From contig CAMBUI010000002.1 of NCBI GenBank assembly GCA_945870915.1, positions 1 through 40,496 on the forward strand: DNA of 40,496 nucleotides, read 5' to 3'. The position numbers and the translations under genes were made by a program. Within the stretch, counting starts at the first letter, position 1. Each line of letters opens with the position of its first letter. Of the stretch, positions 1-40,496 are shown in pieces. The notes beneath the pieces are model-generated. The model was not told the origin of the DNA, did no database searches, and saw only the letters and a program-made list of their open reading frames with translations. Source of the DNA: Candidatus Kuenenia stuttgartensis (GTDB lineage Bacteria; Planctomycetota; Phycisphaerae; Phycisphaerales; SM1A02).

Positions 1-1210
<1,210 letters not shown>

Positions 1211-1228
1211 GCGGATTCCGGGTCGTTT

Positions 1229-4200
1229 CTATCGCGACATGACCGTCGCGTCGCTGGCGAGGATCGTGCTGCACGCGAGGGTGAGCGCAGCGAGTTCGTC
1301 CTGCTCGCCGCTGGCGACGCGGGCGGCGACGAGTTCGCGCAACGCGTCGAGCTCGGCCGCACGCGGCGCGCGCGAGCACGCGAGGCGGAAGGCGCGCGCG
1401 ATGCGCGCGTCGCGGTCGGGCGCCTCGCGGGTGGCGCGTTCGGCGAGTGCGCGGGCGCATTCGGTGAACACGGGATCGTTGAGGATCGCGAGCGCCTGCA
1501 GCGGCGTGTTCGTGGCGAATCGCCGCGGCTGGCAGGCCTCGCGCGAGCCGCCGTCGAAGGTGAGCATGGTGGGCGGCGGCACGGTCCGCTTGCGGAAGGT
1601 GTAGACGCTGCGGCGGTGGAGGTCGTCGCCCGAGCCGGCGCTGTATCCGCCGCTCGCGCCGGATTGCGCGACGAGGTCGGGCTGCTGCCACGGTCTCGCG
1701 CTCGGGCCGCCGAACTTCTCGACGAGCAGGCCGGAGGCGAGGAGCGCGCCGTCCCGCAGCTGTTCGGCGGAGAGCCGCACGCTCGGTCCGCGCGACAGCA
1801 GCTCGTTGCGCGGATCGCGCGCCCGCTTCGCGTCGCTCGTGGCCGAACTCTGGCGGAACGCCGCGCTCAGGACGAGCCGGCGCAGCATCGCGCGCGTATC
1901 CCATGCCGGCGCAGCGCCGTGGCCATGGGCGAGGTCGTGCGCGAGGAGATCGAGCACCTCGGGGTGCGTCGGCCACGAGCCCTGGACGCCGAAGTTCTCC
2001 GCGGTCTCGACGAGGCCGCGGCCGAAGACCTGCGTCCACAGGCGGTTCACCTCGACGCGCGCGAACAGCGGATTCGCCGGATCGGTGAGCCACCGCGCGA
2101 GCCCCAGGCGGTTCGGCTCGGTGAGCTTCGCGGCGGAAAGCACCGCGGAGACCGCGCCCGGCGCGACGCGCTGCGAGCGGTCGGGGTCGTCGTAGGCGCC
2201 GCGCCGCAGCACGAAGGTCGGCGGCGCGAACGTCGAGTCCCTCATCGTCATGAACGCCGGCAGCGCATCGAGGTGCGAGGCGTACGCGCGTTGCGCGTCG
2301 CGCAGCGCGGCCGTCTGCGCCGAGGTGGCGCGCGCGACCGTGTGTTCGAAGTTCGCGCCCGCGTCGGGCACGGCGCCTGCGGCGAGCGCGGCCTCGGCCG
2401 GCGTGAGCGCGACGCGCCACACCGAAAGCTCGTCGATCGCTCCACCGCGGAAACCCGCGTCGCGCGAGCGCGAGCCGAGCTCCATCGTGGCGCCGGCGAT
2501 GTTCCCCTCGAGTCCGTCGCGCAGGACCGCGGGCTTCGCGTCGACGCCGTTCACGAACAGCCGCAGGCCCGACGAGATCGAGGTCCCGTCGTAGGTCGCC
2601 ACGATGTGCGTCCACGCGCCGACGGGAAGTTCCGTCGTCATCTCCACGCTCGCCGCGCTGCCCGGCCACAGGTGGATCACGCTCCAGCGCAGGCGTCCGT
2701 CGACGATCAGGAGCTCGAGGCCCGAGCCGTCGGCATCGTTGGTGTAGAACCCCGAGGTGTGCAGGATGGCGGCGCGCGCGTTGCGCTCGCCCGGCTTGAT
2801 CCAGAACGCGACGCTCACCGGATCGTGCCGCGTGAAGCCCGCGAGGCCCGCGAGCGAGACGCCGCCGTCGCCGTCGAAACGCAGGGATTTCCCGAGCTTT
2901 CCGTCGTCCGCGAGCGCGACCTCGCCGAGCTGCTCGGGACGGCCGCGGTCGGTCGTGGCGGGCTTCGTCGCATCGACCGCGTTCGGTGTCCGCCCGTCGG
3001 CGAGTTCGTCGAAGGCGTACCGCGCCGCGGGTTCGGGCAGCGCGGTCGGCGCCGGCTCGTTGATCAGCCCGGCCGCCGCGGTCCCGTTCATCGCGTCGAG
3101 ACCGGCGCGCATGACGGCCGCCATCGCCTTCTGCCGGTTCGCGCGCAGCTCCTGCTCACGCGCGGCCTGCTCGTCGTTCGCGATGCGGATGAACGGCGGC
3201 GGCGCGCTGAAGCCATGCGCGTAGCTCTTGAGCCCGTTCTCGTCGATCGAGCCGAACATCGCGGCGAGCCCGTAGAACTCGCGCGTGGGGATCGGGTCGT
3301 ACTTGTGGTCGTGGCAGCGCGCGCACTCGAGCGTGAGGCCGAGGAACGCCGTGCCGAAGGTCGCCACGCGGTCGGCGATGCCCTCCTGGCGGAACTCCTC
3401 GGAGATCGAGCCGCCCTCCTCGGTCACCCGGTGCAGTCGGTTGAACGCGCTCGCGACCTGGTTCGCCTGCCGCTCGGCGCGCGAGGCGGACTCGATTCGG
3501 TCGCCCGCGATCATGGCCGTGGCGAGGTGGTCGTACGGCATGTTCGAGGCGAGCGCCTCGAGCAGCCAGTCGCGCCAGGGCCAGGTGAAGCTGTCGCCGT
3601 CGGACTGGTAGCCGAAGGTGTCGGCGAAGCGCGCGAGGTCGAGCCAGGCGGTCGCGCGGTGCTCGGCGGCGCGCGGCGAGGCGAGCAGGGCGTCGACACG
3701 GCGCTCGTAGGCGTCCTCGGAGGTGTCGGCGACGAAGGCGTCGACCTCCTCGGGCGTGGGCGGGAGGCCGGTCAGCGCCAGCGACGCCCGGCGCAGCAGG
3801 GTCGCGCGGTCGGCCGGCGCCTCGGGCGCGAGACCCTCGGACGCGAGCCGGGCGAGCATGAAGGCGTCAAGCGGGTCCTTGCGCCAGGCGTGGTCGCCGA
3901 CCGGGTCGCCGAGCAGGGGGGGCGTGGCCGCGGTCGGTGCGACGAACGCCCAGTGCGGGCGGTACTCCGCGCCTTCCTCGATCCATCGGAGCAGGATGTC
4001 GCGCTCGCGCGCGTCGAGCGGCCGCTTGAGCTCGGGCGGCGGCATCACCTCGTCGGGGTCGACCGAGCGGATCCGGACCGCGGCCTCGCTCGCCCCGAGG
4101 TCGCCGGGCACGATCGCCCGATGCCCCGATCGGAGCGCGGCATACGCACCTTCCGGGGTGTCGAGGCGGAGGCCCGCCTTCTGCTTGGCGGCGTCGGGTC

Positions 4201-4444
4201 CGTGGCAGCCGAAGCAGCGGTCCGACAGGATCGGACGGACATCGCGGTTGAAGTCGAGCGGCGTCGGAGGTGCGGGTCGCCCGGCGGCCGCGGGTGCGGG
4301 GCTCACGAGCGCGGAGCTCAGCGACCCGGCACTTGCGGACCCGGCATTTGCCAACCCGGCAGTTGCCAACCCAGCGGTCACCAATGCGCCAGCCGCCCAT
4401 GCAGCGGGCGCCAGTCCGGGGAGTGGAATCGCGGGCAGCGGCAC
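1229..4444 (-). CDS. PSCyt1 / DUF1549 / LamG / DUF1553 (PSD1) domain protein
   Basis: 1071 aa ORF from GTG at 4444: FNRDVRPILSDRCFGCHGPDAAKQKAGLRLDTPEGAYA (planctomycete cytochrome c motif), a LamG-like region (WTHIVATYDGT...FVNG), and C-terminal ANPLFARVEVNRLWTQVFGRGLVETAENFG...RDPRNELLSRGPSVRLSAEQLRD (PSD1). Confidence 0.92.
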   Translation of the reverse strand: MPLPAIPLPGLAPAAWAAGALVTAGLATAGLANAGSASAGSLSSALVSPAPAAAGRPAPPTPLDFNRDVRPILSDRCFGCHGPDAAKQKAGLRLDTPEGAYAALRSGHRAIVPGDLGASEAAVRIRSVDPDEVMPPPELKRPLDARERDILLRWIEEGAEYRPHWAFVAPTAATPPLLGDPVGDHAWRKDPLDAFMLARLASEGLAPEAPADRATLLRRASLALTGLPPTPEEVDAFVADTSEDAYERRVDALLASPRAAEHRATAWLDLARFADTFGYQSDGDSFTWPWRDWLLEALASNMPYDHLATAMIAGDRIESASRAERQANQVASAFNRLHRVTEEGGSISEEFRQEGIADRVATFGTAFLGLTLECARCHDHKYDPIPTREFYGLAAMFGSIDENGLKSYAHGFSAPPPFIRIANDEQAAREQELRANRQKAMAAVMRAGLDAMNGTAAAGLINEPAPTALPEPAARYAFDELADGRTPNAVDATKPATTDRGRPEQLGEVALADDGKLGKSLRFDGDGGVSLAGLAGFTRHDPVSVAFWIKPGERNARAAILHTSGFYTNDADGSGLELLIVDGRLRWSVIHLWPGSAASVEMTTELPVGAWTHIVATYDGTSISSGLRLFVNGVDAKPAVLRDGLEGNIAGATMELGSRSRDAGFRGGAIDELSVWRVALTPAEAALAAGAVPDAGANFEHTVARATSAQTAALRDAQRAYASHLDALPAFMTMRDSTFAPPTFVLRRGAYDDPDRSQRVAPGAVSAVLSAAKLTEPNRLGLARWLTDPANPLFARVEVNRLWTQVFGRGLVETAENFGVQGSWPTHPEVLDLLAHDLAHGHGAAPAWDTRAMLRRLVLSAAFRQSSATSDAKRARDPRNELLSRGPSVRLSAEQLRDGALLASGLLVEKFGGPSARPWQQPDLVAQSGASGGYSAGSGDDLHRRSVYTFRKRTVPPPTMLTFDGGSREACQPRRFATNTPLQALAILNDPVFTECARALAERATREAPDRDARIARAFRLACSRAPRAAELDALRELVAARVASGEQDELAALTLACSTILASDATVMSR
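4323..4397. repeat. 15-bp imperfect tandem array (5 units), in the N-terminal/signal-peptide coding region of the PSCyt1 gene
   Basis: gacccggcacttgcg / gacccggcatttgcc / aacccggcagttgcc / aacccagcggtcacc / aatgcgccagccgcc; encodes ALVTAGLATAGLANAGSAS on the minus strand. Confidence 0.75.
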
Positions 4445-4467
4445 GGTCTGTCCAATCTACCTTCCGC

Positions 4468-4481
4468 TACACTGCGGGGCT
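4468..4481 (+). promoter_or_regulatory. Putative -10 (TACACT) 8 nt before the carA ATG, predicted short/no leader
   Basis: cttccgcTACACTgcggggctATG. Confidence 0.4.
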
Positions 4482-5714
4482 ATGCCCACGACGAAATTGG
4501 CTCGCCTCGCCCTTGAGGACGGGACGGTCTTCCACGGTCGCGCGTTCGGTGGCTCCCTGAAGGACTTCGAGGGGGCTGGCGAGGTGGTGTTCAACACCGC
4601 CATGTGCGGCTACCAGGAGGCGCTCACGGACCTGTCCTACACCGGGCAGATCCTGACCATGACCGCCACCGAGATGGGCAACTACGGCGTGGCGCCCGAG
4701 GACATCGAGAGCGCCGCCCCGTGCGTGGCCGGATTCGTGGTGCGCGAGCTGTCGGCGATCGTGTCGAACCAGCGCGCCACCCGCAGCCTGTCCGACTGGC
4801 TGGCCGACGCGGGAATCCCCGCGATCGAGGGCATCGACACCCGCGCGCTGGTCCGCCGGCTGCGCATGGGCGGGTCGATGCGCGGCGTGATCTCCTCGGT
4901 TTCGCTGGCCGATGCCAGCGACCTCGACCTCGTGGCCCGCGCCCGCGCCATCCCCTCGATGGCCGGGGCGAACCTGGCGGCGAAGGTCTCCCCGCGCTGC
5001 AGCGGCACCTACGAGGAGGCGCTCGGCGAGTGGGCGCCCCGCGGGGGCATGTTCGTCGAGACCAAGCCGACCCCGAAGGGCCGCGCCCCGGGCTCGCGCT
5101 TCCGCGTGGCGGCGATCGACTGCGGCGCCAAGCGCAACATCTACCGCCACCTGGTCGAGCGGAACTGCGACGTCCACTTCCTGCCCCACACCGCGACCGC
5201 GGCCGACATCCGCGCCCTGCAGCCGGACGGCCTGTTCATCTCCAACGGCCCCGGCGACCCGGCGGTGGTGAAGACGGTGATCGAGACCCTCCGCGAGGTC
5301 GCCGGCGAGGTCCCGACCTTCGGCATCTGCCTCGGGCACCAGCTCCTCGCGCTCGCGCTCGGCGCGACCACCTGGAAGCTCAAGTTCGGCCACCGCGGCG
5401 CCAACCAGCCTGTGCGCAACCTGTTGACTGGCCGGATCGAGATCACCAGCCAGAACCACGGCTTCTGCGTCGACGAGACCAGCCTGCGCGCCGCCGGCGG
5501 CGAACCGACCCACGTGCATCTCAACGACGGCACGCTGGCGGGTTTCCGTCACACGACCAAGCCCATCTTCAGCGTGCAGTACCACCCTGAGGCGAGCCCC
5601 GGCCCGCACGACTCGGCGTACCTCTTCGATGTGTTCGTCGAGATGATGTCGTCGCGCAAGCCCGTGGGTGCCGCCGAGATGGAGCGGGCACAGGCCGCGC
5701 TCGCCGCGATCTGA
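4482..5714 (+). CDS. carA: Carbamoyl-phosphate synthase small subunit
   Basis: MPTTKLARLALEDGTVFHGRAFG...GEVVFNTAMCGYQEALTDLSYTGQILTMT...; glutamine amidotransferase motifs FGICLGHQLLALALGA and QYHPEASPGPHDS. The longer ORF from 3723 is a 5' artefact. Confidence 0.96.
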   Translation: MPTTKLARLALEDGTVFHGRAFGGSLKDFEGAGEVVFNTAMCGYQEALTDLSYTGQILTMTATEMGNYGVAPEDIESAAPCVAGFVVRELSAIVSNQRATRSLSDWLADAGIPAIEGIDTRALVRRLRMGGSMRGVISSVSLADASDLDLVARARAIPSMAGANLAAKVSPRCSGTYEEALGEWAPRGGMFVETKPTPKGRAPGSRFRVAAIDCGAKRNIYRHLVERNCDVHFLPHTATAADIRALQPDGLFISNGPGDPAVVKTVIETLREVAGEVPTFGICLGHQLLALALGATTWKLKFGHRGANQPVRNLLTGRIEITSQNHGFCVDETSLRAAGGEPTHVHLNDGTLAGFRHTTKPIFSVQYHPEASPGPHDSAYLFDVFVEMMSSRKPVGAAEMERAQAALAAI

Positions 5715-6075
5715 CGCGCGCTCGGCGACGCTGTTTCCACGGTCTTTTTCGGGATTACGCACTCCAGCCGGGAACCGCGCGGCCATGGTCCGCGATTGGT
5801 GTCGCGTCCCGGCGGCAGGTGTGGATATTCATGCAGGTTTCCCTCTCGACAGGGCGGCTCCCGATGGGGTCGTTTTGGGGCGGCTGCTTGCGGGAAGGCG
5901 ACCTGCTTAGTACCTTGCCGTACTCGCCGCGCTTGCGCCCACCGGAGGGCGCGCGTGCGGACGGGAATCGGAACGAACCCGCGACTTTGAGAGAAAGCCG
6001 CGCGAGCCGTCGCCGAGCGTGCGTACAGAGAGAGAACATTCGCCCTCATTTCGAGCGGTGATTCAGGAGTACCGA

Positions 6076-9000
6076 ATGCAGCGCAGCACCACGACCGAGG
6101 CGACCTTCATCACGACCAGCGCCGGCCAGCGGGCGATCCGCACGGTGGCGAGCTTTGTCGCAGTCGCTCTCGTTGGAACGACGCCCTGGATGGCGTCGAA
6201 CAGCACGCTCGCGCAGGACGCGCCCGCCACCGAACCCGCCGCCGCCGACGATGCCGCGAAGGCCGCCGCCGAGCAGGCTGCCGCCGAGGCCGCCGCGAAG
6301 GTCGCCGCCGAGAAGGCCGCTGCCGAGGCCGCCGCGAAGGCCGCCGCCATCGAGGCGAGCCGCACCGCCGCCCGCGAGGCGATGAGCCGCAGCGAGTGGA
6401 AGAAGTCGATCGACCTCTGGTCGGCCGTCCTGACCGCCGCCCCCGGCGACGCCGAGGCCGCGAAGGGCATGGCCCGCGCGCAGGCCGCGCTCGACCAGGG
6501 CTCGCTGATCAACGACGTCGGCTCGGATCTCTCGCTCCGCAAGCAGAAGACCGAGGTCGAGGTCACCGCCGCGCTCGCCAACGCCAACCAGGCCGTCGCC
6601 TCCGGCGACTACACCGGTGCCAAGCGCACCGCGCTCGGCGCCAAGATCCGCCTCGAGCGCGAGAAGGGCGTCTTCCCGGGCTCCGAGTACAGCGATCTCG
6701 CCGGCAAGCTCGACGCGCTCCTCGAGCAGATCGAGGTCGGCGAGGCCAACTCCGCGCTCATGAAGGCCGAGGCCGCGCGCCGCGAGGCCGCCGACGCCGC
6801 CCGTGAGAAGCAGCGCACCGACGCCGAGTCGCGCACCAAGGCGATCAACGAGCGCCTGCTCCGCGTCCGCCAGCTCCAGCTCGAGCTCAAGTACGAGGAG
6901 GCGATCCAGGTCGTCGACGAGATCCTCTTCCTCGATCCGAACAATCCCGCGGCGCAGACGCTCCGCCAGATGCTCAAGGCGAGCCAGCTCTACCGCGAGT
7001 ACTCGGCGATCGAGGTCCGCCGCGGCGAGGCCTACTCGAACTTCTCGAAGGAGGCGCTCGACCGCACCGTCCCGCCGACTCCGAATGTCACCGGCCCCGG
7101 CCCGAAGTCGGTCTCCAGCCTCCTCGAGTACCCCGAGGATTGGCCGGCCCTGAGCGAGATGCGCCTGATGAACCGCGCGAGCGGCTACGTCGAGAGCGCC
7201 GCCAACCGCCAGGCCATGGCCGCGATGCAGAAGGCCGTCTCGGTCAACTTCAACTCGAACGGCCTCGACCAGGTCTTCAGCTACATGAAGCAGGTCAGCG
7301 ACGTCGAGTTCCTTCCCGACTGGAAGTCGCTCGAGGCCATCGGCATCAGCCCCGAGGACACCGTCACCCTGACGCTCGACAATGTTCCCGCGGAAGTCGC
7401 GCTCAAGCGCGTCATCGACCAGCTCGGTGACGAGAGCGAGCGCCCCGACTACGCGATCGAGGACGGCGTCATCGTCGTGAGCAGCCCGGACCAGCTCCGC
7501 AAGAAGACGCTCACCATCGTCTACGACATCCGCGACCTCCTCTTCGAGGTCCCGTACTTCGACAACGCGCCTGACTTCAACCTCGGCTCGGCCCTCGAGC
7601 AGGGTCAGAGCGGTGGCCAGGGTGGCGGCGGCGGCGGCATGGGCGGCGGCGGCGGCGGCTTCGGCGGCGGCGGCGGCGGCTTCGGTGGCGGCGGCGGCGG
7701 CATGGGTGGTGGCGGCGGCAGCGGTGGTTCCGGCGGCGGTGGTGGCCTCATCGGCGACCCCGGCGAGGACCCCGAGCGCAAGAGCCGCGAGGAGCTCATC
7801 GAGCAGATCACCGACATCATCCAGGAGCAGGTCGACCCCGAGGGTTGGCGTGACGCGGGTGGCGAGACCGGCCGCATCCAGGAGCTCAACGGCAACCTGA
7901 TCATCACCAACACCTCGCGCAACCACCGCGAGATCGAGGGCCTGCTCACGCAGCTCCGCGCCATCCGCGCGCTCCAGATCAACTACGAGTCGCGCGTCAT
8001 CGGCGTGACCAGCGATTGGTTCGAGCAGATCGGCGTCGACCTCGACATGTACTTCAACACCAACGACGGCATGTTCCAGCAGGCCCGTCAGGTGGACCCG
8101 AACTTCAACCTCTCCGACTTCTTCTTCCAGAGCGGCGACCAGCAGGGTCAGGTCAAGGATCCGGTCATCTTCGGACCGGTCGACCGCGCGGATGGCGACA
8201 TCGGCAACACCGATGCCCCGCCGTTCGGCGTGCCGACCGACGACGGCACCGGCATCAACTACGTCTACGGTCCCACCGGCGCCCCGATCCGTCGCGGCGA
8301 TGGCTGGGCTCCGATCGGCTTCACCCAGGATTCGAGCGGCATCACCGAGTCGCTCGGCGGCGCGATCCCGGGCATCGGCGGCACGATCCTCACCTCGGGT
8401 GCGGCGGCCGCGACCACCGGCTTCAGCTACCTCGACGACATCCAGGTCGACCTCCTCATCAAGGCGACCCAGGCCGACCAGCGCAACGTGGTCCTCACCG
8501 CGCCGCGCCTGACCCTGATGAACGGCCAGCGCTCGTTCATCACGATCGCGAAGCAGATCGCGTACATCTCGAACGTCATCCCCGTCGTCGGTGACGCCAG
8601 CACCTCGTTCCAGCCGGTTCCCGGCTACGTCCAGGACGGCTTCGTCCTCGACATCGAGGGCGTCGTCTCGGCCGACCGCCGCTACGTGACCATGACCGTC
8701 CACTTCGACACCAGCACCGTGCTCGGCTTCGAGTCGGTCGAGGTGTCGGGCGCCGTCGGTGGCACGGGCACGACCGGTGGCCGTGGCGCCGAGTCGACCG
8801 CGTCGATCCAGCTGCCGCAGCTGCAGGTCCAGTCGATCCGCACCACCGTGAGCGTTCCCGACAAGGGCACGATCCTCATGGGCGGCCAGCGTCGCTTCGA
8901 GGAAGTCGAGATCGAGTCGGGCGTGCCCGTCCTCTCGAAGATCCCGATCGTCAACCGGTTCTTCACGAACCGCATCGACAGCGAGCAGGAGCTCACCCTC

Positions 9001-9096
9001 GTGATGCTCATGCGTCCCGAGATCGTGATCCAGAGCGAGAACGAGGAGATCCTCTTCCCGGGTCTCGTCGATCAGCTCGGCAACATCGGCGGCTGA
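6076..9096 (+). CDS. Secretin-family protein (type II/III secretion or pilus-like outer membrane secretin) with Ala-rich coiled N-terminus and Gly-rich linker
   Basis: ATG at 6076 with CAGGAG SD. C-terminal secretin signature: VPDKGTILMGGQRRFEEVEIESGVPVLSKIPIVNRFFTNRIDSEQELTLVMLMRPEIV. Confidence 0.85.
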   Translation: MQRSTTTEATFITTSAGQRAIRTVASFVAVALVGTTPWMASNSTLAQDAPATEPAAADDAAKAAAEQAAAEAAAKVAAEKAAAEAAAKAAAIEASRTAAREAMSRSEWKKSIDLWSAVLTAAPGDAEAAKGMARAQAALDQGSLINDVGSDLSLRKQKTEVEVTAALANANQAVASGDYTGAKRTALGAKIRLEREKGVFPGSEYSDLAGKLDALLEQIEVGEANSALMKAEAARREAADAAREKQRTDAESRTKAINERLLRVRQLQLELKYEEAIQVVDEILFLDPNNPAAQTLRQMLKASQLYREYSAIEVRRGEAYSNFSKEALDRTVPPTPNVTGPGPKSVSSLLEYPEDWPALSEMRLMNRASGYVESAANRQAMAAMQKAVSVNFNSNGLDQVFSYMKQVSDVEFLPDWKSLEAIGISPEDTVTLTLDNVPAEVALKRVIDQLGDESERPDYAIEDGVIVVSSPDQLRKKTLTIVYDIRDLLFEVPYFDNAPDFNLGSALEQGQSGGQGGGGGGMGGGGGGFGGGGGGFGGGGGGMGGGGGSGGSGGGGGLIGDPGEDPERKSREELIEQITDIIQEQVDPEGWRDAGGETGRIQELNGNLIITNTSRNHREIEGLLTQLRAIRALQINYESRVIGVTSDWFEQIGVDLDMYFNTNDGMFQQARQVDPNFNLSDFFFQSGDQQGQVKDPVIFGPVDRADGDIGNTDAPPFGVPTDDGTGINYVYGPTGAPIRRGDGWAPIGFTQDSSGITESLGGAIPGIGGTILTSGAAAATTGFSYLDDIQVDLLIKATQADQRNVVLTAPRLTLMNGQRSFITIAKQIAYISNVIPVVGDASTSFQPVPGYVQDGFVLDIEGVVSADRRYVTMTVHFDTSTVLGFESVEVSGAVGGTGTTGGRGAESTASIQLPQLQVQSIRTTVSVPDKGTILMGGQRRFEEVEIESGVPVLSKIPIVNRFFTNRIDSEQELTLVMLMRPEIVIQSENEEILFPGLVDQLGNIGG
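7612..7747 (+). repeat. Gly-codon rich internal repeat (about 21 bp units) encoding GGGGGGMGGGGGGFGGGGGGFGGGGGGMGG
   Basis: Direct read of (ggcggcggcggcatgggc / ggcggcggcggcttcggc)n. Confidence 0.8.
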
Positions 9097-9120
9097 CGCT
9101 GCCGCAACATCAACCGAACC

Positions 9121-9158
9121 CCGCGGCGGCGAGCATCCCTCGCCGCCGCGGTCGTTTT
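9121..9158 (+). terminator. Rho-independent terminator after the secretin gene
   Basis: Perfect 13-bp stem ccgcggcggcgag-catcc-ctcgccgccgcgg followed by tcgtttt. Confidence 0.85.
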
Positions 9159-9169
9159 CGGGGTGGTGC

Positions 9170-9259
9170 GATCCACGCCGCGAGGGCGAACCGTACCGCG
9201 AAGGCGATCCACACCGCGAAGGCGATCCACACCGCGAAGGCGATCCACACCGCGTGGGC
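9170..9259. repeat. 18-bp tandem array, 5 units
   Basis: gatccacgccgcgagggc / gaaccgtaccgcgaaggc / gatccacaccgcgaaggc x2 / gatccacaccgcgtgggc. Confidence 0.9.
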
Positions 9260-9312
9260 GGGTCGGGCCGAGCGCCCGCTCTGCTATCGTGCCCGACCAG
9301 CAGGAGTTCCCG

Positions 9313-9672
9313 ATGGCCACGCCCTCGTCCCACATCAGCATTCGTAAGATCGACTCGGTGCTCCGCATCGACTTCGTGGATCGAAACATCCTCGACGAGC
9401 TCAACATCCACCAGATCGGCGAGGAGCTGCTGAAGTCGGTCGAGACCGAGTTCCGGCCGAAGATCGTGGTGGTGTTCGGCAACGTCGAGCACCTCTCGAG
9501 CGCCGCGTTCGGCACGCTGATGAAGTTCCTCGAGCGCGTGAAGGCCCGCGACGGGCAGCTGCGCCTGTGCGAGATGAAGCCGCGCGTCTACGAGGGCTTC
9601 ACCATCACGAAGCTCAACCGGCTGTTCTCGATCCACGACACCTTCGACGCGGCGGTTGCGAGCTTCAAGTGA
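9313..9672 (+). CDS. STAS-domain protein (anti-sigma factor antagonist-like)
   Basis: MATPSSHISIRKIDSVLRIDFVDRNILDELNIHQIGEELLKSV...KIVVVFGNVEHLSSAAFGTLMKFLERVKARDGQLRLCEMKP...VYEGFTITKLNRLFSIHDT; LSSAAFGTL core; SD caggag upstream. Confidence 0.88.
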   Translation: MATPSSHISIRKIDSVLRIDFVDRNILDELNIHQIGEELLKSVETEFRPKIVVVFGNVEHLSSAAFGTLMKFLERVKARDGQLRLCEMKPRVYEGFTITKLNRLFSIHDTFDAAVASFK

Positions 9673-9720
9673 GCGCGCGCAGGTCCTGAGCGGCCGCAGC
9701 GCCCGAGTGCGGACTTCCCG

Positions 9721-10149
9721 ATGCCCGATCCGACCCCGGCCTTCCGGTGCGACCACACCCTGCGCGAGCTCCGCGCGGGGCTGGAGTCGGTGCAGTCGGA
9801 GGTGGCCGAGGCGCTTGCCGCGCGCGGGTACGAGGAGGGCGCGATGTTCGCCATCCGGCTCGCGCTCGAGGAGGCGATCGTGAACGCGTTCCGCCACGGG
9901 AACCGGAGCGACCCCAAGAAGGTGGTGTTCTTCCGCGCCGCGGTCGACGGGGCGCGGGCGGACTTCGAGGTCGAGGACCAGGGACCGGGCTTCGATCCCG
10001 CGCAGATCCCCGATCCGACCGACGAGGACAACATCGAGATCCCCTCGGGCCGCGGTGTGATGCTGATCAAGGCCTACATGACCGAGGTCGAGTATCTGCG
10101 GCCGGGGAACCGGCTGCGCATGGCCTACATCAAGCCGGCCGCGTCCTGA
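9721..10149 (+). CDS. HATPase_c_2 ATP-binding protein (anti-sigma kinase, RsbW/SpoIIAB-like)
   Basis: FAIRLALEEAIVNAFRHGNRSDPKKVV (N-box), VEDQGPGFDPAQIPDPTDEDNIEIPSGRGVMLIKAYMTEV (G1/G2 boxes). Confidence 0.88.
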   Translation: MPDPTPAFRCDHTLRELRAGLESVQSEVAEALAARGYEEGAMFAIRLALEEAIVNAFRHGNRSDPKKVVFFRAAVDGARADFEVEDQGPGFDPAQIPDPTDEDNIEIPSGRGVMLIKAYMTEVEYLRPGNRLRMAYIKPAAS

Positions 10150-10168
10150 CCGCGCGTGATTCATGCCG

Positions 10169-11854
10169 TCACCCGGCGGTGAACGCGACCTCGAGCGGCA
10201 GCTCGAAGACCGTTGCGCCCACCGGCGGAATCAGGGCGCCCGAGGCGTCGAACTCCGGCGCGTATCGCACCCACGCCCGCTCGTGCAGGACGATCCAGCA
10301 GCGCGCGCGCACGACATGCGGCCCGGCGGGGAGCGGCCCGAGGTCGGCGCGGAACACCAGCATCTCCTCGGGCAGCGCCTTGAGTTGGCCGTTGGCGCGC
10401 CAGAACTCCTCGACGTCGTGCAGGAAGAGCGACCAGTCGGCGGGCGGCGTCCACGGGCCGCCGTCGACCGAGACGCCGCCGAACACCAGGCGCGGTGTGC
10501 TGCGTTGGCCGAAGACCAGCGCACCGAAGTCGGGCTGCACGACCGCGGTGATGCGGTCGCCGTCGCGGTCGAACTCCAGCCGTGCCTGCACGGCCGCCCG
10601 CGCGGCGCGCTCGATCGCGTCGTTGGAGAGCTTGCCCGCGGCAATGGCGTTTGGGAGGAAGTCGAAGTCGAAGAGCGGCCGTGCGCCACCGGGCGCGGCG
10701 TGCGTGATCAGGAGGTCCGTGGCCGCTGCGATCTCGTCGGCGTCCATGGTCGCCGGCACGAGGTTCTGCCAGTAGCCGTGAGGCGGCTCGGTGGCGCGGT
10801 AGACGGCGTGTCGGAGCGAGGTGGGCAGCGCCGAGATCAGTACGCGTCCGAGGTACGGCGCAGCGAGGAGCAGCAGTAGCGGCACGAGCATCAGCGGCGC
10901 CCGCTTGCCGAGCCGCGATTCCACGCGCGTGACGGCGCCCGGCTGGGTGAGATCGGCGCCGCACTCGGGGCACTGCGTCGAGCGCTCGGTGGTGCAGGGT
11001 TGGTTGCAGGCGGTGCAGCGCAGGCGCCCCCGCAGCATGCCGGGGCCGATCATGGCCATGAACGGCGTGAGCACGATGAATGGCCAGCAGCCGCCCAGGA
11101 ACGAGATCACGAACCGCCGCTCGACGAACATCCCCGCGGCCACGGCCAGCACCGCGACGGCCACGATCTCGAGCGCGAGCCACGGCAGTGCCGCGCGCAG
11201 CCGCTGCCACGGCGTGGAGTCGGGATCGTTGCCCGCGATCTGGTACGCCGCGAACACGCGGGTGACCGGAGCGAGGATGCGCCAGTGCAGGGGCGTGCGC
11301 GGCGCCGCGGCGCGCAGGTCGCGGCGCAGGCGCGTGGCCCGGGCGAGGTCCATGGTGGCCACGGCCTCCCAGTGCCCGAGGAGCATGGCGTGATGCGCGC
11401 GGGAGTATCCGTGGCGCGTGCACGGTTGTTCGTCGACGCGTGTCTGGCACCACGGGCACGCGCAGCCGCGCGCCTCCCACACCACGGGGCGGAATCGGTC
11501 CCAGCGTGGTTCGGTGACGAGGTGCCCGTAGAGCTGCAGGGACGCGAAGAGCAGGAGCGGAACCGCGACGATCAGCGTGAAGGACTGCGGGACGCGGAAC
11601 GGCAGGTCCACGACGAGCGGCAGCAGGGAGGGGGCAGCAAGCAGCAGCGCTGCGATCAGCAGCTGCACGGCGATCACCACCCAGGTGATCGTGTTCGCGA
11701 AGCGCGTGCGCCGTTGCACACCGTCCCACTCCGCCTTGGTGATGGTCCAGTCGGGGGTCGTGGCGTGGTCGCCCGTCCGCGTCGTCGGGTGACTGGCGTC
11801 GGTGGGACCGGCGCATCCGGCGGGATCAGCGGAGTCGGCGGATTCCTGCGGCAT
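10169..11854 (-). CDS. Membrane protein with two Cys4-like zinc-ribbon motifs; paralogue of the adjacent 11937..13538 gene
   Basis: WTITKAEWD, CACPWCQTRVDEQPCTRHGYS, TM segments, CTACNQPCTTERSTQCPECGADL, FLPNAIAAGKL, WTPPADW. Confidence 0.8.
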   Translation of the reverse strand: MPQESADSADPAGCAGPTDASHPTTRTGDHATTPDWTITKAEWDGVQRRTRFANTITWVVIAVQLLIAALLLAAPSLLPLVVDLPFRVPQSFTLIVAVPLLLFASLQLYGHLVTEPRWDRFRPVVWEARGCACPWCQTRVDEQPCTRHGYSRAHHAMLLGHWEAVATMDLARATRLRRDLRAAAPRTPLHWRILAPVTRVFAAYQIAGNDPDSTPWQRLRAALPWLALEIVAVAVLAVAAGMFVERRFVISFLGGCWPFIVLTPFMAMIGPGMLRGRLRCTACNQPCTTERSTQCPECGADLTQPGAVTRVESRLGKRAPLMLVPLLLLLAAPYLGRVLISALPTSLRHAVYRATEPPHGYWQNLVPATMDADEIAAATDLLITHAAPGGARPLFDFDFLPNAIAAGKLSNDAIERAARAAVQARLEFDRDGDRITAVVQPDFGALVFGQRSTPRLVFGGVSVDGGPWTPPADWSLFLHDVEEFWRANGQLKALPEEMLVFRADLGPLPAGPHVVRARCWIVLHERAWVRYAPEFDASGALIPPVGATVFELPLEVAFTAG

Positions 11855-11936
11855 GCGCGCAGTCTACGGGGAGGTTTCGCGTTGGCCTTGGATCAGCGCT
11901 GGGTCCCCGACGACGGTCACCCGAGCAGATGCCGAT

Positions 11937-13538
11937 TCACGGCACTTCGACCGTTGTCCGCAGCTCGACCTCGTAGGCCTCCATGTCCGCGTGCGGCAGG
12001 ATGGGTGCGCCGCGCTCGTCGAAGTCGATGGCTTCACTCGAGGTGGTGGAGTGGCCAGTGATGATCCAGCAGCGCGCGCGGATCTCGTGCGCCCCGCCTG
12101 CTGGGAGTTGGATGCGGGTGCGCTTGGGCCCGGTGGAATTGGGCCCAGTGGACTCGTCGGCCGCGCCTTCGTTCGATCCACGCCGGAACCACGGTTGGAT
12201 GTCAGGGCGGATTTCCGCGCCGGATCCTGGCGGGATCCACGTGGCTCCGCCATCGATCGAGTACCCACCGCGGAGCAGCCGCACGGTGGTGGTGAGACCG
12301 AGCACCGATGCCCGCCAGGCGCTGACGACGCGCACATCAACCACGCGCGACGCGGGGTCGGCCCCGGCCTCGAGCACGAGATCGACGCTCGCCCGCGCCG
12401 CCTTCTCGCGGTACGCCGCGGGCAGCTTTCCCGAGGCGATCGCGCGGGGGAGGAACTCCCAGCCGAACAGCACGAGCCCGCGTTGGCTGCCTTCGATCAG
12501 TGTGTCCGCCGTGCTCACCACCTCCGCTGTGGAGAGGGTGGTCGGATCGAGGTCTCGGAAGTACATCGTGGGCGGGGGCACGACCGAGTAGATCGCGTTG
12601 CGGGCGCGGACGGGAAGCGTCGCGATGGCCTTCTCCGCGATGGTGGGTGCCAACCATGCGATGAGGGTGAACAGCCCCCAGATCCACACATGCCCGCGCG
12701 CCTGCGTTCCGCGCTGGACGGCGTGGCGCTTGCGGAGATCCACTCCGCACTCGGGGCAGCGCTCGGGATGCGGGGTGGCGCACAGGTGACCGCAGGCGGC
12801 GCAACGCGGCTGGCCAGGCTTCCAGCCTGTCCACGCGAAGGCGAGTGCCATGGGCACCAGCACGAGGGGCCACGCGCCCGTGATCGGCACCATGGCCGCG
12901 CGTCGGCCAGCCGTTGCGTCGATGACGACGGCAACGAGCACGAGCAGCGCGAGCAGGATGAGCGAGACCGGCCAGGCTGCGCGTGCGCGCGCGAGTGGCG
13001 AGCGCTCGGCGTCGAACATGCCGGGAGCGATCATGCGCATGGGCCGGAGGAGCGACCAGTTGGCGCGCGTCGCCAGCGGGGTTGTGCGCGCGGCGTCCTG
13101 CAGCTCGTCGGACTTCGCCATCACCGTCGCCGAATCGCCGAGTGCCAGGGCTTCCCAGTACGCGAGGAGTGTGGGTTGATCGGCCGTGGTGAAGCCGTGC
13201 CCAACGCAGGGATCGCGATCGACCCGCGACTGGCACCAGGGGCAGACGCAGCCGCGCAACTCCCAGACCGCGGGGTGCATCGCATCCCAGTCGGCGTATC
13301 CGCGGTGCAGGCTGCTGCGGACGCGCGCGATGACGGCGAGCACGGCCCCCGCGACGATCACGGCGGCACCGATGAACCACGGGTTGGCCGTCAGGCTCGC
13401 GCCCACGAAGACAGCCAGTGCGAACAGCATCGTGACCAGTGGCAGTCCGCAGGACATGCGCGCCACCTGCGTGGTCAGATCGGGACGCGCGGAGGCGATC
13501 CGGTCCCAGTCTGCCTTCGTGATCGACCACTCGCGCAT
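11937..13538 (-). CDS. Membrane protein with two Cys4-like zinc-ribbon motifs; paralogue of 10169..11854
   Basis: WSITKADWD, CVCPWCQSRVDRDPCVGHGFT, CAACGHLCATPHPERCPECGVDL, FLPRAIASGKL, ATWIPPGSG; collinear with its neighbour. Confidence 0.8.
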   Translation of the reverse strand: MREWSITKADWDRIASARPDLTTQVARMSCGLPLVTMLFALAVFVGASLTANPWFIGAAVIVAGAVLAVIARVRSSLHRGYADWDAMHPAVWELRGCVCPWCQSRVDRDPCVGHGFTTADQPTLLAYWEALALGDSATVMAKSDELQDAARTTPLATRANWSLLRPMRMIAPGMFDAERSPLARARAAWPVSLILLALLVLVAVVIDATAGRRAAMVPITGAWPLVLVPMALAFAWTGWKPGQPRCAACGHLCATPHPERCPECGVDLRKRHAVQRGTQARGHVWIWGLFTLIAWLAPTIAEKAIATLPVRARNAIYSVVPPPTMYFRDLDPTTLSTAEVVSTADTLIEGSQRGLVLFGWEFLPRAIASGKLPAAYREKAARASVDLVLEAGADPASRVVDVRVVSAWRASVLGLTTTVRLLRGGYSIDGGATWIPPGSGAEIRPDIQPWFRRGSNEGAADESTGPNSTGPKRTRIQLPAGGAHEIRARCWIITGHSTTSSEAIDFDERGAPILPHADMEAYEVELRTTVEVP

Positions 13539-13557
13539 GCGCGGAGTCTACGGTGCC

Positions 13558-13600
13558 TGGCACGTGCCAGACAGTGCCAGGCACTGCACGGCACGTGCCA
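13558..13600. repeat. 43-bp REP-like palindromic element, copy 1
   Basis: tggcacgtgccagacagtgccaggcactgcacggcacgtgcca; contains palindromes TGGCACGTGCCA and AGTGCC-A-GGCACT. Confidence 0.9.
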
Positions 13601-13666
13601 TGGATTCCAAGCGAGATGCGCGCCAGCAGCGAGAACGTGACTCTCGCAACTGCCTCGTGGGGTGTA

Positions 13667-13709
13667 TGGCACGTGCCAGACAGTGCCAGGCACCGCATGG
13701 CACGTGCCA
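13667..13709. repeat. 43-bp REP-like palindromic element, copy 2
   Basis: tggcacgtgccagacagtgccaggcaccgcatggcacgtgcca; 41/43 identical to copy 1, same orientation, 66 bp apart. Confidence 0.9.
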
Positions 13710-13724
13710 GGCACGGGTCGGGGG

Positions 13725-15359
<1,635 letters not shown>

Positions 15360-15374
15360 GCGGTACTCCTGACG

Positions 15375-15412
15375 GGGGCGCAACGCCCCATGAACCCGGG
15401 GCGCAACGCCCC
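15375..15412 (-). promoter_or_regulatory. Two identical 15-nt hairpins in the rny 5' leader (23-bp direct repeat)
   Basis: ggggcgcaacgcccc at 15375-15389 and 15398-15412 (stem ggggcg/cgcccc, loop caa), just upstream of the rny SD. Confidence 0.7.
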
Positions 15413-15937
15413 AAGTGAACTACCCGCCGGGTGCCTCATGCACCGGCCAGCCGCGGACCGTCGTGATCGTCCAGAGGGAGAGGCGTCGCTTCAGCTCTTG
15501 ATGGCACCGCATCCCGGCGGGTCGTCGGGCGTGGCGCCGTGGATCCCGTGGATCGCACGCCGCTCCGCCGCATGACCATGCCGGGGAAGATGTTGGGAGA
15601 GAAGAAAGGACACGGTTCTCACGGGGGGATGCCGCATGCGAACAGCGCGCACCGCGGCCTTGGTCTGGATCGATCTATCCCGCACATGGCTCCGGAGAGG
15701 GCTGCTCCTCGGAAGCACGGGCGAGGGTGCGTGCGCACCTGCGAACGGTCGCGAACGGCATGGCCTGTTCGACGAGCCGGAAAAGTGCGGGCGGCCGAAT
15801 TGCCTCCGGGTCCGATCGTCCAGACGCCGGCGAGCCGGCGGGTGGACGGGGGTGGTGGCGCCGCCCGGTCCGCCTCCGCGGACTTGCGGAGTTTCGGGGT
15901 CGGGACCACAACTGTCAAGGTAGGATCCGCGTTCCGC

Positions 15938-17776
15938 ATGCCTCCCGCCCTGATCTGGCTCTCGAACCTGCTGCCGACCAACCCGATCGCGGTCCGCATC
16001 GTCGCCGGCGGGTCGAAGCGGTCGCGGCACCTCCTGCTCCGGTCGGGGTACCTCGCGGTCATGATCGCGATCCTGCTGCTGGGGCTCCTCGGGGGCGACA
16101 GCACGGTCAAGCAGCTGGCCACCCGCGGGGCGGGGGCGTTCTCGGTCGTCGCCTTCGGGCAGGTCGGCCTGATCTGCATCCTGACCCCGATCTTCATGGC
16201 GGGCGCGATCGTGCAGGAGGCGAGCCCCCGGACCTGGGACATCCTGCTCACGACCCCGCTCGGGAACCTGCAGATCGTCCTGGGCAACCTCTTCGGGCGG
16301 CTGTTCTTCATCCTGTCGCTGCTGTTCTCGACGCTGCCGCTGTTCGTGCTGACCCAGTACTTCGGCGGCGTGCCGGGCGGGGCGATCTTCACCGCGTACG
16401 CGGTGGCGGCGGCGAGCGCGCTGATCGTGGCGACCACGGCGGTCACGCTGTCGGTCACCCGCAGCGCCGGCAAGCGGGCGGTGTTCGTCTTCTACGCGGC
16501 CGTGATCATGTACCTGTTCGCGACCTACGCGGCGGACGTGTACGCCCGCACCAAGGTTCCGCTCGGGGTCGGCTCGGGCGCCACGCACACCACGATCTTC
16601 ACGCCGACCAATCCGTTCCTCGCCCTCGAGAGCGCGCTCAAGTCGACGAACTACACGCCCTACGCGGCGAGCGAGGTCCCGCTGACCCTGCTCGCGCCGC
16701 TCTACACGGCGCCGGCGACGAGCTTCTGCGTGGCGTGCCTGGGCCTGAGCCTGGCGATGATCGCCTGGTCGACGCTGCGGCTGCGCGTGATCGGCACCCG
16801 TGGGCCGCGCGCGTCGTGGTGGCGCGCGCTGCTCGGGACGGGTCCCAGCGCCGGCGGCACACGCGCCTCGCGCGCGGTGGGCGCGAACCCGATCGCGTGG
16901 CGCGAGCAGATGCTGCGCACCCAGTCGGTCGGCGGCATGTTCGGGCGGTGGGCGTTCCTCGCGCTGGGCGCGTGCGTCGGCCTCGTGCTGTGCGGGCTGC
17001 ACCACCAGGGCACGGTGAGCTCGCGCGACATGCAGCTGGCGCTGCTCGGCGTGGTCGGGGCCGAGGTCGCGGTGGTGCTGCTGACCGCCGTGAGCCTGAG
17101 CGCGACCGCGGTCAGCCGCGAGCGCGAGGACGGCACGCTCGACATCCTGCTGACGACGCCGATCCAGCCCGGGCCGTACCTCGCGGGCAAGCTGCGCGGG
17201 ATCGTCCAGTTCCTGGTGCCGATGCTGCTGGTGCCGTTCGTCACGCTGGGCACGGTCGCGGTCTACACGATGGCGGGCGGATTCGGCGCGGCGCAGGGCG
17301 TCGAGGTGCGGGCGTCGGTCGGGACGGGCACGGGCAACCTGGTGCTGCCGATGATGCTGCCCGAGGGCGCGCTGCTGGTGCTGCTCGACCTCGTCGCGGC
17401 GACGAGCTTCGCCATCATGGTGGGGCTGCAGTGGTCGCTGCGCACCAAGGGCACGATCGGCTCGGTGATGGCGGCGATCGGCGTGATCGGCCTGATCGGA
17501 CTCGTGCTCGGCGTGTGCGCCGCGGCGCTCGGCGGCTCGATCCCGTACGTGGGCGCGGCGGCCGCGGCGGCGAGTCCGCTCAACATGCTGTTCGCCACGG
17601 TCGCACCCGACAACTGGATCTCGGAGAGCCTCGCCGATCTCGGCGCGGCGCGGACCAGCCTCGCGATCGGGACCATCGTCGCCTGCATCGCGTTCGGCGC
17701 CGCCTGCGCCGCCATGCACGCGGCCATGAAGAAGAGCTTCATGATGACGGTGCGTCGGCTCTCGGGAACCAACTGA
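15938..17776 (+). CDS. ABC-2 type transporter permease (multi-TM)
   Basis: MPPALIWLSNLLPTNPIAVRIVAGGSKRSRHLLLRSGYLAVMIAILLLG...; two related segments, ASPRTWDILLTTPLGNLQIVLGNLFGRL and EREDGTLDILLTTPIQPGPYLAGKLRGI, typical of ABC-2 permeases. Confidence 0.8.
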   Translation: MPPALIWLSNLLPTNPIAVRIVAGGSKRSRHLLLRSGYLAVMIAILLLGLLGGDSTVKQLATRGAGAFSVVAFGQVGLICILTPIFMAGAIVQEASPRTWDILLTTPLGNLQIVLGNLFGRLFFILSLLFSTLPLFVLTQYFGGVPGGAIFTAYAVAAASALIVATTAVTLSVTRSAGKRAVFVFYAAVIMYLFATYAADVYARTKVPLGVGSGATHTTIFTPTNPFLALESALKSTNYTPYAASEVPLTLLAPLYTAPATSFCVACLGLSLAMIAWSTLRLRVIGTRGPRASWWRALLGTGPSAGGTRASRAVGANPIAWREQMLRTQSVGGMFGRWAFLALGACVGLVLCGLHHQGTVSSRDMQLALLGVVGAEVAVVLLTAVSLSATAVSREREDGTLDILLTTPIQPGPYLAGKLRGIVQFLVPMLLVPFVTLGTVAVYTMAGGFGAAQGVEVRASVGTGTGNLVLPMMLPEGALLVLLDLVAATSFAIMVGLQWSLRTKGTIGSVMAAIGVIGLIGLVLGVCAAALGGSIPYVGAAAAAASPLNMLFATVAPDNWISESLADLGAARTSLAIGTIVACIAFGAACAAMHAAMKKSFMMTVRRLSGTN

Positions 17777-17899
17777 GCGCCGGCGCGGAACCTTCCCGCG
17801 GAACGGCCCGCTGCGATTTGTGCGAAAGTGCGGAACAGTCGGAGACGGCGGAGGCGTCCTGCGCATCCACCGCTCCCGTTTCACGCCGCAGGAGGAACC

Positions 17900-19459
17900 A
17901 TGCTCGCCATCTCGCTGATCGCCGCCGCCGCACTCGCCGCCGCACCCGCAGTCGCACCCTCGGTCCAGAAGTCCGCCGAGAAGTCGGCCGAGAAGACCGA
18001 CGGCAAGCCCACCCCGGGCGTCTCGCTCACCGTCTACTCGTCGGCCGACCCCGCGGGCTTCAACCCGCAGCAGTTCATCCAGCAGCAGCGGATGAGCGGG
18101 CAGGACAACGTGTGGGGCGTGCCGGGCTACGGCGTGGTCAAGGTCGTGCGCAGGGTCGCGGTGCCGAAGGGCGTGGGCGAGCTCGCGTTCACCGATGTCG
18201 CCGCGTGGATCGACCCGACGACGGTGTCGTTCAACGATCTCGACGACGCCAAGACCACGGTGCTCGAGCAGAACTTCCAGTTCGACCTCGTGAGCCCGTC
18301 GAAGCTGATGGAGAAGTTCCTCGGACGCGAGATCTCGCTCGCGGTCGCGATGGGCGACGGCGTCTCGAACGTACGCGGCACGCTCCTGAGCGCGAACCAG
18401 GGCTCGGTCGTGCTCCAGACGGCCGAAGGCGTGAGGATCGTCCCGATGGCGGGCGCGCAGCTGCAGCTCGGCGAACTGCCCGGCGGCCTGCTCACCAAGC
18501 CGACGCTGGTGTGGAAGCTCGCCAGCGAGTCGGGCGGCGAGCACCTCGTGCGCACCACCTACCAGACCGCGGGCATGACCTGGCGCTCGGACTACAACAT
18601 CGTGATCAACGGCAGCGACACCCGCGGCGACATCACCGCGTGGGTCACGCTGATGAACCTCTCGGGCGCGTCGTTCGACGACGCCGAGCTCAAGCTCGTC
18701 GCGGGCGACGTGCACAAGATCCAGCCGCAGCCCATGATCGCCGGGAGGGGCGGCGGCATGCGCATGGAGGCGATGGCGATGGCCGACGCGGCCGGCTTCT
18801 CCGAGAAGGAGTTCGCCGACTTCCACCTCTACACGCTGCCGCGCCGCACCGATGTGCTGCAGAACTCGACGCAGCAGATCGCGCTGTTCCCGCCGGTGAG
18901 CGGGTTCAAGGTCAAGCGCGAGCTCGTGTTCGACTTCACCGGCGGCATGGGCGCGCCCGGGCAGCCGATCCTCGACCGCGACTTCGTGATCGCGTCGAAG
19001 GCGAAGCCGTCCATCCTCGTGAGCTTCGAGAACAAGAAGGAGAACTCGCTCGGCATGCCGCTGCCCAAGGGCAAGATCCGCGTCTACAAGGAGGATCCGT
19101 CCGACGGCACGCTCGAGTTCATCGGCGAGGACCTCATCGACCACACGCCGCGCAACGAGACGGTCAAGATCCGCCTCGGCGAGGCGTTCGATGTGGTCGG
19201 CGAGCGGATCCGCAGCGACTTCACCATCGACAACGCGGCCAAGCGGATGACCGAGACCTTCCGGATCGAGCTGCGCAACCAGAAGTCGGCGGCGCAGAAG
19301 GTGCGTGTGATCGAGCGCCCGTACCGCTGGACCAACTGGCAGATCACCAGGAAGAACACCGAGTTCGAGAAGCTCGACTCGGGCACGATGGCGTTCGACG
19401 TCGAGTTGCCGAGCGAGGGCAGCCGGACGATCGAGTACACGGTGCTGTACACCTGGTGA
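17900..19459 (+). CDS. DUF4139-like domain protein, secreted
   Basis: SD ggagg + ATG at 17900; signal peptide; MTWRSDYNIVINGSDTRGDITAWVTLMNLSGASFDDAELKLVAGDVHK; LGMPLPKGKIRVYKEDPSDGTLEFIGEDLIDHTPRNETVKIRLGEAFDVVGER. Confidence 0.8.
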   Translation: MLAISLIAAAALAAAPAVAPSVQKSAEKSAEKTDGKPTPGVSLTVYSSADPAGFNPQQFIQQQRMSGQDNVWGVPGYGVVKVVRRVAVPKGVGELAFTDVAAWIDPTTVSFNDLDDAKTTVLEQNFQFDLVSPSKLMEKFLGREISLAVAMGDGVSNVRGTLLSANQGSVVLQTAEGVRIVPMAGAQLQLGELPGGLLTKPTLVWKLASESGGEHLVRTTYQTAGMTWRSDYNIVINGSDTRGDITAWVTLMNLSGASFDDAELKLVAGDVHKIQPQPMIAGRGGGMRMEAMAMADAAGFSEKEFADFHLYTLPRRTDVLQNSTQQIALFPPVSGFKVKRELVFDFTGGMGAPGQPILDRDFVIASKAKPSILVSFENKKENSLGMPLPKGKIRVYKEDPSDGTLEFIGEDLIDHTPRNETVKIRLGEAFDVVGERIRSDFTIDNAAKRMTETFRIELRNQKSAAQKVRVIERPYRWTNWQITRKNTEFEKLDSGTMAFDVELPSEGSRTIEYTVLYTW

Positions 19460-19538
19460 GCCTCCGGCGGGCGCGCGCACGCGCACGCCGCGGTGCGAGT
19501 CGCGCGCGCTTCTCCTCGGTGGCAAACGACTTGCGGCC

Positions 19539-19615
19539 GCTCGAGGACTGCTCGAGGACTGCTCGAGGACCGCTCGAGGACCGAGCGAGGACCGAACGAG
19601 GACCGAGCGAGCCTC
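19539..19615. repeat. 11-bp tandem array, 7 units
   Basis: gctcgaggact x2 / gctcgaggacc x2 / gagcgaggacc / gaacgaggacc / gagcgagcctc. Confidence 0.9.
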
Positions 19616-19716
19616 GGATCAGGGCGTCGGCCGACGCCTCCGACGCACGGAACGCGGCGTTCGTCCGCTCGCGCGCTCTTGACCCCGCCAACACCGAACG
19701 CACACACGGCCACACG

Positions 19717-19745
19717 AACCTCCTGCCTTCCAACAGGAGGTTTTT
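19717..19745 (+). promoter_or_regulatory. SD-sequestering / terminator-like hairpin immediately before the start codon at 19747
   Basis: aacctcctg-ccttccaa-caggaggtt, perfect 9-bp stem followed by T-run; the 3' arm contains the SD (aggagg) 6 nt from ATG. Confidence 0.75.
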
Positions 19746-19746
19746 C

Positions 19747-22722
19747 ATGCGTACATTCCATCGCTCGACCCGTCGGTCGATCCTTCGCACGGGCACCACG
19801 GCCCTCGCCGCCGCGGTGTTCGCCGCATCCGGCGCCCTTGCGGGCGACCCGTACATCTCGATCACGCACCTCGCCAGCACGCCGCGCGCGGGCTACGACG
19901 TCGCCGGTGCGGAGATCGTGGCCTTCGACGCCGCCACCAAGCGCGCGTTCGTGGTGAACGGCTTCACCAATTCGATCGACATCTTCGACCTCGGGACGCC
20001 CGCCGTGCCGGTCGCGGCAGGCAGCATCTCGCTGCTGCCCTACGGCGGCGGCGTGCAGAGCGTGGCGGTCAAGAACGGCCTCGTGGCCTGCGCCGTGCAG
20101 GGCGCGCTCAAGACCGATCCCGGTCTGGTCGTGTTCTTCGACACCGCCGGCGCGTTCCTCGCGTCGGTGACCGTCGGAGCGCTGCCCGACATGCTCACCT
20201 TCACGCCCGACGGCACCAAGGTCATCGTCGCCAACGAGGGCGAGCCGAGCGCCGACTACCTGGTCGACCCCGAGGGTTCGATCAGCATCATCGACGTGAC
20301 CGGCAAGGCGATCACCCAGGCCGACGTGACCACGCTCGGCTTCAACGGCCTCGCGGCGGGCGTGATCGACGCGTCGATCCGCGCGTTCGGCCCCGGTTCG
20401 CCGACCATCGGCCAGGACCTCGAGCCCGAGTATGTCGCGGTCGCGCCGGACTCGGCCACCGCGTGGGTCTCGCTGCAGGAGCACAGCGCGGTCGCCGTCG
20501 TCGACCTCGCCACCAAGGCGATCACCTCGGTGCGCGCGCTCGGCACCAAGAAGCACGGCCAGGGCACGCCCAGCCTCACCACGGCGACCTTCGCGGCCCC
20601 GCCGGTGCTCGGCACCACCGCGGCCGGACAGGACATCCTGCTCGGCGGCTTCAGCGGACTCTGGCTCGACTCGATCGACGCGGCCACCGGCGTGGTCACG
20701 CTGTGGGCCAACACCGACCGCGGCCCGAACCTCGAGCCGGTGAATGTCGACGGCGACGCCGCCCTCGAGCGTCCCTTCGCGCTGCCGGGATTCCAGCCGC
20801 GCATCTGCACCTTCACCTACAACCCGGCGACCAACGCGTTCGCGCTGACCGGGCAGATCCTGCTCCGCAAGCCCGACGGCACGGCGCTCACCGGCCTGCC
20901 CAACATCCAGGGCGCCGCGGCCGGCCTCGCCTACACCGACGAGCAGCCGTGCGACCTCTTCGGCAATCCGATCGCGAACGATCCGATCGGCGGCGACCTC
21001 GAGGGTCTCGTGCGCACCGCCGACGGCAGAATCTGGATGTGCGACGAGTACCGCCCCGCGCTCTACAAGTTCGACGCGACCGGTCTCATGCTCGACCGCT
21101 TCGTTCCGGCGGGCTCGAACGCCTTCGGCGTGACCGTGGGCACCGAGGCGTTCCCCGCGGTGTACGCGCAGCGCCGCGACAACCGCGGCTTCGAGGCGAT
21201 CGCGGTGTGGAACCAGTTCGTCTACTGCTTCGTGCAGAGCCCGCTCGACAACCCCGATGTGGCGAACGACGCGAACTCGAAGGCGTCGCGCAACATCCGC
21301 ATCGCCAAGTTCGACACGACCACCAGCAGCGTGGTGGCGGAGTACGTCTACGTGCTCGAGGGCGGCGCGAGCGACAAGCTCGGCGACGCCTGCGCCTTCG
21401 CGCCCGGCAAGTTCCTCGTGGTCGAGCGCGACAGCTCGCTCGGCACCACCTCGAAGAAGAAGGTGTTCGAGATCGACCTCGCGGGCGCGACCGACATCTC
21501 GACGCTCGCCCCCGCCATCTCGGGCGTGGGCGGCACGCTCGACCGCATGACGCCGGCCCAGCTCGCGGCCGCCGGCATCGCGCCGGTCTCGAAGTCGGTG
21601 TTCATCGACCTCGCGGCCGTCGGCTACGCGGACTTCGGCGACAAGGTCGAGGGCCTCGCGATGCGCGACCCGTCGACGATCTTCGTGATCAACGACAACG
21701 ACTTCCGCATGCCGCTCACCTTCGACCCCACGACCGGCACCTTCCCGGTCAACCCGGCGGCGGTCCCGACCACGCTCGGCATGGTCACCTTCTCGGGCAA
21801 CGGCCTCGATCCGAGCGACCAGGACACGGTCAACGCCATCGCCGGCTGGCCGGTCGAGGGCGCGTACCAGCCCGACGCGATCGCGTCGTTCAGCGCGGGC
21901 GGGCAGACCTACTTCGCGGCCGCCAACGAGGGCGACTCGCGCGAGTGGGGCACCTTCGTGGACATCGCGGCGGTGTCGACCTTCACGCTCGATCCGCAGG
22001 TGTTCCGCGGCGGCGCGTGGCTCAGGGGCAACGCGCGCCTCGGCCGCCTGCAGGCGCGCAAGGACCTCGGCGACCTCGACGGCGACGGCGACTTCGACCG
22101 CATCGTGGCGCTCGGCGCGCGCAGCTACACCATCTGGAACGCCGCGGGCCAGCGCGTCTGGGACTCGGGCGACCAGCTCGAGCAGACCGTCAAGGCGGCG
22201 AACCCGACCTACTTCAACGCCAGCAACACCAACAACACCCGTGACAACCGCAGCCGCTCCAAGGGCCCCGAGCCCGAGGGCGTGACGGTCGGCACCGTCG
22301 CCGGGCGCCAGTATCTCTTCGGCATCTCGGAGCGCGTCGGCGGCATCTTCGCCTACTCGATCGAGGATCCGACGGCCCCGGTGCTGCAGACCTATGTCAA
22401 CAACCGCACCTTCACCGTGGCGACCAACCTCGCCGGTTCGGGAGACCTCGGCGCCGAGGGCGTGACCTTCGTCGGCGCGTCCGACTCGCCCAGCGGCAAG
22501 GCGCTGCTCCTCGTGGCCAACGAGATCAGCGGCACGCTGGCGGTGTGGGAGGTCAACGCGGTGTGCGACGCGGTCGGCGACCTCAACGCCGACTGCGCGG
22601 TCAACGGCGGCGACCTCGCGCTGCTCCTCAACAACTGGGGCGGCACGGGCACCGGCGACATCGACGGCGACGGCACGGTCGGTGGCGGCGACCTCGCGGC
22701 GCTGCTCAACAACTGGGGCTGA
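19747..22722 (+). CDS. Secreted choice-of-anchor I / phytase-esterase-like protein with C-terminal dockerin-like domain
   Basis: Signal peptide; GGVQSVAVKNGLVACAVQG...LPDMLTFTPDGTKVIVANEGEPS; phytase/esterase-like middle (GGFSGLWLDSIDAATGVVTLWANTDRGPN..., GRIWMCDEYRPALYKFD); C-term DLNADCAVNGGDLALLLNNWGGTGTGDIDGDGTVGGGDLAALLNNWG. Confidence 0.8.
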   Translation: MRTFHRSTRRSILRTGTTALAAAVFAASGALAGDPYISITHLASTPRAGYDVAGAEIVAFDAATKRAFVVNGFTNSIDIFDLGTPAVPVAAGSISLLPYGGGVQSVAVKNGLVACAVQGALKTDPGLVVFFDTAGAFLASVTVGALPDMLTFTPDGTKVIVANEGEPSADYLVDPEGSISIIDVTGKAITQADVTTLGFNGLAAGVIDASIRAFGPGSPTIGQDLEPEYVAVAPDSATAWVSLQEHSAVAVVDLATKAITSVRALGTKKHGQGTPSLTTATFAAPPVLGTTAAGQDILLGGFSGLWLDSIDAATGVVTLWANTDRGPNLEPVNVDGDAALERPFALPGFQPRICTFTYNPATNAFALTGQILLRKPDGTALTGLPNIQGAAAGLAYTDEQPCDLFGNPIANDPIGGDLEGLVRTADGRIWMCDEYRPALYKFDATGLMLDRFVPAGSNAFGVTVGTEAFPAVYAQRRDNRGFEAIAVWNQFVYCFVQSPLDNPDVANDANSKASRNIRIAKFDTTTSSVVAEYVYVLEGGASDKLGDACAFAPGKFLVVERDSSLGTTSKKKVFEIDLAGATDISTLAPAISGVGGTLDRMTPAQLAAAGIAPVSKSVFIDLAAVGYADFGDKVEGLAMRDPSTIFVINDNDFRMPLTFDPTTGTFPVNPAAVPTTLGMVTFSGNGLDPSDQDTVNAIAGWPVEGAYQPDAIASFSAGGQTYFAAANEGDSREWGTFVDIAAVSTFTLDPQVFRGGAWLRGNARLGRLQARKDLGDLDGDGDFDRIVALGARSYTIWNAAGQRVWDSGDQLEQTVKAANPTYFNASNTNNTRDNRSRSKGPEPEGVTVGTVAGRQYLFGISERVGGIFAYSIEDPTAPVLQTYVNNRTFTVATNLAGSGDLGAEGVTFVGASDSPSGKALLLVANEISGTLAVWEVNAVCDAVGDLNADCAVNGGDLALLLNNWGGTGTGDIDGDGTVGGGDLAALLNNWG

Positions 22723-22774
22723 GCGCGCGGTCCCCGGGACCGTCGCCAGGACGGTCCGGATCGAAGCAACAACG

Positions 22775-22815
22775 GCGTCGGCCGCGGGTTTGTGCCCGCG
22801 GCCGACGCGCGTTTT
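22775..22815 (+). terminator. Rho-independent terminator
   Basis: Perfect 14-bp stem gcgtcggccgcggg-tttgtg-cccgcggccgacgc then gcgtttt. Confidence 0.9.
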
Positions 22816-22843
22816 GGGGATGGCGTTGGGCGCGAGGGGGGCG

Positions 22844-23010
22844 TACATGCCTGTCCCGTCTCCGGGCGGGCGCCGGCGTCGGGTGCTGGGCTGCGTGCAT
22901 GCGCGTGCATGCCTGTCCCATCTCCGGGGCGGGCGCCGGTGTCGGGTGCTGGGCCGCGTGCATGCCTGTCCCGTCCATGCCTGCGGGGGCCGTGCATGCC
23001 TGTCCCATCC
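22844..23010. repeat. CATGCCTGTCC repeat cluster (4 full copies; higher-order unit about 62 bp)
   Basis: catgcctgtcc at 22846, 22908, 22961, 22995; conserved longer unit gcgtgcatgcctgtccc(g/a)tctccgggg(c)gggcgccgg(c/t)gtcgggtgctgggc. Confidence 0.9.
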
Positions 23011-23087
23011 ACGCGGAATTGCTGAGAGGTCGTGCCGACTCGTGCGGACTCCCTTGCCGGGACTCGTACCCCTGGCGAGGAGACCCC

Positions 23088-24014
23088 ATGCACCAGTCCT
23101 TGTCCGCGGCCCGAAGTTCGGCCGCGCGTTCCCGTCTGGCTCCGATCGGAGCCGCCGCGCGCCAGCGCGTGCTCATCGCGGTCGTCCGAACGCCGTCCGG
23201 CCTGCCGTCGCTGGCGGCGGGTCGCGTGGCCGCGGCGCGTCGCGCCCTCGGCGACGAGGTCCGGCTGGCCGAGTTCGAGGGCGAGCGGCTCCTCGCGCTG
23301 CCGCGGCTCGGTCCCGACACCGATCTGCTGGTGTTGGTCGACTCCGAGGACAGGATCCGGGTGTTCCCGGCGACGGATGCGCCGGGGTCGACCTCGACCT
23401 CGACCTCGATCTCGATCTCGGGCGCGGGTGCGTCCGGGCTCGTTCCCGACTTCAGCGACTATCCGTTCGAGCGCACGCGTGTGCTTCCGATCGCAGCCTC
23501 CGACGGTGGCGCGCCGCGCCCGCTCGGTGCGCTCCTGCACGAGGTGCGCGAGTACGTGCGGCGACATGCATCGCCCGATCTCGTGTTCGTCGATCGTGCG
23601 CTCAACCGGGACCCGGCGCTGCTCGAGGGGCTGGTGGATTCGGTCCAGCGGCACGCCCACGGCGTGCAGTGGATGGCCGCGCTGCGCGTCGACGACGGTT
23701 CGTCCGACGGGCTCTCGCGCAGGTTCCTCCGCGCCGCGGCCGCGGCGGGACTTCGCAGCGTGGTCCTGCGTGCGCCGGCCGGCCCCGCCGAGCGCCGTGC
23801 ACGGGAACTCGCGGTGCACGCGGGCGATGCCGGGATCTCCACCCGCGTCGTCGCGGGAGATCTGCCGGTCGAGACGAGGACCGCGGGTCTGCGCGTGCTT
23901 CGGCGCGCGGGTCTCGGCGCGGTGCTGCCCGCTCCGGGAGCCGAGGTGCTGATGGACATCGCACCGAAGGACTCGATGCGTGGACTGGACCGATGGATTG
24001 AAGCGATGGATTGA
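23088..24014 (+). CDS. Uncharacterised protein; possible radical-SAM/B12-type barrel relative lacking the CxxxCxxC motif
   Basis: ATG at 23088 (ggcgaggag upstream). PDLVFVDRALNRDPALLEGLVDSVQRHAHGVQWMAALRVDDGSSDGLSRRFLRAAAAAGLRSVVL resembles rSAM half-barrel order (D..fn.d ... w...lRvd ... l..aGl..v). No Cys cluster seen. Confidence 0.5.
   Translation: MHQSLSAARSSAARSRLAPIGAAARQRVLIAVVRTPSGLPSLAAGRVAAARRALGDEVRLAEFEGERLLALPRLGPDTDLLVLVDSEDRIRVFPATDAPGSTSTSTSISISGAGASGLVPDFSDYPFERTRVLPIAASDGGAPRPLGALLHEVREYVRRHASPDLVFVDRALNRDPALLEGLVDSVQRHAHGVQWMAALRVDDGSSDGLSRRFLRAAAAAGLRSVVLRAPAGPAERRARELAVHAGDAGISTRVVAGDLPVETRTAGLRVLRRAGLGAVLPAPGAEVLMDIAPKDSMRGLDRWIEAMD
23388..23417. repeat. 6-bp SSR inside the CDS (TSTSTSISIS linker)
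   Basis: tcgacc x3, tcgatc x2. Confidence 0.8.
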
Positions 24015-24082
24015 AGCGACGGACTGAACCAACGGCCCGAAGCGACGCACTGAACCGACGGCCCGAAGCGACGGGCGAATGA
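23992..24082. repeat. 13-bp tandem array, 7 units, overlapping the 3' end of the upstream CDS
   Basis: gatggattgaagc x2 / gacggactgaacc / aacggcccgaagc / gacgcactgaacc / gacggcccgaagc / gacgggcgaatga. TGA stop of 23088..24014 is in unit 2. Confidence 0.9.
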
Positions 24083-24102
24083 ACAGCACCGAGGAGTCGA
24101 CC

Positions 24103-25434
24103 ATGCCAACCGCCACCATCGATGTCAGTAACCCGCTCCGCCAGCGCCTGCGCATGCTCACGCCCGTCGCGAAGCTCGCCGAGGCCGAGGCCTTCGTCCG
24201 CCAGTTCCACGACGAGAACGGCCTCGGGCGCGCGGCGTGCGAGGCGCGGCTTGCCGAGGTGCGCCGCGTGCTCGCGCGGACGAACCACTACGACCACACG
24301 CCCGACGAGCTCGCCTTCGGCGCGCGGCTCGCCTGGCGCAACCATGCGCGCTGCATCGGGCGGCTGTTCTGGAAGTCGCTGGTCGTGGTCGATCGCCGCG
24401 AGGTGACCGATCCCGGCGAGATCGCGGCGTGCTGCGCCGAGCACCTCGTCGCGGCGCGCAGGTCGGGCGGGATCCGATCGACGATCACCGTGTTCGCGCC
24501 GGTGCGCGGCGACGCGCTGCCCGCGCACATCGAGAGCCGGCAGCTCGTCCAGTACGCGGGCTACCTCGCCGACGACGGCACCGTGCTCGGCGATCCCGCC
24601 GGCATCGAGGCCACGCGGACGGCGATGGCGCTCGGCTGGACGCCGCCGGCGCGGCGCTCGCGTTTCGACGTGCTGCCGCTGCAGATCTGCGATGCGCGCG
24701 GGCGGCGCCATCTCTTCGAGTTTCCCGAGGGCACGGTGGAGGAGGTCGCGATCGAGCATCCGTCCGCACCCGCGCTCGCGGAACTGGGCCTGCGCTGGTA
24801 CACGGTGCCGGCGGTCAGCTCGATGGTCATGACGATCGGCGGCATCGAGTATCCCTGCGCGCCGTTCAACGGCTTCTACATGGCGAGCGAGATCGCCTCG
24901 CGCAACTTCGCCGACGAGTCGCGCTACGACCAGATGCACGCCGCCGCGCGCGCGCTCGGGATCGACACCGCCGGCGCGCTGTGGAAGGACCGCGTGCTCA
25001 CCGAGCTCAACGAGGCGGTGCTGCACTCGTTCCGCCGCGCGGGCGCGACCATCCTCGACCACCACACCGCGAGCGAGCAGTTCATGGAGTTCTTCCAGAA
25101 GGAGCGCAGCGCCGGCCGCGAGCCGAGCGCGGAGTGGTCGTGGATCGTGCCGCCGCAGGCGTCGGCCGCGTGCCCGGTCTACCACCTCCCGATGCGGGAC
25201 CAGCACGCGGTGCCGAACTACTACGGTTCGGCGGCGACCGACGGTGCTCGACTCGGGGTGCACGGCGGGGCGGATCGGAGCGCGCCGGCGTCCGGGATGG
25301 ACGCGGAGACGGAAGTGGCCGCAGCGCCCGAGGCGCCCGCCGTGTCCCGCTGCCCGTTCGCGCGGGGCCTCGGATTCCTCGCCCGCGCGGTGGCGAAGCC
25401 GCTGGGGCATCCGGTGTCGTTGAACAGCCTGTGA
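24103..25434 (+). CDS. Nitric oxide synthase oxygenase (bacterial NOS-like)
   Basis: SD gaggag + ATG at 24103. NOS heme signature AWRNHARCIGRLFW; ESRQLVQYAGYL; TIGGIEYPCAPFNGFYMASEIASRNFADESRYD (substrate-binding region with conserved Glu); WSWIVPPQASAACPVYHLPMRD. Confidence 0.92.
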   Translation: MPTATIDVSNPLRQRLRMLTPVAKLAEAEAFVRQFHDENGLGRAACEARLAEVRRVLARTNHYDHTPDELAFGARLAWRNHARCIGRLFWKSLVVVDRREVTDPGEIAACCAEHLVAARRSGGIRSTITVFAPVRGDALPAHIESRQLVQYAGYLADDGTVLGDPAGIEATRTAMALGWTPPARRSRFDVLPLQICDARGRRHLFEFPEGTVEEVAIEHPSAPALAELGLRWYTVPAVSSMVMTIGGIEYPCAPFNGFYMASEIASRNFADESRYDQMHAAARALGIDTAGALWKDRVLTELNEAVLHSFRRAGATILDHHTASEQFMEFFQKERSAGREPSAEWSWIVPPQASAACPVYHLPMRDQHAVPNYYGSAATDGARLGVHGGADRSAPASGMDAETEVAAAPEAPAVSRCPFARGLGFLARAVAKPLGHPVSLNSL

Positions 25435-25462
25435 GTTGCGGCGGGGGGTGCGCGCGCGTGCA

Positions 25463-25700
25463 TGCCGCGTGCTTGCCTGTCCTGTCGGGGGCAGTCCAGT
25501 CGGACGCGTGCATGCCTGTCCCGTCTCTCCGGTCCGTCTCTCCGGTCTCGCGTCCGGTCACGTGCGTGCATGCCTGTCCTGTCTCGCGTCGGACGCGTGC
25601 ATGCCTGTCCCGTCTCTCCGGTGTCGCGTCCGGTCACGCGCGTGCATGCCTGTCCTGTCTCGCGTCGGGCACGTGCATGCCACGTGCATGCCTGTCCCGT
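25463..25700. repeat. CATGCCTGTCC repeat cluster (5 full copies; higher-order unit about 77-89 bp x2)
   Basis: catgcctgtcc at 25511, 25569, 25600, 25645, 25687; long unit gacgcgtgcatgcctgtcccgtctctccggt...tcgcgtccggtcacg(t/c)gcgtgcatgcctgtcctgtctcgcgtcg at 25503-25591 and from 25592. Confidence 0.9.
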
Positions 25701-25706
25701 CTGGCC

Positions 25707-26516
25707 TCAAGCGCGCCAGAGGCGCGCGAGATCCGCGATCGACAGCGATTCGGGCCGCGCGTTCGGGTCGATGCCCTCGGGCCAGGTGCGGGAGCGGCCG
25801 AGGATCGCGCCGAGCTGCTTGCGGCGCTTCGAGAAGAGCGTGTGCACGAACGCGCCGAAGGCGTCGGCCTCGCCGTGCGGGATCACGGGCGCTGCGCGCG
25901 GGCGCAGGGCGAGCATCGCGCTCGTGACCTCGGGCGGCGGCCAGAAGCATCCGGGCGGGAGCACCGCGACCTGCTCGACCTCGCAGAAGGCCTGCACGAT
26001 GATCGTGAGCGGGCCGTACTCGCCGCTGTTCGGCTGCGCGCGCAGCCGGTCGCCCACCTCGCGCTGGATGGTGACGAACTGCCCGACGCACTGCGGCATG
26101 GTGGCGCAGATCGCCATCACCGGGCTCGCGGCCTGGTAGGGGAGGTTCGCGACCAGCGTGAACGGCCGTCCCGCGAGGCGCGCGAGCGCGTCGGCGTTGA
26201 GCGCGCGCTTGCCGTCGAGGCAGTCGCCCTCGACGAGCGTGAACCGCGGGTTGGCCGCGAAGTGCTCGCGCAGGTGCGCGGCCAGGTCGCGGTCGAGCTC
26301 GATCGCCACGAGCTCCGCGCCGCGCGCGAGGATCTCCTCGCTCATGGTGCCGGTGCCGGGACCGATCTCGACGACGAGGCTGCCCTCGCCGATCCCGCTC
26401 GCGTCGACGAGCTTGCGCAGCAGGTTCTGGTCGACGAGGAAGTTCTGCCCGAAGCGGTGCTTGGGCGAGAGTCCACGCGCGGTGAGGATGGACCGGATGT
26501 CGGACTGGGTCTGCAC
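25707..26516 (-). CDS. rsmA: 16S rRNA (adenine1518-N6/adenine1519-N6) dimethyltransferase
   Basis: VQTQSDIRSILTARGLSPKHRFGQNFLVDQNLLRKLVDASGIGEGSLVVEIGPGTGTMSEEIL..., FTLVANLPYQAASPV. Start taken as GTG 26516, 7 nt after TAGGAT; ATG 26525 is the alternative. Confidence 0.93.
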   Translation of the reverse strand: MQTQSDIRSILTARGLSPKHRFGQNFLVDQNLLRKLVDASGIGEGSLVVEIGPGTGTMSEEILARGAELVAIELDRDLAAHLREHFAANPRFTLVEGDCLDGKRALNADALARLAGRPFTLVANLPYQAASPVMAICATMPQCVGQFVTIQREVGDRLRAQPNSGEYGPLTIIVQAFCEVEQVAVLPPGCFWPPPEVTSAMLALRPRAAPVIPHGEADAFGAFVHTLFSKRRKQLGAILGRSRTWPEGIDPNARPESLSIADLARLWRA

Positions 26517-26562
26517 GCGGCGCATCCTACGAGCAACGCGCGGCGGAGCGCGACGCGGCGTG

Positions 26563-26674
26563 GAACGACGCAGCCGAGGAATGACGCAGCCGAGGAATGA
26601 CGCAGCCGAGGAATGACACAGCCGAGGAATGACACAGCCCAGGAATGACACAGCCCAGGAATGACGCGGGGCGG
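26563..26674. repeat. 16-bp tandem array, 7 units
   Basis: gaacgacgcagccgag / gaatgacgcagccgag x2 / gaatgacacagccgag / gaatgacacagcccag x2 / gaatgacgcggggcgg. Confidence 0.92.
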
Positions 26675-26675
26675 A

Positions 26676-26708
26676 AATGAAGCAGGCCCGGCGGTGGGCC
26701 GGGCCTGC
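26676..26708 (-). terminator. Rho-independent-like terminator of the cytochrome gene
   Basis: Perfect 11-bp stem gcaggcccggc-ggtgg-gccgggcctgc; on the minus strand followed by TTCATTT. Confidence 0.7.
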
Positions 26709-26738
26709 GGTGCCGTGTGCGAGGGTCGGAGCTGCGGA

Positions 26739-28709
26739 TCAGCCCCAGTTGCTGAGCAGGATGGCGAGGTCCGCGGCGTCGACCGAGCCGTCGCCGTTGA
26801 TGTCGCCGCTGCCGGTGCCGCCCCAGTTGCCGAGCAGGATCGCGAGGTCGCTGGCGTTGACCGAGCCGTCGCCGTTGAGGTCGGCGGGGTTGCCGGTGGC
26901 GAGCGCGATGACCGCGCTGTCCATGGCGACCGGCGCGCTCTTGCCGGCGGCGAGCCACGCGTTGTAGGCGATGAGGCCGGTGCCGTCGGTCGTGTTCTGG
27001 TCGCGCAGGAACTCGATGTACTCCCTGCTGGTCGTCTGGTAGAAGAGGGTCACCGTCGCCTGGGTCGCGCCCGCGGGGATGTCGAACAGCGTGTCGTCCC
27101 AGTGCTGGCCGTCGGCGTAGCGGTAGCCGACGGCGCCCGAGCCGATCGCGTTGAACGCGGCGTTGGTGAAGCCGCGCGGCGGGATGCGGTTGTCGGAGAA
27201 GACCTTGTTGGCGAGCGCGAGGTGGAAGCCCGGTCCGGCGGCGAGGCCGGTGATCTTGGCGATCGCGGGCGAGATGCCCTGCTTGGCCTGGTAGATCTTG
27301 GTGTCGGCGGTGCTGAGGACCGCGGTGGCGCTGTCGTAGGCGCCGCGCTCGGCGACGACCTGGTTCTTGGCGTTGGTGAACTTCACGTTGATCCACATGC
27401 GGCGACCCTCGGGGTAGCCGGTGGGGAGCTTGTGGCCGCTCTCGTTGGTGACGCGCACCTTGAGGCTCGCGCCCTGCTGGGTGAGCGACATGTCCGACGC
27501 GTTCTGCAGCATGGTGATGGTGCGCGCGGTCGCCTGGTCGATGGCGGCCTGCGAGAGGCCGATCGAGTCGGCGTCCTCGGGCAGCATGCCGTCGCGGATC
27601 GCCTGGACGACCCAGGTGTTCGCGCCCGCGAAGGAGTGCTGCGGCATGTCGGGCCGCTCGAAGAACGGCGGGCCGAACTCGTAGAAGCGGCAGCCGCCGG
27701 CGATGACCTTGGGCATGTGGCAGTCCTGGCAGCTCGACACGACGCCGTCGGCGTCGTTGCCGCCGAAGCGGTGGTCGGCGTACTGCACGCCGTTCACGTA
27801 GTCGCTGTTGAGCCACTCGCTGTAGGTGCGCTGCTCGGGGAACATGTCGCCCGGGTTCTGCGTGGGGTGCGCGGCGCCGAGGGCGTTGAGCTGGAACTCG
27901 CCGGTCTTCGGGTTCTTGGTGTAGATCGGGTTGCTCACGTCGTGGCAGGTGCCGCAGAACTCGCTCTGGCGGTGGTAGGGCGAGGTGATGAGCCGCGCCT
28001 CGACGCCGTGGAGGTTCTGCGGGACATCGCTGAACGGCCCGCGGCGGGTCGACTTCGGGTCGACCACGAAGCGCGCGTTGCCCGCGCCCGACGGGACCAG
28101 ACCCTGCGCGGCGAGCGCGCTGATGATCGGGACATCGGGGTCGGCGGGATCGCCGGGGTACGCGACCGCGCTGTCGGGCCCGAGCTCGGGGTTCACCACG
28201 CGGTGGCAGAAGTTGCAGTTGATGCCGTCGAAGTCGTCGCCCTGGAGGTCGGCGATGCTGCCGTTGGACGAGTGGCCGGCGAGCCAGCCGCCGGGCGCGT
28301 GGCAGCGGATGCAGGTCTCGCCGCCGATGTTCGCGTCCTGGTTGGCGATGGCGACCGCGGCGTGCCACACGGGGTCGCGCGCGCTCTGCGCCATGAGGCT
28401 GGTGGCCCAGGTGTCGTACGGCGCGATCTGGTCGCCGTAGCCCGAGTGGCAGTAGGTGCAGCTGATGCTCGTCTCGATCGGATCGATGGTCGGATCCTTC
28501 GGCGACGGCTGGGTGCCGGGCTGGAAGAAGTCGGCGCCGGTGGTGGGCACCTTGACCTGTCCGCCTCCGCCGCGCGCCATCACGGTGGCGACCGTGCCGC
28601 CGATGGCGGTGAGGGCGAGGACGAGGAGCGTGCCGCGGGCGATGCGTCCGGCGAGCAGGCTGCGGGGCGACGGGGTCGGGCGAGCGGTGTGCATGCGGGT
28701 CTGGGGCAT
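26739..28709 (-). CDS. Secreted multiheme cytochrome c (5 CxxCH) with C-terminal dockerin-like domain
   Basis: CTYCH, CIRCH, CNFCH, CGTCH, CQDCH; C-term DLNGDGSVNASDLAILLGNWGGTGSGDINGDGSVDAADLAILLSNWG. Start uncertain (28709 chosen). Confidence 0.88.
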   Translation of the reverse strand: MPQTRMHTARPTPSPRSLLAGRIARGTLLVLALTAIGGTVATVMARGGGGQVKVPTTGADFFQPGTQPSPKDPTIDPIETSISCTYCHSGYGDQIAPYDTWATSLMAQSARDPVWHAAVAIANQDANIGGETCIRCHAPGGWLAGHSSNGSIADLQGDDFDGINCNFCHRVVNPELGPDSAVAYPGDPADPDVPIISALAAQGLVPSGAGNARFVVDPKSTRRGPFSDVPQNLHGVEARLITSPYHRQSEFCGTCHDVSNPIYTKNPKTGEFQLNALGAAHPTQNPGDMFPEQRTYSEWLNSDYVNGVQYADHRFGGNDADGVVSSCQDCHMPKVIAGGCRFYEFGPPFFERPDMPQHSFAGANTWVVQAIRDGMLPEDADSIGLSQAAIDQATARTITMLQNASDMSLTQQGASLKVRVTNESGHKLPTGYPEGRRMWINVKFTNAKNQVVAERGAYDSATAVLSTADTKIYQAKQGISPAIAKITGLAAGPGFHLALANKVFSDNRIPPRGFTNAAFNAIGSGAVGYRYADGQHWDDTLFDIPAGATQATVTLFYQTTSREYIEFLRDQNTTDGTGLIAYNAWLAAGKSAPVAMDSAVIALATGNPADLNGDGSVNASDLAILLGNWGGTGSGDINGDGSVDAADLAILLSNWG

Positions 28710-28949
28710 GTCGGTCTGTCCAATCGTGCGGTTCCGCCGCGATGCAACGCCACTGCGGAACACTGAGCGGGCCTGGTTGTTGATCGGCGTCCTGCAGGCG
28801 TCGGTTCGCTGGGGCGTGCGAACCGTTGCCACTTTCCCGGGGATCGCCCGAGAACGGAAGGGTAGATCGGCTTCGTCCGCGCACAAGCGGTCATCGCACG
28901 CTTCGGCGCGGAACGTCGATCCCGTGCGGTCTTCGGGCGGTTTCGGAGG

Positions 28950-28960
28950 GGACAGGCATG
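28950..28960 (-). repeat. Inverted single copy of CATGCCTGTCC
   Basis: ggacaggcatg. Confidence 0.6.
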
Positions 28961-28999
28961 CAGAGCGACCCGCCGCGGCCGCAGTATCGGACGCGCGGG

Positions 29000-29011
29000 T
29001 ACACTCGCGAC
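29000..29011 (+). promoter_or_regulatory. Putative -10 TACACT, N6 to ATG (leaderless)
   Basis: gggTACACTcgcgacATG. Confidence 0.45.
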
Positions 29012-29830
29012 ATGCGCGACATGCCTGTCCAGTCCCGAGTCCGGTCGCGGGGAAACGCGGCTCGAAACACCGCCCTTTGCGCCGTGATCGCCATGATCGG
29101 CCCCGTGGCGGCGCTCGCGGGCTGCGCCTCGCAGCCGAGCGGACCCTCGTACCTCTCGGTGCCGCGTGCGCAGTACGCGCAGGTGTTCGATGCCGCGTGC
29201 GACGCCGCGCGCGCCGAGGGACTGACCCCCGAGCTCGCCGACCGGCAGTCGGGCGTGATCGGAACCCAGCCGCGCGCCGCGGGCTCGCTGATCGAGCCGT
29301 GGACCTGGCAGGACCTCACCGCGAGCGATGTCGTCGAGGCGACCTTCGGCTTCGAGCGTCGGCGCGCCTACTTCGAGTTCGTTCCCGCGGGCTTCCGGCC
29401 GATCGCGCCCGAGGGTTCCGCGCCGCTGGCGGGTCCGGTGCTCCCGGGCTCGGAGCGCGAGGTTCCCGCCGGGGTCGGCGAGGCGCGCGGTGGCGATGCG
29501 GCCGCGGGACCCGCCGCGGGAGCGGGTGCGGGAGAAGGAGCAGCCGCGTCCGGCACCGACGCGTTGGACGCCGACGCGTCCGGCCGCGCCGCGCGGATCG
29601 AGGTCCGTGTGTCGGTGTCGGTCGAGCGACAGTTCCGACCCGGCTACCAGGGCACCGCGTACACGCGCGCGCTCGGCAGCTACGCCCGCGATCTGCCGCC
29701 GAAGCGCGGGCGCGACGAGCGTCCCGCGTCGCAGGATCGCTCGACCTGGACGCCGGTCGCCCGCGACGAGCGCCTCGAGCGCGTGCTCATCGAGCGCATC
29801 GCCGAGCGGCTCGCGCCGAGCGCGCCGTGA
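29012..29830 (+). CDS. Lipoprotein, uncharacterised
   Basis: MRDMPVQSRVRSRGNAARNTALCAVIAMIGPVAALAGCASQPSG: lipobox LAGC; remainder unassigned. Confidence 0.75.
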   Translation: MRDMPVQSRVRSRGNAARNTALCAVIAMIGPVAALAGCASQPSGPSYLSVPRAQYAQVFDAACDAARAEGLTPELADRQSGVIGTQPRAAGSLIEPWTWQDLTASDVVEATFGFERRRAYFEFVPAGFRPIAPEGSAPLAGPVLPGSEREVPAGVGEARGGDAAAGPAAGAGAGEGAAASGTDALDADASGRAARIEVRVSVSVERQFRPGYQGTAYTRALGSYARDLPPKRGRDERPASQDRSTWTPVARDERLERVLIERIAERLAPSAP

Positions 29831-29887
29831 TGGCGTGCGCGTCTCCGGCGGGAGCGTCGTCGCTCCCGCGTGCGCCGCGCGCCGCCG

Positions 29888-30862
29888 TCACGCAATCCGC
29901 GGATCGACAAAGCGATACATCACATCGACCGCGAGGTTGAAGACCACCATCAGCGTCGAGTAGACGAGCACGACGCCCATCACGAGCGTGATGTCCTTGC
30001 CGAGCACGCCGTCGACGAAGTTCTGGCCGATCCCGGGTACGGCGAACACCTTCTCGACGACGAACGAGCCGGTCAGCGCGACCGCGGTCGCAGGACCGAG
30101 GTACGAGAGCACCGGCAGGAACGCGTTCTTGAGGGCGTGCTTGAACGCGACCTTCCAGCGGGGCAGGCCCTTGGCGCGGGCGGTGCGGATGTGGTCGGCG
30201 CCCATCTCCTCGATCATGCCGAAGCGGATGAGCCGCGAGATGTAGGCGGCGAACGGCAGCGACAGCGTGAACGCCGGGAGCAGCACGTAGCGGATGCCGC
30301 CCCAGCCGCCGACCGGGAACATCCCGAGCTTGACCGCGAACAGCATGAGCAGTCCGCTTCCGATCACGAAGCTCGGGAGGCTGATGCCGGCGATGGCGAG
30401 CACCTGCGTGCACGCGTCGACCGGCGATCCGGGACGCAGCCCGCCGATGGTGCCGGCGGTGATGCCGATCGCGACCGCGATGAGCATGGCCGAGAGGCCG
30501 AGCGTCATCGACACCGGCAGTCCGGTGGCGAGGATCTCGTTCACGCTCCAGTCGGGCTGCTTGAGCGACGGGCCGAGGTCGAACGGCCGGTCGTGCCGGC
30601 CGAGCGCCCACGACACGCCCGAGGCCTTGCCGAGGTAGTCGAAGTAGAACGCGACGGGGTCGTCGAGCTTGTACTGCTTCTTCATCGCCTCGACGATCTC
30701 GGCAGGCGGACGGCGGCCGTCGGGGTTCTCCAGCGGATTGCCGGGCACGCTCCACGCGAGCACGAAGGTGATCGTGTACACCGCGAGCACGATGAAGGGC
30801 AGCTGCAGCAGCCGCCGCGCCACCAGCCCCGTGACGCTCGTCGTCGAGCCCGGCGCGCTCAC
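29888..30862 (-). CDS. Peptide/oligopeptide ABC transporter permease, OppB/DppB type
   Basis: GTG start 30862: RRLLQLPFIVLAVYTITFVLAWSVPGNPLENPDGRRPP..., ARAKGLPRWKVAFKHALKNAFLPVLSYLGPATAVALTGSFVVEKVFAVPGIGQNFVDGVLGKDITLVMGVVLVYS. GTGA overlap with the upstream SBP gene. Confidence 0.93.
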   Translation of the reverse strand: MSAPGSTTSVTGLVARRLLQLPFIVLAVYTITFVLAWSVPGNPLENPDGRRPPAEIVEAMKKQYKLDDPVAFYFDYLGKASGVSWALGRHDRPFDLGPSLKQPDWSVNEILATGLPVSMTLGLSAMLIAVAIGITAGTIGGLRPGSPVDACTQVLAIAGISLPSFVIGSGLLMLFAVKLGMFPVGGWGGIRYVLLPAFTLSLPFAAYISRLIRFGMIEEMGADHIRTARAKGLPRWKVAFKHALKNAFLPVLSYLGPATAVALTGSFVVEKVFAVPGIGQNFVDGVLGKDITLVMGVVLVYSTLMVVFNLAVDVMYRFVDPRIA

Positions 30863-32760
30863 CGCAGCGACTCCTGCGCAGGCGCCGCGGGCAGCACGCC
30901 GTCGCGGCGCTCGAGGATCGAGATGTCCTGCTCGAGCCGCGGGTGCTCGGCGATGCCGCCGAGGCGCGACGGGTCGTACATGTACACCGTCACGTAATTG
31001 CAGATCGGCATGAGCGGCATCTCCTCGGTGAAGAGCCAGCGCTCGACCTCGGCCAGGCGCGCGAGGCGGCGCACGGGATCGGTCTCGGCCTCGGCCTCGT
31101 CCATGCGGCGGTCGAACTCGGGGTTCAGGTAGCCGCGGTCGTTGTTGCCGTTGCCGGCGCGCTGCAGGTCGAGCCAGGTGGTCGGGTCGCCGTAGTCGCC
31201 GTACCAGCCGCCGCGCGCGATCATGAAGCTGCCCTTCTTGAGGTCCTCCTTGTAGAGCTTCGAGTCCTTGCCGCGGCACTCGGCGGCCACGCGGAGCTCG
31301 CGCTTCCACATGTCGCGCATGGCGAGCGCGAGGTTCTGGTAGCGCGGGCTCGCGGTCGAGTAGAGGATGTCGACGGTGGGGAACCTCTCGCCCTTGGCGT
31401 TCTCGACGATGCCGTCGCCGTCGCGGTCCTCCCAGCCGGCGGCCTTGAGCTCCGCACGCGCGCGCGCGGGATCGAAGCCGAGGCCCTCGACCACGGGATA
31501 GTCGGGGATCGAGCCCGGCGGCACGAGCGTGCCCGTCACGCGCTCGCCGAGGCGGGTCACGCGGTCGACGAGCTCCTGCTTGTCGACCGCGAGCGCGAAG
31601 GCGCGGCGGGCGCGCGCGTCGTGGAACGGGTTCGGCCTCCCGTCGGCGAGCGCGGGCCTGCAGTTGAAGCTGAAGAAGTCGGTGCCGAAGGCGTCGAAGC
31701 CGCGCACATCGCGGCGCTCGCCTGGGCCGGGCGGCGGGAGCGCGCCGACGGCGTCGTCCTCGGTCTGTCCGCGCTCGAGTCCCGCGTCGATGTCGGCGCG
31801 GAAGCGCGCGAGGTACGCCTTGCGCTCGGCGAGCATCTCGGTCTTGTATTCGGGGCCGAGGTCGGTGAGCCAGTCGGCGCCGCCCGACTGGAAGCTGAGC
31901 ACGCCGGTGTTCGGGTTCTCGATGGTGCGGCACTCGACCGACTTCGCCCGCACCTCGGCGCGGTTCCAGTAGTGCGGGTTGAGCTCGAGCCGCATGTCGC
32001 GCTTGTAGCGCCACACCGTGGGCACATAGGCGCCGTTGGTGACGATGCGTCCCGGCTTGGTCCAGTCGTGGCGCTGCACCAGCCGGCCGGTCGCGCGGTC
32101 GAACGACACGTACCGCTCGACGGTGGGCGGGTGCACGGGCGCGAAGCAGGGGAAGGCGCAGAGGTCGAGGAAGTACGCCAGCGGCGCCTTCAGCCGCACC
32201 ACCAGGGTGCGCGGATCGGGCGTCTCGACGGCGACGGTGCGGCGGAACGACTCCTCGGTCTCGCGCCAGAGCGCGCGGGCGTCGACCGGCTCGCCGCGCG
32301 CCGCGGCCTCGGTGAACCGCTGCAGCGCGGCGGTGCGCTCGTCGTGGAACGCGCGGGCGCCCTCGATCGCGAAGAAGAGGGCGGAGTAGTCCGCGGCCGA
32401 GTCGGGCAGGATCGCGCGCCGCCACGCGTAGACGAAGTCGGCGCTGGTGACGGGATCGCCGTTCGACCAGCGGGCGTCGTCGCGCAGGTGGAAGACGAAG
32501 GTGCGGCGGTCCTCGGACAGCTCCCAGCGCTCGGCGACGCCGGGGACGATCGCGCAGTCGGCCGCGCGCAGGTTCACCAGCGTCTCGTAGATCACGCGCG
32601 CGCGGCGGAGCTCATGCTGGTAGCTCATGCGCTGCGGGTCGAGGGTGTAGCAGTCGGACCGCTCGATCAGGATGAGGTCGGCCGCCGGCAGCGGCGTGTC
32701 GAGCGACAGCGCGCCGAGCAGCGCCAGGACCATCAGGAGCAGTGGGGCGAGGAGGCGCAC
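30859..32760 (-). CDS. Peptide ABC transporter substrate-binding protein (SBP_bac_5, family 5)
   Basis: SDCYTLDPQRMSYQHELRRARVIYETLVNL...VPGVAERWELSEDRRTFVFHLRDDARWSNGDPVTSADFVYAWRRAI. Confidence 0.93.
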   Translation of the reverse strand: MRLLAPLLLMVLALLGALSLDTPLPAADLILIERSDCYTLDPQRMSYQHELRRARVIYETLVNLRAADCAIVPGVAERWELSEDRRTFVFHLRDDARWSNGDPVTSADFVYAWRRAILPDSAADYSALFFAIEGARAFHDERTAALQRFTEAAARGEPVDARALWRETEESFRRTVAVETPDPRTLVVRLKAPLAYFLDLCAFPCFAPVHPPTVERYVSFDRATGRLVQRHDWTKPGRIVTNGAYVPTVWRYKRDMRLELNPHYWNRAEVRAKSVECRTIENPNTGVLSFQSGGADWLTDLGPEYKTEMLAERKAYLARFRADIDAGLERGQTEDDAVGALPPPGPGERRDVRGFDAFGTDFFSFNCRPALADGRPNPFHDARARRAFALAVDKQELVDRVTRLGERVTGTLVPPGSIPDYPVVEGLGFDPARARAELKAAGWEDRDGDGIVENAKGERFPTVDILYSTASPRYQNLALAMRDMWKRELRVAAECRGKDSKLYKEDLKKGSFMIARGGWYGDYGDPTTWLDLQRAGNGNNDRGYLNPEFDRRMDEAEAETDPVRRLARLAEVERWLFTEEMPLMPICNYVTVYMYDPSRLGGIAEHPRLEQDISILERRDGVLPAAPAQESLR

Positions 32761-32807
32761 CCCGACAGGGTAGTCGAGCCGCGGCGGGTGGTGCGCTCAG
32801 CCGCGCC

Positions 32808-33869
32808 TCAGCGGTAGGGCGCGGCGCCGACGATGTCGGACCAGCGCTTCGCCTCGGCGTCGAACTTGGCCTTGTCCTTCGCCTCCCAGGTGGGGGCGAG
32901 GACGCGCTGGTCGCCCTCGGGCTTGCTGCCCGCGTAGGCCGCCGCGCGCTCGCTGCGGTCGATGAGGCGCAGGAGCACCTCGCAGGAGTTCATGACCGAG
33001 CCGTAGCTCGCCGACATGGCCGGCACGCCGTGCGCCGACTCCCACTGCCGCGACGCGGCCGACACGAGGTCGGACAGGGCGGGGGCGAGGGTCTTCGAGA
33101 CCGCGGCGCGCTCGGACTGCGACATCTCGAGCAGGTCGTTGCGGACGCCGACGAGCACGCGCTGGAGCGCCTGCATGCGCGGGTCGGCCGACGCCGAGCC
33201 GCGGACGGCCTTGGCCACCGACGCGATGGCGTCGATCAGGTTCTTGCGGACGGTGCGGGCGTTCTCCGGCGGCAGCTCCTTGCGGCGGGCGGCGGAGGCG
33301 ATGGCGCCGAGCTTCTGCTGCAGCGCGAGCACGTCGGTCTCGCCGGCGGCGGCGTCCTTGAGGCGGCGCGAGACCGTCTCGTAGTAGGCGTTGTTGGCGT
33401 CGAGGTCCTCGAAGGCGTCGGCGACCAGGCTGGCCGCGGCGATGCGCTTGCCCGGCTCGGTCTCGGACGACGGGATGGTGCGCTCGACCACGAGGTCGAG
33501 GCCCTCGGGGGTGCGGGTGAAGCGCAGGACCTGCATCGCGTTGATGGCGCGGCGGAGGTCGCTGCCCTTGACGGTCGCGGCCAGGTCGGTGGCGATGGCC
33601 AGCGCGAGCGCCTTGCGGAAGGTCGGGGTCGCGGCCGGGTCGCGGGCCAGGGTCACGAGCGCCCAGCGGGCCTCGTCGCAGGCCGCCGCATCGTTGCCGT
33701 CCTTGATGGCGTCGACATGCTTCGCGATGAAGCCGTCGAGCGCCGACTTCTGCGCCTCGCTCAGCGGCGCCGTGGCGCCGACGATGGCGCGGTCGAGCGT
33801 CGACTGGCCGAGGGTGGTCGAGCCGACGCAGGCGGCGAGGATGGCGGGGATCAGGAGTCGCGAAATCAT
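32808..33869 (-). CDS. Secreted hypothetical protein, helical
   Basis: ATG 33869 MISRLLIPAILAACVGSTTLGQSTLDRAIVG...; no recognised family. Confidence 0.7.
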   Translation of the reverse strand: MISRLLIPAILAACVGSTTLGQSTLDRAIVGATAPLSEAQKSALDGFIAKHVDAIKDGNDAAACDEARWALVTLARDPAATPTFRKALALAIATDLAATVKGSDLRRAINAMQVLRFTRTPEGLDLVVERTIPSSETEPGKRIAAASLVADAFEDLDANNAYYETVSRRLKDAAAGETDVLALQQKLGAIASAARRKELPPENARTVRKNLIDAIASVAKAVRGSASADPRMQALQRVLVGVRNDLLEMSQSERAAVSKTLAPALSDLVSAASRQWESAHGVPAMSASYGSVMNSCEVLLRLIDRSERAAAYAGSKPEGDQRVLAPTWEAKDKAKFDAEAKRWSDIVGAAPYR

Positions 33870-34116
33870 GGCGGGTGTCGATCCGGTCTCGATCGGGACC
33901 TCGGGTGGGACGAGGCGATCCAAGTCCTCTCCGCAGGGAGGGGTGCCAGGGATGCGTCCGCCCGATGGTGGGCCGAACATTGGACGCTAATCCAACGGGG
34001 GCGGACTGTCAACGAACCGACCCCCTCCGCGGGGGCTATGACGGGCCTCCGACGCGGCCCAGAGCCCCCTTTCCGCGTTCGTCCCGCGATGCCTCCCGAG
34101 CCGATGAAGGAATCCC

Positions 34117-36888
34117 ATGCGCCCGGTCCGATCCGCCACCTCCCTCTCGCTCGCAAGCCTCCTCGCGGCGGTGCCCGGCACCACGCTTGCGACCAACCGC
34201 GCGAACGCCCTCGATCCCGCCCTCGGCGGGGTCGCCGTCCAGGATCTCGGGTCGACGGGATCGCCGGTGCCGCCAGCCGACGCGACCCCGTCGGGCAACC
34301 CGGCGTCGACCAACCCGCCAGCGTCCACCCCGCCTGCGCCGACCACGCCGCCGTCCACCACGCCGCCGGCGGCGCCCGCCATCACCCCGACCGTGACGCC
34401 CGCCGACGCTCCGAAGCCGACCGACGCCCAGCGCGCGGTGGTCGAGGACCGGCTCGCCCGCGCCCTTGCCGCGCGCGCCCGCATCGTGCTCCAGCGCGAG
34501 CTGGTGTTCCTCGGCATCCTGCGGAACTCGAAGGCGCTCATGCAGGAGGCCGTCGACCGCGCCCCCGAGAACACCGCCATCCTGCGGCTCGCGATCGACC
34601 TGGCGTCGGTGCTCGAGGAGGGTGACGCCGACTCCGCCGCCTGGCTGTCCGAAGGCCTCGCCCGGCTCTCCCGGCTCGAGCCCGACGACGAGGTGCTCCG
34701 ACTGCGCCGCCTGCTCGACGCCGTCGACCGCCGGCAGACCGCCGAGGGCCGCGTCGAGGCGAGCCGCAGCCTGCTCACCCCCGAGTCGATCGACCGGATC
34801 GGCAACCGCGTCGCCGCGCGCATCGCCTTCGACCTGGCGATGCTCCTGCGGCGGACCGGCGACAACGAGGGCTTCGAGGAGAACCTGCTGCGCGCGCTCG
34901 ACCTCGATCCGTTCTTCCCCGAGGCGGCCGAGATCGCGGCGGGCTACTTCCGCATGAGCGCGCCGACGGTGGTCGACGAGGTGCGCGCCCTGCGCGGCGC
35001 GATGCTCGCGAACCCGATGCAGGAGTCGATCGCGCGCGGGCTCGCCGAGCTCTGCCTGCGGCACGGCGCGTACCAGGTCGCGGCCAGCATCCTCGAGATC
35101 GAGGTGCGCCTGCACGAGGCGCGCGGCGTCGACGCCGACTACGACGCGATGCTCGCCGACCTCTGCATCGCGCTGTGGGGCGCGGGGCGGCCCGATGTCG
35201 CGTTCATCCTCTCGTCGCAGCGGCAGTCGGCGCTCGACCGCGTGCTGCACCAGGAGATCGAGCGGCAGGGGATGACCATGACGCTCGAGGAGCGCTCCAA
35301 GGCGCACCTGCCCGCCTCGCCGCAGTTCGCGACCACGATCGCCGCCATGGCCTCGGCCGAGTCGCCCAAGACCGCCGACATCGCGGTCGGAAACGCAGTG
35401 TTCTCGTTCGAGTCGCAGATCGAGCAGATGACGAAGCGCAAGGAGGGCGCGGCCGCGGCGCCGGTCGATCCGGCGGTGGCCGAGCGCGTCGCCGAGCTCG
35501 CGCTCGAGTGCGCGATGGTGCAGCTCTGGCTCGGCGGCAAGGTCGACAAGGCGCAGGCGATGCTCTCGAGGGCGGCCGAGTTCGGTCCGCTCTCCGACGC
35601 CGCGCGCGCGCGCTTCGACGGATGGGCGGCGCTCCGCCGCAAGGACGCCACCGCCGCGAAGTCGATGCTGGCGCCGCTGGCCGAGGCCGACCTCGTGGCC
35701 AAGCTCGGCCTCGCGCTCGCGCACGAGGAGCTCGGCGAGCGCAAGGACGCCGCCCGCATCCTGCTCGAGGTCGCGCGGGCCACGCCCGAGACCGCGATGG
35801 GGCTGTGGGCGCGCGCGCGGCTCTGGTCGATCGTGGGCGGCAAGCCCGTGATCATGCCCGGTGCGGCCGAGATCGAGCAGGCCGCCGAGCTGCCGGCGGG
35901 CTTCGCCAAGGTCATGCGCGACGGCGGCAACTCGATGCTGCTGCGGGTGATCCCGCGGCAGAACCAGGCGACCGCGTGGGACCAGCTGCTCTTCGACATC
36001 GAGCTCATCAACCGCTCGGCGTGGCCGCTCGCGGTCGGCCCCGATGGCCCGATCAAGGACACGAGCACCGTGTCGGCGTCGATCCATGTGCCGGGCGAGA
36101 TGCCGTTCCCGCCGCAGATCGTGCTGGTGCCGATCGACCGGCAGTTCCTGATCCCGCCCGGCGAGACGCTGCGCATCCCGGTCGACCTCTCGGTGACCGA
36201 CGCGAGCGCCGCGCTGCGCGAGGACGCGCTCTCGGGCGCGTTCGTCTCGCTGCACGCGATCATCAACTGGCGCACGACGCTCACCGGCTTCGAGCCGTCG
36301 CAGCTCGGCGTCGAGGTCGAGTCGGCGGTGGTGCACGTGAGCGGCGAGCGCATCACCCGCGAGTGGGTCGAGCGCGCGCTGACGCAGCTGCGCGACCGGT
36401 CGCAGGTTCCGAACCCCGAGTATGTCGCGCTGCTGTCGGGCGCGCTGGTGCGCCGCGCCACCTCGCCCGCGATGGTGCCCGAGGACGCCGCCAAGGCCCT
36501 CGACGCGGCCGGCGAGGTCGTCGCCGACGCCGCGCTCCGGCTGTGGCCCGAGGCGCGCGCATGGCTCATCTTCGCCTGTCCGAAGGGCAAGCGCGTCGAG
36601 GAGAGCAAGCAGGCGCAGGATCTCCTCGACGTGGTCGCCGCCGGCGGCGTCGAGACCGCGGCCGCGGTGCCCGAGCTCGAGGCGCTCGACGCGGTGCTGC
36701 GCGGCGACGAGACGCCGGTGGTGCGCAAGGCGTGGATCGCGGTGCGCTCGCGGCGGCCCGAGGACCCGGTCATCGCGGCGTCCCTCGAATCGGCGCACGC
36801 CGATGTGCGCGCGTTCGCCGCCGACTGCCGCCAGTGGATGATCGAGGCGCGCGACGAGCGCGCGAAGCAGCTGAACCTCAAGAAGTAG
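34117..36888 (+). CDS. Large secreted TPR-like helical repeat protein, uncharacterised
   Basis: MRPVRSATSLSLASLLAAVPGTTLATNRANA signal; P/T-rich linker NPASTNPPASTPPAPTTPPSTTPPAAP; then helical repeats with Ala/Leu/Glu periodicity. Confidence 0.75.
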   Translation: MRPVRSATSLSLASLLAAVPGTTLATNRANALDPALGGVAVQDLGSTGSPVPPADATPSGNPASTNPPASTPPAPTTPPSTTPPAAPAITPTVTPADAPKPTDAQRAVVEDRLARALAARARIVLQRELVFLGILRNSKALMQEAVDRAPENTAILRLAIDLASVLEEGDADSAAWLSEGLARLSRLEPDDEVLRLRRLLDAVDRRQTAEGRVEASRSLLTPESIDRIGNRVAARIAFDLAMLLRRTGDNEGFEENLLRALDLDPFFPEAAEIAAGYFRMSAPTVVDEVRALRGAMLANPMQESIARGLAELCLRHGAYQVAASILEIEVRLHEARGVDADYDAMLADLCIALWGAGRPDVAFILSSQRQSALDRVLHQEIERQGMTMTLEERSKAHLPASPQFATTIAAMASAESPKTADIAVGNAVFSFESQIEQMTKRKEGAAAAPVDPAVAERVAELALECAMVQLWLGGKVDKAQAMLSRAAEFGPLSDAARARFDGWAALRRKDATAAKSMLAPLAEADLVAKLGLALAHEELGERKDAARILLEVARATPETAMGLWARARLWSIVGGKPVIMPGAAEIEQAAELPAGFAKVMRDGGNSMLLRVIPRQNQATAWDQLLFDIELINRSAWPLAVGPDGPIKDTSTVSASIHVPGEMPFPPQIVLVPIDRQFLIPPGETLRIPVDLSVTDASAALREDALSGAFVSLHAIINWRTTLTGFEPSQLGVEVESAVVHVSGERITREWVERALTQLRDRSQVPNPEYVALLSGALVRRATSPAMVPEDAAKALDAAGEVVADAALRLWPEARAWLIFACPKGKRVEESKQAQDLLDVVAAGGVETAAAVPELEALDAVLRGDETPVVRKAWIAVRSRRPEDPVIAASLESAHADVRAFAADCRQWMIEARDERAKQLNLKK

Positions 36889-36903
36889 CGCTGCGCGAGC
36901 GGC

Positions 36904-37932
36904 ATGGGAGACCACCTGGACGAGCGCGCCCCACACACCGAGCGGAAGGCCGCGGCCGCGGGCGACGCCGGGCGTGGTGACGGCGGGCGTGGTGATGGCG
37001 GCCGTGGTGACGGCGGCCGTGTCGACCCCGGCCGTGCCGACGCCCGCCGCGGCGGAGCGCGCCTGTGGCTCCGCGTCGCGGGCCTTGCCTTCGGACTCGC
37101 GTGCTTCGCCGGCGCGATCTACACCGCGATGCGCGAGCGCGACGAGTTCTCGCGCGCGATCGCGGCGCTGCGCGATCCGCCGCCGCTCGCGGTCGCGCTC
37201 GTGCTCGGCTCGATCGCGCTCGGCGCGCTGCTCACCGCGGTGCTCTTCCACATCCTCATGCGGCGCTTCGGCAAGGTGCCGTTCTGGGAGATGCAGGCGC
37301 TGATCGCGGCGACCGCGTTCGCCAACTACCTGCCGCTCAAGCCCGGGTTCGTGGGCCGCGTGGCGTACCACCGGCTGCGCCACGGCATCCGCGCCGCGCA
37401 CACGGTGCGCACCATCGTCGAGGCGATCGGACTGAGCGGCACCGTCGCGTCGCTCTTCCTGCTGTCGCTGCTCGGGCTGCGCGCGCTCGGCGTGCAGGGC
37501 GAATGGGCGCTGCTCGCGCCCGCGGTGCTCGCGGTGGGCATGCGCTTCCCGCGGCTGCGCACGCTGTCGCAGGCGCTGCTGGTGCGCCAGGCCGAGCTCG
37601 CGCTGTGGACGCTGCGCTACTGGGCGGTGTTCCGACTGGTCGGCGCGCCCATCGACCTCGAGACCGCCATCGTCCTCGGCAGCGTGAGCGTGATCGCCAC
37701 GCTGCTGCCGATCGTGTCGAACGGCCTCGGGATCCGCGAGTGGGTGATCGGCATCCTCGCGCCGATGATCTCGCACGAGCCGGTGTCGACGAGCCAGGCG
37801 ATCGTGGCCGAGCTCGTCCACCGCGCCGCCGAGGTCGCGGTGATGACGCCGATCGGCATCGCGTCGATCGCGGTGCTGGTGCGGCACAACCGCCGGCGCG
37901 CGCTGCAGGGCGAGCGGCCGCCGGTCGCGTGA
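36904..37932 (+). CDS. Integral membrane protein, lysylphosphatidylglycerol synthase TM-region-like
   Basis: Multi-TM; FANYLPLKPGFVGRVAYHRLRHG, LPIVSNGLGIREWVIGILAP. Confidence 0.6.
   Translation: MGDHLDERAPHTERKAAAAGDAGRGDGGRGDGGRGDGGRVDPGRADARRGGARLWLRVAGLAFGLACFAGAIYTAMRERDEFSRAIAALRDPPPLAVALVLGSIALGALLTAVLFHILMRRFGKVPFWEMQALIAATAFANYLPLKPGFVGRVAYHRLRHGIRAAHTVRTIVEAIGLSGTVASLFLLSLLGLRALGVQGEWALLAPAVLAVGMRFPRLRTLSQALLVRQAELALWTLRYWAVFRLVGAPIDLETAIVLGSVSVIATLLPIVSNGLGIREWVIGILAPMISHEPVSTSQAIVAELVHRAAEVAVMTPIGIASIAVLVRHNRRRALQGERPPVA
36970..37044. repeat. 15-bp tandem array, 5 units, in the N-terminal coding region
   Basis: gggcgtggtgacggc / gggcgtggtgatggc / ggccgtggtgacggc / ggccgtgtcgacccc / ggccgtgccgacgcc; encodes GRGDGGRGDGGRGDGGRVDPGRADA. 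Confidence 0.85.
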
Positions 37933-37949
37933 CGCGCGGCGCTCGTCGA

Positions 37950-37979
37950 CGGTTGCCGGGCGGCGGCGTTCGGCAACCG
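37950..37979. terminator. Possible terminator hairpin after 37932
   Basis: cggttgccg-(12 nt)-cggcaaccg, 9-bp stem; no clear U-tract. Confidence 0.4.
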
Positions 37980-37983
37980 GATG

Positions 37984-38039
37984 TCGTTCAGCGGCTGTCG
38001 TTCAGCGGCCTTCGTTCAGCGGCCTTCGTTCAGCGGCTG
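37984..38039. repeat. 14-bp tandem array, 4 units, overlapping the GH57 stop codon
   Basis: tcgttcagcggctg / tcgttcagcggcct x2 / tcgttcagcggctg. Confidence 0.92.
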
Positions 38040-39271
38040 TCGGTCATGCGCGCCCGCGCGTGGCTCTTCACGCCCGCGCGCGACTTCAGGTTGTCGAGCA
38101 CGTTCATGAAGTTGATGTACGCGTCGTACGGGCTGTCGTAGGGCGAGAAGTACTTGTGGACGTCGCCGTCCGACCAGTACTTGGTGCACATGTAGTAGAG
38201 GTGGTCGCTGGTGGTGAGCTTGCGCCAGTCCTCGAGGATGTACGGGTCGCCCGCCTTGTGGCGCTCCTTCACCGGACCCTCGAGCGCGTAGAGCTCGGCC
38301 GCCGCGCCGTCCTGGATCGGGTTGCCGAGCCACGCGCTCAGGTCGCGCTCGCTGTCGGCCCACGAGATCCAGTCCTGCACGTCGTACTCGCCGACCGGCT
38401 CGTGGCAGTCGACCAGCTGGCTCGGCGTGAGGAAGTCGTTGTTCCCGTGGTTGGTGTCGTACACGGCGCCCGGCAGCGCGTCGAGGAACTCGAAGATCCC
38501 CGTGTCGGCCCACTGGTGCTCGCCGAAGGTCTCGTAGTCCATGAACAGGTTGCAGCAGAAGCCGTCGCCGTTGATCTGGTTGACCCAGCCGGCGAACTTC
38601 TCGGCGGACAGCGGCCATTCCTTCCAGCCGCGGTTCGAGAAGCGGAAGGCGATGTCGTCGCTCAGCCGGTAGTTCTTGAGGAGCAGCTTGATGCGGTCGT
38701 TCGGGTCGCCCTCGCCGGGCGGCGCGTACAGGTAGTTCGGCGAGCGGAACCCGAGCAGCCGGTCGACGCCCTCGCAGATGATCGCCTTGTGCTGCCCGCG
38801 CCGCGCGATGTGCTCGGCGAGCGCGTTCGAGTAGATGAGCTCGGTGTTGCGGAAGATGCGCGGCGTGACGCCGAAGACCTCCTGCATGCGGCGCTGGTGG
38901 CGGTCGACCTGCTCGTCGAACTCCTTGCGCGAGAAGAGGAACGACAGCGAGTGGTGGCTGGTCTCGCCGATCAGCTCGCAGGCGCCGGTGTCGACGAGCT
39001 CGCGCAGCGTGTCGACCACGTCGGGCGCCCACATCTGCAGCTGCTCGAGCGCGGTGCCGGTGATCGAGTACGCGCAGCGGAAGCGCCGGTCGTGCCGCTT
39101 CACCAGGTCGAGCATCTTGCGCGTCGCCGGGCGATAGCACTTGTCGGCGACCTTGCGGAGGATGCGCTCGTTCGCCTCGTTGTCGAAGTAGAACGGATCG
39201 TTCGAGAAGACCGAGTAGCGGCGCAGGCGCCACGGCTGGTGGAGCTCGAAGTAGAAGCAGACGCTTGCCAT
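38030..39271 (-). CDS. Glycoside hydrolase family 57-like protein
   Basis: MASVCFYFELHQPWRLRRYSVF (GH57 N-terminal HQP motif), GETSHHSLSFLFS, IICEGVDRLLGFRSPNYLYAPPG, FMDYETFGEHQ. Confidence 0.9.
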   Translation of the reverse strand: MASVCFYFELHQPWRLRRYSVFSNDPFYFDNEANERILRKVADKCYRPATRKMLDLVKRHDRRFRCAYSITGTALEQLQMWAPDVVDTLRELVDTGACELIGETSHHSLSFLFSRKEFDEQVDRHQRRMQEVFGVTPRIFRNTELIYSNALAEHIARRGQHKAIICEGVDRLLGFRSPNYLYAPPGEGDPNDRIKLLLKNYRLSDDIAFRFSNRGWKEWPLSAEKFAGWVNQINGDGFCCNLFMDYETFGEHQWADTGIFEFLDALPGAVYDTNHGNNDFLTPSQLVDCHEPVGEYDVQDWISWADSERDLSAWLGNPIQDGAAAELYALEGPVKERHKAGDPYILEDWRKLTTSDHLYYMCTKYWSDGDVHKYFSPYDSPYDAYINFMNVLDNLKSRAGVKSHARARMTDSR

Positions 39272-39317
39272 CCGCGCAGCGTAGCGCGTCTTGGCGCGGC
39301 GGAGGTTCCGGCCGCGC

Positions 39318-39429
39318 CGTTCGGACCGCGTCGTTCGGACCTGGTCGTTCGGACCGTGTCGTTCAGACCCAGTCGTTCATGCCGCGTCGTTCACACCCCG
39401 TCGCTCACACCCCGTCGCTCACACCCCGT
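39318..39429. repeat. 14-bp tandem array, 8 units, overlapping the epimerase stop codon
   Basis: cgttcggaccgcgt / cgttcggacctggt / cgttcggaccgtgt / cgttcagacccagt / cgttcatgccgcgt / cgttcacaccccgt / cgctcacaccccgt x2. Confidence 0.92.
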
Positions 39430-40496
39430 GGTACGACCGATACCACTCGACGAACCGCGCGACGCCCTCCTCGACGGTCGTGGTCGGGCGGTAACCCGTA
39501 TCGGACTCGAGGGCGGTCACGTCGGCCATGGTGTCGGGCACGTCGCCCGGCTGCAGGGGAAGCAGGTTCATCGTGGCCTTGCGGCCGGTGCAGCGCTCGA
39601 TGGCCGCGATGTAGTCGAGGAGCTCGACCGGGCGGGAATTGCCGATGTTGTAGACCCGCCACGGGGCGCTGGAGGTGCCGGGGTCGGGGTCGGTCGCGTC
39701 GAACGCGGGATTCGGGCGCGCCGGGCGGTCGAGGGTGCGGACGATTCCCTGCACGATGTCGTCGACGTAGGTGAAGTCGCGGCGGTGCCGGCCGTGGTTG
39801 AAGACGTCGATCGGCTTGCCTTCGAGGATGTTCCGGGTGAACAGGAACAGCGCCATGTCGGGCCGGCCCCACGGTCCGTAGACGGTGAAGAATCGCAGGC
39901 CCGTGGTCGGCAGCCCGAAGAGGTGCGAGTAGGTGTGGGCGAAGAGCTCGTTGGCCTTCTTGCTCGCCGCGTAGAGCGACAGCGGGTGGTCGACGCTGTC
40001 GCGCACCGAGAAGGGGAGCTTGGCGTTGCCGCCGTACACCGAGCTCGAGCTGGCGTACACGAGGTGCGCGCAGCCGCCGTGCTGCTCCTGCACCGCGCGG
40101 CAGCCCTCGAGGATGTTCTGGAAGCCGACGATGTTCGAGTGCACGTACGCGTGCGGGTTCGTGATCGAGTAGCGCACGCCCGCCTGCGCGGCGAGGTGCA
40201 CGGTGCGCGTGAAGCGGTGCTCCGCGTAGAGCGCCTCCATGCCCGCGCGGTCGGCGACATCGAGCTTCACGAACGAGAACCCGCGGCGCGGCTCGAGCCG
40301 CGCGAGTCGGGCGAGCTTGAGCCTCGGGTCGTAGTAGTCGTTGAGGTCGTCGAGTCCGACGACCTGCTCGCCGCGGTCGAGCAGGTGGTGCGCGACATGC
40401 GAGCCGATGAAGCCGGCCGCGCCGGTGACGAGGATCGGTCCGCGCGCGCCCGTCGCGGCGTCGCCGCCCGCGTGGCCCGGAAGTGCTGTGTGGTTC
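39419..40496 (-). CDS. NAD-dependent epimerase/dehydratase (UDP-glucuronate 4-epimerase-like), partial at the window edge
   Basis: Continuous frame to the edge: [49 protein letters not shown]..., [93 protein letters not shown]. Confidence 0.93.

Follow-up and report, generated by a model that had tools for sequence, protein, structure and literature searches.

RAYT and IS200/IS605 enzymes recognise and nick repeats in single-stranded DNA. TIRtrons carry a Y1 transposase gene between inverted repeats with the TIR motif GGGGWSAS, and copies of the TIR are dispersed as singles, dimers and clusters; the same study describes CGTC REPs as having no dedicated transposase (Di Nocera et al. 2013, PMC3733652). 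TnpA_Y1 subclass 2.3 comprises proteins of about 325 aa with the motifs NHYH, W-E and YVDLNP, for which no associated repeats were reported (PMC6006769). In staphylococci, the STAR elements are interspersed intergenic direct repeats that expand and contract in a locus-specific manner, much as the arrays considered here seem to do; they belong to another organism group, and the abstract of PMC3532100 names no transposase. The short repeat analyzed here is likely to be a dispersed element of a RAYT/TIRYT-type Y1/HUH tyrosine transposase family, and its nearest known entity is the TIRtron, or TIRYT.

The window, by which we mean the whole 40,496-nucleotide stretch of DNA that was analyzed, contains two arrays of the repeat, one on either side of a nitric oxide synthase (NOS) gene and its partner gene. 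Array 1 (22841-23014, plus strand) separates a phytase-like gene from the NOS partner gene and contains four exact copies of the 11-mer CATGCCTGTCC, at 22846, 22908, 22961 and 22995, within a 63-bp higher-order unit. Array 2 (25472-25703, plus strand) occupies the convergent gap between NOS and ksgA and contains five exact copies, at 25511, 25569, 25600, 25645 and 25687, within a 76-bp higher-order unit, together with a degenerate tenth copy, CTTGCCTGTCC, at 25472-25482. The preliminary description of this DNA had counted the same nine copies, all in one orientation and with exact coordinates for the two clusters, and had estimated higher-order units of about 62 and about 77-89 bp; these units are real, with Tandem Repeats Finder returning periods of 63 at 22841-22965 and 76 at 25534-25681. 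Its inventory missed the degenerate copy, the copies in the rest of the assembly and a further pair of exact copies in the window. This pair, which is inverted and faces outward (28950-28960, minus; 29020-29030, plus), sits in a divergent intergenic gap and has no connection to NOS. When up to one mismatch to CATGCCTGTCC is allowed the window contains 12 matches against 0.68 expected, a number reached in none of 100 shuffles.

Across the assembly (265 contigs, 83% completeness), counting exact strings, CATGCCTGTCC occurs 76 times (48 plus, 28 minus), compared with once for the reversed control string. The copies fall into 33 clusters of one to seven, and 57 of the 76 lie outside predicted genes though about 87% of the sequence is coding (P about 3e-35 under a simple gene model), a distribution that supports an alternative raised in the preliminary description, namely that the repeat colonises junctions. 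Alignment of all copies reveals a conserved element that is longer than the 11-mer, reading GTGCATGCCTGTCCC[A/G]TC in the source genome, and followed by a tail private to each site. Copies of the core, TGCCTGTCC, form arrays on one strand as well as inverted pairs that face outward. Close neighbors on opposite strands, away from transposases, face outward in 7 cases versus 1 in the source genome and in 6 versus 2 in the other genomes. A text search of open-access papers found no report of the motif.

The genes around the two arrays are, from left to right, one for a large protein whose domains are phytase-like and choice-of-anchor I (15727-22722, plus; Pfam PF13449 and PF22494), the NOS partner gene (23088-24014, plus), the gene for the NOS oxygenase domain (24079-25434, plus; PF02898, E 4e-127) and ksgA/rsmA (25707-26651, minus; TIGR00755 above cut-off); the first and the last of these are conserved neighbors. 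The arrays do enclose the partner gene and NOS, as had been proposed, and NOS does have the presence/absence character of an accessory gene at this site. PF02898 is found in 6 of the 16 genomes of the genus, the source genome counted. Four relatives (G002, G003, G005 and G010) have partner and NOS between the same neighbors as in the window, the phytase/choice-of-anchor protein and ksgA, and in six without NOS (G001, G004, G006, G007, G008 and G014) the phytase gene stands next to ksgA, their matched ends being 70-271 bp apart.

It is the link from NOS to the repeats that fails. The locus had been read as a cassette in which the direct repeats are recombination ends and the NOS unit is gained or lost through exchange between the two arrays. 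In its favor, the arrays share one orientation, and the two genes that they enclose are carried by some relatives and not by others. This reading is nevertheless highly improbable. No copy of TGCCTGTCC is present in the loci fetched from these ten relatives, NOS-bearing or NOS-less (0 copies in L106-L111 and, in L128-L136, 0 on the NOS side), and the sole copy near ksgA in any relative is at a contig end in G012, inside or beside ksgA. The preliminary description had envisaged a NOS-less junction retaining one repeat cluster; the empty sites of the six relatives all lack a cluster. Moreover, the longest identity between the two arrays, which are 2.5 kb apart, is 21 bases at most, most copies in the genome are unrelated to NOS, and an exchange of transposon type would need the left array to be inverted, which it is not. 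In the relatives NOS and the repeat vary independently: G002, G003, G005 and G010 have NOS with neither transposase nor repeat expansion, and G001, G008, G012 and G014 have transposase and repeats without NOS. The two arrays of the window are therefore lineage-specific additions, two settlements of the repeat without a causal link to NOS. Judged from these sequence comparisons, it is a coincidence, probably helped by the preference of the repeat for intergenic gaps, that they flank NOS. The tested explanation thus takes the place of an attractive story about a NOS cassette.

Two IS200-like Y1-domain genes are present in the source genome, at C154:4422-5615 (minus) and C11:4959-6287 (plus), both amid copies of the core. 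Copies of the string TGCCTGTCCC and homologues of the C154 protein were tallied together in 61 relatives; the family is represented by 37 genomes. The ten family genomes with a strong homologue have 82 (G000), 18 (G001), 92 (G008), 26 (G012), 59 (G014), 34 (G015), 73 (G047), 39 (G050), 6 (G042) and 5 (G052) copies of TGCCTGTCCC, and the 27 without the transposase have 0-14, near the control level. Taking 18 copies or more as expanded, expansion is seen in 8 of 10 family genomes with the transposase versus 0 of 27 without it (Fisher P 1.2e-6, a value that overstates independence because the genomes are related). The expanded genomes belong to three genera. G009 is borderline, with 11 copies, 78% completeness and no homologue found. 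The exact 10-mer is not expanded in G042, G052 and G192, which do have homologues (six in the case of G192); the transposase flanks of G052 nonetheless carry TGCCTGTCCT. Outside the family, 20-33 copies are present in some large genomes that lack a strong homologue. These copy-rich genomes and G192 indicate that the link between motif and transposase is not universal, although it is clear in the family and in chosen distant genomes.

Copies within 600 bp of 17 transposase loci are 33 minus and 3 plus on the left, and 3 minus and 29 plus on the right, such that the genes lie inside inverted repeats of the form GGACAGGCA...gene...TGCCTGTCC with the tails pointing outward. The two transposases of the source genome are accompanied by two variants, CATGCC (CATGCCTGTCC) at C154 and TTGCC (TTGCCTGTCC) at C11, with 13 of the 29 source-genome copies of TTGCCTGTCC crowded on C11; both arrays of the window belong to the C154 type. 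The letter preceding the core requires 4 changes on the transposase tree versus 8 by host identity in a small sample of 13 rows, and its G and T groups are well-supported transposase clades that cross species or genus lines. These observations bear on whether the core might be a cellular protein-binding or regulatory site, acting at transcription ends or in chromosome organisation, that is under selection and is not mobile. Such a site would account for the strong intergenic bias of the copies, and the STAR elements indicate that repeats of this sort may be kept for a cell function (PMC3532100). We nevertheless consider a regulatory site improbable, as all motif-rich family genomes have the transposase and the variant letter tracks the transposase and not the host genome, albeit in few rows. 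In addition, the core is at background level in most relatives and is thus not an essential site.

The Phycisphaerae transposases are about 390 aa long and 40-52% identical to the C154 protein. The HUH motif NHxH and the tyrosine motif Y-x-x-L-N are invariant across 17 aligned rows, and W-E-G-R is likewise invariant, the Phycisphaerae forms being NH[L/I]H and, mostly, YIELNE. Membership of the Y1 group is indicated by PF01797, which is above cut-off for both source-genome genes; Pfam gives only Y1_Tnp, and the NCBIfam RAYT model NF047646 scores 40.1 and 33.2 bits, below its cut-off of 80. A sequence search of solved structures gave nothing significant. The structural model of L137, a close homologue (mean pLDDT 77), matches ISDra2 TnpA, the RAYT-REP complex 4er8 and IS608 TnpA with probability 1.00, the matches spanning the catalytic part only.

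Homologues at 30-40% identity are found in Pirellulaceae, Alteromonadales, Shewanella, Pseudoalteromonas and others. The gammaproteobacterial proteins, of about 320-335 aa with NH[Y/L]H, W-E and YVDLNP, carry the signature of subclass 2.3 and occur in Alteromonadales, whereas the Phycisphaerae proteins are longer and deviate at NHYH and YVDLNP. Also unlike subclass 2.3 as described, for which PMC6006769 gives no repeats, several of the gammaproteobacterial homologues have the inverted TGCCTGTCC core. An unbiased search for any 9-mer inverted across the distant homologue genes returned ATGCCTGTCCT, GTGCCTGTCTT, AGTGCCTGTCCCTGT and GTTGTGCCTGTCCA, and at other distant loci the sister forms TGGGTGTCC and GTGGGTGGCAC. 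Ten distant hosts were picked, chiefly for the presence of the motif in their flanks; in the genomes of seven of them the core is enriched relative to the reversed control (237/23, 82/4, 58/7, 38/8, 27/11, 22/8 and 18/5), and in the other three it is not (46/37, 51/52 and 43/36). The sister forms GTGGGTGGCAC and TGGGTGTCC flank homologous transposases of Pirellulaceae and other groups in inverted orientation (L141, L146, L156 and L158; L144, L150, L151, L162, L174, L175 and L193).

In its HUH-Y1 fold (4er8), its dispersed intergenic repeats, its inverted pairs and the tracking of transposase by repeat variant, the system resembles REP/RAYT systems. It differs from them in having no GTAG (or GTGG) tag and no conserved hairpin. 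GTAG is absent from the consensus of the aligned copies, and flank pairing in the source genome is not in excess, with 62 of 200 permutations as good in one test and 124 of 300 in a second. Elsewhere a weak excess is seen only in G014 (9 of 200 permutations) and in G050, where it is based on 6 copies only. A palindromic or REP reading of the repeat was accordingly rejected, duplex and constrained-fold permutation tests giving no excess pairing in the source genome. A CGTC-tagged REP, which the frequent ending CCCGTC might suggest, was likewise rejected, as about half of the copies have CATC, there is no stem, and REPs with that tag are said to have no transposase of their own (PMC3733652).

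Some arrays bear the marks of local growth. G008 contains pure tandem arrays of 8 x 17 bp, 7 x 18 bp and 7 x 44 bp, and in the source genome duplicated tails are found behind 5'-shortened cores, strikingly so in the single arrays L014, L017, L021 and L027. By a strict 8-mer test the tail is re-duplicated in 8 of 75 copies, compared with 1 of 75 upstream and about 2% of random positions; with so few copies passing, systematic tail re-duplication was rejected as a rule and kept as a tendency. The G008 arrays with their site-specific units, and the duplicated tails, are what would be expected if the repeat were a minisatellite, that is, a slippage-prone core spread by replication errors and recombination and only incidentally associated with a transposase. 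As an account of the whole pattern this is unlikely, since it does not account for the recurrence of one 9-mer at many sites that are unlinked, for the inverted copies that bracket the transposase genes, or for the match between transposase presence and copy number. Slippage would, however, explain well how an array grows locally after a copy is seated.

If the repeat is the dispersed element of a Y1 transposase, as we favor, the enzyme would recognise the core TGCCTGTCC as single-stranded DNA and nick it, and would move or re-seed copies at intergenic sites. A seated copy with its local flank could then expand into a site-specific tandem array, either by repeated nicking and rejoining or by slippage. 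Since no classical REP hairpin is evident, recognition of the core would be more by sequence than by stem. A more specific proposal, plausible if somewhat short of an even chance, is that a Y1 branch near subclass 2.3, extending across phyla, has non-palindromic TGCCTGTCC and sister forms like TGGGTGTCC for its cognate repeat, and that these enzymes, which would need no REP hairpin, act as makers of minisatellites in Planctomycetota and Gammaproteobacteria, building site-specific intergenic tandem arrays by repeated nicking and rejoining.

The likeness to TIRtrons extends from the inverted repeats flanking transposase genes at 17 loci to the dispersal of the source-genome copies as 33 clusters of 1-7 and as inverted pairs. 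It is also apparent in the motif: GGGGACAG in the G008 copies (TGCCTGTCCCC) matches GGGGWSAS exactly, and the source-genome GGGGACAGGCA, [T/C]GGGACAG, agrees in 7 of 8 letters. In contrast to TIRtrons, the core here is very short, the outer flank varies by site and same-strand tandem arrays are prominent, and the host group is absent from PMC3733652. Within the limits of the search, the new features are the host group, the site-specific arrays, a core that is so short and yet shared across phyla, and a putative cognate repeat in a Y1 transposase branch reported as repeat-less. The core is a candidate target for that branch, with 9-base conservation from Planctomycetota to Alteromonadales, and suggests one source of otherwise unexplained intergenic direct-repeat arrays in such genomes.

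Several further features of the window and its relatives were noted. The 23088-24014 gene has no Pfam or NCBIfam match, and each of the six other genomes examined that carry NOS, among them G054 from another family, has a relative of it immediately ahead of NOS; we regard its product as a putative conserved NOS partner. One relative (L110, G010:C446) has two partner-NOS pairs in tandem at the NOS site, and the pairs differ in sequence type. A tandem array with a 13-bp unit (GAAGCGACGGAC-like) covers the last part of the partner gene together with the gap preceding NOS (23981-24074). The 5' end of the ksgA ORF as annotated is occupied by 6.6 copies of the 16-bp tandem repeat GGAATGACGCAGCCGA (26562-26667). 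Because the alignment of most relatives begins only at about residue 38-46, ksgA probably starts near 26525, which places the repeat ahead of it. Two 14-bp tandem arrays (37978-38046 and 39312-39429), both containing TCGTTC, flank an ORF at 38030-39271. Finally, the self-complementary GTGCC[T/A]GGCAC is a possible second short repeat, found near cores in G015 (L083 and L084) and also at the NOS-less phytase-ksgA junctions of two relatives (L128 and L130).
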